Assembly: GCA_902756345.1 (NCBI GenBank)
Contig: CACVQR010000003.1
Location: forward strand, 124,001 to 188,000
Direction: 5' to 3'
DNA length: 64,000 bases
Source: Fibrobacter succinogenes
Lineage (GTDB): Bacteria > Fibrobacterota > Fibrobacteria > Fibrobacterales > Fibrobacteraceae
Within the stretch, counting starts at the first letter, position 1; the number at the start of each line of letters is the position of its first letter. A program made the position numbers and the translations under genes. Under the pieces are notes generated by a model that had not been told where the DNA came from, searched no databases, and was given only the letters and a program-made list of their open reading frames with translations. This document shows positions 1 to 64,000 of the stretch, in pieces.

Positions 1-379
1 CAAGATTTCTACGCTCCGCAACACGCATCCGTTTACGGCCGAAAGAATGTCCCAGGTGGACAGCATCGCCGCTTCTGCCGGTAAGTACCTCGAGATGGGC
101 ATGAAGCAGTTCCCGAGCGAATGGCGTAACTATTGGGCTGCCGCATTCGTTTACGAAGCCGCTGGCCAGAAGGCCAAGGCCCAGGATGTGGTAAACCGCG
201 GTCTTGAAAATGTCCCGGCTTACGAAGAAGGTGGCCGAGCACGCTTGATGATGGCTGCCCGCCAGATTGAACAGATGTCCGACGAACCTTTGAAGGTTGA
301 AGAACCTGTGCCGGCCGCTCCGGCCGATTCCCTCCAAAAAGATTCTGCTAACGAACCTGCTGTAGTAGCTGCCAAGTAA
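1..379 (+). CDS. C-terminal part of a helical (TPR-like) protein, truncated by the window edge
   Basis: The reading frame is open from base 2 with no start, so the gene begins upstream. The visible 125 residues contain a TPR-like helical pair (EWRNYWAAAFVYEAAGQKAK, then AQDVVNRGLENVP) and end in a Pro/Ala-rich acidic tail. The family cannot be named from this fragment. It lies 28 bases before a GT2 glycosyltransferase and may be the end of a larger membrane or glycan-assembly protein with a C-terminal repeat region; that is inference from context only. Confidence 0.7.
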   Translation, partial: KISTLRNTHPFTAERMSQVDSIAASAGKYLEMGMKQFPSEWRNYWAAAFVYEAAGQKAKAQDVVNRGLENVPAYEEGGRARLMMAARQIEQMSDEPLKVEEPVPAAPADSLQKDSANEPAVVAAK

Positions 380-407
380 TTTTTTGCGATAAGAAGAGAG
401 GATACGA

Positions 408-1343
408 ATGGATTTGAGTCTTGTTATTCCAGTCAAGGAAGAAAGCGAGAACCTTCCGGAGCTTTTTAAGGAAATTGTTGCGGCCATCGAGCCGACTGGC
501 TTTACCTATGAAGTCATTTTGATCGATGACGGAAGCCGTGACAATACCTGGGAAGTGGTGGAGTCTTTATCCAAGGAGTATTCCTTTATTCGCGCATTCC
601 GTTTCCAGTTCAACTGCGGAAAGGCAGCTGGGCTTGCTTTCGGATTTTCCAAGGCCCGCGGCAAGTACGTGGCGACTTTGGATGGCGACTTGCAAGACGA
701 TCCGCTTGAAATCCCGAAGATGATTAAGATTCTGGAAGACGGCTACGACTTGGTTTCTGGTTGGAAGATCCGTCGCCTGGATCCCTGGCATAAGACTTGG
801 CCCTCCAAGCTATTCAACTTGACGGTTTCGATCGTGTGTGGCCAGCGTCTGCATGACTTCAATTGCGGTATCAAGGCTTACCGCAGTTCCGTGGTGCGGT
901 TTATTCACCTGTACGGCGACTATCACCGCTTTATTCCCGTGATGGCCAAGTGGCAGGGCTTCCGCATTACCGAAATGCCGGTGGCTCACCGCGCCCGCAT
1001 TCACGGCGTGTCTAAGTACGGCGTGTCTCGCTTGGTGTCGGGGTTCCTGGATTTGGTGTCCCTGATGTTCATGCGCAGCTTTGCTTCGAAGCCGCTTCAT
1101 TTCTTTGGACTTCTGGGCCTCATCTTTATGCTCGTCGGTTTCGGCATTTCGGGCTATTTCGGCTACGAATGGTTCCAGACTGGTGCACTCCACGTGCGTC
1201 CGCTCCTTTTGGCAGGCGGATTCTCGCTCGTGATGGGCGTGCAGTTCATTTCTCTTGGACTTTTGGGCGAAATGATGAACGGAAGCAAAAAACAGAGCTA
1301 TCCGGTGGCCGAATCAATTCACGAAATTGTAGATTTAAGTTAG
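408..1343 (+). CDS. GT2 glycosyltransferase, polyprenyl-phosphate sugar synthase type with C-terminal membrane segments
   Basis: A 311-residue protein starting LSLVIPVKEESENLPELF, typical of DPM1/GtrB-like GT2 enzymes that move a sugar from a nucleotide donor to a polyprenyl phosphate at the inner membrane. The nucleotide-sugar region has IDDGSRDNT (about 43-51) and DGDLQDDP (about 96-103). Two hydrophobic segments at about 225-290 fit the membrane-anchored GtrB layout. An AGAGGA Shine-Dalgarno precedes the ATG. It forms an operon with the DPM1-like gene 13 bases downstream. The sugar donor cannot be read from the sequence. Confidence 0.88.
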   Translation: MDLSLVIPVKEESENLPELFKEIVAAIEPTGFTYEVILIDDGSRDNTWEVVESLSKEYSFIRAFRFQFNCGKAAGLAFGFSKARGKYVATLDGDLQDDPLEIPKMIKILEDGYDLVSGWKIRRLDPWHKTWPSKLFNLTVSIVCGQRLHDFNCGIKAYRSSVVRFIHLYGDYHRFIPVMAKWQGFRITEMPVAHRARIHGVSKYGVSRLVSGFLDLVSLMFMRSFASKPLHFFGLLGLIFMLVGFGISGYFGYEWFQTGALHVRPLLLAGGFSLVMGVQFISLGLLGEMMNGSKKQSYPVAESIHEIVDLS

Positions 1344-1356
1344 GAGAAGTTGGTTT

Positions 1357-2070
1357 ATGGCGTACCCTAAAAGTCTTGTGATTGTTCCGACTTATAATGA
1401 GAAAGAAAATATCATGCTCATTATGTCGGCTATTCTTGAACAGAATGAATGTCTTGAAATCTTGGTGGTCGACGACGGCAGTCCCGATGGAACGGGCGAC
1501 ATGGTCGAAGAAGAAACCAAGAAGAATCCGCGTGTACACTTGATTCGTCGCAAGGGCAAAATGGGTCTTGGCTCAGCCTATGTGACCGGTTTTAAGTGGG
1601 CTCTCGAGCGAGATTACGAACGCGTGTTTGAAATGGATGCTGACTTTAGCCATGCGCCGACGGACTTGAATCGTTTTTTGGAAACGGCCGAAGATGCCGA
1701 CCTCGTACTCGGCAGCCGCTACCAGAATCACCGCATTAGCGTGGTCAACTGGGACTTGCGTCGCTTGATTCTCAGCTACGGTGCAAATGTTTACACCCGC
1801 ATCGTGACAGGACTTCCGATTAGCGATGCCACGGGCGGCTTCAAGTGCTTCCGTCGCGAAGCTTTGCAGGCGTTGAATCTCGACAAGATGAAGAGTGATG
1901 GTTATTGTTTTCAGATTGAGACAACTTTCAAGATTTGGAAGAAGGGGCTCCGTGTCAAGGAAATCCCGATCATCTTTACGGACCGTACCCGCGGTACTTC
2001 CAAGATGAGCGGCGGCATTATTTCCGAAGCGTTCTTCCTGGTTCTTAAACTCCGCCTAGGACTTGCTTAG
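1357..2070 (+). CDS. GT2 glycosyltransferase, dolichol-phosphate mannosyltransferase (DPM1)-like
   Basis: A 237-residue soluble GT2 enzyme: SLVIVPTYNEKENI at the N-terminus, VVDDGSPDGTGDM (about 33-45), MDADFSHAP (about 89-97), and the DPM1-type acceptor region GSRYQNHRISVVNWDLRR. The family transfers mannose or another hexose to dolichyl or undecaprenyl phosphate for later transfer outside the cytoplasm. An AGGAG Shine-Dalgarno lies upstream of the ATG. The pairing with the preceding GT2 gene suggests lipid-linked sugar donors for protein or surface glycosylation. It is followed by an interspersed hairpin element. Confidence 0.9.
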   Translation: MAYPKSLVIVPTYNEKENIMLIMSAILEQNECLEILVVDDGSPDGTGDMVEEETKKNPRVHLIRRKGKMGLGSAYVTGFKWALERDYERVFEMDADFSHAPTDLNRFLETAEDADLVLGSRYQNHRISVVNWDLRRLILSYGANVYTRIVTGLPISDATGGFKCFRREALQALNLDKMKSDGYCFQIETTFKIWKKGLRVKEIPIIFTDRTRGTSKMSGGIISEAFFLVLKLRLGLA

Positions 2071-2090
2071 CTATGAGGTCGCTTCGCTTT

Positions 2091-2210
2091 GAGTGATGAG
2101 CTCGCCTTGCTTTGCAAGGCTCTGAGTACATTTGCAAAAAGCATTAATCTGAATAACAAACTTCTAGGACTCATACCTCAAAGCATCCCATAGGGATGCG
2201 TGCTCAACCC
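2091..2210. repeat. Short hairpin elements (family F) between glycosyltransferase genes
   Basis: The gap holds two perfect hairpins. One is GCCTTGC-TTT-GCAAGGC at 2104-2120, within a block (TTTGAGTGATGAG...TCTGAG) that recurs at 28911-28944. The other is GCATCCC-ATA-GGGATGC at 2183-2199, flanked by CTCATACCTCAAA and GTGCTC. The same flanks around different stems recur at 28984, 29013, 34573, 35431 and 35460. The downstream gene starts 15-20 bases after the element without a Shine-Dalgarno sequence. Confidence 0.8.
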
Positions 2211-2221
2211 CCGAAACCTCT

Positions 2222-3913
2222 ATGTACTCTTGCTCCATCATTATCATTGCGTACAATTCTTGCGACTTTATCCCGGCATGTCTAAAGTCTGTTCGTGACG
2301 CGTGCGAAAATGTGGATGCCCAGATTATCGTGTTGGATAATGGCTCCGACTCGCCGATACTGCCTGAAATCAAGGCGTATTTCCCGGAAGTCGTATGGAT
2401 TGATTCCAAGGAAAACCTTGGCTTTGGCAAGGGATGCAATCTGGCTGAAAAACAGGCGACCAAGCCGTATCTGTTCTTTATTAATCCGGATACGGTCGTG
2501 TCCCGTGATTCGTTTACCCAGGTGCTCGATTTTATGGAAGAGCATCCGGAGTCGGGAACGGTGGGTTGCCGAATCTTGAATGAAGACGGTTCTATCCAGT
2601 GGGCTTGCCGTCGTTCTTTCCCGACAATTGTTTCTGCCGTGTCCAAGACGATCGGGCTTGCGGCTCTTTTCCCAAAGAACAAGACTCTTGCTAGCTACAA
2701 CATGACGTTTGCCGATCCCGACAAGATGATCGAAGTAGACGCTATCAGTGGGTCGTTCTTCTGCATCCGTCGCGAGTTGTACGAATCGTTGGGCGGTTTT
2801 GACGAAGATTTCTTTATGTACGGCGAAGACCTTGACTTGTGCTTTAGGGCCAAGGCAGCGGGATTCAAGAACTATTATACGCCTTCGACGAATATCCTTC
2901 ATTTTAAGGGACAGAGTTGCCGTACTCGCCGTTGGGGATCCTATGTGGATTTCTACAAGGCGATGCTTATCTTTGTGAAAAAACACAAGGACCTGTATTT
3001 CGTGCCGAATTTCCTGGTGTCTTTCGGTATTCTCTTTGCGGCATTTGTCGGCATGTTCTCGCGCTTGATTCCGAAGTTCTGGAAGATGTTCCTGGATCTC
3101 GGCGTCCTTGCGATTTGGGCGGTTGCCTTCTTGGGTAAAGGTATTTCGGTTGATCGTTCCTGTGCCGAAAGGGGTGGCGAAGTGGCTTCGAATTGCTTTA
3201 ATTATGCGGTTGTTGTCAAGCACTCCATTTTGGATATTTCCCAGTTCGAAGATTGGTGGCTAGTTGGCCTGGTCGTTATCGTGAACATGGTGTTCCTCGT
3301 ATTCCGAGGGGAATACACGGTGTCGAGTCTGAAGGGTGATGGAATCCTTCGATTCCTGTTGCCGTTGAATGTACTTGCAGTCGGCGGTTATGTGGCATTC
3401 CGTTATTTTACCCAGACACCGATCGATGTCGATGAAATGAGCCTCTTGCCTTATGATACGCGCTGGATCGCCGTTGTGATGGCCTCTAGCCTTGCGATTC
3501 CCTTTGCTCTTCTGGTCTGGAGACGCTTTGCATTTTGGATAAACTATTTCTACCGCATCTTTGCGAAGAAACGTCACCGTTCCATTTTGCTTGGCGGTTC
3601 CGAAGATTCCCTGCAGTCCTGGTTTGACCGTTACAATGTGATTCCGGGAATTGAAATTCTCGGTTGTGTGAGTTCCGACCCGTCCAAGGTCTCCGAAGAA
3701 AACCGCCAGCATCTGCTGGGTGATCTTTCTTCGATGGAATCGATTTGCAACCGAACGGGGTGTCGTGAACTTCTGGTGGTGTCCAATTTGTCGGGTTACC
3801 GAGAACCATTCGATATCAAGTGGCTCGATAGCCTCGGTTTAAAGGTGTTTTTGCTCATCGGAAACTCCCAAATGGGCGATTTTGCCCTTGTAAACCTCAA
3901 ATATCTGCACTAA
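2222..3913 (+). CDS. GT2 rhamnosyltransferase-like protein fused to a membrane and Rossmann (CoA_binding_3-like) module
   Basis: A 563-residue fusion. Residues 1 to about 260 are a WbbL-type GT2 domain (CSIIIIAYNSCDF, LDNGSDSP, FINPDTVVS, MYGEDLDLCFRAKAAGF). Then come several membrane segments (about 260-440) and a C-terminal domain (RSILLGGSEDSLQSWF ... VLGCVSSDP-like ... LLGDLSSMESICNRTGCREL). The latter resembles the N-terminal half (membrane helices plus CoA_binding_3 Rossmann domain) of WcaJ/WbaP phosphoglycosyl transferases. The catalytic sugar-phosphate transferase domain that normally follows is absent; the protein ends at residue 563. Role probably in surface polysaccharide assembly. 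The ATG follows a repeat and has no Shine-Dalgarno. Confidence 0.82.
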   Translation: MYSCSIIIIAYNSCDFIPACLKSVRDACENVDAQIIVLDNGSDSPILPEIKAYFPEVVWIDSKENLGFGKGCNLAEKQATKPYLFFINPDTVVSRDSFTQVLDFMEEHPESGTVGCRILNEDGSIQWACRRSFPTIVSAVSKTIGLAALFPKNKTLASYNMTFADPDKMIEVDAISGSFFCIRRELYESLGGFDEDFFMYGEDLDLCFRAKAAGFKNYYTPSTNILHFKGQSCRTRRWGSYVDFYKAMLIFVKKHKDLYFVPNFLVSFGILFAAFVGMFSRLIPKFWKMFLDLGVLAIWAVAFLGKGISVDRSCAERGGEVASNCFNYAVVVKHSILDISQFEDWWLVGLVVIVNMVFLVFRGEYTVSSLKGDGILRFLLPLNVLAVGGYVAFRYFTQTPIDVDEMSLLPYDTRWIAVVMASSLAIPFALLVWRRFAFWINYFYRIFAKKRHRSILLGGSEDSLQSWFDRYNVIPGIEILGCVSSDPSKVSEENRQHLLGDLSSMESICNRTGCRELLVVSNLSGYREPFDIKWLDSLGLKVFLLIGNSQMGDFALVNLKYLH

Positions 3914-3995
3914 AATCGCTATTCCTTACAATATCTTTACACATTGCACAAAAATTGAGTTATTTTTTGTGTAAGTATTTGATTATTAAGGTTTT

Positions 3996-4241
3996 ATGTT
4001 CGATACAAATCTTTTGGATATTCTTTGCTGCCCCGAAACCAGGGGTAAGCTCAAATTGGCGTCTGACGAATGCTTGGCCGCCCTAAATCAATCTATTTCC
4101 GCAGGCACGCTCAAGAACGTTGCTGGCGAGAAAGTGACGGAACCTTTGACCGAGGCTCTTTCTACCGAAGACAATTCCAGGGTGTATCCGGTTCGCGAAG
4201 GAATCCCCGTTCTTTTGGCGGACGAAGCAATTTTGCTCTAA
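3996..4241 (+). CDS. Trm112/UPF0434-family small protein
   Basis: An 81-residue protein with the family layout: LLDILCCPETRGKL near the N-terminus and RVYPVREGIPVLL near the C-terminus. In many members a CPxCK zinc-ribbon motif stands where CCPETRG occurs here, so metal binding may be weakened. Trm112 homologues act as small partners of methyltransferases in eukaryotes and archaea; the bacterial role is poorly defined. The stop is 9 bases before the ATG of the acidic repeat gene, so the two are probably cotranscribed. Confidence 0.82.
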   Translation: MFDTNLLDILCCPETRGKLKLASDECLAALNQSISAGTLKNVAGEKVTEPLTEALSTEDNSRVYPVREGIPVLLADEAILL

Positions 4242-4250
4242 GAGGTGTTT

Positions 4251-7043
4251 ATGGCGGTAACGTTGGAATCACTTAGAAAGTCTGTAGGCAAGAAAAACAC
4301 CAACTCCATGGTGTTTGCATGGCTTGCAGATCTTGAACGCGTGGCGGGGGAGCTGGACAAGGCTCTCCAGAGAGTCGATGGCGGTCTTACGCTGTACCCG
4401 AACGATATTTCGGCAAGACTTGTCCGCGCAAAGATTCTTACTCAACTCGAAGCGTACCAGCCTTGCGTTGAGGAATGTGAACGCATCATTACGATGGATC
4501 CGTTCAACCTGGCTGCACAGCAGTTGATGGGCGATGCCTACGACAAACTGGGGATGCTTGCCGAGCGAAACGTCTGTTACCGTCGTTTGCACGACATGGA
4601 CCCGCTGAACACCTTCTGGAAAGAAGAATACGACGTCGTGCTCGAAAGTACGGCTGCTGCAGCTGCTGTTGCCGCAGCGGGCGACTCTGAGTTCATCATG
4701 TCCGATACCACCCAGGAACAGGGTAGTGCCGCATCTCCGCTTGACATGTCGTTTGACGACGAATCCTCGTCTGAACCGGCGACCGCGGATGCCGGTGCGG
4801 ATACATTTGAAATGCCTGCCACCGCCGATTCGATTGATTCTCCGGTAGCCGAAGAATCCGCTTCTGACGAGAACATGGCAGACGATCCGTTTGCATCTCT
4901 TGCCGCCATGCTGCCCAATGGCGATGCCGCCGAAGACTCCACGATGGAAGACTTGTCCGCATCGCTTGAATCTGCAATGGATTCGATCAAGACCGACGAG
5001 TCAGGAACTCTTGCCGAAGAATTCGGCGCCGAAGAAAATATTTCCAGTTCCGATGTGTCCTCGGCTCTGTCCGACATGTTCGGTCTGGATGACGATCTTG
5101 AACCCGAGGAATCGACCAGCACTAGTCCGTTTGCAAATGCCGGAACTCCTGTTTCGGACATTCCTGCAAGCATTGACGAGAATGCGCAGTCGAACGCCGC
5201 CTCTATCTTTGAATCGGCCTCTATCGAAGACAAACCGCAAAGTATTGACGATGCCTTTGGCGATATCTTTGGCGAAGACGAACTGCCCGAAGAAAAACCG
5301 GTTAACGAAGAGTCCGCAAACGCTGAACCTTCGGATACAACCGATACGGATGATTTCTCGACGCAGTCCATAGAGTCCCTTACCGAATCTCCGCTTGATG
5401 AAGGTATCGAAGATAAGGATTCTCTTGACGAATCGTCTCTGTTCGAAAAGTCTGCAGAAGACAAGCCGCAGAGCATTGACGATGCCTTTGGCGATATCTT
5501 TGGTGAAGACGAATTGCCCGAGGAGTCTAGCGGTAGCGGTCTGTTTGAAAAGTCTGCCTCTGCCGACATGAACCTGGTCTCTGACGAGGCTCCTGCCGAA
5601 GAATCTCGCGTCGAAGAAACTCCCGCTGAAGAAATTCCCGCTGTAGAGGCGCCTGCTGCCGATGAACCGACGACAATCGATAATGCCTTCGATTCTATTT
5701 TCGGTGAAGATGAACTGCCCGAAGAAAAACCGGTAGAAAACTCCGAAGAACCTGCAGCAGAATCTCTGGAACTTCCTGTCGATAAAACTCCGGCTGAAGA
5801 AAAAAACTTTGCTGATCTTGAACTGCCGGCTGAAGAAGATTCCTTCAAGCTTGATGACGAACCGTCTCTTGATGCTCCGGCACTTGAGTCTCCGATCGAC
5901 AATCTCTTTGCTGACGACAAGCCTTCAACTGAAGAAACTCCAGTTGAAGAAGCTCCGATTCTGGAGTCTCCGATTGATAATCTCTTCGCAGATGAAACTA
6001 CGACAGAAACCGAAGAACTTGTCGCCGACATTCCTGCTGAAGAAGCTCCTGCAGTCGAAGAATCTCCTGTCGCTGAAGTTCCTGTCGATGAAACACCTGC
6101 TGAGGAAGTTCCTGCTGAAGAACCTGTTGTACAGCAGGCTTCGGATAGCGCCTTTAGCGTAGACAGCGCTTTTGAATCGATCTTTGGAGCAGACGATGAC
6201 CTGCCCGAAGAAAAACCGGTTGAAGCTGCTGAAACGCAGAAAACTGAACCGGAAGAAACGGTGTCGCTTGAAGAACAAGTGAACCAGGCTGAAGCTGAAC
6301 TTGAAATGCCCGAAGTGAAGTCTGAAGATACTTCGGACCTTGCTAAGGAAATGGGCGGAGCCTTCGCTTCGATGTTCGGCAACGCTGACGACGACTTGGA
6401 TTTGCCTGAAGTCTCTGCTCCGGCTGCGGCTGATAGCCAGGAAGCGATTGAGCAGGAATTGCCCGAAGCTCCGGTCGAAGAATCTATCGAAAAGGCTCCG
6501 GAATCTGCTCAGGAAGCTCTTGAAGAAGATATCGACAAGTCCTTTGATAATTTGTTCGGAAAAGAGGACGAATCTGATTTGCCGGTTGAAGGTTCGACTG
6601 CTCCGGCAGAATCTGTGGCTCAGCCGGAAGTCCCGGCGCAAGAGGCTCCAGCTGCCGAACCGGCGCAAGATCTGGATTCCCTGGAAACGGAAGTCTCCGG
6701 TGCATTCAAGGGCCTGTTCGACATGGATGACGATTCTCTGCCCGAAGAAACAACGCCTTCAAACAAGGGTGTCGATTTCTTGATGTCTGGCGATTCCGAC
6801 GATGAAATTTCTGCGGGTCTGATTAATGACCCGGATGCTCCGCTCGATCGCGGTTCCCATGATTTGGACGAAAGCCTGAATACGCGTACGCTTGCCGAAA
6901 TTTATTTCGACCAGGGTCTGTACGGAAAGGCTCTCGAAATCTACAAGGACCTCGCTCAGAAGGAACCTGAAAACGAAGATATTGCGGCTAGACTTTCCGA
7001 AGTGGAAAAACTCTATAACGAAAAGTTCGGAGGTAACGCCTAA
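4251..7043 (+). CDS. Large acidic protein with TPR helices at both ends and about ten copies of an FG-type motif
   Basis: A 930-residue protein. The GTG at 4245 is rejected because GAGGTG there is the Shine-Dalgarno of the ATG at 4251. Residues 1 to about 125 are TPR-like; the last ~60 form another TPR pair (LAEIYFDQGLYGKALEIYKD). The middle ~750 residues are Glu/Asp/Ser/Pro-rich, probably disordered, and carry about ten copies of a motif like IDDAFGDIFGEDELPEE (around nucleotides 5060, 5240, 5470, 5670, 5886, 5962, 6165, 6335, 6525, 6685). The stop overlaps the pilT start (TAATG), implying translational coupling and a link to the type IV pilus or twitching. No family recognised for the middle. 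Confidence 0.85.
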   Translation: MAVTLESLRKSVGKKNTNSMVFAWLADLERVAGELDKALQRVDGGLTLYPNDISARLVRAKILTQLEAYQPCVEECERIITMDPFNLAAQQLMGDAYDKLGMLAERNVCYRRLHDMDPLNTFWKEEYDVVLESTAAAAAVAAAGDSEFIMSDTTQEQGSAASPLDMSFDDESSSEPATADAGADTFEMPATADSIDSPVAEESASDENMADDPFASLAAMLPNGDAAEDSTMEDLSASLESAMDSIKTDESGTLAEEFGAEENISSSDVSSALSDMFGLDDDLEPEESTSTSPFANAGTPVSDIPASIDENAQSNAASIFESASIEDKPQSIDDAFGDIFGEDELPEEKPVNEESANAEPSDTTDTDDFSTQSIESLTESPLDEGIEDKDSLDESSLFEKSAEDKPQSIDDAFGDIFGEDELPEESSGSGLFEKSASADMNLVSDEAPAEESRVEETPAEEIPAVEAPAADEPTTIDNAFDSIFGEDELPEEKPVENSEEPAAESLELPVDKTPAEEKNFADLELPAEEDSFKLDDEPSLDAPALESPIDNLFADDKPSTEETPVEEAPILESPIDNLFADETTTETEELVADIPAEEAPAVEESPVAEVPVDETPAEEVPAEEPVVQQASDSAFSVDSAFESIFGADDDLPEEKPVEAAETQKTEPEETVSLEEQVNQAEAELEMPEVKSEDTSDLAKEMGGAFASMFGNADDDLDLPEVSAPAAADSQEAIEQELPEAPVEESIEKAPESAQEALEEDIDKSFDNLFGKEDESDLPVEGSTAPAESVAQPEVPAQEAPAAEPAQDLDSLETEVSGAFKGLFDMDDDSLPEETTPSNKGVDFLMSGDSDDEISAGLINDPDAPLDRGSHDLDESLNTRTLAEIYFDQGLYGKALEIYKDLAQKEPENEDIAARLSEVEKLYNEKFGGNA

Positions 7044-8161
7044 TGGCCGAACAGCAACAGCAGCCGCAACTTCGCATTGAAAAATTACTCCGTGAAATGG
7101 TAAACCGCAATGCATCTGACTTGCACTTGCGCGTGGGCGTTCCGCCTGTTTACCGTATTAACGGTGCTTTGCAGCGCCCCTTTGATGTCAAGGTCGATTC
7201 GTTGATGATGGATTCCTTCTTGGATGATATCATGAACCGCGACCAGAAACAGCGCTTTGAAGCGAACAAGGAATGCGACTTTGCCGTGGGCGCCCGCGAC
7301 ATGGGCCGTTTCCGTGTGAACGTATTCCGTCAGCGTGGAACGATTGCAGTCGTGATTCGTCATATCAAGGCGAAGATTCCTGCTTTCGAAGACCTGCATT
7401 TGCCCGAAGTGATTCGCGATATGTCTCTGACCAAGCGCGGACTTGTGCTCGTTACAGGTACTACTGGTTCGGGCAAGTCGACGACGCTTGCCGCCATGCT
7501 TGATTATATCAACCAGAACGAAGCGGTGAATATCATTACGGTCGAAGATCCGATTGAATACCTTTACCGCGATGACAAGGCCATTATTTCTCAGCGTGAA
7601 ATTGGCGTGGATACGCTTTCGTATGCAAACGCCCTGCGTGCGGCACTCCGTCAGGACCCGGATGTGCTTCTGGTGGGCGAAATTCGTGACCTTGAAACCA
7701 TGCAGATTGCGTTGACTGCCGCTGATACAGGCCATATGGTGTTTGCGACGATCCATACCACGAACGCGACCGAAACGATTCACCGTGTGCTTTCGATGTA
7801 CCCGCCGCACCAGCACGACGAAATTCGCTTGCTGCTTTCTGAAGTGCTTGCCGGCATTATTTCGCTCCGCTTGTTGCCGACCAAGGATGGTAACGGGCGA
7901 GTGCCTGCTGCCGAAATTTTGGTGAATACGGCTGCTATCAAGGAATACATCGAAGACAAGGACAAGAACGACTTGATCGAACAGGCCATTGCCGAAGGTC
8001 ACATGCAGTACCGCAGCCAGACCTTCGACCAGGCGCTCCTGAAACTCTACGAAGAAGAAAAGATTTCGTTGGAAACGGCAATGAACGCTGCCACGAACCC
8101 CGATGACTTCGACCTTAAGATTCGCGGTATTTCGGGTACGTCCGAACGCAGCTGGATGTAG
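7043..8161 (+). CDS. pilT: PilT, type IV pilus retraction ATPase
   Basis: A 372-residue PilT-family hexameric ATPase that depolymerises pilin during twitching. Visible: N-terminal LLREMVNRNASDLHLRVG, Walker A GTTGSGKSTT (about 138-147), ITVEDPIEYLY Asp-box region, Walker B LLVGEIRDLETMQIAL, and the His-box ATIHTTNA. The length is close to the usual ~345-370. GGAGGT lies 9 bases before the ATG, inside the end of the upstream gene. A strong terminator follows at 8197-8225, so the unit ends here. No other pilus genes are in the window. Confidence 0.95.
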   Translation: MAEQQQQPQLRIEKLLREMVNRNASDLHLRVGVPPVYRINGALQRPFDVKVDSLMMDSFLDDIMNRDQKQRFEANKECDFAVGARDMGRFRVNVFRQRGTIAVVIRHIKAKIPAFEDLHLPEVIRDMSLTKRGLVLVTGTTGSGKSTTLAAMLDYINQNEAVNIITVEDPIEYLYRDDKAIISQREIGVDTLSYANALRAALRQDPDVLLVGEIRDLETMQIALTAADTGHMVFATIHTTNATETIHRVLSMYPPHQHDEIRLLLSEVLAGIISLRLLPTKDGNGRVPAAEILVNTAAIKEYIEDKDKNDLIEQAIAEGHMQYRSQTFDQALLKLYEEEKISLETAMNAATNPDDFDLKIRGISGTSERSWM

Positions 8162-8196
8162 TTAAAAGCAAGGCGGCTTTGCCGCAAGAATATGAG

Positions 8197-8225
8197 AAGT
8201 CCTCCGCAAACGCGGAGGACTTTTT
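8197..8225 (+). terminator. Rho-independent terminator after pilT
   Basis: Perfect 11-bp stem AAGTCCTCCGC / GCGGAGGACTT with an AAAC loop and a run of five T. A smaller hairpin GCGGC-TTT-GCCGC at 8173-8185 lies just upstream and resembles the interspersed small hairpins found elsewhere in the window. Confidence 0.92.
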
Positions 8226-8243
8226 GGTGGATTAGGAGGAATT

Positions 8244-10487
8244 CTATTCGTTGTAGTAGACTGTGCTTCCTGAAGGGAAGGTGACGCTTTTCTGGTAGCT
8301 GGAGGTATTGCTTACTTGTGCGGGCTGACCCGTAGTAGCGACCATGTATCTACCCGATATGGTGGGCTTGAATGCGATGTTAGAGGTTCCGTAGTAGTTG
8401 CCGGTTGTAAAGCTCACGTTATAGTTCGTGCCCTTTTCCGAGGAACCGCTACTGAATCCGAGAACCGTTTTGCTGGTGAGGCTTGCAGTGCCGTCGGCGT
8501 CGAAGGAGCCGCCCATGCCGCCGCTAATTTGGCATTCTACGATGACAACGCCACCAGAAATCGTGAGTTCGCCGTTGCTGTCGATACCGTCGGTGTCACC
8601 GGAGCCGGTCTTTGCGTGGTGAACGCCGCCCGTAATGGTCAAGAATCCGCTGCTGCTACCCATGCCGCCGCCTATGCCGCCTCCGGGGCCGAATCCCCAG
8701 TTGGACTGGCCGCCCTGACTGGTGTTGCCCGAGCCGTCGTTGCCGCCGGCCGCATTCCAGGCGTCATCGGTTCCGTAGACATCGGTGATGCCGCCGTTTG
8801 CCTTGATGTACCAGGCTTCCAGACCTTCGTAGGAATTGGTCACGTAGATGGTGCCATCGTTAATCATGAGGGTTGAGTCGGCGTGTACGCCGTCGTTCTT
8901 GGGGGCCGCTATAGTTGTGTAGCCTCCGTTAAAGTAGATGTTCTGGTTGGAATGAACGCCGTCGTCACCAGAGGAAATATCGATCTTTCCGGCATTGATG
9001 TAAACTCTGTTGTCAGAGACAATGCCTTTGCCGGTCGATGTTACCTTGATGTTCGGCTCAGAAACAGAGTCCTGGACGATGATATAGTTGTAAGCCTGGA
9101 TGCCGTCGTCGCCCGCCTTGGTAATGGTGATGTTGCCGCCCTTGATATTGACAATACCTTTATTGTCTACTATAGAGCCTGCATCTTCGCCTTCGTCACT
9201 CTTGATGCCGTCGCCGTTGGTCGCTGCGATGGTAATGTTTCCGTTTTCGATATCTACGGTGCCCTTGCCCTTCAAGCCGTTATTTACGGCAGTCACGTTG
9301 ATTGTCGTGGTACCGCGGAAGCGCAAGTCGTTGCTGGTGTGAATGCCGTTGTTGTAGTTGCCCTTCACGATCAAGGTGCCTTCGCCCTTGATGGTCAAGT
9401 CGTCCTTGGCGTAAATGCAGGCGCCGGTGGTATCTACCTTCGTTTCGTTGTTGGAATTGACGTAAGTATAAGACTTTGTACGGGTGCTTCCGTCGCTAAG
9501 CGTGTTGGTGGTTCCGCTTTTGGCGACCACGAAGGTCTTGCTGGACATCTGAGCGTAAATGGGGGCGTCTGCAGTATTGGTGAGCGTGAGCCCGCGTAGG
9601 TTCAGGTAAACGCCCGAATCGCTCTTGGGAGAATACACGCGGATTTGTGCGTCGGCACCGTTATAGGAGCCGCTAAAGTCATAGTCGCCGGCGCAGGTGA
9701 TGACGACTTCGCCACCGGTAACCGTGACGCAGTTGTTGTTGTTTTCAACTGTGGCGCCGCTGGCAGCGTAGGTGATTGCAGGCACAGAACCGTTTGACGG
9801 TGTAGCGACGGAGGCGCTGCTGTTCGGAACTGTGACTGCAGAACTGCTTGGCGTTGCATTTGAACTGCTAGATACAGGTGTTGCGGTTTCGGAAGAAGAA
9901 AGTCCCGGTCGTGATGCGCTGCTTGCGGCGGTTTCGGGATCGTCAGAATTTTCAGAAGAACTGCTTGCCGGTGCGATCATCGAAAGGGATGTCTTGTTGC
10001 AGTCGGTATCAAAATAATAGAGGCTCCCGTCTTCATTCTTGTAGTAAGAAATGCCGTTTACGGTATAGAACGCCTTGTCGGTGGTGCAAGACTGCGTTTC
10101 GCTTGCAGGTTCGGAATCCGTTGAATCCTCTGCGGGTTTGTCGGCGGATACCGTAGAGTCGCTAGGCGTCGTTGTGCCTACATCTGTGCTGGTTTCGATA
10201 GGATCTGCGGTGTTATTTTCAGTGGAGCCCGGCGTGGCTTCGGGAAACCCGTAGCTTCCGTCTGCATTGATCCAGAAGGCAAGAGTCCCTTCGGTATCGA
10301 GGCAAAGTGTTTCTCCGCTTGCGCCCTGCATGGCTGCGTAGCCGTCATAGACGCATGCGTTAGTGATGATTCCTGTAGCATCGGCGAGGTTGTCTTTGGG
10401 GCTGGTAGAGCTGCTGTCGCTCGAACATCCGGCAATAAGGCCTCCTGCTACAAGGGAAGTAATTCCCAAACAATTCCTTGTTAGCAT
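8244..10487 (-). CDS. Cthe_2159-type carbohydrate-binding beta-helix lipoprotein
   Basis: A 747-residue lipoprotein. The ATG at 10487 is chosen because AGAGGA precedes it and it directly yields a signal peptide with lipobox LIAGC (LTRNCLGITSLVAGGLIAGC). A long Ser/Thr-rich linker (to about residue 230) is followed by repeated beta-helix strands (GVYLNLRGLTLTNT, DDLTIKGEGTLIVKG, NNGIHTSNDLRF, GDGIKSD, DDGIQAYNYI) characteristic of the Cthe_2159 family, described as cellulose/pectin-binding right-handed beta-helices. A Gly-rich loop (GPGGGIGGGMGSSSG) lies near residue 610. Probably surface-anchored and involved in plant polysaccharide contact (inference). Confidence 0.88.
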   Translation of the reverse strand: MLTRNCLGITSLVAGGLIAGCSSDSSSTSPKDNLADATGIITNACVYDGYAAMQGASGETLCLDTEGTLAFWINADGSYGFPEATPGSTENNTADPIETSTDVGTTTPSDSTVSADKPAEDSTDSEPASETQSCTTDKAFYTVNGISYYKNEDGSLYYFDTDCNKTSLSMIAPASSSSENSDDPETAASSASRPGLSSSETATPVSSSSNATPSSSAVTVPNSSASVATPSNGSVPAITYAASGATVENNNNCVTVTGGEVVITCAGDYDFSGSYNGADAQIRVYSPKSDSGVYLNLRGLTLTNTADAPIYAQMSSKTFVVAKSGTTNTLSDGSTRTKSYTYVNSNNETKVDTTGACIYAKDDLTIKGEGTLIVKGNYNNGIHTSNDLRFRGTTTINVTAVNNGLKGKGTVDIENGNITIAATNGDGIKSDEGEDAGSIVDNKGIVNIKGGNITITKAGDDGIQAYNYIIVQDSVSEPNIKVTSTGKGIVSDNRVYINAGKIDISSGDDGVHSNQNIYFNGGYTTIAAPKNDGVHADSTLMINDGTIYVTNSYEGLEAWYIKANGGITDVYGTDDAWNAAGGNDGSGNTSQGGQSNWGFGPGGGIGGGMGSSSGFLTITGGVHHAKTGSGDTDGIDSNGELTISGGVVIVECQISGGMGGSFDADGTASLTSKTVLGFSSGSSEKGTNYNVSFTTGNYYGTSNIAFKPTISGRYMVATTGQPAQVSNTSSYQKSVTFPSGSTVYYNE

Positions 10488-10537
10488 GATTTCCTCTTTT
10501 ATGGGGGTTGTTTTTGTTTTTATGAAAAATACATAGT

Positions 10538-10623
10538 GGAACAATCTGTTTTAAACAAAAAAGTGACTTAATAAAAAAAACAGAAAACATAATTTGGAAC
10601 GAATTTTCCCGTTCGGAACAAAT
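10538..10623. promoter_or_regulatory. Three GGAAC direct repeats in a divergent promoter region
   Basis: The 232-base gap between two divergent genes holds GGAACAAT (10538-10545), GGAACGAAT (10596-10604) and GGAACAAAT (10615-10623). Repeated short words in a divergent AT-rich gap are compatible with an operator controlling the carbohydrate-binding lipoprotein and/or the Wzi-like gene. No clear -35/-10 pair could be assigned. This is suggestive only. Confidence 0.3.
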
Positions 10624-10719
10624 CGCTCCAAAATGCACCCGTTGCGTTGTTTACAACAAATAAAAAGCTATCTTTTGAAATAGAATACGCCATTTTGATT
10701 CTTGAAAAATCGAGACGTT

Positions 10720-12258
10720 ATGAAAATACCACTGTCTAAGCCGTTTGCCCTTTTGGTGGCAGCCATGCTTTCTGTACCGGCATTTGCAGCATCGCCTGTA
10801 GTCGGTCCTGAAAATATCCGCAATTTGCGACTCCTTGAAAATTCTCCGATGCTGTTTGATTTGCATCGTGTAACGACAGGGGAGGGGCGTCAGTTCTTCG
10901 CCTATCCGCATCGCGATACAGCTTTTCGCAAGAACTTTGTCGACTCCGAAAGAAATGCATTGCTTTATTACGATAGTGAAAACGGCGCTGCGGTTTCAGG
11001 ACACGGTTCGGCTTTTGAAAAAAAGAATCCGCGCATGGGACTTGCCATGTCGCTTGTAGGGGGGATTGATTACCGCGGTGGCGAATCGCTTGGCGATACG
11101 ATCTGGCCGGGAGTCGATGGCGGTATCTATTTGCGCGGTTATGCGGATTCGATTGATTTTGTACTCGATGCTCGCATTTACGACGAAGGGCATTCCGCAA
11201 GTTATCCGAAATCTTTTGACGGTGAATTCCTGGAATTCCAGAAAGAAGAAAATAATTCGGGGCTTGAATACACGAGCTATGCCCGCTACCGTGCGCATAT
11301 TGCATTGAATTACGATTGGCTGCGTCTGGATTTCGGTCGCGACGTGATGCACTGGGGCCCGGGCTATTACAATAACTTGAGCCTGAACCAGTTTGCGCTT
11401 CCGTACAATATGCTTTCGCTCGATATGCAATTTGGCCCGTTGCGTGTTCTTTCGTTCTACGGAGACTTGCGCATTTATCCCGGCATGGGAATGAACAACA
11501 AGGAAGAAACGCGCAATATATTCGGTCATCGCTATGAACTGGCTGTGGGCAATGCGACCTTCGGTATCAGCGAACTGCAAATCCAGTACGACAACTTGAA
11601 GCCTTGGCTTTTTGTGCCGGTGGTCCCGCTGTTCATGGAAAAGGGGAACTATTCCGAAGACAGCAATAATGGTTCTCTTTCCTTCGACTTTAACTACCGC
11701 TTGTTCCGTTCGCTCCGCGTGTATAGCGAATTCTACCTGGACGATATGGAAAGTCCGGTGAGTCTTGTGAAAAACGACAATATCGAAGCGAAGTGGGCGT
11801 GGATGGCCGGTATGCATGGTGCACACGATTTCAAGATCAAGTCTCATTTGTTGGAATCGGGCTTTATTGCAGAATATGCCCGCATTGAACCTTATGTGTA
11901 TTCCCACTTCCATGCAAATACGGCGCAGATGGCTCATTTGGGCCGCCCGCTGGGTAACCAGGCTGGCCCGAACAGCCAGACGATTGACTTTACGGCTTAT
12001 GGCCGCCTGGACCGTCACGTTTTTGCCTCGCTTCGCAATACCTGGTTCTGGAAAGGAACGGATTACGGTAGCGCGGTGAATGATACGACTCCGCGTCGCA
12101 ACCACATGAAAATTCACAAGCGTTTCTTGAAGGGCGCTGATATGGAATATTCGCTCACGCCTTCGATCAGCTACGAAGGCCAGTATGTGTTCTTCCTCGG
12201 CGAGATTACGTTGTTCAACGACGAAAAGGTTTATTTGAGAACGGGATTCAAGTGGTAA
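10720..12258 (+). CDS. Wzi-family capsule assembly outer-membrane protein
   Basis: A 512-residue protein with a signal peptide (LSKPFALLVAAMLSVPAFAA). The ATG at 10720 is preferred over the in-frame TTG at 10702 because the signal peptide starts there. The segment FGRDVMHWGPGYYNNLSLNQ followed by SLDMQFGPLRVLSFYGDL is the Caps_assemb_Wzi signature. Wzi-family proteins are 18-stranded outer-membrane barrels that hold capsular or exopolysaccharide at the surface. Aromatic-rich amphipathic strands run to the C-terminus. Transcribed divergently from the carbohydrate-binding lipoprotein. Confidence 0.85.
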   Translation: MKIPLSKPFALLVAAMLSVPAFAASPVVGPENIRNLRLLENSPMLFDLHRVTTGEGRQFFAYPHRDTAFRKNFVDSERNALLYYDSENGAAVSGHGSAFEKKNPRMGLAMSLVGGIDYRGGESLGDTIWPGVDGGIYLRGYADSIDFVLDARIYDEGHSASYPKSFDGEFLEFQKEENNSGLEYTSYARYRAHIALNYDWLRLDFGRDVMHWGPGYYNNLSLNQFALPYNMLSLDMQFGPLRVLSFYGDLRIYPGMGMNNKEETRNIFGHRYELAVGNATFGISELQIQYDNLKPWLFVPVVPLFMEKGNYSEDSNNGSLSFDFNYRLFRSLRVYSEFYLDDMESPVSLVKNDNIEAKWAWMAGMHGAHDFKIKSHLLESGFIAEYARIEPYVYSHFHANTAQMAHLGRPLGNQAGPNSQTIDFTAYGRLDRHVFASLRNTWFWKGTDYGSAVNDTTPRRNHMKIHKRFLKGADMEYSLTPSISYEGQYVFFLGEITLFNDEKVYLRTGFKW

Positions 12259-12274
12259 TTGCGAACCCACACCC

Positions 12275-12341
12275 CTTCCAACTTCCAACTTCCAACTTCC
12301 TACTTCCTACTTCCTACTTCCTACTTCCTACTTCCTACTAC
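12275..12341. repeat. Heptamer tandem repeat (family D arm), TTCCAAC then TTCCTAC units
   Basis: About nine consecutive 7-nt units: three TTCCAAC and then six or so TTCCTAC. The same TTCCTAC arm occurs at 50147-50178 and 52134-52167, each time opposite a GTAGACA/GTAGGAA arm. Here only one arm is present. The U32 gene starts 2 bases after it and has no Shine-Dalgarno. The unit is 7 nt, so a change of copy number would alter frame if this were coding, supporting the start at 12343. Confidence 0.85.
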
Positions 12342-12342
12342 A

Positions 12343-13653
12343 ATGCTACCTGAACTTCTTGCTCCTGCTGGCGATCTTGTTCGCATGAAGTACGCCTTTG
12401 CATACGGCGCCGATGCCGTGTATGCGGGCCAGCCTGCTTTTTCGCTCCGAGCCCGTGAAAACGGATTCAAGAATTTAGATGACTTAGCCGCAGGCATTGA
12501 ATACGCCCACCGATTGGGCAAAAAGTTTTATCTCACGAGTAACGTGATTCCGCGCAATGTGAAGGTGGAAGCCTTCCAGAACGCATTGCTAGCGGCCATT
12601 GATTTGAAACCCGACGCGCTGATTGTGGCGGACCCAGGCTTTGTGGGCTGGCTTCGCGAAGTGCGACCGGAGGTCGAAGTTCATTTGTCTGTGCAGGCAA
12701 ATACGACGAATTACCTGGCGGCCAAGTTCTGGCACGATTTGGGCGTGCGTCGCGTGATTTTGAGCCGCGAACTTCGCTTGTCTGAAATATTGGAAATCAA
12801 GAACCGTTTGCCGGATCTGGAACTGGAAGTGTTTGTGCATGGTGCGGTTTGTATGTCGATGTCCGGTCGCTGTATGCTTAGTAACTGGGTCACCCGTCGC
12901 GATGCAAACCAAGGTGCCTGCGATAACAGTTGCCGTATGCCATACCGCCTGTATGCCAATCCTGAACCGCAGTGTGAAGACTATCGCGAGCACGAGGGTT
13001 CTTTCAGCCTGCAGCGCACGGATCGTCCGGAACTGGATCCGATCGCCTTGGACGAAGATGCTTGGGGCACGTACTTCATGAGTAGCCGCGATATCTGCGC
13101 AATTGACGTGATTCCGGAACTGATGGCGGCAGGGCTCGATTCGTTCAAGATCGAAGGCCGCACCAAGTCGGTGTATTACTTGAGTCAGGTGGTGCGTGCC
13201 TACCGTATGGCAATTGATTCTTGCGCCGCACAAATGGAACAGGGCGTTGCAACGGAATCGGTCAAGGTGTCGGATGACGCCTATCGCGCGATTTCGTTTG
13301 TGGACGGTCGCGGCTTTATGCCGGGATTCCTGCGCGGCCCCTTGCCGCAGAATTACGAGTCCACTCACGAAGATGCTCCCGGTGGCTGCGTGGCCGCTCA
13401 GGTCATAGCCTATGATGCGAACACGAATTCCTGCCGCGTGAATGTCAAGAACCCCTTCTCGATAGACGATTCTCTTGCGTTGATGACTCCCTCGGGCATG
13501 GCCCGCTGCAAGATCGATTCGATGAAGGATTTCAAGGGTGGGGACGTGGATCGCTTGCATCCGGGTACCGAAGGTGTCGTTTTCTTACAAGAAAACGTTG
13601 AAAATCTTTCTTCTAATGCGAATTTTGCCTTTTTTGTGCGTGAAATCACATAA
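12343..13653 (+). CDS. U32 family peptidase-like protein (TrhP/YegQ type)
   Basis: A 436-residue protein beginning LPELLAPAGDLVRMKYAFAY, followed by GADAVYAG and the U32 signature with conserved cysteines: VHGAVCMSMSGRCMLSNW then RDANQGACDNSCRMPY (about residues 166-205). The TrhP branch is needed for prephenate-dependent hydroxylation of wobble uridine in tRNA; others act on 23S rRNA (RlhA), and the oldest annotation is collagenase. TrhP-like is the best fit by length and the DANQG motif. The start at 12343 excludes 28 upstream codons that are purely repeat. Confidence 0.87.
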   Translation: MLPELLAPAGDLVRMKYAFAYGADAVYAGQPAFSLRARENGFKNLDDLAAGIEYAHRLGKKFYLTSNVIPRNVKVEAFQNALLAAIDLKPDALIVADPGFVGWLREVRPEVEVHLSVQANTTNYLAAKFWHDLGVRRVILSRELRLSEILEIKNRLPDLELEVFVHGAVCMSMSGRCMLSNWVTRRDANQGACDNSCRMPYRLYANPEPQCEDYREHEGSFSLQRTDRPELDPIALDEDAWGTYFMSSRDICAIDVIPELMAAGLDSFKIEGRTKSVYYLSQVVRAYRMAIDSCAAQMEQGVATESVKVSDDAYRAISFVDGRGFMPGFLRGPLPQNYESTHEDAPGGCVAAQVIAYDANTNSCRVNVKNPFSIDDSLALMTPSGMARCKIDSMKDFKGGDVDRLHPGTEGVVFLQENVENLSSNANFAFFVREIT

Positions 13654-13682
13654 AATTTGATTTTTTTATAAATTTATAGCGT

Positions 13683-14117
13683 ATGGCAGTCGACGAAGCG
13701 ACAAAGAAACAAGACGAACTGGAACTTTATCAGATTGATGATAAGGCCATTATGCCTTTCTTTGAGTGCCACTGCGAAGAACTGAAGCAGTTTATTCAGG
13801 ATCGCAAAGGGCAGAATCTCTCGCTTTTGGAATTGCTCAAGCAGTTTATCCGCACATACAAGCTCCCGTTCAACATGCAGCGCTATATGTCCGTACAGAC
13901 GACATACATTAAGCAGGTACTGCAGGAACGCATGCAGGACCGCCAGTTGGCGGTAAGTCGCTGGATTCAGGAACACGCCGGTCGCCACCGCAATCGCATG
14001 ATCCAGCTGCAGTGCCTTTATCTGGACCGAATCAAGGATAGGCTGCTGCCTGAAATCCAGAAAATGCTGGAACAGCGGATCGAAAATCTCCAGTCGAAAC
14101 TGGACGAAAATAAATAG
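13683..14117 (+). CDS. Hypothetical helical protein, 144 residues
   Basis: Not recognised. A soluble, mostly helical, charged protein (FFECHCEELKQFIQDRKG, then LKQFIRTYKLPFNMQRY), with a C-terminal coiled-coil-like stretch LLPEIQKMLEQRIENLQSKL. No signal peptide or membrane segment. The ATG at 13683 lies 29 bases after the U32 gene with only AT-rich sequence between and no Shine-Dalgarno. It precedes the 369-base gap before the DnaA homologue. Confidence 0.75.
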   Translation: MAVDEATKKQDELELYQIDDKAIMPFFECHCEELKQFIQDRKGQNLSLLELLKQFIRTYKLPFNMQRYMSVQTTYIKQVLQERMQDRQLAVSRWIQEHAGRHRNRMIQLQCLYLDRIKDRLLPEIQKMLEQRIENLQSKLDENK

Positions 14118-14486
14118 ACCGCTAAATCATTGACAATCAATATCTTCTATGAAAAATTGCCTTTTTTTGACTAAAAAGGGCTGTTATTTATTTGTATGCT
14201 TTTGGGAATGATGATAATTTGAGCACTAAAAGTATGTTTTTTCTTGTCAAGACATGCTACAAAATTTTTCTGTTGATAAAGTGTTCTAATCATAGGGAGT
14301 CTATCTTGACTGCGGAGTGATTAAAAGAGTGATTTGTTTGCAACAATGCGGTAAGTTTTGGGAATAAATATTTTTTTGGCTTTTTTACGCTAAAAACGGC
14401 GCTTTTAGAAAAAAATGAGCGGTCTCGATTATTTTCTTGTATGCTTTATTTAATTTTTCCATGCTTTTTTAGATGATTGGTAGAAC
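14118..14486. other. AT-rich 369-base intergenic region upstream of the dnaA homologue
   Basis: This is the only gene-free stretch over 300 bases. It is strongly AT-rich with several T runs and contains no ORF of note. One TTATCAACA word (complement of TGTTGATAA at 14271-14279) differs by one base from the canonical DnaA box TTATCCACA; I find no other near-match and no 13-mer array, so I do not call an origin. It probably holds the promoter of the DnaA-family gene, but no confident -35/-10 pair is visible. Confidence 0.4.
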
Positions 14487-15962
14487 GTGACAAACTCTGT
14501 TGCTCTTTTGAATTCTGAATCTTCGGTCTGGCAGTTGGTGTTGGACCGTGCGCATGTTGAATGTAATGATTATTTGGGTCTTGAAATCCTTGATATGGTC
14601 GGATACCAGGGCTTTTTTGACGGCTACGCCCAGATAACAGTTCCCGATGAATTTCGCAGAGACTGGGTGAATGCGCATTATGCAGGTGTTTTGCGCACTG
14701 CTTTTTCCGAGGTTCTTGGCGATTCCTTTGTCGATTTCAAGATTTCTATTGCCCCTGCCGAAAAGAATGTGCAGGTGATGTCGACTCCGGCCGCCCCGAA
14801 GCTTCCCCCTGTGCGCGCCCCCCGTGTAGCAGCGCCCAGAAGGCGTCCGCGCAATAAGCTTTCTCTGTACTCTGGCTATACGTTTGAAAACTTTATCGAG
14901 GGCGATTGTAACAGTACTGCCTGCGAAGCTTGCAAGTCCGTTGCCGAAAATCCGGGCGATCCGGCCTTGAATCCGCTTTTTGTGTATGGCAAGTCTGGTT
15001 TGGGCAAGACTCATTTGCTCCAGTCGATTGCCGCCCAAATCGTGAAAACGAAGCCCGATACGCGTGTCATCTATTGCCAGGCTTTCGATTTCGTGCACGA
15101 TGCTACTGCCATGTACAAGGCGCTGAAACTCAAGACGGGTAATGTCCGTGAACTCGCTACAGCTTTCCAGGATAAATACGAAAACTGCGATGTCTTGATT
15201 CTGGACGATATCCAACTTCTGGAATGCAAGAAGTTCTGTCAAGAAAAGCTCGCAATCTTGATCAAGCATTTGCGTACGCTCGGAAAACAGGTCGTATTGT
15301 CATGCGACCGCCATCCTTCCAATTTTAACCGCCTGGAAGAAGGCGAAGTTCCGCCTGAACGCAAGTTGCCGAACGCGATTCCGAGCATTTCGGCAAAGTT
15401 GCTTGCTCCGCTGGAATCTTGTGTCGCTGTTGGAATCGACGTTCCGGACCTGACGACAAGAATCAAGCTGATTCAAAAGAAATCGATGAATATCCCGTTT
15501 CTTGACCGTGACCGCGAAGAAATTTGTCGGTTCCTTTCGCTCCCGCCGCGTGAAAATGTCCGCGTGATCGAGGGGATGCTGAACGGTATTCGAGCCCTGA
15601 ATCAATTTTGCGAAGAGAATCTTGACCTGAACGTGGTAAAGCGCCTGGTGGCTCCTCCGGGAACGACCGGAGTCGAAGAACTGACGGTCAAGGGTATCGC
15701 CGAGACGGTAGCCCTGGAATTCGGTACGGACTTGATGGCGCTTACAAGCAAGCGTCAGGATGCCGGTGTCGCCTTGCCGCGTAAGGTCGCGATGTACCTT
15801 AGCCGCGAAATGACGAATACCTCTCTTGTGAATATCGGCGAATTCTTCAATAGGGATTACTCTTCTGTTATCGCCGCAATCCGTTCACTTGCAAAGCAGA
15901 TGGATAATGACGAAGACCTTGCCCGCAGGGTCAAGGATGTCCGCTATTTGCTGGAAGCCTAG
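14487..15962 (+). CDS. dnaA: DnaA-family replication initiator with a divergent DNA-binding signature
   Basis: A 491-residue protein with all four DnaA domains: domain I (VWQLVLDRAH ... DEFRRDWVNAHYAGVL), a Pro/Arg-rich linker, an AAA+ domain with Walker A GKSGLGKTHLL (about 167-177) and Walker B VLILDDIQLLE (about 233-243), and domain IV (VALPRKVAMYLSREMTNTSL, then FFNRDYSSVIAAIRSL). The canonical signature GGRDHTTV is FNRDYSSV here, so the base-contacting His and Thr are Tyr and Ser. The start is GTG without a Shine-Dalgarno. No dnaN or gyrB neighbour is present, so it may be a relocated DnaA or a paralogue. Confidence 0.85.
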   Translation: MTNSVALLNSESSVWQLVLDRAHVECNDYLGLEILDMVGYQGFFDGYAQITVPDEFRRDWVNAHYAGVLRTAFSEVLGDSFVDFKISIAPAEKNVQVMSTPAAPKLPPVRAPRVAAPRRRPRNKLSLYSGYTFENFIEGDCNSTACEACKSVAENPGDPALNPLFVYGKSGLGKTHLLQSIAAQIVKTKPDTRVIYCQAFDFVHDATAMYKALKLKTGNVRELATAFQDKYENCDVLILDDIQLLECKKFCQEKLAILIKHLRTLGKQVVLSCDRHPSNFNRLEEGEVPPERKLPNAIPSISAKLLAPLESCVAVGIDVPDLTTRIKLIQKKSMNIPFLDRDREEICRFLSLPPRENVRVIEGMLNGIRALNQFCEENLDLNVVKRLVAPPGTTGVEELTVKGIAETVALEFGTDLMALTSKRQDAGVALPRKVAMYLSREMTNTSLVNIGEFFNRDYSSVIAAIRSLAKQMDNDEDLARRVKDVRYLLEA

Positions 15963-15964
15963 CA

Positions 15965-16846
15965 ATGATTGCTTTGGTGACGGGTGGCGCAGGCGTCGTA
16001 GGGAAGGCGCTCTGTCGGGAACTCTTGGCTCGTGATGTGTGTGTTCGCGTGCTTGTGCTCCCGGGCGATACCCAGGCTGGGTTTTTACCCGAGGGGGTGG
16101 AGGTTTTTTATGGGGATGTCACGGACGCGGATTCGATCCGCGAAGCCTTTGTCGGCGTAGATTTGGTGTACCATCTCGCCGCGATTCTCCTTTCGACTAA
16201 ACCGGGCGCCTTTGAACGCATCAATGCCGGTGGAACGCGCAATGTCGTGAATGTGGCCAAAGCGGCAGCTGTCAAGCGCTTGGTCTATGTCTCTAGCATC
16301 TCGGTGACGTATCCTGTGCTGACGGAGTATGGTCAAAGTAAACTGGCAGGGGAGTCTTACGTCAAGAATTCTGGCCTCCCATGGACGATTGTTCGCCCGA
16401 CGCTTGTAATCAGTTCGCCTATCGGTACCGGCGGAATCGAATTTAACATGTTTGTGGCCTACGTAAAGCGCTTTCCGGTGTATTTTATGCCAGGAGGCGG
16501 CAAGTGCCTCAAGCGCCCCGTGAAAAGTACGGATTTGGTCAAGGGAATCGCTTTGGCGGGCCTTTCGGAGTGTGCCGTCGGGAATACGTATGCCCTCGCC
16601 GGAGAAACGGTGCTTTCGATGGCGGATATGGCCAAGGCCGTCTTGAAGCAGGCTGGCATGCGTCATTGCATGATTCCATTGCCGTGGTGGATTTCCAAGA
16701 AACTCGCTGTCCTGAAAAACTGGATTGGCGGACGCCCGGTGACGGCGGAGCAGGCTCTTGCGGGCTTTTTGTACGATGCCGCTCCTGATATCGAAAATGC
16801 GAAGTCCGATTTAGGCTACACGCCCGGTTCCCCCTTGGAATTTTGA
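15965..16846 (+). CDS. NAD-dependent epimerase/dehydratase (extended SDR) family protein
   Basis: A 293-residue extended short-chain dehydrogenase. The Rossmann motif TGGAGVVGKALCREL starts at residue 6; YGDVTD and YHLAAIL follow. The catalytic pair is TEYGQSKLAG (Tyr-x3-Lys), with the Ser/Thr region VYVSSISVTY, then WTIVRPTLVI. Substrate is unknown; relatives act on nucleotide sugars, sterols or isoprenoids. The C-terminal half (VLKQAGMRHCMIPLPWWISKK) fits NAD(P)-binding sugar or 3-beta-HSD-like subfamilies. It starts 2 bases after the dnaA stop, so the two are probably cotranscribed. Confidence 0.85.
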   Translation: MIALVTGGAGVVGKALCRELLARDVCVRVLVLPGDTQAGFLPEGVEVFYGDVTDADSIREAFVGVDLVYHLAAILLSTKPGAFERINAGGTRNVVNVAKAAAVKRLVYVSSISVTYPVLTEYGQSKLAGESYVKNSGLPWTIVRPTLVISSPIGTGGIEFNMFVAYVKRFPVYFMPGGGKCLKRPVKSTDLVKGIALAGLSECAVGNTYALAGETVLSMADMAKAVLKQAGMRHCMIPLPWWISKKLAVLKNWIGGRPVTAEQALAGFLYDAAPDIENAKSDLGYTPGSPLEF

Positions 16847-16884
16847 TTCAAAAAGCGTTTTTTGTCACAAAAAAACACATTCTG

Positions 16885-16913
16885 TTTACATTGCAGTTTT
16901 TTTTGTATATATT
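16885..16913 (+). promoter_or_regulatory. Sigma-70-like promoter upstream of a lipoprotein gene
   Basis: TTTACA (16885-16890) and TATATT (16908-16913) separated by exactly 17 bases, 22 bases upstream of the ATG at 16936. AAAGAGG at 16924-16930 is the Shine-Dalgarno. This argues for independent expression of the lipoprotein rather than readthrough from the epimerase gene. Confidence 0.6.
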
Positions 16914-16935
16914 CTATGCAGAAAAAGAGGTATAT

Positions 16936-18093
16936 ATGAATTTTAAAGCAAAGTCGGCGGTGTTCACTTCCGCCATTGCATTGTCCATGATGCTTGCCGC
17001 TTGTGGCAGCGATGACAATTCGTCGAATGTGGAGCGTGATGAAGGTAGCTCCTCGAGCGTTACGGAATCTTCTTCTTCGGTCGAAGAATCATCGTCTTCC
17101 GAAGCTCCGGAACTTCCGAAGGGCATGCGTGCTGCAACCTTGGAAGATCTTGAAAAGAACATGACCCTTGGAGAAATGTTCGGAACGCAGATTTATCTTG
17201 CTTCCGGCGCAAAGCAAGGTGTGTTCTCTATTTGGATTCCCGATACGGCATGGATCGCGGTCCGCTCTGATTTTGAAAACGGCGTGATTGAATACGGCAA
17301 GTCCAATGGTTCGTTTATGGGGATTACTTCGAAGGTTTCGGACGAAATGCAGAAATTCTTTGAAAAATCCGGAAAACTCCAGTTTGTCGTCAAGGACGAA
17401 AAGAAGTTGCAGGTCTCGATCAACGATGGCGACTATATCGATGTCGAAAAGGCCAATGTGCCGATCTCTTCAAATTGGATTTCGGACGGAACCCAGTTGC
17501 AGGGAGTCAAGCTTTCTTGCAAGAACGGTGACACCAAGCAGGTGTATTCGTTCTACAAGGGGCGCTATGTTGTGGAAGAAACGGTCAAGGAAGAATCGAG
17601 CTGGTCTGCGGGTTACTACGATATCGAACGCAGCCACTTGCTGATGCTTCCGGTGTTCTTTGATCAGGCGGTATATTCGCTAGTTTCTGCCCAGGTCAGC
17701 ACCGATTTCGACCTGAATATGGATACGGGTGAATCGTACAAGTGCGAAAAGTCCTCTATCAAGTACAAGGATGTCGACAAGGAAGCCTTGGCTGGCGAAT
17801 GGATCGCTCCTGAAAAAGGCCTCGATTGGACGCTTACGCTCAAGAAATCGGGTGATTACTCCGTTGTCGCCAAGAAGGGCGCCAATACCGAAGAGTTGAA
17901 GTCCGGCATCTGGGATGTCTATGGCGACATGCTCGTGCTCAAGAACTCCAGCTGCTTGCACCCGAGCGAATGTGCCTCGGCGGTCAAGGGCTCTATTGAA
18001 GGCTTTGATGCCAAGAAGGGCTTTACCTTCAACCATGATGATGGCGATACTCCGGCGGTGCCCACGACTTGGACTGTTCCGCAGTACGAATAA
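16936..18093 (+). CDS. Hypothetical lipoprotein with a serine-rich linker
   Basis: A 385-residue lipoprotein. The long upstream in-frame extension from 16843 is rejected because the Shine-Dalgarno and signal peptide both point to the ATG at 16936. The lipobox is MLAAC at about residue 22 (ALSMMLAACGSDDNSS), followed by a Ser/Glu linker (SSSSVTESSSSVEESSSS) common in Fibrobacter lipoproteins. The body is unrecognised; a C-terminal lipocalin-like region (LAGEWIAPEKGLDWTLTLKK ... GIWDVYGDMLVL) has the pattern of proteins that assess a fold-model value such as DUF-type lipocalins. Probably periplasmic or surface facing. Confidence 0.85.
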   Translation: MNFKAKSAVFTSAIALSMMLAACGSDDNSSNVERDEGSSSSVTESSSSVEESSSSEAPELPKGMRAATLEDLEKNMTLGEMFGTQIYLASGAKQGVFSIWIPDTAWIAVRSDFENGVIEYGKSNGSFMGITSKVSDEMQKFFEKSGKLQFVVKDEKKLQVSINDGDYIDVEKANVPISSNWISDGTQLQGVKLSCKNGDTKQVYSFYKGRYVVEETVKEESSWSAGYYDIERSHLLMLPVFFDQAVYSLVSAQVSTDFDLNMDTGESYKCEKSSIKYKDVDKEALAGEWIAPEKGLDWTLTLKKSGDYSVVAKKGANTEELKSGIWDVYGDMLVLKNSSCLHPSECASAVKGSIEGFDAKKGFTFNHDDGDTPAVPTTWTVPQYE

Positions 18094-18123
18094 GTGCTGA
18101 AACGGGTTGATCCCGGATAAATT

Positions 18124-18160
18124 TCAAAAAAAGATGCGTGTAATTGAAAAAATTACACGC
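18124..18160 (-). terminator. Terminator hairpin between convergent genes
   Basis: Perfect 10-bp stem GCGTGTAATT (18136-18145) / AATTACACGC (18151-18160) with loop GAAAA. On the minus strand it is followed by a run of seven T (18125-18131 on the plus strand are A), so it best terminates slyD. On the plus strand a weaker T-rich tract follows, so it may also serve the lipoprotein gene. Confidence 0.8.
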
Positions 18161-18176
18161 GTTAATTGTTTTATGT

Positions 18177-18212
18177 TCTAAATCCGAATTCCGAAATCCG
18201 AATTCTGAATTA
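18177..18212. repeat. GAATTC-rich interspersed repeat (family A) overlapping the slyD stop
   Basis: Alternating AATCCGAATTC / GAATTCTGAATT units. Its last bases supply the TAA stop of slyD (18210-18212 on the plus strand read TTA). Related sequence occurs at 26206-26228, 39917-40055 and 45690-45718, twice more next to stop codons. Confidence 0.75.
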
Positions 18213-18842
18213 CTTCTCGTGGTGCTTGTCGTGGTTGGGACAGCCACAACCGCCGTTACCGTCGCAGTTTTCCTTATGGCCGTGGCCACCGCATTCATGG
18301 CCTTCTCCGCCACATTCGCATTCGTGGCCTTCTTCACCGCATTTGCATTCGTGATCGCCTTCGCCCTTGCTGCCGCAGCAGCAGTGGTGACCTTGCGGAT
18401 TGAGTTCTTCTTCGGTGGCTTCACGGACAGAAACCACTTCGATGGCGAAGTTCAGGTTCTGGCCGGCGAGTTCGTGGTTAGCGTCGATGACGGCGGTCTT
18501 TTCAGAAACGGATTTCACACGGATGGGCATTGGGCCGGCCGGAGTCTGTGCATAGAACATCATGCCTTCGACCACCTTGTCCACACCCTGGAAAACGTCC
18601 AGCGGGACTTCCTGGGTCATTTCTTCGTTGTATTCGCCGTAGCCTTCGGACGGAATCACCTTGACGTCGAACTTGTCGCCCACGTCGTGGCCGACCATTG
18701 CCTTTTCGAGACCGACCACGATCATGTGGGCGCCCTGAATGTACTGCAGCGGTTCGCGGCCTTCGGAGGAATCGATGACCTTGCCTTCGTCGGAGGTCAG
18801 GGTGTAGTGCATCTGGACAACGGTCTTGTCAGCAATCTTCAT
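18210..18842 (-). CDS. slyD: SlyD-like FKBP-type peptidyl-prolyl isomerase with a metal-binding tail
   Basis: A 210-residue SlyD. The FKBP fold with an insert-in-flap domain runs from VVQMHYTLTSDEGKVIDSS to about residue 150 (GLEKAMVGHDVGDKFDV, PSEGYGEYNEEM, VIDANHELAGQNLNF). The tail from about residue 150 is packed with His and Cys (HHCCCG, HECKCGEEGHECECG, CGCPNHDKHHEK), typical of SlyD proteins that bind Ni, Zn or Cu and assist metallocentre assembly and protein folding in the cytosol. The tail is long, with about 13 Cys and 13 His. A TAnnTTTG promoter-like element lies about 50 bases upstream. Confidence 0.93.
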   Translation of the reverse strand: MKIADKTVVQMHYTLTSDEGKVIDSSEGREPLQYIQGAHMIVVGLEKAMVGHDVGDKFDVKVIPSEGYGEYNEEMTQEVPLDVFQGVDKVVEGMMFYAQTPAGPMPIRVKSVSEKTAVIDANHELAGQNLNFAIEVVSVREATEEELNPQGHHCCCGSKGEGDHECKCGEEGHECECGGEGHECGGHGHKENCDGNGGCGCPNHDKHHEK

Positions 18843-18889
18843 AGAAAATCCTTTGTTTGATTTGGCGAGGTGCCGTAAGAATGGAAGTG

Positions 18890-18897
18890 CAAATATA
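18890..18897 (-). promoter_or_regulatory. TAnnTTTG element upstream of slyD
   Basis: The minus strand reads TATATTTG here, matching the -7 element TAnnTTTG known from Bacteroidota promoters. The predicted transcript start lies about 40 bases before the slyD ATG. Confidence 0.45.
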
Positions 18898-18905
18898 GCA
18901 AAAAA

Positions 18906-21032
18906 CTATTGCTTTTGATTTTCGGGCGAGGGAATAAATCTCACTACGTCGGTGCTGCCGCTTTTTTGCGTAAGTGTCGGCGGTAATTTTTTTCCGAAAC
19001 CCTGGAACTTGAGGCGTTCCTTGCGGATACCCTTTTTGACAAGGTAGTTGTAAATGAATTCGGCGCGTTCGTTAGAGATTCGTTCGGCGTTTGCTCCGGC
19101 TTCGCTTGCAGAACATTGAATCTCGAGATTCATGGGGTATTGACGCATGTAGTATACGATGTCGTTAAGGGCGGTGTAGCTTGAATTCACAAGGACCGTA
19201 TCGATTCCCTTGAAGCGGATATGTCTTGCAAACATGTTGAAGTTGTGCCTTTGGTTGGTGGGGCAGCCAGAAATGTCGATAAACGTGTTGGGGGCGGTGC
19301 CCGGGCATTGGTCTGCCCAGTCGGCGATACCGTCTTCGTCAGAATCGAGCGGGCAGCCGAGGCTGTCAATTGGGGCGCCTTCGGGAGTGCCTGGGCACTT
19401 GTCTTCTTCGTCGAAGATTCCGTCGCCATCCTGGTCTATGCGGCAGCCGAGGATATTGACAGTGACACCTTCGGGGGTGTCGGCGCATTCGTCCTTTGTG
19501 TCGGGGACGCCGTCTTTGTCGGAATCCAGGGGACAGCCCGATTCGCCGACTAGTTCGCCTAGCTTGCTGTTGGGGCAGTTGTCGATATCGTCGGGGACTC
19601 CGTCACCATCGAAGTCGAGAGGGCAGCCGTTCTTGTCGATCGAAATGCCTTCGGGGGTATCGGGACATTGGTCCGTTTCGTTGGGAATGCCGTCTTTATC
19701 CTGGTCTAGGGGGCAGCCGTCGTTTCCGACTGGTTCTCCGTGCGGCGTTTCGTGGCACTTGTCGTTGTTGTCGTCAATGCCGTCGCCATCGGTGTCGAGC
19801 ATACAGCCTGTAGAATCGACTGCAAAACCGCTTGTCGTATTGGGACACTTGTCGAGGTAATCCGCTACGCCGTCGTTGTCGTGATCCAGGGGACAACCGT
19901 TGTAATCGACTTCAAGACCCGTGGGCGTGTTAGGGCAAAGGTCCACGATGTTGAGGATTCCGTCCTGGTCTTCATCGACAGGGCACCCGCGGGGGTTTAC
20001 CTTTTGGCCTTTGAATGTGTTCGGACACATGTCCTTACGGTCGATGACTCCGTCGTTGTCGTCGTCGCCCCAGCTTAGGTTGAATACCTTGCTTAGGCTA
20101 ATGGCAATGGCAACTTCGGGCGAGCCGGACGCCCTGTAATGCAGGTTGCTTTTATCCGTTTTGAGATTGATAGACAGGGCGTCGTCGATATCGAGGTCCT
20201 TGAAATAGTGGAATCCTATATCACCCGAAAGGGTGAGGAAAGCGTCGTAAGGTAAGTGCAGCCTCAAGCCCGGAGTGAGTCTGAAGGGACTGTTCAAGAA
20301 GTGGTAACTCATTCGCGTAGAACGCATGGGTGTTTCGCCCGACGCTTCTAAAATGAGAGTCAGAGTCTTTTCGGGGAAGATGTTAAAACCGGCACCCCAC
20401 AGGAGGTATTTCCCTTTTTCGCCGACATCGCTCAGAAGTCCCACGTATCCGTTAAAGGTCAGGTATTGCCTAAGGTCGAACGAAAAATGAACGTTGATGT
20501 TTGCAGCTGTGTAGTTCGAGGTAAAGGCGAAGGTTTCACCATCAGACTTGACGTACCAGCGGTGCCTGGGGCGGAATCCTTTTTTGGTAGAACCCGTCGG
20601 CGCAAAAAGTTCACCGCTAAGCCCCAGGTAAAACCATTCGTTTACGGGAATGGAACCCTTGGCCGACAAATGCAGGTCGCCGAGACCGAATCCGTCCAAA
20701 TCCGTGTTGTTGATATCGCCTTCGTAATGGAACGGTAATGAAACGCCCAGTTCAAGGTTGTCCAGGACGGCGAAACTCGCGTAGAAGGTTTCGTCGTTCG
20801 AGGGCGTGTTCTTTTCGAGTGGAACAAAATTGCCTTTGCTGTCGGTGTATCCTCCTTCCAGACTCAAGGGGTTTCCGTCGCTCACCATTTCGAAGGCGCC
20901 AGAAATGTAAAGAAATCCTTGTGGAAGAGTCTTTGCCGAGGGGGCGTGAATGCCGCTCGTTGACCGGACGATTCCTACCTGGGCCAAGGCGGGAATACAC
21001 ATTAGGCTTAGTGCGGCAAACAGCTTCTTCAT
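18906..21032 (-). CDS. OmpA-family outer-membrane protein with nine thrombospondin type 3 repeats
   Basis: A 708-residue protein: signal peptide (FAALSLMCIPALAQ), N-terminal beta-barrel-like region to about residue 320, nine calcium-binding TSP3 repeats (pattern DxDxDGxxDxxDxCPxTPxG, about 325-600, each ~29 residues), and a C-terminal OmpA domain (YYMRQYPMNLEIQCSASEAG, RISNERAEFIYNYL, LKFQGFGKK). OmpA domains bind peptidoglycan; the TSP3 stalk probably spaces the barrel from it and needs Ca2+. Each repeat carries two cysteines that may pair. A monocistronic unit divergent from the small membrane protein gene. Confidence 0.92.
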   Translation of the reverse strand: MKKLFAALSLMCIPALAQVGIVRSTSGIHAPSAKTLPQGFLYISGAFEMVSDGNPLSLEGGYTDSKGNFVPLEKNTPSNDETFYASFAVLDNLELGVSLPFHYEGDINNTDLDGFGLGDLHLSAKGSIPVNEWFYLGLSGELFAPTGSTKKGFRPRHRWYVKSDGETFAFTSNYTAANINVHFSFDLRQYLTFNGYVGLLSDVGEKGKYLLWGAGFNIFPEKTLTLILEASGETPMRSTRMSYHFLNSPFRLTPGLRLHLPYDAFLTLSGDIGFHYFKDLDIDDALSINLKTDKSNLHYRASGSPEVAIAISLSKVFNLSWGDDDNDGVIDRKDMCPNTFKGQKVNPRGCPVDEDQDGILNIVDLCPNTPTGLEVDYNGCPLDHDNDGVADYLDKCPNTTSGFAVDSTGCMLDTDGDGIDDNNDKCHETPHGEPVGNDGCPLDQDKDGIPNETDQCPDTPEGISIDKNGCPLDFDGDGVPDDIDNCPNSKLGELVGESGCPLDSDKDGVPDTKDECADTPEGVTVNILGCRIDQDGDGIFDEEDKCPGTPEGAPIDSLGCPLDSDEDGIADWADQCPGTAPNTFIDISGCPTNQRHNFNMFARHIRFKGIDTVLVNSSYTALNDIVYYMRQYPMNLEIQCSASEAGANAERISNERAEFIYNYLVKKGIRKERLKFQGFGKKLPPTLTQKSGSTDVVRFIPSPENQKQ

Positions 21033-21098
21033 AATCCGCTGTATAACATAGAAATTTAACGGATAAGGAAATTGCTATTTGTTATATTTAACCCCGCA

Positions 21099-21257
21099 AT
21101 GAATGAATCGAATGAAAAACAGGAACTGCCGTCTTGGCACCGTAAGTCGCAAAAGGCCTATCGCGTAAACCGCATTATCATTATTTTGCAAATGGTTGCT
21201 GCGTTTGTCTTGGCAGGAGTCATTTGGTTCGGTGTGGAACGCGTGACAGGCAATTAA
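21099..21257 (+). CDS. Small single-pass membrane protein, 52 residues
   Basis: Unrecognised. The ATG at 21099 is preferred over the upstream in-frame start at 21072, which would begin inside the promoter region. A charged N-terminus (ESNEKQELPSWHRKSQKAYR) is followed by one membrane helix (IIIILQMVAAFVLAGVIWFG), positive-inside on the N-terminal side. It lies 32 bases before the transglycosylase gene and may be cotranscribed. It could be a small accessory subunit, but nothing in the sequence gives a function. Confidence 0.65.
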   Translation: MNESNEKQELPSWHRKSQKAYRVNRIIIILQMVAAFVLAGVIWFGVERVTGN

Positions 21258-21289
21258 GCTGCCGGTAATTAGGTGTCTGGAAATTTTTG

Positions 21290-23533
21290 ATGAGATTTTT
21301 CTTTTTTGGCATAGTATCTTTATTCGTGATGTTGGTGTCCGGTTGCGCAAGCAAGCCCGATATGACGCCCAAGGTAGACTCTGCAAATTCGTCGGATACG
21401 GAATCTTTTTCGGAACGCGCCCTCAAGGAAAAAATTTCGGATTCCCTTGCGATTCGCCCCTCGTGGACCTATTACCAGTATGCCCTGCAGGCCATGGATA
21501 ACCAGGAATGGCTTTTGGCCAGGCATTACTTGGATGAATCGCTGAGACAGTTGGTCTCTGAACGGTTTGATTCGACCTATAAGAATGTCTCTGCTGCAGA
21601 AGATTCTGCCTACCGTGCCAAAATGCCGCTTCGCATTGTGCGTGCACTTGATGAAGTTTACCCCAACGTGGCGGAACTTGGCGAAAATGCCGAAAATTTT
21701 GTGCGAAACGAAGTCTCGATCGAAGGTGTCGATGCCCTTGACGAAAGTGAAGCCGACAGTGCATCCTTGCAGGTGATTGAAAGTTTCCTGGATACGCTCG
21801 ATGTGTCGCAGTTTACGCTTCCGGTAAGATTTAACGAACGCGTGCTGCAAGAAATCTACTATATGACCAACTCGGCTCGAGCCTTTATGTCGGGCTCCTT
21901 GAACCGAAAAACGGCCTATGATTCGCTGATTTACGCCCAACTCGATGCGGCAAAAATGCCCCGCGACTTGATTTACCTTGCCCTCGTGGAATCGGGCTTC
22001 AAGCTTAAGGCCTACAGCCGTGCCAAGGCTTCTGGCATGTGGCAGTTCATTCCGGAAACGGGTAAGCGTTACGGGCTCGAAGTGGATTACTGGGTCGACA
22101 TGCGCCGTAATCCGGAGCTGGCGACAATGGCTGCCCTCAAGTACTTGAACCGCCTGCACGATGAATTTGGCGACTGGCTTTTGGCTATGGCTGCCTACAA
22201 CTGCGGCGAAGGACGTGTGCGCAGGCTCTTGCGTGAAATGCAGGCAGATTCTACTCGCGACACGTCGGTGGCGGTGACTTATTGGGATTTGGAGCTCCCT
22301 AAAGAAACCATGCGCTACGTGCCGAGAATTCTTGCGGCCATGGTCATCGGCCATTATCCGGAACAGTACGAAATGACTGTCGAACAAACGTACCGCCCCG
22401 ATTTCGATACCGTAACCGTATTTGATTCGTTCCCGCTCGAAGAAGTGGCAAAGCTTTTGAAGGTTACCGAAGATACGCTGCGCAGCCTGAACATGGAACT
22501 GGTGAAGTGGTGTACGCCTCCGAACAAGGAATCTTACCTGTTACGCTTGCCGGTCGGAACCCGTACCGCATTTGTCGATGGCTACGACAAGATGGAAAAG
22601 AACAGTTTCTCCAGCTGGCACCACCATAAGGTCCGCAAGGGCGAAAACCTTGGCGTGATTGCCCGCCAGTACGGTATCAAGGTGTCTGAATTGCAGCAGG
22701 CGAACGACATGAAGAGTTCCCGTATTCGTGCTGGCCAGACTTTGCTGATTCCGATCAAGGTGACTCCGAAACCCAAGTCTAGCAAGGGTAAGAAACCGCA
22801 TAAAGTCCGTACCTATATCGTGCAATCTGGCGATGATGTGGCCTCTGTGGCACGCAAGTTCGGCATTTCCCAGGATTCCGTTCGCGCATGGAATTCCTTG
22901 GATGTCGCCGCAATCGTAAAGACGGGCGATACCTTGGTCGTTTCTAAACCCGAACCGAAACCCCAGGTTGAAAGCGACCGTCCGCAAAAGGATCGCCCCA
23001 AGATTTCGAAGGGCGCCAAGTATGCTGTCCGCGAGGGTGATACCTTTGCCGACATAGCAAAGTCCTACGGGGTCCCTGTCGTGATGCTCATGCAGGCTAA
23101 CCAGGGCTTTAGTCGCCGCCTTACCGTGGGCGATTCCCTGGTGATTCCGGAATACGTGAAGAAAAAGGCCGAAAAGAAACCCGCCAAGTCCGAATCTAAG
23201 CCGGCCGCCAAGAAAACCTCTAACGAAAAGGTCTCGGTCTATGTCGTGCAGCAGGGCGATAACCTGAGCAGCATTTCCCGCAAGTTCGGTACCTCCGTGG
23301 CTAAAATCCAGGAACTTAACAGCATGGGCAAGTCCACGAGCTTAAGTGTCGGTCAAAAGCTGAAGGTCGCGTCGGCCCCGGAAGCCGAATACAAGGTCCA
23401 TACCGTTAAAAAAGGCGAGGGACTCTGGGATATCGCTCGCCAATACAATGTGACTATCGAAGATATCGTCAAGTGGAATGACTTGAATGATACCAAGATT
23501 AAGATGGGTGAAAAACTTAAGATTAAGAAATAA
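21290..23533 (+). CDS. mltD: Lipoprotein lytic transglycosylase with five LysM repeats (MltD-like)
   Basis: A 747-residue lipoprotein (FGIVSLFVMLVSGC). The ATG at 21290 is used rather than the adjacent TTG. The SLT domain has the catalytic Glu (about residue 234) in LALVESGFKLKAYSRAKASG, then MWQFIPETGKRYGL and MAAYNCGEGRV. Five LysM repeats follow from about residue 443, with Lys/Pro-rich linkers (KPKSSKGKKPHK; KKAEKKPAKSESK). E. coli MltD usually has two or three. The enzyme cleaves peptidoglycan glycan strands to 1,6-anhydro-MurNAc ends; five LysMs suggest tight binding to the wall at the outer-membrane side. Confidence 0.93.
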   Translation: MRFFFFGIVSLFVMLVSGCASKPDMTPKVDSANSSDTESFSERALKEKISDSLAIRPSWTYYQYALQAMDNQEWLLARHYLDESLRQLVSERFDSTYKNVSAAEDSAYRAKMPLRIVRALDEVYPNVAELGENAENFVRNEVSIEGVDALDESEADSASLQVIESFLDTLDVSQFTLPVRFNERVLQEIYYMTNSARAFMSGSLNRKTAYDSLIYAQLDAAKMPRDLIYLALVESGFKLKAYSRAKASGMWQFIPETGKRYGLEVDYWVDMRRNPELATMAALKYLNRLHDEFGDWLLAMAAYNCGEGRVRRLLREMQADSTRDTSVAVTYWDLELPKETMRYVPRILAAMVIGHYPEQYEMTVEQTYRPDFDTVTVFDSFPLEEVAKLLKVTEDTLRSLNMELVKWCTPPNKESYLLRLPVGTRTAFVDGYDKMEKNSFSSWHHHKVRKGENLGVIARQYGIKVSELQQANDMKSSRIRAGQTLLIPIKVTPKPKSSKGKKPHKVRTYIVQSGDDVASVARKFGISQDSVRAWNSLDVAAIVKTGDTLVVSKPEPKPQVESDRPQKDRPKISKGAKYAVREGDTFADIAKSYGVPVVMLMQANQGFSRRLTVGDSLVIPEYVKKKAEKKPAKSESKPAAKKTSNEKVSVYVVQQGDNLSSISRKFGTSVAKIQELNSMGKSTSLSVGQKLKVASAPEAEYKVHTVKKGEGLWDIARQYNVTIEDIVKWNDLNDTKIKMGEKLKIKK

Positions 23534-23554
23534 GTTTTTTTAGAAAAAATCCCG

Positions 23555-24325
23555 TTAGAACAGCGTAATTCCGAGGCTTACGTAAGGCTGGAAATACGTG
23601 GTGTAATCCAACATGAATTCGTCGTTTTCGCGGAGTTCTCCGGTTTTACGCTCGAAATAGGTGTGGAAGTATTCGTGGTTGTTGCGGAAACCGCCCGACA
23701 AGAAGAACCCGTGCCATGCGGTGCGTAGGCCTGCGCCGTAGGCGTAACCGTAAATAGCGGGCGAGGTGAACTTGGTGTCGTCGGCAAAGAAGGTCTTGCC
23801 GAATACGGCGCCGCCAAAGGCGTAAAGCTTGATCATGAATTGGTGCTTGTAGTTCATCACCAGCGGCAAGGCTAAATCGAAACCTAGCTGGAAAAGGGCG
23901 GTATGAATTTCATGACGGCCCTCGATGTCGCTGGAATCGAACGGGGCTTCAAAGAAATCGTCCCAGTCTTCGAGATCCCTGTAGGCGGCATCGATGTTTC
24001 TCGGCTTGTGGCTTATCCCTAGATACTGGTAGCCGGCCATCAGGTAAATGTCGAACCATTCCGTGAGAGGAAGGCTGCCCGAGGCGCCATAAATGTAGGT
24101 GTTGTCGACTGAGATGTCGTGTTTTCTCCCGTTTACTTTGTAGGAGTATTCCACGTTTTTCATCTTGACGTTGTTGAATTCGACATAGGGTCCGAATGAT
24201 CCCCGGTCCTCGAATTCTCGGTTGTCGTTGCTGGTGGAGGCTGCCATGGAGGTGTCGATGACCACTCGGTCGGCAAAAGCGAGGGTGCAGAAAAGCAAAA
24301 TCAGGGGGTAAATTCTCTTTCTCAT
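23555..24325 (-). CDS. Hypothetical outer-membrane beta-barrel protein
   Basis: A 256-residue protein with a signal peptide (YPLILLFCTLAFADRVVID). Alternating aromatic/hydrophobic strands (FDIYLMAGYQYLGISH, GYAYGAGLRTAWHGFFLSGG, YFQPYVSLGITLF) and a C-terminal aromatic residue are typical of an outer-membrane barrel. No named family recognised. The gene converges on the transglycosylase gene (21 bases between stops) and diverges from the ankyrin lipoprotein. The sequence TTATATTTAAGGC lies directly before its ATG. Confidence 0.75.
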   Translation of the reverse strand: MRKRIYPLILLFCTLAFADRVVIDTSMAASTSNDNREFEDRGSFGPYVEFNNVKMKNVEYSYKVNGRKHDISVDNTYIYGASGSLPLTEWFDIYLMAGYQYLGISHKPRNIDAAYRDLEDWDDFFEAPFDSSDIEGRHEIHTALFQLGFDLALPLVMNYKHQFMIKLYAFGGAVFGKTFFADDTKFTSPAIYGYAYGAGLRTAWHGFFLSGGFRNNHEYFHTYFERKTGELRENDEFMLDYTTYFQPYVSLGITLF

Positions 24326-24492
24326 GCCTTAAATATAAATGGTTGGTCTTGAGTTGAGAAAAAGGGCTGTGGAGGCGCGGGGAATATTTTGGTAAAAAAA
24401 AGTTGTAATTTGAGTTTTTTTGTGTTAATTGACCAAAAATTGTTTATTTTTTAGACCAAAAATAAGAAAAACCTCATTTGGAGCACAATTTT

Positions 24493-25230
24493 ATGAAAAA
24501 GCAGTTGTTGGCCCTTTGCGCCGCCACTATGATGATGTCCATGACCGCTTGCGACAGCAAAATGGACCCGAATGATCCTCAGTCCGTGCGCAAGTACCTG
24601 ACCAAACAGCAGATTCCCTTTACCCCGAACCAGTTCGTTTCTTACGCAGTGAACGGCGATACTGCCAAGATGACTCTCTTCTTGCAGGCTTCTTTCGAAA
24701 TTGACGCTCCGGCCGACAACGGCAACAATGCCGTGGCTATTGCTGCCAACAAGGGCAATATGGTCGTGCTGAACTACTTGTTCGAACATGGTGCCAAGGC
24801 CGACGTGAAGAACGGCAACGGTGAAGCTGTGCTCGACAACGCCGTGATGATGGGCAACAAGGAAGTGGTGAACCGCCTCCTCGCTCAGCTCAAGGCCGAA
24901 GGTGCTGAATCCCAGACTCTCGGTACTGCAGTGCTTCTCGCCGCAAAGACCGGTAAGGTCGACATGCTCGAAGTGCTTGCTGATGCTGGTGCTCCGCTTG
25001 ATTCCCGTAGCGCTGACGGTTACCTCCCGATTCACTGGACCGTCAAGAATGGTAACTATGACGCCATGATGTTCCTCATCAACAAGGGTGTCGATGTGAA
25101 CGCCAAGTGCGGTCAGGGCTATTCTGTGCTCGACTGGGCTACCAACGAAGGCTATACCCGCTTGATCAAGGCCCTTAAGAAGGCCGGCGCCAAGAATACT
25201 CCGCAGTATTTCAAGGATTCCAAGAAGTAA
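24493..25230 (+). CDS. Ankyrin-repeat lipoprotein
   Basis: A 245-residue lipoprotein with lipobox MTAC (LLALCAATMMMSMTACDSK). The ATG at 24493 replaces an upstream TTG. After a short linker come about six ankyrin repeats (NGNNAVAIAANKGNMVVLNY, GEAVLDNAVMMGNKEVVNRL, DGYLPIHWTVKNGNYDAMMF, GYSVLDWATNEGYTRLIKAL). Probably a periplasmic protein-protein interaction module; partner unknown. The gap upstream holds two GACCAAAAAT copies (24431 and 24454), 23 bases apart, which may be regulatory. Confidence 0.87.
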   Translation: MKKQLLALCAATMMMSMTACDSKMDPNDPQSVRKYLTKQQIPFTPNQFVSYAVNGDTAKMTLFLQASFEIDAPADNGNNAVAIAANKGNMVVLNYLFEHGAKADVKNGNGEAVLDNAVMMGNKEVVNRLLAQLKAEGAESQTLGTAVLLAAKTGKVDMLEVLADAGAPLDSRSADGYLPIHWTVKNGNYDAMMFLINKGVDVNAKCGQGYSVLDWATNEGYTRLIKALKKAGAKNTPQYFKDSKK

Positions 25231-25243
25231 CGTCTTCGACTCA

Positions 25244-25336
25244 GTTGGTAGAACTTAGTCCGCTGCGCTTGTAGAACTTAGACGATTTCAATATTTGATA
25301 ATTCTAAGCTCTAAGTTCTTGCAACTAAGTTCTAAT
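25244..25336. repeat. Inverted repeat of AGAACTTAG units (family E)
   Basis: The left arm has GGTAGAACTTAG and TGTAGAACTTAG; the right arm has CTAAGCTCTAAGTTCT and CTAAGTTCTA, forming an imperfect long hairpin. Same architecture (short tandem units in opposed arms) as the other interspersed repeats in this window, but a different unit. Confidence 0.65.
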
Positions 25337-25358
25337 GCTCGTTTTTCAACTTATTTTG

Positions 25359-25402
25359 AAAGAAACCGTGGTCTAGTGGCCGCGGTTCTTTGTATTTTTT
25401 TC
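25359..25402 (+). terminator. Terminator-like hairpin just before the TonB operon
   Basis: AAAGAAACCGTGG (25359-25371) pairs with CCGCGGTTCTTT (25380-25391) with one bulged A and one G-T pair, followed by a T-rich tract. It ends 5 bases before the ATG of the DUF3450 gene, so it either ends the ankyrin transcript or acts as an attenuator in the operon leader. Confidence 0.65.
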
Positions 25403-25406
25403 GCAT

Positions 25407-26201
25407 ATGAAATTTCATTTACTCACCAAGATATTCCTTTGCTTGAGCCTTGCGGGTGTTTTTTCGCAGGCGCAGGAAACGGTAGAAAGTGTCCGTCGCC
25501 AGATTAAGGCGGTGGAGGCCGAAACAGCCCGCGAAAAATCGCTCCATGATGCCGAAAAGAAACGTCACGCCGAATTTATCGAGGTCGGACGCAAAAAGGT
25601 TCAGGCGCTCGCGACACAGAACAAGACACTGAAGGCCGAAATCGATTCCCTGAAGGCTGAACTCCAGAATTTGGCAAGTGTACGTCAAAAATCCTTGGGT
25701 ACGATCAAGTACTTCGAGAACCGTAAGGCGAAGTATGCCGAATCCTTGGCTTTGGTGATTGATTCCTTGGTGCCTGTATTTGAATCGGATTTCCCGTACC
25801 GCAACGAAGAAACAATCAAGAGCGTACAAGAAATTGCGGGCCAGCTCCATAAGGGCTTGATTGAAGCGGACGATGGTCTCAATCGCATGCTCGAAGTCTT
25901 TTACGACCGCATTCGCCTGGGGTACACGACCGAAGTGTACAAGGGATTCCTGCAGGTGGATGCCCGCAGTGTTCCGGGAACATTCTTGCGTTACGGTGCA
26001 GTCGCCTCGGTATTCGTGAGCAACGACGGTAACGACGTGCTGTGGCTAACCCGGACGGCCGATGGCGGTTATGCCTGGAATAACGTGTCCGATGACCTTA
26101 CCATGCGTACGGTATTGAAAGATGTGATGAAGGTGGCCGAAGGCAAGACTGCTCCGAGACTTGTCACGATTCCTGTGGTGATTCCGAAGGAGGGCAAGTA
26201 G
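25407..26201 (+). CDS. DUF3450-like periplasmic coiled-coil protein, first gene of a TonB2/TtpC-type operon
   Basis: A 264-residue exported protein: signal peptide (LLTKIFLCLSLAGVFSQAQ), a long coiled coil (about 25-100, TVESVRRQIKAVEAETA ... LKAEIDSLKAELQNLA), then the DUF3450 core with SFL-like YFENRKAKYAESLALVIDSL, FPYRNEETIKSVQEIAG, and a C-terminal region GFLQVDARSVPGTFLRYGA / VFVSNDGNDVLWLTRTADGG. DUF3450 genes commonly precede TtpC-ExbB2-ExbD2-TonB2 gene sets. It probably works with the TtpC-like protein in the periplasm to energise outer-membrane transport. Its stop abuts the next ATG (TAGATG). Confidence 0.82.
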   Translation: MKFHLLTKIFLCLSLAGVFSQAQETVESVRRQIKAVEAETAREKSLHDAEKKRHAEFIEVGRKKVQALATQNKTLKAEIDSLKAELQNLASVRQKSLGTIKYFENRKAKYAESLALVIDSLVPVFESDFPYRNEETIKSVQEIAGQLHKGLIEADDGLNRMLEVFYDRIRLGYTTEVYKGFLQVDARSVPGTFLRYGAVASVFVSNDGNDVLWLTRTADGGYAWNNVSDDLTMRTVLKDVMKVAEGKTAPRLVTIPVVIPKEGK

Positions 26202-27812
26202 ATGAAAATTCAGAATTCAGAATTCGGAATGAGGAATGCGAAAGGTGGAATGGTGCTGTGTCATCCTGAGTCCTTCGGCTCCGCTCAGGATAAACTCCGC
26301 GCGAAGCGCGAAGTCGAAGGATCTAGAACTCGAATTTTACTTCCGTTATTAGTTGCAGCTTTTGCTCTTCTCGCGCCTCTTTCCTTTGCGCAGCAGAACT
26401 CCGATATCGATGCTGTAAAGCAGCGCGCCGCATTGAACAGTGCAAAGGCTGATTTGGAAGAAGCGCGCAAAAAGCGCGATATGGCAGTTGCCGCCCGCTG
26501 GAAGGACCGTGAAACCGCCAACCAGGAACGCGAACTCTTTAACGAAAAGTATAATGAAAGCAAAGAAAAAGTCGATGCCCTGATGTCGGAACGTGCGCGC
26601 CTGTTCGAAGACGTGCGCGTTGCCCGCGAAGACTTGGCCCAGGTCAAGCTGCAGGCCGAAAAAGCCCGCGCCGAATACTTGTCGCTTGCTGCTGGTCCCG
26701 AACGCTTGGAAACGCTTGCAAAGTTCAGCGAACAGGGAATCCCGTTCAAGATTGCTGAACGTGTGGAAGTGCAGAACAAGGTGAAAAAGGAAATGGGCCT
26801 GTACAGGGATGACCCTGTGCGTATTGCCCAATCGATCTTGAATGCTGCAAAGAATGAACTTGATTTTACCCGCGAAATCCAGGTAGAAAAGGCGGAACTC
26901 GTTTTTGGAAATGCCGTCGCTCAGGGAGACCGCATGCGCCTGGGAGGCCTCTTTGCCATGCAGATGGCAAATGCAGTTGATATCAACGGGTATCATCCGG
27001 CAGCATTGATGCTCCCGGTAGCCGGCGAAAAGAAGCGTGTTTATAGCTGGCAAGAAAACCTGACTCCCGATACGAAGAGCGACATAAGCAAGGTCTTTGC
27101 TGCGGCAAATGATTCTGCCTACGTGATGGTGCCGGTAGATGTGCTCCTCAGTACCGAGCTTTCATCTGAAATGGCGAACCATCAGGAAACCACCTGGAAA
27201 GACGACTTGAGAGAATTCTTCAAGAATGGTGGTTTGCTGATGTACCCGCTGACAGTGCTCTTTGCGCTGGGCCTCTTGATTGCCTTGTGGCGATTTATAT
27301 GGCTTTCGGTCAAGGGCTTTGGCCGTCTTTCGGCCCGTCGCGTTGTCAATGCATTGAAGGCAGGCGATATCGAAGGTGCCCGTAAACTTTCCGCAAAGAC
27401 GTACGGCGAAGTCGGTCGTGTGCTCAAGACGGTGCTGACCAAGAATTACAAGGACCGCGAAAGTGCAGAACGCGCCCTCGAAGAACTTTTCTCTGCCGAA
27501 GTTCCCAAGCTGGACTTTGGTCTGAATTGGATTTCCGTGTTTGCGGCTGTCGCCCCGTTGCTTGGTCTTTTGGGTACGGTGATGGGTATGATCGAACTCT
27601 TCGACGTGATTACCATGCACGGTACCTCTGACCCGAAACTTTTGGCGGGCGGTATTTCGATTGCCCTTGTCACGACAGAAACGGGCTTAATTGTCGCCAT
27701 TCCCTTGCAGCTGATTCACACGTTCCTGGTGAACCGTTCCGAAGCCTTGCGCGGTCGTATGGAAAAGGCCGGCCTTGCCGTGTTGAATGCCCTTTGGATT
27801 AAGGAAAAGTAG
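26202..27812 (+). CDS. TtpC-like long ExbB/TolQ-family protein with a repeat-derived N-terminal insertion
   Basis: A 536-residue protein. A strong Shine-Dalgarno (AAGGAGGG) precedes the ATG, but residues 3 to about 44 are encoded by interspersed repeats (family A then B). The signal peptide (RILLPLLVAAFALLAPLSFAQ) follows directly, with no in-frame ATG, GTG or TTG between. Then comes a periplasmic coiled coil (about 70-290) and a MotA/TolQ/ExbB domain with three membrane helices (LTVLFALGLLIALWRFIWL; WISVFAAVAPLLGLLGTVMG; ISIALVTTETGLIVAIPLQL). This is the layout of Vibrio TtpC, which is essential for TonB2 function. Confidence 0.88.
   Translation: MKIQNSEFGMRNAKGGMVLCHPESFGSAQDKLRAKREVEGSRTRILLPLLVAAFALLAPLSFAQQNSDIDAVKQRAALNSAKADLEEARKKRDMAVAARWKDRETANQERELFNEKYNESKEKVDALMSERARLFEDVRVAREDLAQVKLQAEKARAEYLSLAAGPERLETLAKFSEQGIPFKIAERVEVQNKVKKEMGLYRDDPVRIAQSILNAAKNELDFTREIQVEKAELVFGNAVAQGDRMRLGGLFAMQMANAVDINGYHPAALMLPVAGEKKRVYSWQENLTPDTKSDISKVFAAANDSAYVMVPVDVLLSTELSSEMANHQETTWKDDLREFFKNGGLLMYPLTVLFALGLLIALWRFIWLSVKGFGRLSARRVVNALKAGDIEGARKLSAKTYGEVGRVLKTVLTKNYKDRESAERALEELFSAEVPKLDFGLNWISVFAAVAPLLGLLGTVMGMIELFDVITMHGTSDPKLLAGGISIALVTTETGLIVAIPLQLIHTFLVNRSEALRGRMEKAGLAVLNALWIKEK
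26206..26324. repeat. Interspersed repeats (families A and B) inside the TtpC-like coding sequence
   Basis: 26206-26228 carries CAGAATTCAGAATTCGGAAT (family A). 26259-26324 starts TGTCATCCTGAG and ends GTCGAAGGATCT (family B), with inner pairings ATCCTGAG / CTCAGGAT and the hairpin CGCGC-GAA-GCGCG at 26298-26310. Related family B copies are at 34789-34878 and 63941-63976. The total insertion keeps the reading frame. Confidence 0.8.
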
Positions 27813-28474
27813 TGCCGCCGGTAGACCAAAATTCCGTACTTGAAGCAGCGATGTCCATCCTCTTTAGAGGTGGCTGGGTGCTTGCCCCGATCTTTGTGTT
27901 GGGGTGGTTCGGCTGGTTTTTGATGCTCGAACGATACGCCTATTACTTTATGCTGAGGGGCGGTTCCGTAAACAGTGTTGATGGCGGATTTTGGAAGAAT
28001 CTTGAAAAGAGGGGTGAAGACTTTGCGTTTGAAAAACTTTCGCGCCATCGTTTTGGATACTTCTATGCGCTAGCCCGCGATGTCCGCAATTACCGTGACC
28101 AGGGGCCTGTCGCCGTGCGCAACGCCATGGAAGAAACGCGCCACCGTATATCGCTGAACTTGTCCCGTTCGCTCAAGACGATTTCGACTTGTGCAGCCCT
28201 TTCTCCGATGCTTGGCCTGCTGGGTACGGTTTCGGGCATGGTGCATACGTTTGAAAACATCAAGCTGTTCGGTTTCGGAAACCCGGTGCTTATTGCCGAC
28301 GGCATTTCTGAAGCGCTTTTGACGACCCAGGCGGGGCTCTTGATGTCGTTCCCACTGATGCTTGCCTATAATTTTTTGGCGGGCCGTGTCGAAAAAATCG
28401 AGGAACTGGCCTGGAGCGAAGCGCTCAAGTACGAAAGCTACGTTTTTAAAGAAGGAAAGTTTGAGGTCAAATAA
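27812..28474 (+). CDS. exbB: ExbB/TolQ/MotA-family proton channel protein
   Basis: A 220-residue ExbB. GTG start overlapping the TAG stop of the preceding gene, with AAGGAA upstream. Three membrane helices: GWVLAPIFVLGWFGWFLMLE, a cytoplasmic loop, TCAALSPMLGLLGTVSGMVH and ISEALLTTQAGLLMSFPLML. The last two carry the conserved Gly/Thr pattern of the ExbB pore. With ExbD it forms the proton-driven motor that energises TonB. Second MotA/TolQ-family protein in the operon, as in TonB2 systems. Confidence 0.93.
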   Translation: MPPVDQNSVLEAAMSILFRGGWVLAPIFVLGWFGWFLMLERYAYYFMLRGGSVNSVDGGFWKNLEKRGEDFAFEKLSRHRFGYFYALARDVRNYRDQGPVAVRNAMEETRHRISLNLSRSLKTISTCAALSPMLGLLGTVSGMVHTFENIKLFGFGNPVLIADGISEALLTTQAGLLMSFPLMLAYNFLAGRVEKIEELAWSEALKYESYVFKEGKFEVK

Positions 28475-28878
28475 TGAGTTTTATTCGTAAAAGAGTTCAT
28501 GATACAGGAAAGATTGACGTGTCGCCGATGCTCGACTGCGTCTTTATCCTGCTTATCTTCTTTATTGTGACGTCGACTTTCACGCGTGAAACGGGTGTGG
28601 ACGTTACCAAGCCCAAGGCAAGTTCTGCAAAGGACTTGGCCAAGGAAAGCATTTTGATTGGTGTGACGCGCCAGGGTACGATTCACATTAACGAAACGCA
28701 GGTGAATCTGTCGACGCTTAACACGGTGCTCCGCCAGATGATGGCCGAAGCCCCTGACCGCCCTGTAATCATCGTGAGTGACCGCGACGCCCCTAACGGC
28801 GTGGTGGTGGATATTCTCGATGAATGCAACCTCGCCAAAGTCCGCAAAGTTTCTATCTCGGCGAATAAGGAGGAGTAA
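28474..28878 (+). CDS. exbD: ExbD/TolR-family protein
   Basis: A 134-residue ExbD. The single membrane helix carries the essential proton-path Asp in IDVSPMLDCVFILLIFFIVT (Asp near residue 19), followed by the periplasmic domain (VTRQGTIHINETQVNLSTL; RPVIIVSDRDAPNGVVVDIL). TAATG overlap with exbB. The carboxylate and helix pattern match functional ExbD. A 166-base repeat-filled gap separates it from tonB. Confidence 0.94.
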   Translation: MSFIRKRVHDTGKIDVSPMLDCVFILLIFFIVTSTFTRETGVDVTKPKASSAKDLAKESILIGVTRQGTIHINETQVNLSTLNTVLRQMMAEAPDRPVIIVSDRDAPNGVVVDILDECNLAKVRKVSISANKEE

Positions 28879-29040
28879 GAGGAACTCAGCACGCTCGTTT
28901 CACTCGCTTTGAGCGATGAGATCGCCTTGCAAGCAAGGCTCTGGGCTAAAGATGGCGCCAAGGGCGCGATACTGAAACTCAAAGGACCGTAGGTCCGTGC
29001 TCATACCTCAAAGGGCGAAGCCCGACCCCATACCTCGTAG
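28879..29040. repeat. Compound hairpin element (family F) between exbD and tonB
   Basis: Four perfect small hairpins in a row: GCCTTGC-AA-GCAAGGC (28924-28939), GCGCC-AAG-GGCGC (28955-28967), GGACC-GTA-GGTCC (28984-28996) and GGGC-GAA-GCCC (29013-29023). The last two share the flank CTCAAAG...CATACCTC, and the first shares its block with 2091-2125. The element runs to about 5 bases before the tonB ATG, leaving no room for a Shine-Dalgarno. Confidence 0.82.
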
Positions 29041-29044
29041 TCTT

Positions 29045-29686
29045 ATGATTGATTTCCTCGCAAAATATTTCCGATTCCCGGTGGCTTTCGTGCTCTCCTT
29101 TGTGTTGAGCGCAGTATTTTTCCTTGCGATTCCGGTAATCAACGCCTTGATGTCGGATAAAGGAGTCAAGGGTGAAAAGGAACTTGAAGCGGTCACCGAA
29201 GTTGAAGTCCTGGTGAGCGAAAAGAAGCCCGAAGTCAAGCAGAAGGTGATTCGTACGATTGTGAATCCGAACCCGTTCAAGATTACCTCGAACATGGGAG
29301 TGTCCCGTAGCCAGAATTTCCAGATGGACTTGTCGCTTGCCCGCGGTGCCGCTGGCGATGGCGTGGCTGTGGGGACGGGCTCCATGGAAAACGTGGTGTA
29401 CGAGGCTGGCGAAGTGGACGAACAGGCTCAAGTTTTGCGTGAAATCCAGCCCAAGTTCCCCGAAAAGGCAAAACGCATGGGCGTTTCGGGTTACGTGAAA
29501 GTATTAATTGTGATCGATGTGTATGGCGACGTGGCGCAGGCCCAGGTGTTAACGCAGGACCCGCCCGGCTATGGATTTGATAACGAAGCCTTGAAGGCTG
29601 TAAGACAGTGGAAGTTTAGCCCGGCGCAGTTGGGCGGATTCCCCGTGGCACAAAAGGCCACAAAGGAGTTCCGCTTTGTCAATTGA
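29045..29686 (+). CDS. tonB: TonB-family energy transducer (TonB2 type)
   Basis: A 213-residue TonB. The ATG at 29045 is chosen because the upstream in-frame codons from 28997 lie in the repeat. One N-terminal helix (FPVAFVLSFVLSAVFFLAIP), a short periplasmic linker without the Pro-Glu/Pro-Lys stretch of classical TonB, and a C-terminal domain (EIQPKFPEKAKRMGVSGYVK, VLTQDPPGYGFDNEALKAVR, WKFSPAQLGGFPVAQK). The length and compact linker fit TonB2 proteins. It transmits force from ExbB/ExbD to outer-membrane receptors, none of which is in the window. Confidence 0.9.
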   Translation: MIDFLAKYFRFPVAFVLSFVLSAVFFLAIPVINALMSDKGVKGEKELEAVTEVEVLVSEKKPEVKQKVIRTIVNPNPFKITSNMGVSRSQNFQMDLSLARGAAGDGVAVGTGSMENVVYEAGEVDEQAQVLREIQPKFPEKAKRMGVSGYVKVLIVIDVYGDVAQAQVLTQDPPGYGFDNEALKAVRQWKFSPAQLGGFPVAQKATKEFRFVN

Positions 29687-29720
29687 TTTTAATTACAAAT
29701 TGTTTTTCTTTTTTAAAAAG

Positions 29721-30821
29721 ATGACAAAGGTTTTATGCGGGCGGGGCCCCAGCTCGGAGTTGCGAAGGCCGCACGGGCCCCTCCCTGCACCCTCCCCATC
29801 CTTGGCCGACGCTAATTCTGACAAAAAAAGTTATCTGCGGACAAAAAAATCTTTTTTTGTTAGTGTATTATTGTTTGCTGTTTCTGTTGAAAGTGCTTTT
29901 GCCGCAGAAGACTATTTCTTCAAGGCGAACGAGCTTTACGACCAGGGAAAGTTCAAGGAAGCGGTTCCGCTGTACCGTGCGGCCATTGACGAAGGTCGAT
30001 ACGAGCCTTTTGCCTGGTTCAACTTGGGCAATGCCATGGTGCAACTGGACCGTAAGCAGGTGGCGATGGTGGCTTACAAACGCACCGTAGAACTTTTGCC
30101 GACTTTTGAAAAGGCCTGGATGCTCCTCGGTGACCTTTACTATCTGGGTGGCGATGTGGGTGAGGCCATTGCGGCATACAACCGCGCCATTGAACTCGGC
30201 GTAGAATCGGACCATGTGCATTTTGCGCTGGCCGAATGCTACTTGAAGGGTCGCGACTGGACGCTTGCCCAGAAGAATTTTGAACGCGCCTTGCAGCTGA
30301 ACCCCGACCGTATGGACGCGTGGTACGGTTTGGCCGAAGTATACGAAAAATTGGGCGATTACGAATACGCTATCAAGACGCTTCAGAATGCGCTTCAGAT
30401 GACGGCTACCGCGGGTGCCGATGTGCACTTTACCATGGCCTATTATTACCGCAGCATGGATTCTACGAGACAATCTTTGAACGAAATGGAAAACGGAATC
30501 CTGATGGATCCGGAAAACGTTTCGGCCCGCCGCTATTTGGCGCAGATGTATGTGCAGAATAATTCTCCGTGGATGGCTATTTTCACGCTGGAAGAAGGCT
30601 TGCGTCACAATAAGGGTAAGGCGGACTTGAACCTTGATTTAGGACAAATTTACTTTACTCAGAAACGCTACGACGAAGCGTTTGATTGCTACATGAAGGC
30701 TTGGCTTGCGGGCAATTCTCAGGGGCGTATTGGTGCCGAAAACGTAGGCCACGTATTCTCGAATGCAGGCGATACCGAAAAAGCGGAGAGCCTGTACAAG
30801 CGCATTCGCGAGAAAAAATAG
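29721..30821 (+). CDS. TPR periplasmic protein of the TonB operon with a GC-rich N-terminal insertion
   Basis: A 366-residue protein. The ATG at 29721 is the most likely start; residues 4 to about 32 are encoded by a GC-rich block (29738-29812) unlike its surroundings. A signal peptide follows (KKSFFVSVLLFAVSVESAFA), with no usable start codon between block and signal. Then at least eight TPR units (DYFFKANELYDQGKFKEAVP, AWFNLGNAMVQLDRKQVAMV, DAWYGLAEVYEKLGDYEYAI, ADLNLDLGQIYFTQKRYDEA). TPR proteins are regular partners of TonB2 clusters and may organise the complex. Confidence 0.85.
   Translation: MTKVLCGRGPSSELRRPHGPLPAPSPSLADANSDKKSYLRTKKSFFVSVLLFAVSVESAFAAEDYFFKANELYDQGKFKEAVPLYRAAIDEGRYEPFAWFNLGNAMVQLDRKQVAMVAYKRTVELLPTFEKAWMLLGDLYYLGGDVGEAIAAYNRAIELGVESDHVHFALAECYLKGRDWTLAQKNFERALQLNPDRMDAWYGLAEVYEKLGDYEYAIKTLQNALQMTATAGADVHFTMAYYYRSMDSTRQSLNEMENGILMDPENVSARRYLAQMYVQNNSPWMAIFTLEEGLRHNKGKADLNLDLGQIYFTQKRYDEAFDCYMKAWLAGNSQGRIGAENVGHVFSNAGDTEKAESLYKRIREKK
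29738..29812. repeat. GC-rich putative inserted element in the TPR gene
   Basis: A 75-base block far richer in G and C than the AT-rich bases on either side. GGGGCCCC near its start and GGGCCCC in its middle can pair as a hairpin. The tail is C-rich (CTCCCTGCACCCTCCCC). No second copy is in this window, so its status as a repeat is inferred from composition and from the parallel insertion in the TtpC-like gene. Confidence 0.5.
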
Positions 30822-30832
30822 TGGTGTAGCGC

Positions 30833-32146
30833 TTGCTTCTACTTATTGTCATATATGCAGCATTTATCGGATTGGGGCTCCCTGATACGGTGCTTGGGGC
30901 GGCATGGCCCTTGATGCAGCGTGACTTGATGGCGCCTCTTTCGGCGGCGGGGCTTTTGTCGATTATCGTAAGTGTGGGAACGATTGTTTCTAGCCTGTGG
31001 ACGCCGGCACTTTTGCGTTTGATGGGGACGGGCAAGCTTGTCTTTATAAGCATTGCGCTTACAGCGGCGGCTTCGTTTGGTTACGGCATTTCGAATTCTT
31101 TTGCGATGATGTGCCTGTTTGCGATTCCCATGGGAATCGGGGCGGGCGCAATCGATGTCGCGATGAACAATTTTGCGGCGATTTACTTGGAATCGAAACA
31201 CACGAGTTGGCTGCATGCCAGCTGGGGCGTGGGCGCATGCCTTGGTCCTGCCTTGTTTTCGATTTCGGTGGTGACGGGTGTCGGCTGGCGTGGCGCTTAC
31301 GATATGGTCGCCTTGTTGCTTGCGCTGATAGCCGTGATGATGCTTATAACGCTCCCGATTTGGAAGAAGACGGAGAAACGCGACGCCTCGCAACAGGAGT
31401 CTGCGGTAAAAGATATTTCGCTGCGGGCGGCCCTCAAGGTGCCCGGAATGAAGCTTTCTTTTTGGGTGTTTTTCTTTTATTCGTCGCTTGAAATTTCTAC
31501 GAGCCTTTGGTGCGGTACTTACCTGGTGGCCCGCGGCTTCGAGCCTGAAATCGGGGCGATTGCGGTCTCGCTCATGTTTGCATCGGTCATGATTGGCCGC
31601 ATTCTGAGCGGATTTTTTGCAATCAAGTTTACGGATATGCGCTTGGTGCATGCGGGTATTGCCATCGTGGTGCTTGGTTGCCTGGTGTTGGTGCTGCCTT
31701 TGCCGCTCTGGTTTACTCCGGTGTGTATTTGCCTGCTTGGGCTCGGTTGCGCTCCTGTATATCCGTCGCTGATTCACGCGACTCCAGCACGATTTGGCGA
31801 AGAACTTTCGGGCCGTGCCATCAGTATTCAAATGGCTGGTTCTTATGTGGGCTCCATTCTGATGCCGCCTGCGTTTGGTCTTGTAGCGAGCAAGACATCT
31901 GTGATTGTGTGGCCGGTGGCGCTTGCGGTGTTTGTGGGCTGCCTTTTGCTATGCGTGTGCATGCTCGATTATGTGACGCGGAAAAAGTTACATAATGCTT
32001 TTGCGACCGAGCGAATCAAGGACATATTGCACCAAGTAGAAGCGATGGCAGAACAGCGCCGAAGACTCCGTAAGGAACGCCGCCGCGAACGCCGTAAAAA
32101 CAAACTGAAACAAGCGCGAATCAAGCGGAAGCTGGACAGGCAATAA
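30833..32146 (+). CDS. Major facilitator superfamily transporter with a basic C-terminal tail
   Basis: A 437-residue MFS permease with about 12 membrane helices (LLLIVIYAAFIGLGLPDTVL, SAAGLLSIIVSVGTIVSSLW, FAMMCLFAIPMGIGAGAIDV). The DTVLGAAWP start and GIGAGAIDVAMN motif resemble FucP/BlaI-type sugar or YfkF-like MFS proteins; substrate unknown. The TTG at 30833 is the only start available, since an in-frame stop lies 6 bases upstream. The last ~40 residues are strongly basic (RRRLRKERRRERRKNKLKQA), unusual for an MFS protein. Starts 11 bases after the TPR gene. Confidence 0.83.
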   Translation: MLLLIVIYAAFIGLGLPDTVLGAAWPLMQRDLMAPLSAAGLLSIIVSVGTIVSSLWTPALLRLMGTGKLVFISIALTAAASFGYGISNSFAMMCLFAIPMGIGAGAIDVAMNNFAAIYLESKHTSWLHASWGVGACLGPALFSISVVTGVGWRGAYDMVALLLALIAVMMLITLPIWKKTEKRDASQQESAVKDISLRAALKVPGMKLSFWVFFFYSSLEISTSLWCGTYLVARGFEPEIGAIAVSLMFASVMIGRILSGFFAIKFTDMRLVHAGIAIVVLGCLVLVLPLPLWFTPVCICLLGLGCAPVYPSLIHATPARFGEELSGRAISIQMAGSYVGSILMPPAFGLVASKTSVIVWPVALAVFVGCLLLCVCMLDYVTRKKLHNAFATERIKDILHQVEAMAEQRRRLRKERRRERRKNKLKQARIKRKLDRQ

Positions 32147-32167
32147 GTAGGGACCGAGTCTTTTTTC

Positions 32168-32175
32168 TACATTTG
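32168..32175 (+). promoter_or_regulatory. TAnnTTTG promoter-like element
   Basis: TACATTTG lies 5 bases before the ATG at 32181, which has no Shine-Dalgarno. If it works like the Bacteroidota -7 element, the transcript would be leaderless or nearly so. Confidence 0.4.
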
Positions 32176-32180
32176 TAAAT

Positions 32181-33299
32181 ATGGCAAAGAAGAAAAAAGT
32201 ATGGAAATCTCCGGCCATGGCGCAGGCCATGCGCAGCAAAGAAGACAAACTCCGTGATACGCTTACTCAGATTGTAAGCGGACAGAGCAGACTTTTAAAT
32301 CGCCCCGAAGACTTGTACGAGGCGATTGCAAACGGCATTGACGATATCGAAAACTTCAAGGATCCCAAAGACCAGCTGGAACTTTTGGCCTGGACGTTGC
32401 GAGCCGATTTTATTTCGTTCAAGGCCGACACCGACGAAGAAAAGGAATACTGGGACAACCTCTTTTACGATGCCGGAACGTTCTTTGTGGAACTGGCAAC
32501 GCAGTACAGCGACAAGGATTACGTTGCGGACTTGATTCATGACCTTGCCATGCGCCATGTGGGTGGTGAAGGCCGCTCGGTGGTGTTCCTGAGTGTCGAA
32601 GAAATTTTGCCCAAGGAACGCGCGCAGGCCTTGCTCGAAGAATTGATCAACAAGGTCACCGAAGTCGACCAGGGCAACCGCGAAGATATTCTGGATGCCA
32701 TTTGCGATATGGCTGATTCTATCAAGGATGCCGCGAACTTTGCGAAGGCGGCCCTCCTCAAGGACCCGGACAAGAGCAATGCAACGCTTATTGATATTGC
32801 TAATGCCCAGTTTATGGCAGGGAATATTGAACTTGCTAAGCAGTGGCTCGGCGATGTCCGTAACCCCGGCTCCGAAGACGAAGAAGCGTACCTGGATTTG
32901 CAGGCCGCTATTGCCGACAAGGAAGGTCGCAAGTCCGATTGCATCAAGATTGCCCGCACTTTGTACGAAACCTTCCCGAAGGTGATGAACCTCGGGCGTT
33001 TGGCCGCATTCTTGCCCGAAGCGGAAGCCGACCGTGTGCTCAAGGAACATGAACAGTTCCGTAACGGTAATACGGCGAATCTCGAATTTATGCAGTTGCT
33101 CGCTGGCATGAAGCGTTACGAGCAGCTTTCGGGCTACGTGGACCGCTACGAAAAGGATTTGACGACGCTCGATGCCGAAGAACTGACTGAACTTGCCGAT
33201 GCAATTGAAAAGGACGGCCAGAAGGCTCTTGCCGACCACATTCGCGACTGGATTGTGGAAGAACCCGAAGATGCCCAAGCCTTTGATGACAAGGATTAA
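32181..33299 (+). CDS. Hypothetical cytosolic helical-repeat protein
   Basis: A 372-residue protein, unrecognised. A basic N-terminus (AKKKKVWKSPAMAQAMRSK) is followed by an all-helical, acidic body with degenerate TPR/HEAT-like units (DFISFKADTDEEKEYWDNLF, DILDAICDMADSIKDAANFA, AYLDLQAAIADKEGRKSDCI). No signal peptide or membrane segment. It stands 6 bases before the cobA-hemD gene and is probably cotranscribed, but no tetrapyrrole function can be inferred from its sequence. Confidence 0.8.
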   Translation: MAKKKKVWKSPAMAQAMRSKEDKLRDTLTQIVSGQSRLLNRPEDLYEAIANGIDDIENFKDPKDQLELLAWTLRADFISFKADTDEEKEYWDNLFYDAGTFFVELATQYSDKDYVADLIHDLAMRHVGGEGRSVVFLSVEEILPKERAQALLEELINKVTEVDQGNREDILDAICDMADSIKDAANFAKAALLKDPDKSNATLIDIANAQFMAGNIELAKQWLGDVRNPGSEDEEAYLDLQAAIADKEGRKSDCIKIARTLYETFPKVMNLGRLAAFLPEAEADRVLKEHEQFRNGNTANLEFMQLLAGMKRYEQLSGYVDRYEKDLTTLDAEELTELADAIEKDGQKALADHIRDWIVEEPEDAQAFDDKD

Positions 33300-33305
33300 T
33301 TTTTG

Positions 33306-35030
33306 ATGGCGAATTTTGGTCATGTTTACTTGATTGGTGCAGGCCCCGGCGATCCGGGTCTTTTGACCCTTCGTGGAAAAGATATCCTTGAAAAAGCCGA
33401 TGTGGTGGTGTACGACCGCTTGGTTTCTCAGGCGATTCTCGGAATGTGCAATCCGAAGGCGAAGATGGTTGACGTGGGCAAGATGCCGACGCATCACAAG
33501 GTGAAACAGTCCGAAATCAATAAGCTCTTGGTACAGTTCGCGAAGGAATACCCGCAGGGTGTTATTGCCCGCCTCAAGGGCGGTGACCCGTTCGTGTTCG
33601 GGCGCGGCGGTGAAGAAGCGTTGGAACTGGTGGCGGCCGGTGTCGAATTCGATGTGGTTCCCGGCATTACATCGGCTATTTCGGTGCCTGCCTACGCGGG
33701 CATTCCCGTGAGCCACCGCGGCATCGCGACGAGTTTCCATATCATTACCGGGCACGAAAAAGCCGAATCGAACGGAGAACTTTCGCTCGATTTTGAAAAT
33801 CTCGCGAAGTGCCCCGGCACGCTCATCTTCTTGATGGGTATTGCCAACATGGATTTCATTGCCAAGCGCCTCATTGAATGTGGCAAGGACCCGAAAACTC
33901 CGCTTGCCTTTATCGAAAAGGGCACGACTCCGTACCAGCGTACTGTTATGGCGACGCTCGAAACGGCGGGGGAGACGATTGTTCGCGAAAACGTGACTGC
34001 CCCTGCAATTACGATTATGGGCGGCGTTGTTGAACTTGGCAAGACTCTTGCTTGGAAAAAGAATTTGCCGCTTTCGGGCAAGCGCCTGGTGGTGACTCGC
34101 GCTGCAAAGCAGGCCAGCGGGATTTCCGCCCGACTCTCGGCTCTAGGCGCCGAAGTCATCGAGACTCCGATGATCGAAACTCGAACTTTGGAATGTCCAC
34201 TTGTCATGGCGCAAGCGCATGACAGCATCGGCTCGGCAATGCCTGTCTGTGAACAGCCTGTCACTGCACTCGCCTCGCATGTCATTGCGAACCCCGAAGG
34301 GGCGCGGCAATCTCGCCCTGCCGACTTCAGCTCTCTCGCAAACTTCGACATTCTCGCGTTCACGAGCACGAATGGCGTGGAAAGCTTCTTCAAGCAACTG
34401 CTCGCATCAGGTCGCGACATCCGCATCCTTGCCGGCAAGAAAATTGCGAGTGTGGGGAAGATTACCGAAAAGAAGTTGCTCGAATACGGCATTCGCTGCG
34501 ACTACGTGCCCGAAGACCATACCGGCGAAGGATTAGGGAAACTGTTGGCTGCATTGAACCCCATACCCCAAAGCACCGAAGGTGCGACCTCATACCCCAT
34601 ACCTCGCATTCTCCTTTTGCAGGGTAATCTCGCCGACGATACTTTGCTGAATCTTTTGCCGCAGGCGACCCGATGGGTTGTTTATGAAACGCTCCCGGTG
34701 TCGGAATTGCCCGATTGGAAGCGTGAAGCCGTCGAGAACGCCGATGCCGTCGTATTCGCCAGCACCAGCGCCGTAGAGAATTACTGCAGTGTCATCCTGA
34801 GTGGAGTGCGAAGCACGGAATCGAAGGATCTAAATAGAGATTCTTCGACTACGCCTAACGGCTTCGCTCAGAATGACAATAATGCTTGTTATCCTCGAAA
34901 ATCTTTTTGCATCGGCCGCATGACGGAATCTGCCGCAAAAAGTCACGGCTTTGAAACCGTTACCTCCGACGAGACGACCATGGATTCCCTCGTGAAAAAG
35001 ATTGTAGAATTTTACACTAAAAATTCCTAG
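33306..35030 (+). CDS. Bifunctional uroporphyrinogen-III methyltransferase / synthase (CobA-HemD) with three in-frame repeat insertions
   Basis: A 574-residue fusion. Residues 1 to ~250 are SUMT (YLIGAGPGDPGLLTLRGKDI, KGGDPFVFGRGGEEALEL, VVPGITSAISVPAYAGIPVS), converting uroporphyrinogen III to precorrin-2. Residues ~255-574 are uroporphyrinogen-III synthase (KRLVVTRAAKQASGISARLS, LAFTSTNGVESFFKQL, VVFASTSAVENY). The HemD part is interrupted in frame by repeat-derived peptides at about residues 298-343, 418-434 and 495-528. Each falls between recognisable HemD segments, so the enzyme may remain active. The ATG at 33306 is used rather than the TTG before it. First gene of the tetrapyrrole cluster. 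Confidence 0.88.
   Translation: MANFGHVYLIGAGPGDPGLLTLRGKDILEKADVVVYDRLVSQAILGMCNPKAKMVDVGKMPTHHKVKQSEINKLLVQFAKEYPQGVIARLKGGDPFVFGRGGEEALELVAAGVEFDVVPGITSAISVPAYAGIPVSHRGIATSFHIITGHEKAESNGELSLDFENLAKCPGTLIFLMGIANMDFIAKRLIECGKDPKTPLAFIEKGTTPYQRTVMATLETAGETIVRENVTAPAITIMGGVVELGKTLAWKKNLPLSGKRLVVTRAAKQASGISARLSALGAEVIETPMIETRTLECPLVMAQAHDSIGSAMPVCEQPVTALASHVIANPEGARQSRPADFSSLANFDILAFTSTNGVESFFKQLLASGRDIRILAGKKIASVGKITEKKLLEYGIRCDYVPEDHTGEGLGKLLAALNPIPQSTEGATSYPIPRILLLQGNLADDTLLNLLPQATRWVVYETLPVSELPDWKREAVENADAVVFASTSAVENYCSVILSGVRSTESKDLNRDSSTTPNGFAQNDNNACYPRKSFCIGRMTESAAKSHGFETVTSDETTMDSLVKKIVEFYTKNS
34199..34335. repeat. Composite interspersed element inside the hemD region
   Basis: Contains an inverted repeat GTCATGGCGC-AA-GCGCATGAC (34203-34223, one bulge), CTGT-GA-ACAG near 34250, and a GTCATTGCGA...GCAATC element (34281-34314) with inner stem CCCC-GAA-GGGG. 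The last resembles 38254-38290. It adds about 45 codons without breaking the frame. Confidence 0.75.
34561..34610. repeat. Family F hairpin element inside the hemD region
   Basis: Flanks CATACCCCAAA and GACCTCATACC around the perfect hairpin GCACC-GAA-GGTGC (34573-34585). Translated in frame as a short Pro/Ser/Thr-rich insertion. Confidence 0.82.
34789..34878. repeat. Inverted pair of family B elements inside the hemD region
   Basis: A forward copy (GTCATCCTGAG ... TCGAAGGATCT, inner hairpin GTGC-GAA-GCAC at 34806-34816) is followed by an inverted copy (AGATTCTTCGA ... CTCAGAATGACA, inner GCC-TAAC-GGC at 34853-34862). The two could fold into one large stem. In frame, it encodes about 30 residues. 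Confidence 0.8.
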
Positions 35031-35063
35031 TCACTGTCTACTTCCCACTGTCTACTGCGAACT
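35031..35063. repeat. Family D arm (ACTGTCTAC units) upstream of the cbiX-sirC gene
   Basis: CACTGTCTACTTCCCACTGTCTACTGC is the complement type of the GTAGACAGTAG arm seen at 50102 and 51731. The downstream ATG at 35067 follows at once, with no Shine-Dalgarno. Confidence 0.7.
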
Positions 35064-35066
35064 ACT

Positions 35067-35960
35067 ATGAAAGCTATTCTGATTATCGCGCATCACTGCA
35101 TTTTGCCGGGGGCCTACAAGGGCTTCGAAGGTATTTTGGACAAGCTTCATCATGATTTGCCCGGTACGCGCGTGGCAAGTACGAGCCTGTTGGATTTGGA
35201 AAATGACTTGCGCACGCTTTTGCGCGAAGACATAGAGTCGGTGACGCTCCTGCCGTTCCTCTTGTTGAACGGTCAGCATTCAAAAAATGACGTGCCGCGC
35301 GTGGTCGCGAAGCTGCAGGCTGAATTCCCGCAGATTCCCATTACGTTGATGCCTTGCCTCGGTGACTGGAAAGAATTTGCAAGCATGGTCGTCGCTGGCG
35401 TCCGCAATGCCCAAATTGAAAATCCTCAAAGCGCCTCGGGCGCGACCTCACACCCCAAAGCTCCGCAGGAGCGTGCCCACACTTCAAACCTCTTCTCCAT
35501 CGAATTAAATCTCGAAGGCCGTAATGTGCTGGTAGTAGGTGGTGGCCGCATTGCGCTTCGTAAAGTGAAGACCCTTTTGCCTACGGGAGCCCGCATCACT
35601 GTTGTAGCCCCGCAGTTCGATCCTGAATTTACCACGATCCCGTCTATCGTCTTAAAAAGCCGTCCCTACGAACCGCTCGACCTTCGCGGAATCTTTATGG
35701 TCTTTATCTGCACCGATAAGCCCGACATCAATGCGCAGGTGTCTAATGATGCTCGCGCTCGGCGCATTTTGGTGAATAATGCCTGTGATTACCTCGACGG
35801 CGATTTTATTGTGCCTGCCCGCATGGATTTTGGCGAAAACATCGCCGTAACGGTCTCCACACAGGGACGCGCCCCTTCACTTGCCAAAAAGCTCAAACAG
35901 AAAATCCAGACCGAATGGGCCGAAGGCCTTGAACAGGTCGAACGCGATTTTTTACATTAA
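35067..35960 (+). CDS. CbiX-like chelatase fused to precorrin-2 dehydrogenase (SirC/CysG-N)
   Basis: A 297-residue fusion. Residues 1 to ~117 are CbiX-like (AILIIAHHCILPGAYKGFEG; LLPFLLLNGQHSKNDVPRVV), with both active-site His positions retained (AHH near residue 9 and GQH near 72), although the usual HGS is AHH-C. Residues ~143-297 are the NAD-dependent dehydrogenase (LEGRNVLVVGGGRIALRKVK; FICTDKPDINAQVS; VNNACDYLDGDFIVPA). Together they would make sirohydrochlorin from precorrin-2 and insert Fe, completing siroheme after CobA. The linker (about 117-143) is encoded by two tandem family F hairpins. Confidence 0.87.
   Translation: MKAILIIAHHCILPGAYKGFEGILDKLHHDLPGTRVASTSLLDLENDLRTLLREDIESVTLLPFLLLNGQHSKNDVPRVVAKLQAEFPQIPITLMPCLGDWKEFASMVVAGVRNAQIENPQSASGATSHPKAPQERAHTSNLFSIELNLEGRNVLVVGGGRIALRKVKTLLPTGARITVVAPQFDPEFTTIPSIVLKSRPYEPLDLRGIFMVFICTDKPDINAQVSNDARARRILVNNACDYLDGDFIVPARMDFGENIAVTVSTQGRAPSLAKKLKQKIQTEWAEGLEQVERDFLH
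35421..35492. repeat. Tandem family F hairpins in the cbiX-sirC linker
   Basis: Two units: CTCAAA + GCGCC-TCG-GGCGC (35431-35443) + GACCTCACACC, then CCAAA + GCTCC-GCA-GGAGC (35460-35472) + GTGCCCACAC. They are read in frame as the linker between two enzyme domains. Confidence 0.82.
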
Positions 35961-35968
35961 ATAATAAT

Positions 35969-35995
35969 CATTCCACATCTCACATTTCACACTTG
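35969..35995. repeat. Family C single arm before hemB
   Basis: CATTCCACATCTCACATTTC then ACACTTG: the right arm of the TGTGAAAT family. It ends 2-3 bases before the hemB ATG, which has no Shine-Dalgarno. Confidence 0.75.
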
Positions 35996-35997
35996 AT

Positions 35998-36966
35998 ATG
36001 ATTATCCGTCCACGTCGTTTACGCAAGAATGCAACTATCCGCAACATGGTGGCAGAAACCGCCGTGAATCCCGATTCCCTCGTTTACCCGATGTTCGTGG
36101 TCGAAGGGGAGAATGTCAAAGAAGAAATTCCTTCGATGCCGAACCAGTACCGCTTTAGCATCGATGAAATCTTGAAGGAACTGGAAAGCTGCGTGGCAGT
36201 GGGCGTTAAGTCCATTTTGCTTTTTGGCATTCCTAGCTACAAGGACGAAATGGCAACGTCTGCTTATGACGATGACGGAATCGTGCAACGTGCGGTTCGC
36301 TCGATCAAGGCGAAGTTCCCGGATTTATATGTAATTACCGATGTGTGCCTTTGCGAATACATGAGCCATGGTCACTGCGGAATTGTCAAGGACGATGGCG
36401 ATGTCGATAACGATCCGACGCTTGAACTTTTGGCAAAGACGGCGCTTTCGCACGCCGAAGCCGGTGCCGACATGGTAGCGCCCTCCGATATGATGGATGG
36501 TCGCGTGGCTGCAATCCGTGCAAAGCTTGATGAAAACGGATACCAGAATTTGCCGATTATGGCATACAGTGCCAAGTTTGCAAGTGCTTACTACGGCCCG
36601 TTCCGCGATGCGGCGGATTCCGCACCGCATTTTGGTGACCGCAAGAGTTACCAAATGGATGTTCGCAATGGTCGCGAGGCCTTGCATGAGGTAGAACTCG
36701 ATTTGGAAGAAGGTGCGGACATTGTAATGGTCAAGCCTGGGCTTGCCTTCCTCGATGTCTTGCGCGAAACGGCTGAATTGAGCAATGTGCCTGTGGCCGT
36801 TTATAATGTCAGTGGCGAGTATTCCATGGTGAAGGCCGCTGCTCAACAGGGGTGGATCAATGAAGAGGCGATTATCCGCGAAAACTTGATTGCCTTCAAG
36901 CGTGCCGGTGCCGACATCATTATTACCTACCACGCCAAGGAAGCCCTGGAAAAAGGTCTGGTATGA
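35998..36966 (+). CDS. hemB: Porphobilinogen synthase (5-aminolevulinate dehydratase)
   Basis: A 322-residue HemB condensing two 5-aminolevulinate to porphobilinogen. Zinc-type cysteines in [20 protein letters not shown] (about 119-138), Schiff-base lysines in [20 protein letters not shown] (about 194) and in [17 protein letters not shown] (about 247). Length is normal. The ATG lies directly after a family C repeat arm (35969-35995), with no Shine-Dalgarno. Its stop overlaps the hemL ATG by four bases (ATGA). Confidence 0.97.
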
Positions 36967-38249
36967 ACCATTTTTTAAGCGAAAAACTTTTTGCAGAAGC
37001 CAAGGGCCTGATGCCCGGTGGTGTGAATAGCCCGGTACGTGCCTACGGCAATGTGGGCGCAACCCCTCCGTTTATCAAGTGTGCCAAGGGCAGCCACATT
37101 TACGATGTCGATGGCAACGATTACATCGATTACGTGGGCAGCTGGGGCCCCATGCTTTTGGGGCATGCTCACGATGCCGTGATTAAGGCGGTGGCCGAAA
37201 CGGCTCAGAATGGTCTCAGTTTTGGCGCTCCCTGCGGACTGGAATCGGAACTTGCGAAGCTTGTGATGGAACTTGTGCCGAGCGTCGAGATGATCCGCAT
37301 GGTCAACAGCGGTACCGAAGCCACCATGAGTGCCATCCGTGCGGCGCGTGGTTTCACGGGCCGCGACAAGATTGTCAAGTTTGAAGGTTGTTACCACGGC
37401 CATAGCGATAGCTTGCTGATTAAGGCGGGCTCGGGGATGCTTACCACTGGTAAGCCGAGCAGCAAAGGCGTGCCGGCGGACCTCGCTAAATACACGCTGA
37501 CGCTCTCGTACAATGACGTGGCCGGCGTCCGTGAATTGTTCGATAAAATTGGTGACGAAATTGCGGGCGTCATTGTAGAACCCGTGGCCGGCAATATGGG
37601 CGTGGTGCCCGCGAAGCCTGAATTCTTGAAGACGCTTTCCGAAGAAACCAAGAAACATGGCGCACTCTTGATTGTAGACGAAGTCATGACCGGTTTCCGC
37701 GTAGACATTCACTGCGCACAGGGCTTGTACGGCATCAAACCGGACCTGACGACTTTTGGTAAGATTATCGGTGGCGGCATGCCGGTGGGCGCTTATGGCG
37801 GTCGCTTGGATGTCATGCAGCAGATTGCGCCGCTCGGCGGAATTTACCAGGCGGGAACCCTGTCGGGTAACCCGGTGGCGATGGCCTCGGGCCTTGCCAC
37901 GATGCGTGAACTGAAGGCTCACCCCGAATACTATGTGCACGCCGAAGCAATGACAAAGCGCCTGATTGAAGGACTTAAAGACGCCGCGAAGTCGGCGGGA
38001 ATTCCGCTTGCGACAAACCAGGTGGGCTCCATGGGTTGCATCTTCTTTACGGAAGGCCCGGTCACGTGCTTTGCCGACGTGCAGAAGTCTGACTTGGATT
38101 TGTTCCGCCGCTACTTCCTTGGAATGCTCGACGAAGGCATTTACCTTGCCCCGAGCCAGTTCGAGGCAATCTTTGTGAGTGCGGCCCATACCGAAGCTGA
38201 CATTGACCGCACCGTTGAAGTCGCTAAGAAAGTATTCAAAACTCTATAA
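36963..38249 (+). CDS. hemL: Glutamate-1-semialdehyde 2,1-aminomutase
   Basis: A 428-residue PLP enzyme making 5-aminolevulinate from glutamate-1-semialdehyde in the C5 pathway. Visible: [50 protein letters not shown], and the PLP lysine in [18 protein letters not shown] (about residue 263). Length is normal. Overlaps hemB by 4 bases, so the two are translationally coupled. hemA (glutamyl-tRNA reductase) and hemC are not in the window. Confidence 0.97.
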
Positions 38250-38253
38250 CAAC

Positions 38254-38290
38254 GTCATTGCGAGGAGCCGTAGGCGACGAAGCAATCCAT
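38254..38290. repeat. GTCATTGCGA...GCAATC interspersed element
   Basis: CGTCATTGCGAGGAGCC with GCC-GTA-GGC as inner hairpin and GAAGCAATCC at the end. The ends ATTGC / GCAAT pair. A related copy with a different inner stem (CCCC-GAA-GGGG) lies inside the hemD region at 34281-34314. Confidence 0.7.
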
Positions 38291-38313
38291 GGATGAAATT
38301 AATGAGGATTTAA

Positions 38314-39306
38314 ATGATTGTATCTTGGATGACCACCAACAAGTGTAACCTGACCTGTAAGCACTGCTACCAGGACGCGGGCGAAAACAAGGCTGCCGAA
38401 CTCACGACGCCGGAGGCCCTCAAGCTGATTGACGAAATCGCGAAGGCGGGATTCAAGATTATGATCTTTAGTGGCGGCGAGCCCATGACCCGCCCGGATA
38501 TTGTGGAACTGGTCGCGCATGCCTCGAGCAAGGGGCTTCGCCCGGTGTTCGGTACCAACGGTACGCTCATTACGCACGACCTGGCTTTTGAACTCAAGAA
38601 GGCCGGTGCGATGGCCATGGGCATCAGCATCGACAGTATCGACCCTAAGCGCCATAATGATTTCCGCGGGCTCCCGAACGCCTTCGAACTCACGATGATG
38701 GGTATCGAGAATTGCAAGGCGGCGGGCCTCCCGTTCCAGATCCACACGACCATTATGGACTGGAACCAGAACGAGATTTTCGACATCATGGACTGGGTCA
38801 AGGAAATCGGTGCAGTGAACCACCAGATTTTCTTCTTGATTCCCGTGGGTCGCGGCAAGGAAATTGAAGGTCACGCGCTCCGCGTTGCCGAATACGAGGG
38901 CCTGCTCCGCAAGATTATGGAAAAGAGCCGCACGCTCGGTATCCCCGTGAAGCCGACCTGCGCCCCGCAGTTCCTGCGCATAGCAGACCAATTGGACATC
39001 AAGACACGTTACAGCCGTGGATGCCTCGCCGGTATCGACTACTGCATCGTAAGCCCCATCGGTAAGGTGCGCCCCTGCGCCTACATGATGGAAGAGGCTG
39101 GCGACGTGCACGATACTCCATTCGACGAAATCTGGGCGAACGCCGACGTGTTCAAGAACCTCCGCACCAAGGCGTACTCCGGTGCCTGCGGCAAGTGCAA
39201 GTTCAACGACCGCTGCGGCGGTTGCCGCGCCCGTGCCGCTTACTATCATGACGGCGACTACATGCAGGAAGACTCCTACTGCGCCTACGGGAGAGGAATT
39301 AAGTAA
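38314..39306 (+). CDS. Radical SAM/SPASM protein of the NirJ2/AhbD (siroheme-dependent heme) type
   Basis: A 330-residue radical SAM protein. The SAM-binding 4Fe-4S motif is KCNLTCKHCYQDAG (about 9-22); IMIFSGGEPMTRPDI and RPVFGTNGTLIT follow. The C-terminal SPASM-type cysteines are SRGCLAGIDYCIVSP, KVRPCAYMMEE and GACGKCKFNDRCGGCRARAA. The opening IVSWMTTNKCN is like NirJ2/AhbD proteins, which convert didecarboxysiroheme derivatives or Fe-coproporphyrin III to heme. Context (siroheme genes plus hemB/hemL) supports this. An AhbC-like step cannot be excluded. GAGG lies upstream of the ATG. Confidence 0.82.
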   Translation: MIVSWMTTNKCNLTCKHCYQDAGENKAAELTTPEALKLIDEIAKAGFKIMIFSGGEPMTRPDIVELVAHASSKGLRPVFGTNGTLITHDLAFELKKAGAMAMGISIDSIDPKRHNDFRGLPNAFELTMMGIENCKAAGLPFQIHTTIMDWNQNEIFDIMDWVKEIGAVNHQIFFLIPVGRGKEIEGHALRVAEYEGLLRKIMEKSRTLGIPVKPTCAPQFLRIADQLDIKTRYSRGCLAGIDYCIVSPIGKVRPCAYMMEEAGDVHDTPFDEIWANADVFKNLRTKAYSGACGKCKFNDRCGGCRARAAYYHDGDYMQEDSYCAYGRGIK

Positions 39307-39384
39307 ACAGTGTGCGATGTGAAATGTGTGATGTGGAATGATTGATATCTAATTTCACACTTCACATTACACACTTCACATTGT
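39307..39384. repeat. Inverted repeat of TGTGAAAT units (family C)
   Basis: Left arm GTGTGCGATGTGAAATGTG..., right arm TTTCACACTTCACATTACAC..., forming an imperfect long hairpin with an AT loop. A related full copy is at 59141-59209 and a single arm at 35969-35995. Reading through it gives a spurious N-terminal extension to tadA. Confidence 0.8.
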
Positions 39385-39424
39385 GGCGAAGTCACATAAA
39401 CCACAAACCACGAATCACATCAAC

Positions 39425-39919
39425 ATGGATAACACGAACGACGACGAACGTTACATGCGCATGGCGCTTCGCGAGGCGCAAAAGGCTTTCGACGAGAAGG
39501 AAATTCCCATCGGTTGCGTGATTGTGAAAGATGGGGTTGTTATCGGTAAGGGTCACAATCAGATTGAGATGCTCAAGGACGCCACCGCCCATGCAGAAAT
39601 CCTTTCGATTGGAACGGCGGCGAGTCATCTTGAAAACTGGCGTCTGGACGGTTGTACTTTGTATGTAACGCTCGAACCCTGCCCGATGTGCGCCGGTGCC
39701 ATTCTCAACAGCCGAATCAGCCGTGTGGTCTATGGTTCCCCGGATACCCGCTTTGGCGGTTGCGGCACGACTATCGACGTAATCTCGAATAACGCTCTCA
39801 AGCGCGAGGTCGAAGTGGTGGGCGGAGTGCTCGCTGATGAATGTCTAGGCCTTTTGAAGGCTTTTTTCCAGAAAATGCGCCTTGAAAAAGGCGATAGCGG
39901 CAACAAAGGGGAAAATTAA
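39425..39919 (+). CDS. tadA: tRNA-specific adenosine deaminase TadA
   Basis: A 164-residue deaminase converting wobble A34 to inosine in tRNA-Arg. Zinc and catalytic residues: ATAHAEILSI (HAE, about residue 58) and LEPCPMCAGAI (PCxxC, about 86-89). TRFGGCGTTIDV is the TadA-type C-terminal region. The ATG at 39425 is chosen because the in-frame GTG at 39383 lies in a repeat and the extension has no homology to TadA. The stop is inside a family A repeat. Confidence 0.95.
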   Translation: MDNTNDDERYMRMALREAQKAFDEKEIPIGCVIVKDGVVIGKGHNQIEMLKDATAHAEILSIGTAASHLENWRLDGCTLYVTLEPCPMCAGAILNSRISRVVYGSPDTRFGGCGTTIDVISNNALKREVEVVGGVLADECLGLLKAFFQKMRLEKGDSGNKGEN

Positions 39920-40055
39920 TTCAGAATTCAGATTTGTGAATTCGGAATTATTTTAACCCAGAACCTTGTTTTTCGGATTGTTTTGGAACTTGAACTCCAG
40001 ATTCCGAAATCCTAGTTGTTTTAACTCTGAAATCCGAATTCTGAATTCCGAATTA
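39917..40055. repeat. Family A inverted repeat between tadA and the six-gene operon
   Basis: Left arm TTCAGAATTCAG...GAATTCGGAATTA (39919-39952) and right arm CTGAAATCCGAATTCTGAAT...CCGAATTA (40026-40055) enclose about 75 bases with further imperfect units (AGATTCCGAAATCC). It begins in the tadA stop codon and ends 13 bases before the next ATG. Confidence 0.75.
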
Positions 40056-40068
40056 CTATATTCATAGT

Positions 40069-40899
40069 ATGAATTTCTTTAAGCTTTTTACGAGCGCTAG
40101 CGCTCTTTTTGTCCTTTGTGCTTGCGACGGGAACGAATTTACTCTCTCGTTCAACACTCAAAATGCTCCACAGCAGACCTATTTCCTCGAATCTTCCTTG
40201 AACGCGATCCTTCCGACGACAGATTCTGTGTCCGGAACGCCCGAAGCGATGAATACGCACCTCAATGTCCGTGCGACCAATTCGCTTTTGACCGCGTACG
40301 ATGATGGTTCTGCCAAGTTCCAGCTCAAAATCGACTCTGTGGACTACAAGTCCGACAAACGTACGGTCGAAGAATTCAGCAGCATGGAACGCTACATGTC
40401 TACCGAACATTTCCAGTTCAAAATGGCTAAAGATGGCGATATCCGCGATGCAGTCATTGAAGATTCCGTGATGCTCGGGACTGAGGCCTTGGACCTTATC
40501 CGTATTTTCCTCAAGGTGCAGCCGCTTTTGCCAGGCAAGCCGGTCAAGCTTGGCGAAACATGGGACCGCCAGGTTGAAATACCGGGTACGTCTAAAAAGA
40601 CGATGGTCTACAAGTCCTTTACGCTCGAAGACCATTACGTTCATGATGGTGTCCAGATGGCCAAGATTGGCATGAACATCAAGTACAAGGAACTTGCTGA
40701 TTCGACCTCTGACTTGCGCATGGAAAGCAAGGGCTTTATCGTGGGTACAGGTACAATCCTGTTCGATATGACGCATGGTGCAATTTCGAGTGTGAAAATG
40801 GAATTGTCTGGCGACCTGAGCGTTAACGACATTGTCGCTGACAACGTGATTCCCGATATGCATGTGATTCAGAAAATTAAGCTGAGGAGTGAATTTTGA
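40069..40899 (+). CDS. Hypothetical lipoprotein, first gene of the MotAB/ZorAB-like operon
   Basis: A 276-residue protein with a short lipoprotein signal (KLFTSASALFVLCACDGNE). The body is unrecognised and beta-rich (HLNVRATNSLLTAYDDGSAK, FQLKIDSVDYKSDKRTVEEF, MAKIGMNIKYKELADS), reminiscent of DUF6263-like periplasmic lipoproteins. Its stop overlaps the start of the next gene by four bases, and the whole set of six genes runs without a terminator to 45621, so it should be expressed with the membrane motor proteins. Confidence 0.78.
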   Translation: MNFFKLFTSASALFVLCACDGNEFTLSFNTQNAPQQTYFLESSLNAILPTTDSVSGTPEAMNTHLNVRATNSLLTAYDDGSAKFQLKIDSVDYKSDKRTVEEFSSMERYMSTEHFQFKMAKDGDIRDAVIEDSVMLGTEALDLIRIFLKVQPLLPGKPVKLGETWDRQVEIPGTSKKTMVYKSFTLEDHYVHDGVQMAKIGMNIKYKELADSTSDLRMESKGFIVGTGTILFDMTHGAISSVKMELSGDLSVNDIVADNVIPDMHVIQKIKLRSEF

Positions 40900-41621
40900 T
40901 TTTAGGCATTAAAAAATGGTCGGGGTTAGCCTTAACGTCGCTTTTGTTTGCCTGTGTCGCGGTGGCAGGGGAGATGCCCTTTCCGCCAATTGAAAATGGC
41001 AAGGTAAAACTAGTGGTGGCGGATAGCCCTTACTTGTTGGAACAGGGGGCTGTTTTCTCTGCAAAAGATACCCTGGAAATTGAACCGGGTGTTACGGTCT
41101 TGATGGGTGAATACGCAAAGCTCATGTTTCGTGGATCGGTAAAGATTATCGGTACCGATGCTGCTCCCGTGGTCTTCAAGAGCGCCGATTCCGTGAAGAG
41201 CTGGAACGGTGTTCATTTTGTATCGGCCAACCGTCCGTTTGAAATCAAGAACTTGATTATTGAAAATGCCTTCCGCAATACGGTATTCCGTTCCAAGGGT
41301 ATTTTTGAAAACGTGAAGTTCGTGAACAACTACTACGGCCTCTGGATTGACGATGTGCCCGAAGTTTTCTTGGCTCGTTGCGAATTCGTGCGCAACCGTT
41401 TCGCACTTTCGATTCGTGCGGGGCAGGTTGTCTCTGCCGATACCAAGATCAACGACAACGTTTACGGCCTTTATCTTGAACCCGGTGGAAAGTTTGATGG
41501 AGACAAGAGCTTGATCAAGGATAACCTTGAAGCTGACGTGCGCAATGAAGCAGAAGAACTTGCCGCACAGGGCAAGCGTGTGAACAGGAATATTTGGCAT
41601 CGTATAGAAACCGCTTTCTAA
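40896..41621 (+). CDS. Exported right-handed beta-helix protein
   Basis: A 241-residue protein with TTG start, set by GAGGAG at 40884-40889 and by overlap with the upstream stop. Signal peptide WSGLALTSLLFACVAVAG. The body has pectate-lyase-like parallel beta-helix rungs (ALEIEPGVTVLMGEYAKLMF-type, VKIIGTDAAPVVFKSADSVK, NLIIENAFRNTVFRSKGIFE, VKFVNNYYGLWIDDVPEVFL). No catalytic residues can be assigned. Probably a periplasmic binding or scaffold component of the operon. Confidence 0.8.
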   Translation: MILGIKKWSGLALTSLLFACVAVAGEMPFPPIENGKVKLVVADSPYLLEQGAVFSAKDTLEIEPGVTVLMGEYAKLMFRGSVKIIGTDAAPVVFKSADSVKSWNGVHFVSANRPFEIKNLIIENAFRNTVFRSKGIFENVKFVNNYYGLWIDDVPEVFLARCEFVRNRFALSIRAGQVVSADTKINDNVYGLYLEPGGKFDGDKSLIKDNLEADVRNEAEELAAQGKRVNRNIWHRIETAF

Positions 41622-41634
41622 GAGGTTGATTTAA

Positions 41635-42543
41635 GTGCAAGAAGCTTTTCGCAGGTCCATACGCAAGATGACGGGCAATAGCGTCCGTCTATCGGTATGC
41701 CCAAACCGCTCGACGATGGTGGCGACACTTTCTCAGTCGATGATGGTGACCTGGTCGATTGTGTTGCATGAACACTTGGATGCGATGCTGAACGATCCTG
41801 CGGTAAACGTGGGGACGACGGAACTGATTTCTTTCAGTGAAACGGCGTGGAAACTGGCCGATTCCAGCTTCCCGCAGATCAAGGCCGATGCGAACAAACT
41901 CTACGACGAATTCCGTACCAAGTGGATGCAGCGCTTTTCGACTGACGAAGTGATGCGTCTGCTTTTGGAAGGCGGCGACTTCCTGCATCACGACGAAGAA
42001 AAGGGCTGGGCGTTGACCGTCAAGAACAACAAGCAGGATATCAACGCTTTCTATTCGGCGACGATTCACCTGCTGGTAAGCGACGCCGAACCGTTGTTCG
42101 TCCGCATGCACGGGCGCGTGATGCAGTTGCAGGAAAAGTTGTGCAAGTATTGGTATTCCGAAAGCGCCGTGGATGCGGTTTCCAAACTGCTCCCCAGTTT
42201 GGAAGCGTCGCTCCGCGATAAAGAAAACTCCATGGTCGTTTCGCTGCGTAGTTCGTTGAACACGCTTGCCAAGAAACGTTTTGCCGCTGCCTTCAACACC
42301 AAGAATCCGCCGCATTACTACAGCTCGGCTGCTTCTTGTGCGCGTAACGTGGGCCGTTTCTGGAATCCGCATTACGCTTACGAAAACGGGTTTCTCGCCT
42401 TTACCGATGACTTTTGTGATTATGCCCGCGGGCTTACCCTCCAGATTATTGAATGGTACCAGAGCAAGTGGGCTTTGTTCTTGCGCGGATTCTCGCGCGG
42501 TCAATTGAATTTGTTTGAAACAACGGACCCTTCGAGGTCCTAA
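41635..42543 (+). CDS. Hypothetical helical protein of the MotAB/ZorAB-like operon
   Basis: A 302-residue protein, GTG start with AGAGG upstream, 13 bases after the beta-helix gene. No signal peptide or membrane helix; mostly amphipathic helix (STDEVMRLLLEGGDFLHHDE, QDINAFYSATIHLLVSDAEP, MVVSLRSSLNTLAKKRFAAA). A C-terminal aromatic-rich segment (HYAYENGFLAFTDDFCDYAR) ends near NLFETTDPSRS. Not recognised. Position directly before the MotA-like gene suggests a cytoplasmic partner or effector of the membrane complex. Confidence 0.78.
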   Translation: MQEAFRRSIRKMTGNSVRLSVCPNRSTMVATLSQSMMVTWSIVLHEHLDAMLNDPAVNVGTTELISFSETAWKLADSSFPQIKADANKLYDEFRTKWMQRFSTDEVMRLLLEGGDFLHHDEEKGWALTVKNNKQDINAFYSATIHLLVSDAEPLFVRMHGRVMQLQEKLCKYWYSESAVDAVSKLLPSLEASLRDKENSMVVSLRSSLNTLAKKRFAAAFNTKNPPHYYSSAASCARNVGRFWNPHYAYENGFLAFTDDFCDYARGLTLQIIEWYQSKWALFLRGFSRGQLNLFETTDPSRS

Positions 42544-42559
42544 AAGATGCAGGTATGAA

Positions 42560-44299
42560 ATGAAAAATGCATTCCAAATCATTTTAGCGCTTACCATTGT
42601 GGGACTCCTTGCCCTGGTGATTGCTGCCTTCTATTTTGGCGCACCACTTTTTGGCTGGGTTATTATGGCTGCCATTTTTGCCGTGTTTATCGGAGAACAA
42701 CTTGTTGCCCTCAAGACGGTGAAGCAGATTGCCGTTGAAACTGATATTCTGGAAACCTGCGAAAAGCGTGGTGGCTATGTGAGCGGTGACGGTGTGGTTG
42801 CAAAGCGTGTCGCTCTTGCCCGTAATCTGCTTGCCAAAAACATTCGCCTCGATTCCTCGATGGCATATGAAGTGCTTTCGAACAGTGTTGAAATTGCGGT
42901 CCCGAAGAGCGCCGGCGGTACGGTGATTCTGCTTGGCTTGATGGGTACGTTCTTTGGTCTTATGTATTCAGTGGCAACTGCCGGCGGTGCAATTGACAAT
43001 TCCACGACGCAGGGCACGCTCGATACCATTCAGCTGTTGTTCCAGAACATGAAAGGCATTTTCGGTACTAGCCTTTGTGGCTTGTTTGCTGCCTTGATTT
43101 TGAATGCTAGCCGCAACATGATGGTTTCTGCCCGCGACACGTTTGTCGCGCGCCTCGATGCCCTGACGCTTGACTTGCAGGGTGCTGCCGGCGATGGCAG
43201 CGAAGAAGCTCAAGCCCAGACGGAACTCGAACGCCTGTTTGATTCTGTCGAAAAGAATCTCTCTGTTGTCGCGTCTTCTGTCAAGGAAGGACTCTCGGGC
43301 GTTGTCTCCATGGTAGGCGATGAACTTTCTGCGATGACTTCGAAGTTGAACGAATCCTTGGCCAATGTCTCTCAGAACATGAACAAGGCTGTCGAAAACC
43401 TGGGCCCCTCGGTCAAGGATTCTCTGTCGGGCGCATTCACTCCGATGGAACAGAACATCAAGACGCTTTCTGCTTCTGTGGAATCGATCCCGGGCAAGCT
43501 TGACGAAAAGTTGAACGGTATTTCTACGACGCTCAAGAGTTCTCTCGAAGGCGTATCCGGAAACGTGGAAACGGCTCTTGCCAAGGTCGCTTCCGATGTG
43601 AAGGCGGGCCTCGATGGCGTTGCTTCGGCAACGGAATCGGCCATGAACGATTCGACGAAAAATATTGCTGCTGCCGTGGCTGATCAGGTCAAGCAGTCCG
43701 ACGAACAGTGGAAATCCTTCATGGAACGCCTTTCTGCCGAAACGCTCAAAAACGTGGACAGCCAGAAAGAAGGCCTCGAAACCCTCAAGAAAGTGGCTTT
43801 GCAGGTGGCCGAAAAGGCTCAGGCTGGTTCTGCCGAACTCAGCAATTCTGTTGCCGAAAAACTTTCTGCTCTTTCTTCGGATATTCTCGGCGCATTCCAG
43901 AAACTTTCCGAAACTTCTGCCGTGCTGCTTGAAGCTCAGAAGGCTCTCACCGAAAGCATTGACAACCGCGTGGTCAAGGAAAAGGAAGCAACCGACGCCC
44001 TGGGCGGCAACATCGTGGAAACCGCGGAACTCATGCGCGTGAACCAGTCCGAACTCAGCGCGAACCTCGAAATGCTGCGTGCCGGCCTCGAAACGATTCT
44101 CGAAAAGCTCTCTGGCGATACCGCCGAACGCGACGAAGAAGAAAGCTTTGTGGAACACCTCAACCAGTCTCTGGAGGCCTTCCACGAACGCGCCAGCGAA
44201 GTGCTTATGGAAAACGCCGTCAAGACGCAGGAAATCTTGCTCGAAGTTTTGGAACAGACTCAACGTTCTGCCGTTCAGCAGCCTAAGGTCGAGGGCTAA
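42560..44299 (+). CDS. MotA/TolQ/ExbB-superfamily protein with a long coiled-coil tail (ZorA-like)
   Basis: A 579-residue protein. The ATG at 42560 replaces the upstream in-frame TTG-type start at 42515, which lies inside the previous gene. Two N-terminal helices (FQIILALTIVGLLALVIAAF; WVIMAAIFAVFIGEQLVAL), then two pore-type helices (GGTVILLGLMGTFFGLMYSV; NMKGIFGTSLCGLFAALILN) with ExbB/MotA-like Gly/Thr residues. Residues ~215-579 form a long, Ser/Ala/Lys-rich helical tail with repeated units (VKEGLSGVVSMVGDELS, VKAGLDGVASATESAMND). This is the ZorA layout: proton-channel domain plus cytoplasmic tail. Two bases before the MotB-like gene. Confidence 0.85.
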   Translation: MKNAFQIILALTIVGLLALVIAAFYFGAPLFGWVIMAAIFAVFIGEQLVALKTVKQIAVETDILETCEKRGGYVSGDGVVAKRVALARNLLAKNIRLDSSMAYEVLSNSVEIAVPKSAGGTVILLGLMGTFFGLMYSVATAGGAIDNSTTQGTLDTIQLLFQNMKGIFGTSLCGLFAALILNASRNMMVSARDTFVARLDALTLDLQGAAGDGSEEAQAQTELERLFDSVEKNLSVVASSVKEGLSGVVSMVGDELSAMTSKLNESLANVSQNMNKAVENLGPSVKDSLSGAFTPMEQNIKTLSASVESIPGKLDEKLNGISTTLKSSLEGVSGNVETALAKVASDVKAGLDGVASATESAMNDSTKNIAAAVADQVKQSDEQWKSFMERLSAETLKNVDSQKEGLETLKKVALQVAEKAQAGSAELSNSVAEKLSALSSDILGAFQKLSETSAVLLEAQKALTESIDNRVVKEKEATDALGGNIVETAELMRVNQSELSANLEMLRAGLETILEKLSGDTAERDEEESFVEHLNQSLEAFHERASEVLMENAVKTQEILLEVLEQTQRSAVQQPKVEG

Positions 44300-44301
44300 G
44301 C

Positions 44302-44937
44302 ATGCGCTTCAAGAAAGACGAAAACAGCAATCCTTGGATGGCGTACACGGACTTGGGTGTTGCCCTGGTTTCGTTGTTCATCCTCGCGTTTGTGGCCATG
44401 GCAACCCTTAAGGAACAGAAGGCCGAAGACCTGACGCGTACCGAAGAAGAAGTGCTCAGCTGCCAGGAACAGATGCGAAAAATTGCGGCTGAACGTAACG
44501 CGCTTTTGTCCAAGAGCCTGCAGACTTCTATCGAGGCGGGGCTCATTGCTCTCGAAGACGGCAAGATTCAGATTCAGGCTTCGTTCTTATTTCCGATTAA
44601 CGGTGCAGACCTTACCAAAGAGGGCGAGGGCGTGATTCGCGGCATTAGCAAGGGCCTTCTGGAAGCTCTTGATTCTACGGATGTGATTATGGTGAGTGGC
44701 TTTACTGACGATACCCCGGTGAAGTCCAAGACTTATACCAACTGGAACCTTTCTACCGAACGCGCCGTGAACGTGGTCAAGACTTTGATTGCGCAGGGGT
44801 TTCCGCCCGACAGGCTCTTTGCCGCGGGCTTTGGCGAACACATGCCCAAGTACCCCAACGACAGCGAAGAACACCGCCGCCTGAACCGCCGCGTAGAAAT
44901 CGGTGTGACCCCGCTCCAGAAAATGTCGAAGGAGTAG
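44302..44937 (+). CDS. MotB/OmpA-family peptidoglycan-binding protein (ZorB-like)
   Basis: A 211-residue protein with one N-terminal membrane helix preceded by a conserved acidic residue (NPWMAYTDLGVALVSLFILA, Asp about residue 17), equivalent to the proton-binding Asp of MotB/ZorB. A coiled-coil follows (EDLTRTEEEVLSCQEQMRKI). The C-terminal OmpA domain has VIMVSGFTDDTPVKSK, NWNLSTERAVNVVKTL and HRRLNRRVEIGVTP, which binds peptidoglycan. With the preceding gene it forms a stator-like unit. No flagellar genes are nearby. Confidence 0.88.
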   Translation: MRFKKDENSNPWMAYTDLGVALVSLFILAFVAMATLKEQKAEDLTRTEEEVLSCQEQMRKIAAERNALLSKSLQTSIEAGLIALEDGKIQIQASFLFPINGADLTKEGEGVIRGISKGLLEALDSTDVIMVSGFTDDTPVKSKTYTNWNLSTERAVNVVKTLIAQGFPPDRLFAAGFGEHMPKYPNDSEEHRRLNRRVEIGVTPLQKMSKE

Positions 44938-44947
44938 TAAGGCCTTT

Positions 44948-45601
44948 ATGCAGGAACGCTTGGAAACATTGCGTACGGGAATCGATGCTATCCGCAAGAG
45001 TGGGAAGCTGCCCCATTGGCGTATGGTCTATGCCGAAAACCTGCTGAACCGTGCCGGAGAATATCTGGCGGTCGATAGGCTCCCTGAAGCGAACATGGTG
45101 GCCGATAAATTGGATCGTTGGATCAAGACGCATACGCCGCGTGGTGATTCGTCTGAACGATTCTCCGAAAACCCCATGGTTTTCTGGAATGCTGAAATGC
45201 TTTTGGGCATGTCTGCCAAATTGAAGCAGACCCTGCTTGAAAAACGCCAGCTTGTTCCTTCTACGGAACGTGAATCGACGATTCGCCGCTTGACTCTGGT
45301 TGAAGGCTGGATTCGCGAAGGTAAACTTTTACAGGCTCATGAAGAACTTTTGTCGCTTCGTACGGCGCTCATTGCCCGCTTAAGGCGTAGTTTCCGTGCC
45401 CGCTTGGTGGCTACCGACTTGTATCACGGCTCGGTGCAGCCAGCCGGAAGCCTGGTTGGACCGTACAATGCCTTGCATACGCTTGAAGAAACCTTCCATG
45501 TGGTGGGCGAACGCGACCCGATCTGGATCGAAGACTTCCTCGAAATCTATAACGACTTGTTCCGTATCGTGGAACGTCTCGTCCCCCAAGAAAAAAAATA
45601 G
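44948..45601 (+). CDS. Hypothetical helical protein, last gene of the MotAB/ZorAB-like operon
   Basis: A 217-residue soluble protein, mainly helical and strongly charged (RLETLRTGIDAIRKSGKLPH, WNAEMLLGMSAKLKQTLLEK, RLTLVEGWIREGKLLQAHEE). The C-terminal part is LVGPYNALHTLEETFHVVGE then IWIEDFLEIYNDLFRIVERL. No family recognised. It begins 10 bases after the MotB-like gene, and its stop codon lies inside the stem of the operon terminator. Confidence 0.78.
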   Translation: MQERLETLRTGIDAIRKSGKLPHWRMVYAENLLNRAGEYLAVDRLPEANMVADKLDRWIKTHTPRGDSSERFSENPMVFWNAEMLLGMSAKLKQTLLEKRQLVPSTERESTIRRLTLVEGWIREGKLLQAHEELLSLRTALIARLRRSFRARLVATDLYHGSVQPAGSLVGPYNALHTLEETFHVVGERDPIWIEDFLEIYNDLFRIVERLVPQEKK

Positions 45602-45621
45602 AGCTTGCGCTCTATTTTTTT
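45593..45621 (+). terminator. Terminator of the six-gene operon
   Basis: Perfect stem AAAAAATAGAGC (45593-45604) / GCTCTATTTTTT (45609-45620) with loop TTGC and a T run. It overlaps the stop codon of the last gene. The A/T symmetry means it can work in both directions. A family A repeat and the hairpin GCGGC-GAA-GCCGC (45664-45676) follow. Confidence 0.9.
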
Positions 45622-45719
45622 GAATTATGAATTTCAAAATTCATAATTAAGATTTTAAATAATCGCGGCGAAGCCGCCTGAAAGAAATTCTGAACTCCGA
45701 ATTCTGAACTCCGAATTTA
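45622..45719. repeat. Family A repeat plus small GAA-loop hairpin
   Basis: 45622-45656 has AATTATGAATTTC / AAATTCATAATT (inverted). 45664-45676 is GCGGC-GAA-GCCGC. 45690-45718 has CTGAACTCCGAATTCTGAAC units. It ends exactly at the stop codon of the minus-strand PorV-like gene. Confidence 0.7.
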
Positions 45720-46970
45720 TTAAAATCCGATACTCAGCTGGCCCATGTAGATACGTTCTTCGTCCTGGCCGGTGTAATAACCGAGTTCTTCAGCCCAAGT
45801 AGCGAATTCGACCGTAATGAATCGGAGCGCTTCTATGGCGAAACCGGCAGAGGGGTAGCCGCCCTTGAAACCACCCGAAAGGCGTAGGGCGAGGGCTCGG
45901 ATTTCGTTGTTGTAGCCCGGCCATGCAAGCAAGTTCTGCTCGACTTCAAGACCCATGTTCAGGTGTGAGAATACCTTGTAGTTCCTTTCGCTGCTGAATG
46001 CGTCGGCATAGTCGCAAGCGATATTGAACTTACGGGCGTAACCGGTGTTCTTGTTGAAGAATCGGGGACTGTAGTTGAAACCTGCGGTAAAGTTCGGCGT
46101 GATTTTGTCGCCAGCCAGTTCTTTAAAGTAGACGTCACGAAGAGATGCGCCGACTCTGAATTCACGGGTGAGCTGGTAGAGTACGCCCAAATCGATACCG
46201 GCAGAAACGGATTTGAAGTCAAAAATGTTGTCGGTGACATCGTGGTAGCGGTCTTCAAGGGTATCTTGCAGAGCGTCGTAGTTCAGCACGTCTACAGTAA
46301 TCATTTCGACTTTCTGACGCTTGGCCATCTTGACGCCCAAACCGACAGAGAGGTTGTTTGTGAATCCGTAAGAAACACCCGCCTGGGCCACGCCGTCGAC
46401 GTAGAAGGTATCGATTGCGAGGAACGGAAGAATAAGGCCTCCGTCCAGGTAAGGCGCGACGTTACCGTCAACCCAGATTGCACCGCCGAATCCGTGGAAC
46501 GCCATTTCGGCATCCATCTTGATTTTCATGGTCAGGTACTTGTGATCGTAATTGTTCAGCTTGTGGACCAGTTCGGGGTGAGCGGCGAGAGTGTCCAAGA
46601 GAACGTTGGACTGGCTCAGACCATTATCGTTGGCGTAGTTTCTTGCGTTCTTGTAAATTTTCTGCAAGTCCTTTGCCACGCTGTAGGTCGAAAAGTAGGT
46701 TTCGAACGGACCTGCACCTCCCAAGTTCAAGCGCATGTCGCCCAAAAAGTTGCGGGGGTAGTAACCTTGTTCTGGGCGCTTTTCGAAGTTGCCCAAACGG
46801 TTAATCTGGCTCAAGCCTGCGTAGTTGAAGTAGATTGCTTCCTTGTCGTCGACGAGGGCTACGTGAGCGTTACCCATGGCTTCGGCACGCAGGGAATGGT
46901 GCGTCGGGGCCTTGGCTGCGAAAGAGGCGACTACAAGTGCTAAAATCAAGAAAAACAGAATTTTTTTCAT
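45720..46970 (-). CDS. PorV/PorQ-like (UPF0164) outer-membrane protein
   Basis: A 416-residue protein with signal peptide (ILFFLILALVVASFAAK). The N-terminal motif LRAEAMGNAHVALVDDKEAI then YFNYAGLSQINRLG is the hallmark of FadL-like PorV/UPF0164 outer-membrane barrels (G-A-hVA-D--A-FxNPAGL). Strand-like segments run to YMGQLSIGF at the C-terminus. PorV members shuttle type IX secretion substrates, but other branches have unknown roles; I cannot assign a secretion role without por genes. Starts 3 bases after the stop of the upstream lipoprotein gene, so the two are cotranscribed. Confidence 0.82.
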   Translation of the reverse strand: MKKILFFLILALVVASFAAKAPTHHSLRAEAMGNAHVALVDDKEAIYFNYAGLSQINRLGNFEKRPEQGYYPRNFLGDMRLNLGGAGPFETYFSTYSVAKDLQKIYKNARNYANDNGLSQSNVLLDTLAAHPELVHKLNNYDHKYLTMKIKMDAEMAFHGFGGAIWVDGNVAPYLDGGLILPFLAIDTFYVDGVAQAGVSYGFTNNLSVGLGVKMAKRQKVEMITVDVLNYDALQDTLEDRYHDVTDNIFDFKSVSAGIDLGVLYQLTREFRVGASLRDVYFKELAGDKITPNFTAGFNYSPRFFNKNTGYARKFNIACDYADAFSSERNYKVFSHLNMGLEVEQNLLAWPGYNNEIRALALRLSGGFKGGYPSAGFAIEALRFITVEFATWAEELGYYTGQDEERIYMGQLSIGF

Positions 46971-46973
46971 CGC

Positions 46974-48377
46974 TTAGTTCCTCCCTTCAAACCACTTCAT
47001 AAAGCGCTGCTCGTTATAGTTTGCCCAGCATCCGCCAATGTACTTCTTTCGGAATTCAAGATTGTAGGAGGGGGGATAATGGGTGTCCTTTGCTACGGCT
47101 CTCTTGTATGCAATAAACTCTTCGAAGGGCAGTTTTTGCGGGTTGAAACCTAGGCCGGCTGCAAAAACAAAGCGATGGTCGTCAGAGGCTACGCGATCTT
47201 GGTATTTGGGGTGGACAAATTTCCATTCATTTTCGAGCTCACGGTCTTTTTCAGCCTCGTTTTTGCCGTTGGCGATGATTATGCCGTTCATGTCGATATC
47301 GACGGTCGTATATTTTTCGTTCGGACCGGCTTTTTTGACAACACGGAGATCTCTGATGGCGGTCTTTCCGGCGGTAACGTTTTTAAGAATTATATCGTTG
47401 TCGTATACGATTTCGTTTGTCTTGTCGCTCACGTCTTCGTCAATTTCTCCATCGCCGTCGTTGTCTTCGCCGTCGTAGATTTCTTCATCGACGCAACCGT
47501 CTCCATCGTCATCTATAATGTCGCTATAGCCGAACTGGCCGATGATGATGTTCAATGTCTTGGCTTGCTGGTCCTCGTTATTCTTGGCATCTTCGGTTTC
47601 CTTGGCCAATGCGCCGCACATGCTGCTCACGGCTGTGTGCTGGGCGTCTTCTTTCAAGTTGTCAAAGCCTTGCAGATAGCTGTCGAACATCTTGGTCATG
47701 CTTTCGGGACTTTCTTCGCATGTCTTGAAGACTGCGTTGAATGATTCCACGGTTTCGGCCGGGTCGTTCTTAAGATTGTTCAAGACGGAAGCCATGTCGC
47801 AGGAATTGTCCTGGTTCTTTTGCAGGGAGCAGCCGTTCATGCCGGCCGTCGTTTTGCGCAGCACGAGCATGGTTTTCATCATCTGGAGAACCATGTAGCC
47901 TTCGGAAAAGGACTTATAGGTAACAATGCTGTCGGTTTGTCCGGCCTTGTCGCGCTTGATAAACTGGTCTGCAATGACGTTTACGGAATCAATGGTGGTC
48001 TGGAGTTGTGCTGCAGTTTCGTCAGACATTCCCGAGAAAGGAACCTTGGAATCGCGGCTGGCGTTTACGTAGGCAAGAAGCGAAAATACGTTGGTTTCCT
48101 GGGTGCCGTTCAGCATGCGGTTCAGAGTCGCCTTCATGAGTCCGAACCAGGCCTGGGAATAGTTGGAGTCGGCGGCGATGGCCTTGTTGAAATAATACTC
48201 GGCTTCGGAGTATTCGTTATTGCGGATCTTCTTGTAGCCTTCGTAGGTGAGGGCTTCCGCGTCGTTGTCCTTGATGTTGATGCTTTCAGTCGGGTTAAAG
48301 ATGTTGCATCCGGCAATCCCTAAAGAAATTATAAATGCCGAAGCCCATAAAAATTTGGATTTACGTACGTTTTTCAT
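46974..48377 (-). CDS. TPR lipoprotein with an EF-hand/TSP3-like calcium motif
   Basis: A 467-residue lipoprotein. The ATG at 48377 is chosen because it opens directly into the signal and lipobox (FLWASAFIISLGIAGCNIF); upstream codons are discarded. A TPR pair follows (EALTYEGYKKIRNNEYSEAE, YYFNKAIAADSNYSQAWFGL). Near residues 325-350 is DDDGDGCVDEEIYDGEDNDG, then DGEIDED, with DxDxDG calcium loops. The C-terminus (ILKNVTAGKTAIRDLRVVKK ...) is unrecognised. Operon with the PorV-like gene suggests a shared outer-membrane complex. Confidence 0.82.
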   Translation of the reverse strand: MKNVRKSKFLWASAFIISLGIAGCNIFNPTESINIKDNDAEALTYEGYKKIRNNEYSEAEYYFNKAIAADSNYSQAWFGLMKATLNRMLNGTQETNVFSLLAYVNASRDSKVPFSGMSDETAAQLQTTIDSVNVIADQFIKRDKAGQTDSIVTYKSFSEGYMVLQMMKTMLVLRKTTAGMNGCSLQKNQDNSCDMASVLNNLKNDPAETVESFNAVFKTCEESPESMTKMFDSYLQGFDNLKEDAQHTAVSSMCGALAKETEDAKNNEDQQAKTLNIIIGQFGYSDIIDDDGDGCVDEEIYDGEDNDGDGEIDEDVSDKTNEIVYDNDIILKNVTAGKTAIRDLRVVKKAGPNEKYTTVDIDMNGIIIANGKNEAEKDRELENEWKFVHPKYQDRVASDDHRFVFAAGLGFNPQKLPFEEFIAYKRAVAKDTHYPPSYNLEFRKKYIGGCWANYNEQRFMKWFEGRN

Positions 48378-48516
48378 TACACTTTTCCCATTTTCCCAAA
48401 AGATAACATTATTCTTACAAAAAGACATCTATTATCTGTTTTTTGTGAGGTTTTTTGAAATTCTTTCGATAAACGCGGGTTTTTAGGGCTTGTTTTTCAT
48501 AATTTGGTAAAATATC

Positions 48517-48524
48517 TATCTTTG
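48517..48524 (+). promoter_or_regulatory. TAnnTTTG promoter-like element
   Basis: TATCTTTG four bases before the ATG at 48529, which has no Shine-Dalgarno. If active, the mRNA would start at or next to the start codon. Confidence 0.4.
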
Positions 48525-48528
48525 TAGT

Positions 48529-49305
48529 ATGGAATCTTATCGAGAGTATTTTCCGACAAAGGCTTTTCGCTTGGCCGAAATGCGACTTGCAACCCTTTTG
48601 AGGGAGGAAAGGGATCGCTTAGATGCCATTGCGGCGTCTATGGGCCGCGAATCTGCGATAGGACCCGATAACTTGCTGCAGGAACTCCCTAAGGTTATGG
48701 AGTTCACCCGCGAATATCACCGGCTTTTTTCGGAGTATTTGGATGCGGTTTTGCCGCAGCAGCCGCGCCCGATCCAGTGTAGGCCCGCTTGCGGAAATTG
48801 CTGCCATCATTACCCCATGTCGGTAGAACCTTTTGAACTGGTGACATTGTATTGCGACCTCCGGGGGCGGAATGACTTGCTCGATATTATGGAGGCGTGC
48901 CAAGTAAGGTCGTCGCTGTTCAGTAAGTTTTTTGAGACGCGCCGCGCCGAGGGGGCGGTGCCTGCCCAAATGGATTTGGACGATTACGCCGAAGACAAGG
49001 CCTTGCACGATTATTTTAGCGCCTGGAATCCGTGCCCGTTTTCGGACAAGAAAGGCGATTGTACGGTGTACCCGCTGCGTCCGGTGTCTTGTCGGATGTA
49101 TTTTAGCGAAACAGACCCGAAGTTTTGCACTCCGGAGCATTTGCAGACGCCCGAAAACGATAGCTACATTGTTTACTTGCCGGATAGCATCGAAGATGCC
49201 GTGTACGGAATCTCGGAACATTATTCGTTGCTGGATTTGCCCGAAAGCTACTTTGGCGGACTCTTGGCCGTGAACCGCTTTGAAGGTCTGATTGGCGAAA
49301 AATGA
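48529..49305 (+). CDS. YkgJ-family cysteine-cluster protein
   Basis: A 258-residue protein with the CxxCxxCC-type zinc/iron cluster motif CRPACGNCCHHYPMSVEPFE (about 84-103) and the second part CPFSDKKGDCTVYPLRPVSC (about 171-190). This pattern defines the YkgJ/UPF0153 family of uncharacterised metal-binding proteins. N-terminal helices (TKAFRLAEMRLATLLREERD) precede the cluster. Its end overlaps the SprT-like gene by four bases, so the two are coupled. Confidence 0.87.
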   Translation: MESYREYFPTKAFRLAEMRLATLLREERDRLDAIAASMGRESAIGPDNLLQELPKVMEFTREYHRLFSEYLDAVLPQQPRPIQCRPACGNCCHHYPMSVEPFELVTLYCDLRGRNDLLDIMEACQVRSSLFSKFFETRRAEGAVPAQMDLDDYAEDKALHDYFSAWNPCPFSDKKGDCTVYPLRPVSCRMYFSETDPKFCTPEHLQTPENDSYIVYLPDSIEDAVYGISEHYSLLDLPESYFGGLLAVNRFEGLIGEK

Positions 49306-50099
49306 ATTTGTTCGGATTGCAACTTGATCTGTTCGGGAACAATACCGATGCTCCCAAGGAACCGGCGAAGCCGAAAGTTCCGGCATCGGTTTCGCAGAAC
49401 GGATTGGTGCATTTCAAGTACAATACGCAACTCAAGAAGAGCATCCGTTGCAAGGGGGGAGTGCTGTTTGGCCACCCCGAAGTGATTTTGCCTGCCTACA
49501 TGAAGGACCCCGAGTTTGCGCCGGCGCGTGAACTTGCCGCCGAATGGGCGGAACACGCTGTAAAACGCAAGACGGCAAAGAACAAGGCGATTATCAAGGA
49601 CTTGGTGAGCCGTTTTTGGACTCTTGTCGAGCAAATTTTGGCTGACCGCGGCGATGAATCCTTGTCGAGCAAGGGAAGGCTTCCGCCTATAAAGCCGCAG
49701 GGCAAGTATCATAACCTGAACGATGTGCTTGCCGCCATCAACAGCACTTATTTTGAAGACAAACTAACTTGCCGTATCACGTGGAGTAATCGCATAGGCG
49801 GGCTCAGCTTCCATTCGGTCCGTCAAGATCCTGTGACCGGCGAAGAATTCCACCTGATTAGCATCAGCAAGGGCTACGATGCCGCCAACTGCCCGGAGTA
49901 TGCCGTGGCCGGTGTGGTGTACCATGAATGCTTGCATATCGCGATTCCTGTTGAAATCAAGAACGGTCGCCGCATTGTGCATGGCCGTAACTTTAGACGT
50001 CGCGAACGCCAGTACATCTATTACGATGAATGGATTCACTGGCACAATCATGTGCTTCCGCTGAATATCCGCAAGATGCGGAGACACGCAGAATTGTAA
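49302..50099 (+). CDS. SprT-like zinc metalloprotease-fold protein
   Basis: A 265-residue protein with HExxH-type zinc motif AGVVYHECLHIAIPVEIKNG (HECLH about residue 207) and a downstream HGRNFRRRERQYIYYDEWIH that fits the third ligand region of SprT/Spartan proteins. The upstream segment NDVLAAINSTYFEDKLTCRI matches the SprT-like opening. The N-terminal ~120 residues are extra. Spartan proteases act on DNA-protein crosslinks; the bacterial function is not settled. Translationally coupled to the YkgJ-like gene. Confidence 0.82.
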   Translation: MNLFGLQLDLFGNNTDAPKEPAKPKVPASVSQNGLVHFKYNTQLKKSIRCKGGVLFGHPEVILPAYMKDPEFAPARELAAEWAEHAVKRKTAKNKAIIKDLVSRFWTLVEQILADRGDESLSSKGRLPPIKPQGKYHNLNDVLAAINSTYFEDKLTCRITWSNRIGGLSFHSVRQDPVTGEEFHLISISKGYDAANCPEYAVAGVVYHECLHIAIPVEIKNGRRIVHGRNFRRRERQYIYYDEWIHWHNHVLPLNIRKMRRHAEL

Positions 50100-50101
50100 T
50101 G

Positions 50102-50178
50102 CAGTAGACGGTAGACAGTAGGCAGTAGACAGTAATTGGCGCTGAGTCCTTCCTACTTCCTACTTCCTACTTCCTACA
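50102..50178. repeat. Complete family D inverted repeat of 7-nt units
   Basis: Left arm of GTAGACG/GTAGACA/GTAGGCA units (50104-50134) and right arm of TTCCTAC units (50149-50177) separated by about 14 bases. The arms pair imperfectly with a 7-nt period (4-5 of every 7 positions). Confidence 0.82.
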
Positions 50179-50184
50179 TTTTTC

Positions 50185-50192
50185 TACATTTG
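50185..50192 (+). promoter_or_regulatory. TAnnTTTG promoter-like element of lysS
   Basis: TACATTTG, 28 bases before the ATG, leaves room for a short leader with the Shine-Dalgarno AAGGA at 50209-50213. This is the best-placed TAnnTTTG element in the window. Confidence 0.5.
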
Positions 50193-50220
50193 TCCTCGTA
50201 AAATTAACAAGGACCAAATT

Positions 50221-51726
50221 ATGGCAATGCAAGATATGAATGACCAGGTTCAGGCTCGCCTCGCGAAGCTTGCGAAGTTCAAGGAAATGGGTGTGGAGGC
50301 TTATCCGCACAAGTTCAACCGTACGCACGATTCCAAGGTTTTGAAAGAAAACAAGGCTGCCCTGATGGCGTCTGGTGAAGAAGTTGCTTTTGCTGGCCGC
50401 GTGGTTCGCTTCAACCGCAAGGGAAAGATGTGCTTTATGCACCTGAAGGACCGTTATGGCCGCTTGCAGGTGGTGGTGGCCCGCGACGAGGTGGGCGAAG
50501 AAAACTACGAAATCGTCAAGATGACCGACCTCGGTGACTTTATCGGCGTAAACGGTTTCATGTTCGAAACCCAGACGGGCGAATACTCCGTGCACGTGAA
50601 GAAGGTGACCATGCTTTCGAAGGCTGTGCGCCCGCTTCCGGTCGCTAAGGAAAAGGTGGACGAAAACGGCAACAAGGTCGTGTTCAACGAATTTGCCGAC
50701 GTGGATACCCGCTATCGCCAGCGTTACATCGACATGGCCTTGAACGATGATGTGAAGGACGTGTTCATCAAGCGTTTCAAGATTCTGCAGGCTATCCGCG
50801 AATACCTCATCGAAAAGGGATTCATCGAAGTCGAAACTCCGACGCTCCAGCCGATTTACGGCGGTGCAAACGCCCGTCCGTTCACCACGCACCACAACGC
50901 TTGCGACATGACTCTGTACCTGCGCGTGGCTCCGGAACTCTACCTCAAGCGCTGCATCGTGGGCGGCATGGAAAAGGTTTTCGAATTCTCCAAGAACTTC
51001 CGTAACGAAGGCATGGACCGCACCCATAGCCCGGAATTCACCGGCCTCGAATTCTACGAAGCCTACGCCGACTACAACGACATGATGGTGCACTTTGAAA
51101 ATATCTACGAACGCGCCTGCATTGCGGCCAACGGCACCACCAAGATTGACTACCAGGGGAAGGAAATCGATTTTAAGGCCCCGTGGCCCCGCTACAGCAT
51201 GATTGAAGCCATTGAAAAGTTCGGCGGTCTCAAGGTCAATGATATGAGCGACGACGAAATCAAGGCCAAGATGGAAGAACTGGGCGGCCACCTGGACGGC
51301 GAATTCAGCCGCGGCCGCGGTATCCTCGAACTGTTCGAGCTCACCGTGGAAGACAAGCTCATCCAGCCGACCTTCATCAAGGACATGCCGACCGAAAGCA
51401 CTCCGCTCTGCAAGAAGCACCGTACCATTGAAGGTCTTATCGAACAGTTCGAGCCGTACGCTAACGGCTGGGAATTGGGCAACGCCTATACCGAACTGAA
51501 CGACCCCATCCGTCAGCGTGAGCTCCTGGAAGACCAGGTGCGCCGCGGCCGCGGTGGCGAAGGCGAAACGCACCCCATGGACGAAAACTTCATGCACGCT
51601 ATCGAATCTGGCCTGCCTCCTACCGGTGGCGTGGGATTCGGCATCGACCGCATGGTCATGCTCCTCACCAACCAGCAGACCATCCGCGACGTGCAGCTCT
51701 TCCCGCTGATGAAGCCCGAAGCGTAG
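50221..51726 (+). CDS. lysS: Lysyl-tRNA synthetase (class II)
   Basis: A 501-residue class II LysRS. The OB-fold anticodon domain (EVAFAGRVVRFNRKGKMCFM, LKDRYGRLQVVV) is followed by motif 1 (FIEVETPTLQPIYGGANARP), motif 2 (KNFRNEGMDRTHSPEFTGLE) and motif 3 (GVGFGIDRMVMLLTNQQTIR). Length is standard. Starts at ATG 50221 with AAGGA upstream. Charges tRNA-Lys in the cytosol. Confidence 0.97.
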   Translation: MAMQDMNDQVQARLAKLAKFKEMGVEAYPHKFNRTHDSKVLKENKAALMASGEEVAFAGRVVRFNRKGKMCFMHLKDRYGRLQVVVARDEVGEENYEIVKMTDLGDFIGVNGFMFETQTGEYSVHVKKVTMLSKAVRPLPVAKEKVDENGNKVVFNEFADVDTRYRQRYIDMALNDDVKDVFIKRFKILQAIREYLIEKGFIEVETPTLQPIYGGANARPFTTHHNACDMTLYLRVAPELYLKRCIVGGMEKVFEFSKNFRNEGMDRTHSPEFTGLEFYEAYADYNDMMVHFENIYERACIAANGTTKIDYQGKEIDFKAPWPRYSMIEAIEKFGGLKVNDMSDDEIKAKMEELGGHLDGEFSRGRGILELFELTVEDKLIQPTFIKDMPTESTPLCKKHRTIEGLIEQFEPYANGWELGNAYTELNDPIRQRELLEDQVRRGRGGEGETHPMDENFMHAIESGLPPTGGVGFGIDRMVMLLTNQQTIRDVQLFPLMKPEA

Positions 51727-51730
51727 CTTC

Positions 51731-51763
51731 ACGGTAGACAGTAGACGGTAGGAAGTAGACAGT
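51731..51763. repeat. Left family D arm flanking the four-helix-bundle gene
   Basis: GGTAGACAGTAGACGGTAGG then AAGTAGACAGT: 7-nt GTAGACA/GTAGGAA units. It pairs with the TTCCTAC arm at 52134-52167, so the gene at 51762-52130 sits in the loop. The GTG start of the gene is at the end of this arm. Confidence 0.8.
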
Positions 51764-52130
51764 GACTCAAGGATATAGAGACTTGGTTGTCTGGCAACAA
51801 GCGATGAATGTTGCTGTTGAGACTTATCGTCTTACAAGTGCATTTCCTAAAGATGAAATGTTTGGCTTGACATCTCAAATGCGACGTGCGGCTGTATCTA
51901 TTGCGAGTAATATTGCAGAAGGTGAAGGTCGTAAATCAAGAAATGAGTTTTCGCATTTTTTAGGGATTGCACTTGGTTCTAAATCGGAATTAGAAACGCA
52001 AATTGTTTTGAGTGAACGTGTGAACCTATTGAAGACTTCTGAGACAGAATCGATAAAAAAGTCTCTTGATGATATTGGGAAAATGTTAACCGCTTTAAGG
52101 AGAAAATTGGGTACAAGGGATAAGACGTAG
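51762..52130 (+). CDS. Four-helix-bundle protein of the 23S rRNA intervening-sequence (S23) family
   Basis: A 122-residue protein with the family signature: GYRDLVVWQQAMNVAVETYR at the N-terminus, FPKDEMFGLTSQMRRAAVSI, SNIAEGEGRKSRNEFSHFLG, and SELETQIVLSERVNLL. Founding members are encoded in intervening sequences of 23S rRNA genes; relatives include Avd of diversity-generating retroelements. Its codons are more AT-rich than those of lysS and lolE around it, and it lies in the loop of an inverted repeat, both suggesting transfer with that element. GTG start; no Shine-Dalgarno. Function unknown. Confidence 0.9.
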   Translation: MTQGYRDLVVWQQAMNVAVETYRLTSAFPKDEMFGLTSQMRRAAVSIASNIAEGEGRKSRNEFSHFLGIALGSKSELETQIVLSERVNLLKTSETESIKKSLDDIGKMLTALRRKLGTRDKT

Positions 52131-52133
52131 GGC

Positions 52134-52167
52134 CTTCCTACTTCCTACTTCCTACTTCCTACTTCCT
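52134..52167. repeat. Right family D arm, abutting the lolE-like start codon
   Basis: Four to five TTCCTAC units, complementary to the left arm at 51731-51763. The ATG of the next gene is the next base triplet, with no Shine-Dalgarno. Confidence 0.82.
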
Positions 52168-53415
52168 ATGAATAAACTTGAGTGGCTCATCGCCTGGCGT
52201 TACTTAGGGGCTCAACGTAAGAGTCTCTTTGTCTCGCTGATTGGCATTTTCAGTATGTTAGGCGTTTCTATCGGCGTGTTTGCGTTGGTGGTGGCGCTTG
52301 CTGCGGTCAACGGCTTCGAAGAAGAAGTCACGGCCCAGATGATTGGTAAAGACGCACACTTCGAAGTGATGGCTTACAACGGCGATTTCATTGCGCCTTA
52401 CGATAGCCTTATGAAAGAAGTCCGCGACCGCGATTCCCGCGTGGTGGCGTCGTCTCCGTTCATCATTTACAAGGTGGGCGTGAGCTCCAAGAAGGTGAAT
52501 GACGGCATTGTCATTTACGGTATCGATGCTGAAAGCGCCAAGGGCGTAACCGACATCCACAAGTACATCAAGTGGGGCAACTACTCGGTCGATAGCCTCG
52601 AAGACTTGAGCGGGACCATGCGTCCGGGAATCATTCTCGGTTCGGGGCTTGCCAATAGGCTTCGTGTGGTAGTTGGCGACAAGCTTGTGCTGCAGACCTT
52701 CCAGAGTCCTGACGCCATGGTGTCGAGCGGAGGCCCGAAAATGATGATGTGCGTGGTGAGCGGAATCTTCGAGACGGGTACTTATGAATACGACGGAAAC
52801 CTCGCTTACGTGGGCATCCCGGAATTGCAGAAGTTGCTTGGCTTGGGTGACGTGGTGACGGGCATTCAGTTCCGCTTGAACAATCACTGGCTTGCCGGAG
52901 AGGCGGTGGATAGCCTTGCGTCATGGTTAGGTTATCCGTATTACGCGATGGACTGGAAGACGAAAAACATTACGCTCCTCAAGTGGATGAACTACGAAAA
53001 GTTCATCGTGGCGGCGGTGATTTGCCTCATCATTTTGGTTGCGGCGTTCAATATCATCAGTAGCCTTATCATGGTGGTCATCGACAAGACCAAAGAAATC
53101 GGCATTCTCCGCAGCATGGGCTTTAGCAAGGCGGGCATCATGCGCGTCTTTATGCTCATGGGCAGCTTCATTGGCGTGGGTGGTACGATTGTCGGTGGCA
53201 CCATTGGCCTTGTGCTTTGCAAACTGCAAGAGGCTTACCACTTTATCAAGCTCCCCGGCGATGTCTACGTGATTCCGTACTTCCCGATTTCGGTGCACAT
53301 TCTTGATGTGATTTTGATTTTTGTCATCGGCATTGCACTTTGCGTGGCTGCAACCTTGCTCCCCGCATGGAAGGCAAGCCGCTTGGATCCGGTGGGAGCC
53401 ATTAGACATGAGTAG
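52168..53415 (+). CDS. LolC/LolE-family lipoprotein-releasing ABC transporter permease
   Basis: A 415-residue permease with four membrane helices: ISLIGIFSMLGVSIGVFALV-type near residue 25-45, a large periplasmic domain, FIVAAVICLIILVAAFNIIS (about 273), FMLMGSFIGVGGTIVGGTIG (about 325) and ILDVILIFVIGIALCVAATL (about 378). It begins EWLIAWRYLGAQRKSLFVSL and ends with ASRLDPVGAIRHE, both family marks. It extracts lipoproteins from the inner membrane with LolD. The ATPase partner lies 2.5 kb downstream at 55909, separated by other genes. Confidence 0.9.
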   Translation: MNKLEWLIAWRYLGAQRKSLFVSLIGIFSMLGVSIGVFALVVALAAVNGFEEEVTAQMIGKDAHFEVMAYNGDFIAPYDSLMKEVRDRDSRVVASSPFIIYKVGVSSKKVNDGIVIYGIDAESAKGVTDIHKYIKWGNYSVDSLEDLSGTMRPGIILGSGLANRLRVVVGDKLVLQTFQSPDAMVSSGGPKMMMCVVSGIFETGTYEYDGNLAYVGIPELQKLLGLGDVVTGIQFRLNNHWLAGEAVDSLASWLGYPYYAMDWKTKNITLLKWMNYEKFIVAAVICLIILVAAFNIISSLIMVVIDKTKEIGILRSMGFSKAGIMRVFMLMGSFIGVGGTIVGGTIGLVLCKLQEAYHFIKLPGDVYVIPYFPISVHILDVILIFVIGIALCVAATLLPAWKASRLDPVGAIRHE

Positions 53416-53421
53416 GGTGGT

Positions 53422-54438
53422 ATGAAAAAAATCAAGATGTTGCGAGGCTGCGTAGCAACCGCAGCAGTCTTTAGTTTTCTTTTTCTTGCCGCATGCGATG
53501 GCGACAGCAGTACGTCTTCTGACGACTTTTCGGATTCTTCCTCCAGCGTCATTCCAGGCATCGACCCGGAATCTAGCAGCGGTTCTGCACAATCCAGTAG
53601 CAGTAAAGACGAGTTGAAATCTTCTTCAAGTGGCAAGGATGAGTCATCTTCCTCTTCTCGTCATTCCCCGCTTGACGGGGAATCTTCCAGTAGTAGCATT
53701 GGAGAGGTTGTCTCTAGCAGTTCATCTGTTGAACAGAACTGCTCAGCATTTTTAGATGGTGAGACTGGCTGGAGTTGGAATGTTCCCAAAGAATGTCGCT
53801 TTAATCCTGATATTGACTACGGCACCATGACCGACCCCCGCGACAACAAGGTCTACAAGACCATAAAGATTGGAGACCAGGTTTGGATGGCGGAAAACTT
53901 GAACTATTCCGACAGCGTGAAGACTCCGATCCTGTTGAAGCGCTGCTGGTGCTACAATAATAGAACTGAAAACTGTGCCGTGGCCGGTCGCTTTTACACC
54001 TGGGTGGCGGCGATTGACTCGGTTGCTTTGTATGACGGTGGCAACGGTGTGGACTGTGGTTACGGCAAGACCTGCACGCTCCCGACAAAGGTGCAGGGCA
54101 TTTGCCCCGATGGCTGGCATCTGCCGACAGAAGCAGAATGGGAATCTTTGTTCAAAGCAGTCGGTGGTTCATCAACCGCGGGCTCAAAGCTCAAGTCCAC
54201 GTCCGGATGGAATGGTGGTAACGGCAAGGATGCTTTCGGGTTCTCGGCGCTCCCTACTGGCTACAGGGGCTACTATGGGGATTACAGCTTCGAGGGCGGC
54301 GGCGCGTACTTCTGGAGTTCTACTGAGATCGATAGCGGCAACGCGAACAGCATGCCTTTGCGCTACGACGAAGGCAGTGCGGGCCTGAGCACCGCCAATA
54401 AGGACTTCGCGCGTTCAGTTCGTTGTCTCCAGGACTAG
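53422..54438 (+). CDS. FISUMP-domain lipoprotein (Fibrobacter major paralogous domain)
   Basis: A 338-residue lipoprotein: lipobox FLAAC (VFSFLFLAACDGDSS), a Ser-rich linker to about residue 110 with repeated SSSS blocks, then the FISUMP domain (TIGR02145 type). The domain shows YKTIKIGDQVWMAENLNY, RFYTWVAAIDSVALYDGG, GICPDGWHLPTEAEWESLFK, FGFSALPTGYRG, YFWSSTE and ARSVRCLQD. The family is expanded in Fibrobacter and is probably surface-exposed; the fold is related to formylglycine-generating-enzyme/C-type-lectin-like domains. Starts 6 bases after the lolE-like stop. Confidence 0.93.
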   Translation: MKKIKMLRGCVATAAVFSFLFLAACDGDSSTSSDDFSDSSSSVIPGIDPESSSGSAQSSSSKDELKSSSSGKDESSSSSRHSPLDGESSSSSIGEVVSSSSSVEQNCSAFLDGETGWSWNVPKECRFNPDIDYGTMTDPRDNKVYKTIKIGDQVWMAENLNYSDSVKTPILLKRCWCYNNRTENCAVAGRFYTWVAAIDSVALYDGGNGVDCGYGKTCTLPTKVQGICPDGWHLPTEAEWESLFKAVGGSSTAGSKLKSTSGWNGGNGKDAFGFSALPTGYRGYYGDYSFEGGGAYFWSSTEIDSGNANSMPLRYDEGSAGLSTANKDFARSVRCLQD

Positions 54439-54484
54439 AAAAAAATTAAGTTACCCTAAAAGGTTAAAAACTTGTGATTTTGCT

Positions 54485-54534
54485 TTTGTAAATGCAAAAT
54501 ATCTAGTTTTTCTGTGTTTGTAAATGCAAAATAT
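54485..54534. repeat. Pair of 18-bp direct repeats upstream of the AAA ATPase gene
   Basis: TTTGTAAATGCAAAATAT occurs at 54485-54502 and 54517-54534, start-to-start 32 bases, about three helical turns. The second copy ends on the first base of the -35 element at 54534, so a dimeric repressor bound here would block the promoter. Confidence 0.7.
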
Positions 54535-54562
54535 TGACTTTTTGACTAAAATAGGGTATATT
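54534..54562 (+). promoter_or_regulatory. Sigma-70-like promoter of the AAA ATPase gene
   Basis: TTGACT (54534-54539) and TATATT (54557-54562) with a 17-base spacer. Transcription should begin about 7 bases later, at or next to the ATG at 54569, predicting a leaderless message. Confidence 0.6.
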
Positions 54563-54568
54563 TGGGGC

Positions 54569-55702
54569 ATGAACGGCAAAATTTCCAGAATTCTTGCAGA
54601 CGATATATCGCAGAACTTCTTCAAGGGGAAGGTCATCGTTGTCTATGGTCCGAGGCAAAGCGGCAAGACAACGCTTGCCAGGGAAATCTTTCGGCAAATG
54701 TCTGTCGAGCCCGTGTTTTTGAACGGAGACGACGATCTTGATGTCCATTATTTCGATACGGTGACGGCGAACCGCTGGACTCAGTTGATGGGCGCAAGGA
54801 AGGTCGTTTTTGTAGACGAAGGGCAAAAAATTCAGAATCTTGGACGTGCGGTAAAGCTGCTTGTGGATTCGCGCGACGATGTTCAAGTTGTTGTCACGGG
54901 GTCCAGTTCGTTCTCTTTGGCTAATTCCATAGAGGAGCCTTTGACGGGGCGCAAGTTTGAATACAAATTATTTCCGTTATGTTATTCGGAACTGGAGAAA
55001 AATTTCGGTTTTTTGGAAGAGTCCAAAAAGTTGGAACTGCGCCTTGTTTTTGGGTGCTATCCTGAAGTTGTCGTGAACGAAGCGGACATGAAGCAGACTC
55101 TCAAGTTGCTTGCCGAAAGTTACCTATACCGGGACATGATGCAATACGAAGGTATTCGTAAGCCCGCCGTTCTAGAGAAGCTGTTAAGGGCGCTAGCCTT
55201 GCAGGTCGGCAGTGAAGTTTCGTTTAACGAATTGTCGGGGCTTCTTGGAGTGTCGCGAACGCTTGTGGAATCATACCTGAAAATTTTGGAACAAGCTTTT
55301 ATCGTTTTTCCGTTGTCGTCTTATTCGAGTAATTTGCGAAATGAAATCAAGAAAGGTGTCAAGTTCTATTTCTGGGATAACGGAATTCGTAACGCCGTGC
55401 TGAATGACTTTACCCCCATCCCCCAACGGAACGATGTCGGTGCACTTTGGGAAAACTACGTCATTAGCGAACGGATGAAAAAGAACGCCTACAAGCGGGC
55501 TGACGGTCTGCCGTATTTTTGGCGGACAACCGACCAGATGGAAGTAGATTATCTGGAAGTTCTGGGCTCGAAAATCAAGGCGTTCGAATTCAAATGGAAC
55601 AGCAAGAAACGAAGCCGCGTGACCAAGGCGTTCACCAACCGCTACCCCGACGCGGAAGTGGAAACGATAACGCCTGAGAATTATACAGAATGGCTCTCAT
55701 AA
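54569..55702 (+). CDS. AAA ATPase with DUF4143-type C-terminal domain
   Basis: A 377-residue protein. The ATG at 54569 is preferred to 54524 because the promoter lies between them. Walker A is VVYGPRQSGKTTLAREIF (about 22-39), Walker B VVFVDEGQKIQNL (about 74), sensor VVVTGSSSFSLANS (about 108). After a helical/winged-helix middle (LSGLLGVSRTLVESYLKILE) the DUF4143 end has DQMEVDYLEVLGSKIKAFEF, with the nuclease-fold-like E-x-D...E-x-K pattern. These proteins are abundant in bacteria and archaea, with unknown function. The gene interrupts the Lol genes and looks like an independent insertion. Confidence 0.88.
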   Translation: MNGKISRILADDISQNFFKGKVIVVYGPRQSGKTTLAREIFRQMSVEPVFLNGDDDLDVHYFDTVTANRWTQLMGARKVVFVDEGQKIQNLGRAVKLLVDSRDDVQVVVTGSSSFSLANSIEEPLTGRKFEYKLFPLCYSELEKNFGFLEESKKLELRLVFGCYPEVVVNEADMKQTLKLLAESYLYRDMMQYEGIRKPAVLEKLLRALALQVGSEVSFNELSGLLGVSRTLVESYLKILEQAFIVFPLSSYSSNLRNEIKKGVKFYFWDNGIRNAVLNDFTPIPQRNDVGALWENYVISERMKKNAYKRADGLPYFWRTTDQMEVDYLEVLGSKIKAFEFKWNSKKRSRVTKAFTNRYPDAEVETITPENYTEWLS

Positions 55703-55906
55703 TGAAAAAATGTATATTTTCCACGATGGTTCAGGAATCCTTTGAATCTTGCGCAACAAAAAAATTGTTCTTTGGAAGAGGCTATGGACTTGTACTATCA
55801 TAGTGAGCTGGCCGATAAAATCAATCAGGGACAAGAGGGAATCCAGTATTTGGATTACAAAGTCTTGGCTCAGATTCTAATGGAAATGGAGACCCGTAAG
55901 GATTAG
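55702..55906 (+). pseudogene. Small ORF interrupted by a frameshift at a run of seven A
   Basis: The ATG at 55702 overlaps the ATPase stop and reads KKCIFSTMVQESFESCATKK until a shift at the A-run 55758-55764. Removing one A joins it to NCSLEEAMDLYYHSELADKI and onwards to the TAG at 55904-55906, giving 67 residues. As written, the first frame stops after about 33 residues. It may be a pseudogene, a slippery programmed frameshift, or a base-call error in the homopolymer. The joined product resembles small helical proteins of DUF3791-like type, with low certainty. Confidence 0.5.
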
Positions 55907-55908
55907 AT

Positions 55909-56583
55909 ATGTCCGATAAGCTTTTGCAAACAATCAACCTTCGTCGCGTTTTCTCCGAGACGGGTGAAAAGCTCGAAATCCTCAAGGGCGTGAATTTTGA
56001 GATGGAAGCGGGTGAGCTGGTGGCTCTCACGGGTTCTTCGGGTTCGGGTAAGTCGACTTTTTTGAATTTGGTGGGGATGCTCGATACACCGACTTCTGGT
56101 GAAATCCTTTTTAAGGGGAAGGCGCTTTCCAAGTTCAACGACGCCGAGCGAGACCGCTACCACCGCGTGCAGGTGGGGTTCGTGTTCCAGTTCCATCACT
56201 TGTTGAGCGAATTTACGGCGATTGAAAACGTGTGCGTGCCGGGTCGCGTTCTCGGAACTTCTGAAAAGGAATGCAAGGAACGTGCCGCGATGCTTTTGGA
56301 AACGGTGGGCCTCAAGGACCGCTTCAAGCATTTGCCGCGTGAACTCAGCGGCGGTGAACGCCAGCGCGTGGCCATTGCCCGTGCACTCATGAACCATCCG
56401 GACTTGGTGCTGGCCGACGAACCGAGCGGCAACCTGGATGAGGCGAATTCCGCGATGCTGAACGAATTGATTGGTGAACTGAACGAAAAGTTTAATCAGG
56501 CTTTCTTGATTGTGACGCACGACGAAAAATTGGCTAGTTTTGCAAAAAGGCGTGTCGTGATGCACGGCGGCGTCATTCAGTAG
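55909..56583 (+). CDS. lolD: LolD-type ABC transporter ATPase
   Basis: A 224-residue ABC ATPase. Walker A is ALTGSSGSGKSTFLNLVG (about 36-53), the LolD/MacB-like segment HRVQVGFVFQFHHLLSEFTA, signature ELSGGERQRVAIARAL (about 143-158), Walker B LVLADEPSGNLDEAN. The FHHLLSEFTA segment favours LolD over other MacB-like enzymes. It should power release of lipoproteins with the permease at 52168. Starts 2 bases after the small frameshifted ORF. Confidence 0.92.
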   Translation: MSDKLLQTINLRRVFSETGEKLEILKGVNFEMEAGELVALTGSSGSGKSTFLNLVGMLDTPTSGEILFKGKALSKFNDAERDRYHRVQVGFVFQFHHLLSEFTAIENVCVPGRVLGTSEKECKERAAMLLETVGLKDRFKHLPRELSGGERQRVAIARALMNHPDLVLADEPSGNLDEANSAMLNELIGELNEKFNQAFLIVTHDEKLASFAKRRVVMHGGVIQ

Positions 56584-56596
56584 CTTAAGGAGAAAT

Positions 56597-59137
56597 ATGT
56601 CTGATATCAACGGTATTTTTTCGAAAAAGGCGAAAGCGGTGTTGCAGGCTGCCCGCATTGCGGCCCGCAACTTAGGTAGCGACAGTGTAACGACCGAACA
56701 TTTGCTGCTCGGCCTTGTCCGTGAAGATTCCGGCTTTGCTGCCGAAACTTTGCGCGCTCTCAAAATCAATTTGAATGAACTTGGTGAAAATGTACAGCGC
56801 TCGTTGACAACGAACGGTGGCATTATGACTGTGGGCGATGCTCACGGTGCGTTGCTTTCTTTTACGACTCGTTGTAAGGCGGCCCTTTTTAATGCCGCTA
56901 AAATTGCAAAAGAAGAAGGCGACCAGTACATTGGCCCGGAACATTTGATGCTTGCGATTTTGCAGCAGGCCGAATCTCCGGCGGCAGGCACGCTTTCAAC
57001 CTTCGGCGTGACTTACGAAAATTTTGAAAGTACTCTGCAGCAAATCAAGCGTGAGGCCATGAACGGCCAGCCTTCTGGCGAAGAGGGCGAGGGCATGGAT
57101 GGCGATGACCGCTTTATGGGGCAGGGTCGCGGTGGTGACACGCGCCAGCAGGTGCGTAGCCAGAGCCGCTCCAAGACTCCGATTCTCGATCACTTCGGTC
57201 GCGACTTGACGGCGCTTGCCAAGCAGGGCAAGCTCGACCCGATTATCGGGCGTGGTCGCGAAATTGAACGCTTGATCCAGATTCTTTGCCGCCGCAAAAA
57301 GAACAACCCGGCGCTTATCGGTGAACCGGGCGTAGGTAAGACGGCGATTATCGAAGGCCTTGCCCAGAAGATTGTCCAGAAGAAGATTCCGGAACTCTTG
57401 ATGAACAAGCGCGTGGTCACGCTCGACGTGGCCGCCATGGTGGCGGGCACCAAGTACCGCGGCCAGTTTGAAGAACGCGTGAAGGGCCTGATTATGGAAC
57501 TCCAGCGCGTCGATAATTCGGTGATCCTCTTTATCGATGAACTTCATACGATTGTGGGCGCGGGCGGCTCCGAAGGTAGCCTCGATGCCAGCAACATCTT
57601 TAAGCCGGCGCTCGCCCGAGGCGAACTCCAGTGCATCGGTGCCACGACGATCGATGAATACCGCAAGTACATCGAGAAGGATGCCGCGCTTGAACGCCGC
57701 TTCCAGACGATTGTCGTGAATCCGCCTAATTCTGAAGATTCTATCCAGATTTTGGAAGGACTCCGTCCGAAGTACGAGCAGCACCACAAGGTGCATTACA
57801 CGCCCGAAGCGATTCGTGCCGCGGTGACGCTCGCCGAACGCTATATCAGCGATCGATTCTTACCGGACAAGGCAATCGACGTACTCGATGAAGCCGGCGC
57901 CCGCGTGCGCTTGAATTCGATTCGTACGCCGCAAGACCTCAAGGAAATGGAAGACGAACTTGCCGCGACCATGCAAAAGAAAGAAGAGGCCATTGCAGAC
58001 CAGCAGTACGAAACGGCTGCAACCCTCCGCGACAAGATTGAAGAATTGACGAACCGCATCGCCGAACGCCGCGAAGCCTTGAATAAGGAAGACTCGGCAG
58101 ACTTGCCGGTGGTAGACGAAAACGAAATCCGCGACTGCATCAGCAAGATGACAGGCATTCCTATCAGCCGCCTCGCTGGTGAAGAAACACAGAAACTCCT
58201 GAAGCTCGGTGACGAAATCAAGGAACGCGTGATTGGCCAGGACCAGGCGGTAGACGCCGTTGTGAAGGCCATTCGCCGTACCCGTGCAGGCATTCGCAGC
58301 GCGAAACGCCCCATGGGCAGTTTCTTGTTCCTTGGTCCTACGGGTGTCGGTAAGACGGAATTGGCGAAAGTCCTAAGTCAATGCCTGTTCGGTAGCGAAG
58401 ATTCCATGATCCGTATCGACATGAGCGAATACATGGAAAAGCATAGCGTGAGCCGCTTGATCGGTGCCCCTCCGGGATACGTGGGCTTTGAAGACAGCGG
58501 TGGACAGCTCAGCGAAAAGGTGCGCAAGCGCCCCTATTGCGTGGTTCTTCTTGATGAAATCGAAAAGGCGCATCCGGACATTTACAACTTGCTGTTGCAG
58601 ATTTTGGATGACGGTATCCTTACGGATAGTTACGGCCGCAAAATCAACTTTAAGAACACCATCATCATCATGACGAGTAACGCTGGCGCTCGCGAAGTGC
58701 GCCACAGCAGCGGCATGGGATTCACCAAGATGGGGGAGACCGACGACTACGAACATATGGAAACGGCCATCCGCGAAGAAGTCAAGCGCGTGTTCTCGCC
58801 GGAATTCTTGAACCGTGTGGATGAGCAGATCGTGTTCCGCCCGTTGACCAAGAAGGACCTGTCTTCTGTCGTAGATATTCAGCTGACCTTCTTGCAGAAG
58901 AACTTGTCTGAACGCGGAATACTCTTGGAAGTTTCTGAAGCGGCCAAGGAATTCATCGTGTCTCACAACTACGATTCTGCACTCGGCGCGCGTCCGATTC
59001 GCCGCTCGATACAGAACCTGGTGGAAGACGAAATTGCCGAAGGCTTGCTCCTTGGAATCTACAAGGATTTCTCGACTATCTCCATCGATGTCGAAAACAA
59101 CAAGCTCAAGTTCACATCCGAGGCGTTACCGAGTTAA
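56597..59137 (+). CDS. clpC: ClpC, ATP-dependent Clp protease ATP-binding subunit
   Basis: An 846-residue Hsp100. N-terminal Clp_N repeats ([40 protein letters not shown]), first AAA+ with Walker [11 protein letters not shown] (about 242), UVR-type middle segment ([20 protein letters not shown]), second AAA+ with [10 protein letters not shown] (about 580), and C-terminal D2-small domain. The UVR motif and length identify ClpC rather than ClpA or ClpB. It unfolds substrates for ClpP, which is not in the window. AGGAG lies upstream of the ATG. Confidence 0.95.
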
Positions 59138-59140
59138 TAG

Positions 59141-59209
59141 CAATGTGAAATGTGAAGTGTGAAATGTGTAATGATTAATTTCTCATTCCACATCACACAT
59201 TACACATTT
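59141..59209. repeat. Complete family C inverted repeat between clpC and adk
   Basis: Left arm AATGTGAAATGTGAAGTGTG..., right arm TCATTCCACATCACACATTA..., separated by an AT-rich loop. It resembles 39307-39384. In-frame codons across it are why a long N-terminal extension of adk is open. Confidence 0.82.
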
Positions 59210-59260
59210 TTTATATTTACCCGCGAAAAAATTCAACAATCAAACCCAAGAGGTTATACA

Positions 59261-59902
59261 ATGGCTAAAATTCCTGCAGTTCTTATCTTTGGCGCACCGG
59301 GTTCCGGCAAGGGTACCGTCGGCGCAAAGCTCGCTGCTACTACGTCTCTCAAGCACATTTCCACGGGCGATATCTTCCGTGGCATTGCTCCTTCCAGCGA
59401 ATCCGGCAAGCTTCTCGCTTCTTATTCCAGCAAGGGCCTCTTGGTTCCGGACGAAGCCACTGTGGAAATTTTCGGCCGCTTCATCGAAGGCCTCATCAAC
59501 ACCAACAAGGTGAACCCGGATAAGGATACCCTCCTTCTCGACGGTATTCCTCGTACGGTTGCCCAGGTCAAGCTCATTGAATCCGTGGTCGACGTGAAGC
59601 ACATCTTCGTGCTCGACATCAAGGACGAAAAGACCATCGTGGCCCGCCTCCTCAACCGCGCGAAAATCGAAGGCCGTAAGGACGACGCCGACGAAGCCGT
59701 GATCAAGAACCGTCTCAAGGTTTACAAGGAATCTACCGCCAAGGTTCTCGGCAAGTACAGCAAGTCCATCATCAGCCGCATCAATGGCGATAACACTCCG
59801 GACGAAGTGTTCTGCGACACGCTTGCTGCCTATGTGAAGTTCTGCAAGTCTTCTGCAAAGAAGGCTCCGGCTAAGAAGACCGCAAAGGCTAAAAAGAAGT
59901 AG
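59261..59902 (+). CDS. adk: Adenylate kinase with a lysine/alanine-rich C-terminal tail
   Basis: A 213-residue nucleoside monophosphate kinase. The P-loop is FGAPGSGKGTVGAKLA (about 10-25), AMP-binding KHISTGDIFR (about 30-39), DGIPRTVAQ, and RLLNRAKIEGRKDDADE replaces the LID with a short form. ATG 59261 has AAGAGG 5-6 bases upstream; the 34 codons before it are repeat. The last ~15 residues (KKAPAKKTAKAKKK) look like a histone-H1-type basic tail, unusual for Adk and possibly nucleic-acid binding. Confidence 0.92.
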   Translation: MAKIPAVLIFGAPGSGKGTVGAKLAATTSLKHISTGDIFRGIAPSSESGKLLASYSSKGLLVPDEATVEIFGRFIEGLINTNKVNPDKDTLLLDGIPRTVAQVKLIESVVDVKHIFVLDIKDEKTIVARLLNRAKIEGRKDDADEAVIKNRLKVYKESTAKVLGKYSKSIISRINGDNTPDEVFCDTLAAYVKFCKSSAKKAPAKKTAKAKKK

Positions 59903-59934
59903 TAAACTACGCTTGGCCTTTGCTCTCGCCTCGA

Positions 59935-59954
59935 CGACTCATTACGATGAGTCG
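59935..59954. other. Perfect hairpin with TACG loop downstream of adk
   Basis: CGACTCAT (59935-59942), TACG, ATGAGTCG (59947-59954): an 8-bp perfect palindrome with a UNCG-class loop sequence. There is no T run after it, so it is not a terminator by itself. It may protect the adk mRNA 3' end. Confidence 0.5.
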
Positions 59955-60007
59955 CCAGCGGCTCACGGAAGAACGCTAAGAAGAAATAAAGCTTTTCTAG
60001 CTTATAC

Positions 60008-60050
60008 AAAGAGGTCGCGGACATGCTCTGCGGCCTCTTTTTCTATTTTT
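60008..60050 (+). terminator. Rho-independent terminator after adk
   Basis: AAAGAGGTCGCGGA (60008-60021) pairs with TCTGCGGCCTCTTT (60027-60040) through 14 positions, including two G-T pairs, loop CATGC, then TTTTCTATTTTT. The T tract also contains the TAnnTTTG promoter element of the next gene. Confidence 0.9.
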
Positions 60051-60051
60051 G
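60044..60051 (+). promoter_or_regulatory. TAnnTTTG promoter-like element of the wzc-like gene
   Basis: TATTTTTG, 26 bases before the ATG at 60078, overlapping the terminator tail of the upstream unit. Spacing allows a leader that contains the AAGGA Shine-Dalgarno. Confidence 0.45.
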
Positions 60052-60077
60052 TAAATGAAGATCAAGAAAGGATGAAA

Positions 60078-62237
60078 ATGGAACTGAATAATCAGTATAA
60101 TTCTATAGGCTCTACTTCTTCAGCAAACCATAAGGATGAAGACGAAATCGATATCCTCGAAGTCTTAGGTTTGCTTTTGAAGCATAAGCTGTTTTTGGCT
60201 TTTTGTATTGTTCTCGGCTGCGCGGCAGGTTTCCTGGCTTCGAACTGGATGCGTCCTCAGTTTACGAGCGATGCCCTTTTACAGATTGACGTGAAGGGTA
60301 ACAAGGCTGGGAAGGCCATGGGCGAAATGGGTGCCCTTTTGGACGTTGCCTCTCCTGCCGAAGCCGAAATCGAACTTTTGAAGAGTCGCATGGTTCTGAC
60401 CTATGTTGTCGAACAGGAACGTCTATGCTTTAACGCTTACCCGAAGGGCGCCATCGACCGCTTGCTCCATCAGGAAGGCCGCATGGACCTTGAAGACCTT
60501 TACATTCCTGAAATTGCCCGCATTGAAAAGTGGACTGCCGAGGTTGTCGGCGACAATGAATTTGCCGTTTATACTCCCGAAGGCGTTAAGCTTTTGCAGG
60601 GCAAGGTGGGCGAGGCTCTTGCTGCTCCCTATGGTGGAGATACTCTTAGAGTTCATGTTAAACATTTGCTAGCAAGACCTGGTCAGCGGTTTGTTCTTGT
60701 TCAGTCCGAACCGCTAGATGCAGTCCGAGGCTTGGTTAAAAAGCTTGATGTGGCCGAAAAGGGAAAACAGACTGGTATCATAGGAGTGTCCTATACGGAT
60801 CGCTATGCTGACAAGGCTGCTTCTGTTTTGAACACAATTGCGAATATTTATCTGCGCCAGAATGTGGAAATGCGCAGCGCCGAAGCTGAAAAGACTTTGG
60901 AATTCCTGGAAGATCAGCTTCCGGGAGTTAAGGCTAAGTTGGATTCTGCCGAAAAGAAGCTGGCAGACTACCGCTTGAAAATTGGTTCTGTGGACATGAC
61001 GGGTGAAACCAGAGTTCACTTGGAAAAGGTCACGGAATTGGAAAAGCAGGTTTTGGAATTGGAACAGCAACGTCAGGAAGCAACGCGCTTGTTCAAGGAA
61101 GAACACCCGGCTGTCCAGACTATTATGCAACAGCAGAGCCGCTTGCGTTCTGAACTTTCCCGTTTGAAGAAGTCTGCCGAAAATATGCCGCGTACCCAGC
61201 AAGATGTGATGAGCTTGCAAGAAGAAGTGGCCGTGAACAACGCCCAGTATACGGCAATGCTTAACAACATTCAGCAGCTCCGCGTGGTGCGCGCCGGTGA
61301 AGTGGGTAACGTGCGTATTGTGGACTACGCCCAGATCGAACGCAAGCCCAGCAAGCCGAACAAGAAGGTTATCTTTGCCGGTTGCGTTGGCGGAGCGTTC
61401 CTTTTGGGTGCCTTGCTGATTTACCTGTTGCAGATGACCAAGCGAGGTGTTCGCAGTTCTCTTGAAATTGAACGTGAAACCGGCATTAGCGTCTACGCCA
61501 AGATTCCGAAGGCCGAAAACGCGATTCTTCTCAAGCGCAACAAGGGCAAGAATACGAAACCCCTGGTCGAAGACGACCCGGATTCGCCGTCAAGCGAAGC
61601 GCTTCGTTCTCTTTATACGGCTATTGAATTTGCGACGAATGATTTGCGCGTCATGATGGTGACGGGCATGATTCCGGGCGTGGGCAAGTCCTTTGTTTCC
61701 AAGAACGTTTCTGCCCTTTTTGCGGGCTCTGGCAAGAAGACTTTGCTCATCGATGCCGACATGCGTCGCGGCGTGGTATATAGCCACCGCAAGCAGGGCT
61801 TGGGCGATGTACTCGAAGGCAAGTGCTCCTTGGATAACGCTGTGGCTGATTCCATTACCAAGAATCTGTATGTACTTGGTGCCGGCAAGACCGATGTGTC
61901 ACCGAGCGAACTCTTGCGCGGCGATAACTTCAAGAACCTTTTGGAAGAAGCCAAGTCCAAGTTCGATATTGTGATTGTGGACACGCCTCCTCTGGAACTT
62001 GTAACCGATTCCGAACTTATTTACCCGATTGTGGACTTCGCTTTGTTTGTTCTCCATTACGGCAAGCATTCCATGGATCAGATCAAGGAATCCATGATGA
62101 AACTCGACCGTTGCTGCGAAGGCAAGCCTCGCGCGTTCGTGATGAACCATTGCGAATCCGATGGTCATGGCTATGGCTACGGCAGCTATGGTTATGGTAA
62201 GTACAGCTATTACGGCAAAGACAAAAAGAAAAAGTAA
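60078..62237 (+). CDS. Wzc-type polysaccharide co-polymerase and tyrosine autokinase
   Basis: A 719-residue protein. The ATG at 60078 has AAGGA five bases upstream, better than the ATG at 60072. Wzz-type helix HKLFLAFCIVLGCAAGFLAS (about 36-55), long periplasmic coiled coil (about 270-400), second helix VIFAGCVGGAFLLGALLIYL (about 431-450), then BY-kinase Walker A VTGMIPGVGKSFVSKNVSAL (about 527), A' TLLIDADMRRG, Walker B DIVIVDTPPLELVTD. It ends in a Tyr cluster (GYGYGSYGYGKYSYYG) for autophosphorylation. It controls capsule or exopolysaccharide chain length and export; a partner phosphatase is not visible. Confidence 0.93.
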   Translation: MELNNQYNSIGSTSSANHKDEDEIDILEVLGLLLKHKLFLAFCIVLGCAAGFLASNWMRPQFTSDALLQIDVKGNKAGKAMGEMGALLDVASPAEAEIELLKSRMVLTYVVEQERLCFNAYPKGAIDRLLHQEGRMDLEDLYIPEIARIEKWTAEVVGDNEFAVYTPEGVKLLQGKVGEALAAPYGGDTLRVHVKHLLARPGQRFVLVQSEPLDAVRGLVKKLDVAEKGKQTGIIGVSYTDRYADKAASVLNTIANIYLRQNVEMRSAEAEKTLEFLEDQLPGVKAKLDSAEKKLADYRLKIGSVDMTGETRVHLEKVTELEKQVLELEQQRQEATRLFKEEHPAVQTIMQQQSRLRSELSRLKKSAENMPRTQQDVMSLQEEVAVNNAQYTAMLNNIQQLRVVRAGEVGNVRIVDYAQIERKPSKPNKKVIFAGCVGGAFLLGALLIYLLQMTKRGVRSSLEIERETGISVYAKIPKAENAILLKRNKGKNTKPLVEDDPDSPSSEALRSLYTAIEFATNDLRVMMVTGMIPGVGKSFVSKNVSALFAGSGKKTLLIDADMRRGVVYSHRKQGLGDVLEGKCSLDNAVADSITKNLYVLGAGKTDVSPSELLRGDNFKNLLEEAKSKFDIVIVDTPPLELVTDSELIYPIVDFALFVLHYGKHSMDQIKESMMKLDRCCEGKPRAFVMNHCESDGHGYGYGSYGYGKYSYYGKDKKKK

Positions 62238-62246
62238 TTACGACTC

Positions 62247-63938
62247 ATGAAAGTTTTTCTCTACGACACGACTCTCCGCGACGGTAACCAGGACCGTAAA
62301 ATAAGCCTTTCTCTCGCAGACAAGCTGCAGATTGCGCGCATTCTGGACCATTTCGGCTTTGACTACATCGAAGGAGGCTGGCCGAACCCCAGCAACCCGA
62401 CCGACGAAGAATTCTTCCAGAAGATTAAGGAAGTCAAGCTGAAGCATGCGAAGATTGCTGCCTTCGGTTCGACACGTCGCCCCAAGGTGCTGCCCGAAAA
62501 AGACCCGCTGCTGCAGGCCTTGGTAAAGTCCGGGGCTCCGGTCAAGACGATTTTCGGCAAGAGCTGGGACTTGCACGTGACCGACGTGATTCGCACGACA
62601 CTCGAAGAAAACCTCGACATGATTGAGTCTTCGGTGGCATACCTCAAGGAACATTCCGAAGAGGTGATTTACGATGCGGAACATTTCTTTGACGGCTACA
62701 AGGCCAATCCGCAGTATGCACTCGAAACGCTCCGTGCAGCAGAATTGGGCCATGCCGACTTTATTGTGCTTTGTGACACCAACGGCGGAACTATGCCGTG
62801 GGAACTCGAAAAAATCATGGAGGACGTAAAAAAGCACGTTTCTACGCCGATCGGTATCCATGTTCATAACGATGCGGGCCTTGGCGTGTGCAACAGCATT
62901 TACGCCGTGAAGAGCGGTGCGACCATGGTGCAGGGTGTGGTGAACGGTTACGGTGAACGTTGCGGTAACGCAAACCTCACGACCATTGCCGCTGACCTCC
63001 ATTTCAAAATGGGTGCCAAGTTCTTTGCGGCTAAAAAGATTGCCCGTCTCCGTCAGCTGAGCAGCAATGTAGACCAGATTGTGAACTTGCCGAGCGATGT
63101 GCACGCCCCGTATGTAGGCGATGCGGCCTTTGCCCATAAGGGCGGTGCCCATATCGATGGCGTGATGAAGGTGTCCCGCAGCTTTGAACACATCGACCCG
63201 CATGCCGTCGGTAACGACCGCGTGTTTGTGACGAGCGACCAGGCAGGCGGCTCTCTCGTCGTCGAAAAACTTAAGGCCATCAAGCCGGGTATCGACAAGA
63301 AGGACCCGGTGGTGGCAAGTCTGCTATCTTTAATCAAGGAACGCGAAAACGCCGGCTGGCATTTTGACAGTGCCGAAGCGAGCTTCAAGATGCTTGTGTA
63401 CCGCCACTTGGGAATGGTCAAGGAACCGTTCAAGGTGCTGAACTACCGAGTCATTGAAGACAAGACTCCGCAGGGTGTTTCAGTGTCGCAGGCGACGGTC
63501 AAGCTCCAGGTTGGTGACAAGATTAGTCATCAGGTGAGCGAAGGCGACGGCCCGGTGAATGCTTTGGATGCGGCCCTCCGCAAGGCATTGCTTCCGTTTT
63601 TCCCGAATATGGCGAAGGTCAAACTCGATGACTATAAGGTGCGTGTGCTCGGAAGCAACGTAGCATCCGACGCTACCGTGCGTGTGTGGACGACTTTCGG
63701 CGACGAAAAGGGCTACTGGAACGTGGTGGGTGTTTCGAGCAACATTATCGAAGCGTCTTGGATGGCGTTCGTTGACGGCCTGACCTACAAGATTCTTGTC
63801 GACGAAAAGGTGATTGAAGGTGCCTACAAGCATCTGGATGTAAAGCCTGTTGAACCGGCCAAGGTAAAAGAAGAACCTGCTCCAGCGAAAGCGAAAAAAT
63901 TGACAAAACGCCAAGTGAAACGCGCCGCTGGACTTTAA
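62247..63938 (+). CDS. cimA: Citramalate synthase
   Basis: A 563-residue HMGL/isopropylmalate-synthase family enzyme. N-terminal LYDTTLRDGNQDRKISLSLA then FDYIEGGWPNPSNPTDEEFF; the EGGWPxSNP motif and length mark the CimA branch (pyruvate + acetyl-CoA to (R)-citramalate, isoleucine synthesis without threonine) rather than LeuA. Metal/substrate residues in HVHNDAGLGVCNSI; C-terminal LeuA regulatory domain (about 420-530). DGNQ replaces the more common DGAQ. A Lys/Ala-rich tail (PAKAKKLTKRQVKRA) ends the protein. Starts 9 bases after the wzc-like gene. Confidence 0.92.
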   Translation: MKVFLYDTTLRDGNQDRKISLSLADKLQIARILDHFGFDYIEGGWPNPSNPTDEEFFQKIKEVKLKHAKIAAFGSTRRPKVLPEKDPLLQALVKSGAPVKTIFGKSWDLHVTDVIRTTLEENLDMIESSVAYLKEHSEEVIYDAEHFFDGYKANPQYALETLRAAELGHADFIVLCDTNGGTMPWELEKIMEDVKKHVSTPIGIHVHNDAGLGVCNSIYAVKSGATMVQGVVNGYGERCGNANLTTIAADLHFKMGAKFFAAKKIARLRQLSSNVDQIVNLPSDVHAPYVGDAAFAHKGGAHIDGVMKVSRSFEHIDPHAVGNDRVFVTSDQAGGSLVVEKLKAIKPGIDKKDPVVASLLSLIKERENAGWHFDSAEASFKMLVYRHLGMVKEPFKVLNYRVIEDKTPQGVSVSQATVKLQVGDKISHQVSEGDGPVNALDAALRKALLPFFPNMAKVKLDDYKVRVLGSNVASDATVRVWTTFGDEKGYWNVVGVSSNIIEASWMAFVDGLTYKILVDEKVIEGAYKHLDVKPVEPAKVKEEPAPAKAKKLTKRQVKRAAGL

Positions 63939-63940
63939 TT

Positions 63941-63976
63941 TGTCATCATGAGCGAGTGTAACGAGTCGATGGATCT
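63941..63976. repeat. Family B element after cimA
   Basis: TGTCATCATGAGCGAG then TGTAACGAGTCGATGGATCT: same ends (GTCATC..GAG and TCGA.GGATCT) as the copies at 26259 and 34789. It may continue beyond the window. Confidence 0.7.
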
Positions 63977-64000
63977 ATTTTTAAGAAAAACTGGATTCTT

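Follow-up and report, generated by a model that had tools for sequence, protein, structure and literature searches.

A probable mobile element in Fibrobacter succinogenes: an S23 gene between inverted heptamer arrays, akin to rRNA intervening sequences

How does a gene of the S23 family, whose members carry no annotation beyond 'four helix bundle protein', come to fill the space between two protein-coding genes of Fibrobacter succinogenes? In the window, the 64,000-nt stretch of DNA analysed here, the gap from the stop codon of lysS (50221-51726) to the start of an ftsX-like permease gene (52168-53415) is occupied by such a gene and its arms. The original prediction, made from the letters of this DNA, placed the S23 gene between a GTAGACA-type arm and a TTCCTAC arm, and this arrangement was recovered, each arm being a tandem array of heptamers:

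51724-51726, + strand: stop codon of lysS, the left border of the insertion site
51734-51761, + strand: 5' arm, four tandem heptamers (GTAGACA GTAGACG GTAGGAA GTAGACA), starting 7 nt past the lysS stop
51762-52130, + strand: S23 (four-helix-bundle) gene, 122 aa, with a GTG start (51762) that abuts the 5' arm
52134-52168, + strand: 3' arm, five tandem copies of TTCCTA(C), the reverse complement of GTAGGAA, with five in-phase CT (=AG) cores
52168-52170, + strand: start codon of the ftsX-like permease gene, the right border of the insertion site

The 3' arm reaches into the next gene, its last A being the A of the ftsX-like ATG (52168). The AT-rich composition ascribed to the S23 gene also held up, with a GC content of 0.39 (GC3 0.29) vs 0.56 (0.75) in lysS and 0.52 (0.69) in the ftsX-like gene. 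The protein matches PF05635 (E=3.5e-39, 133.7 bits, curated cut-off 33.8) and TIGR02436 (E=1.6e-37, 128 bits, curated cut-off 24), and a Pfam scan returned PF05635 and bAvd only, with no Y1 HUH transposase domain.

Heptamer arms around S23 genes

Are such arms a peculiarity of this locus, or a common accompaniment of genes in general? Each of the three S23 genes in this genome is bounded on both sides by inverted heptamer arrays, with different heptamers in each case (AGACAGT/AGGAAGT, AGTTTTG/AGTTGTC and AGAACTT/AGTTGGT). The flanks of 152 S23 genes, drawn from Fibrobacter and more than 20 phyla, were examined for their best repeat lag, which was 7 or 14 on the 5' side in 87% and on the 3' side in 83%, vs 9% of 494 control segments taken at least 400 nt away at the same loci; the arms are thus not equally common beside any gene, although arrays lacking S23 are widespread in intergenic DNA. 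S23 genes are present in 40 of the 61 genus genomes, with none detected in the other 21, some of which are draft assemblies, and a scan of 84,980 species genomes gave 80 S23 loci spanning more than 20 phyla. The two arms of one locus match each other as reverse complements (score at least 10) in 92% of the phyla loci and 94% of the genus loci, vs 13-15% for mismatched pairs made up from different loci and 12-14% for arms compared in direct orientation. Above threshold, 41 of 151 loci show one arm only and five of 151 show none. The pattern extends to a class sample of cyanobacteria, in which lag 7 or 14 was found in 18 of 29 5' flanks and 23 of 29 3' flanks, and to the flanks of S23 genes on cyanobacterial plasmids. 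Plasmid carriage itself was seen in 24 of 72,556 records, mostly from cyanobacteria, and no S23 match was found in 50,697 phage records. One S23 gene (L280), carried by plasmid AZO_p2 of Azospirillum lipoferum, is located within a 23S rRNA gene (Rfam RF02541), and its arms are again heptamers, GAGGACG GATGACA GAGGACG GAGGACA with a matching 3' arm.

In 77% of other-phyla arms, at least three quarters (75%) of the units carry AG at the same phase, a higher share than for any other dinucleotide, GT being the next (62%). Unit number peaks at four to five, both in S23 arms and in dispersed arrays, and the number of AG cores per arm has its mode at five, which is the count in 34 of 49 genus and 19 of 42 other-phyla 3' arms, and in 20 of 40 and 10 of 43 5' arms, respectively; the window element has five cores in its 3' arm and four in its 5' arm. 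In arms of the ATTGATG/AATTCGG families the AG core is absent from most units. The 5' arm is C-poor, and G exceeds C in 40 of 49 phyla arms. S23 identity is correlated with heptamer similarity (Mantel p=0.001). A minority of loci have arms with a period of 8 (L145, L150, L174, L201, L205 and L206) or 9 (L155); repeat period was considered as a trait of S23 clades and rejected, there being no clustering on the S23 tree (10 changes vs a shuffled mean of 10.5). Separately, many 5' arms at the lysS|ftsX site (e.g. L058, L059, L105 and L128) have a small GC-rich hairpin in or beside them (ACGCCGCTTCGCGGC, GGCGAAGCC), the sides of which vary between strains with pairing retained.

Filled and empty sites, with and without the gene

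The original prediction took the locus for a mobile element of the intervening sequence (IVS) type that lives between protein genes, and called for a comparison of strains for filled and empty sites. Among 30 relatives, lysS|ftsX is filled in 15 and empty without a scar in 15, with about 3-8 nt from the lysS stop to the ftsX-like ATG in the empty alleles, and filled and empty alleles are interleaved by relatedness. The filled alleles hold three S23 subfamilies and several heptamers, and both arms switch together, being of the GTAGACA type vs the AGTGGTT type. Across the genus, 72 S23 genes fall at 15 sites, the largest of which (26, 13 and 11 genes) have two to three S23 subfamilies each, with their own heptamers; single subfamilies, in turn, recur at several different sites. 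The S23 gene and its two arms are one unit: gain, loss and replacement at particular intergenic sites involve all three parts together. A site with both filled and empty alleles, and the same element present at several sites, are the mark of mobile DNA. No target-site duplication was definable in the strain pairs compared, in which many differing sites are replacements, not clean insertions.

An 'empty' version of the element had also been predicted upstream of lysS. It is there, and belongs to a larger population of gene-less arrays, of which two examples are listed here:

50104-50134, + strand: 5' arm of an S23-less copy upstream of lysS (GTAGACG GTAGACA GTAGGCA GTAGACA GTA)
50149-50177, + strand: 3' arm of the same copy, with a 14-nt loop between the arms
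12275-12339, - strand: dispersed single array of the window family (GTAGGAA/GTTGGAA), differing in unit number from its orthologue in the relative G030

At the site of the first copy (50104-50177), the relative G057 has an AATTCGG-type inverted pair instead of GTAGACA. With two or fewer mismatches, CTTCCTACTTCCTA occurs 16 times in the window vs 0.25 expected, and there are 86 exact copies of the dimer TTCCTACTTCCTAC in the genome, with none of its backwards control. An unbiased array scan covered contigs C1 and C3 (635 kb); contig C1 and the window together hold 34 lag-7 arrays vs 0-1 in shuffles, mostly between genes. Where the C3 array sites could be mapped to G030, the array is kept at 10 and not at six, and the reverse direction also gives 10 and six, several of the 'empty' calls vs G030 being replaced or unaligned segments and not clean empty sites. 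Some orthologous sites between close relatives hold another heptamer family. In 1.23 Mb of three genomes, the only gene enclosed by facing arrays of the same family is S23 (382-394 nt), the enclosed stretch being otherwise 5-97 nt, and no diverging pair is closer than 157 nt. Whether in inverted pairs or single, S23-less arrays of these heptamers are intergenic, scattered and polymorphic between close relatives.

Other heptamer families are present in the window as well. AATTCGG/AATTCAG arrays lie at 18167-18211, 26207-26238, 39918-39949 and 40023-40054, and their S23 partners in the genus belong to a distant subfamily, S0, that is absent from this genome. AATGTGA arrays lie at 35974-35994, 39354-39418 and 59142-59208, with cognate S23 genes (L091, L092 and L100) in other genomes. 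Arrays of arrays in genome G000, at C1:135061-135203 (L219) and C1:353122-353261 (L230), consist of blocks repeated in tandem, each with about five heptamers (34-37 nt), and look as if one arm were the inserting unit.

The abundance of gene-less arrays is associated with the presence of the cognate gene. Exact TTCCTAC dimers have a median of 64 (37-137) in the eight genomes with a cognate S23 vs 1 in those without (p=2e-6), TCTCGTC dimers 34.5 vs 7 (p=5e-4) and CTAACCA dimers 25 vs 2 (p=1.3e-3); these p values are optimistic, the genomes being related and some incomplete, and cognate types were assigned by eye from the S23 flanks. Some genomes are rich in arrays with no cognate S23 in the assembly (TTCCTAC, 42 and 40 dimers; TCTCGTC, 184 and 67).

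Could the arrays instead be binding sites of a post-transcriptional regulon, in which S23 binds mRNA heptamers near stop and start codons and tunes translation, their spread being incidental? Arrays do lie between genes, the 3' arm in the window does enter a start codon, and the S23 genes of the genus show strong purifying selection (median dN/dS 0.068 over 10 pairs); for TAACTGA repeats ending about 1 nt ahead of start codons, a role in translational regulation was proposed by MacGregor (PMC4679880). However, array sites, and even the heptamer at one site, vary between close relatives, S23 is undetected in those 21 of 61 genus genomes, some of them drafts, and no conserved target gene was seen, all of which makes a regulon unlikely. 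Less probable again is that the arrays are ordinary simple repeats born of slippage, into which S23 genes recombine through homology of the arms. Unit number does differ between G030 and this genome (C3:111679 and 136274) and between Coxiella strains (PMC4990558), but slippage is disfavoured because it predicts neither the inverted rather than direct orientation of the arms nor the sharp mode at four to five units, the swapping of heptamers on both sides together or the link with cognate S23.

A mobile element akin to rRNA IVSs, living between protein genes and having its S23 gene enclosed by two inverted arrays of four to five heptamers, is rather likely to be the right description of the locus. 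The original prediction to this effect is well supported by scarless empty and filled alleles and by the shuffling of subfamilies among sites, with further support from polymorphic S23-less copies and from heptamer arms around S23 within 23S rRNA.

How S23 might act on its arms

What, then, would the protein do? Given the association between a cognate S23 gene and the highest numbers of gene-less copies, S23 probably works in trans on these non-autonomous, REP-like copies, much as RAYT transposases do on REPs. Among the residues of S23, R41, R42, N50, E53 and R57 are conserved. The solved S23 structures 2GSC (Xanthomonas XCC0516) and 2RLD have five chains each. Since the commonest number of AG cores is five and the solved relatives have five chains, an S23 pentamer probably binds one arm, with one AGnnnnn unit per subunit. 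Units seven bases apart fit poorly on one face of B-DNA, so the putative ligand would more likely be a single strand, wound around the ring by analogy with TRAP on its (G/U)AG repeats. The suggestion in the original prediction that S23 binds the stem RNA or helps the element to move would fit the agreement of five in-phase AG cores per arm with a five-chain protein, and the many dispersed arrays that accompany cognate S23 genes. Insertion between a stop codon and the next start leaves both genes intact.

A different emphasis would put all the weight on the RNA, with the arms as a spacer stem cut by RNase III, as in rRNA IVSs, and the S23 protein dispensable. The whole window element is predicted to fold (MFE -132.8 kcal/mol, z -4.0) with arms able to pair; in Coxiella the IVS stem is cut by RNase III and the authors think the IVS RNA more important than its protein (PMC4990558). 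This is quite improbable here, given the low dN/dS of S23 and arm differences that are mostly not wobble-compatible: selection for pairing in the sense RNA was considered and not supported, with 85 wobble-compatible transitions vs 134 that are not and, in the other-phyla set, 38 vs 60. That S23 is instead the Avd partner of a reverse transcriptase, the element being a retroelement or part of a diversity-generating retroelement, is very improbable indeed, for although Avd is a distant homologue and the window protein shows weak similarity to bAvd (PF22296, E=6.5e-7, 30.3 bits, under the curated cut-off of 40) and to the DGR Avd profile (32.9 bits, under the cut-off of 80), no reverse-transcriptase ORF was seen beside the gene, this genome gives no RVT_1 (PF00078) match, and matches are confined to 16 of the 61 genus genomes.

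Returning to an S23 pentamer on its arms, a reverse transcriptase appears, from the gene content of this genome, not to be needed here. Because S23 has no recognised catalytic domain and the genome no RVT_1 match, the likeliest partner for cutting, copying and joining would be a host enzyme.

Comparison with known systems

The rRNA IVSs with S23 ORFs (Coxiella, Leptospira and Azospirillum) have their protein family in common with the window element, and both carry the ORF in a loop closed by inverted arms at the ends. Such IVSs are cut out of the transcript by RNase III, and the ends are not religated. The Coxiella IVS has three to four tandem GACAGAT heptamers, variable in number between strains, ahead of its S23 ORF (PMC4990558). 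Unlike these IVSs, the window element lies between protein genes, with no Rfam match within 49000-54000, and is accompanied by many S23-less arrays at other places in the genome. Of the IVS features testable here, location in rRNA is the only one that it lacks, and intergenic elements and S23-bearing IVSs have, judged by their sequences, an anatomy in common.

The REP/RAYT system has one gene for a Y1 transposase between short inverted repeats, a single hairpin as its repeat and dispersed non-autonomous copies. The resemblance of the window element to such a REPtron lies in the single gene between short inverted repeats, the many dispersed, intergenic, non-autonomous copies and the GTAG carried by its GTAGACA-type heptamer family; the difference lies in an S23 protein without a Y1 transposase domain and in tandem heptamers in place of one hairpin. 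TRAP, with 11 subunits for 11 (G/U)AG repeats (PMC4027176), offers an analogy only: it is likewise a ring protein with tandem AG repeats equal in number to its subunits, but it is unrelated to S23, for which binding is putative.

Orphan heptamers have been described as TAACTGA in Beggiatoaceae (PMC4679880) and as GGGAATC in Xanthomonas and GGGGAYT in Nostoc (PMC4692102). Like the arrays reported here, they are dispersed and intergenic and occur singly or as inverted pairs, and the Xanthomonas GGGAATC arrays most often have four units; text searches of both papers found no mention of S23. Nearly all GGGGAYT dimers in 116 cyanobacterial genomes belong to four, of which one has an S23 pseudogene (L310) flanked by GGGGACT-like sequence and another has no S23 match, so that the link between Nostoc GGGGAYT and S23 is suggestive only. 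In the cyanobacterial class sample, G149 has 173 GGGGAYT dimers and no S23 match in its assembly.

Both the IVSs that carry S23 ORFs and the orphan heptamers have been published before; what may be new is one element class behind both, and no paper joining heptamer repeats with intergenic S23 genes was found in the open-access literature. In its widest form, which we put forward tentatively and rate at slightly less than an even chance, the proposal is of a class spread across more than 20 phyla, in which a pentameric S23 ring would recognise five-heptamer arms and mobilise its own gene and hundreds of gene-less arrays through a host enzyme, rRNA IVSs and orphan heptamer repeats being its products. 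The anatomy leads to a precise hypothesis about binding, in which each pentamer takes one arm and cognate pairs serve as internal controls, and Fibrobacter strain pairs allow a direct look for mobility. The origin of rRNA IVSs and the over-representation of heptamers in bacteria are puzzles decades old that may be one system, joined by a common anatomy of S23 gene, inverted heptamer arms, five cores and gene-less copies.
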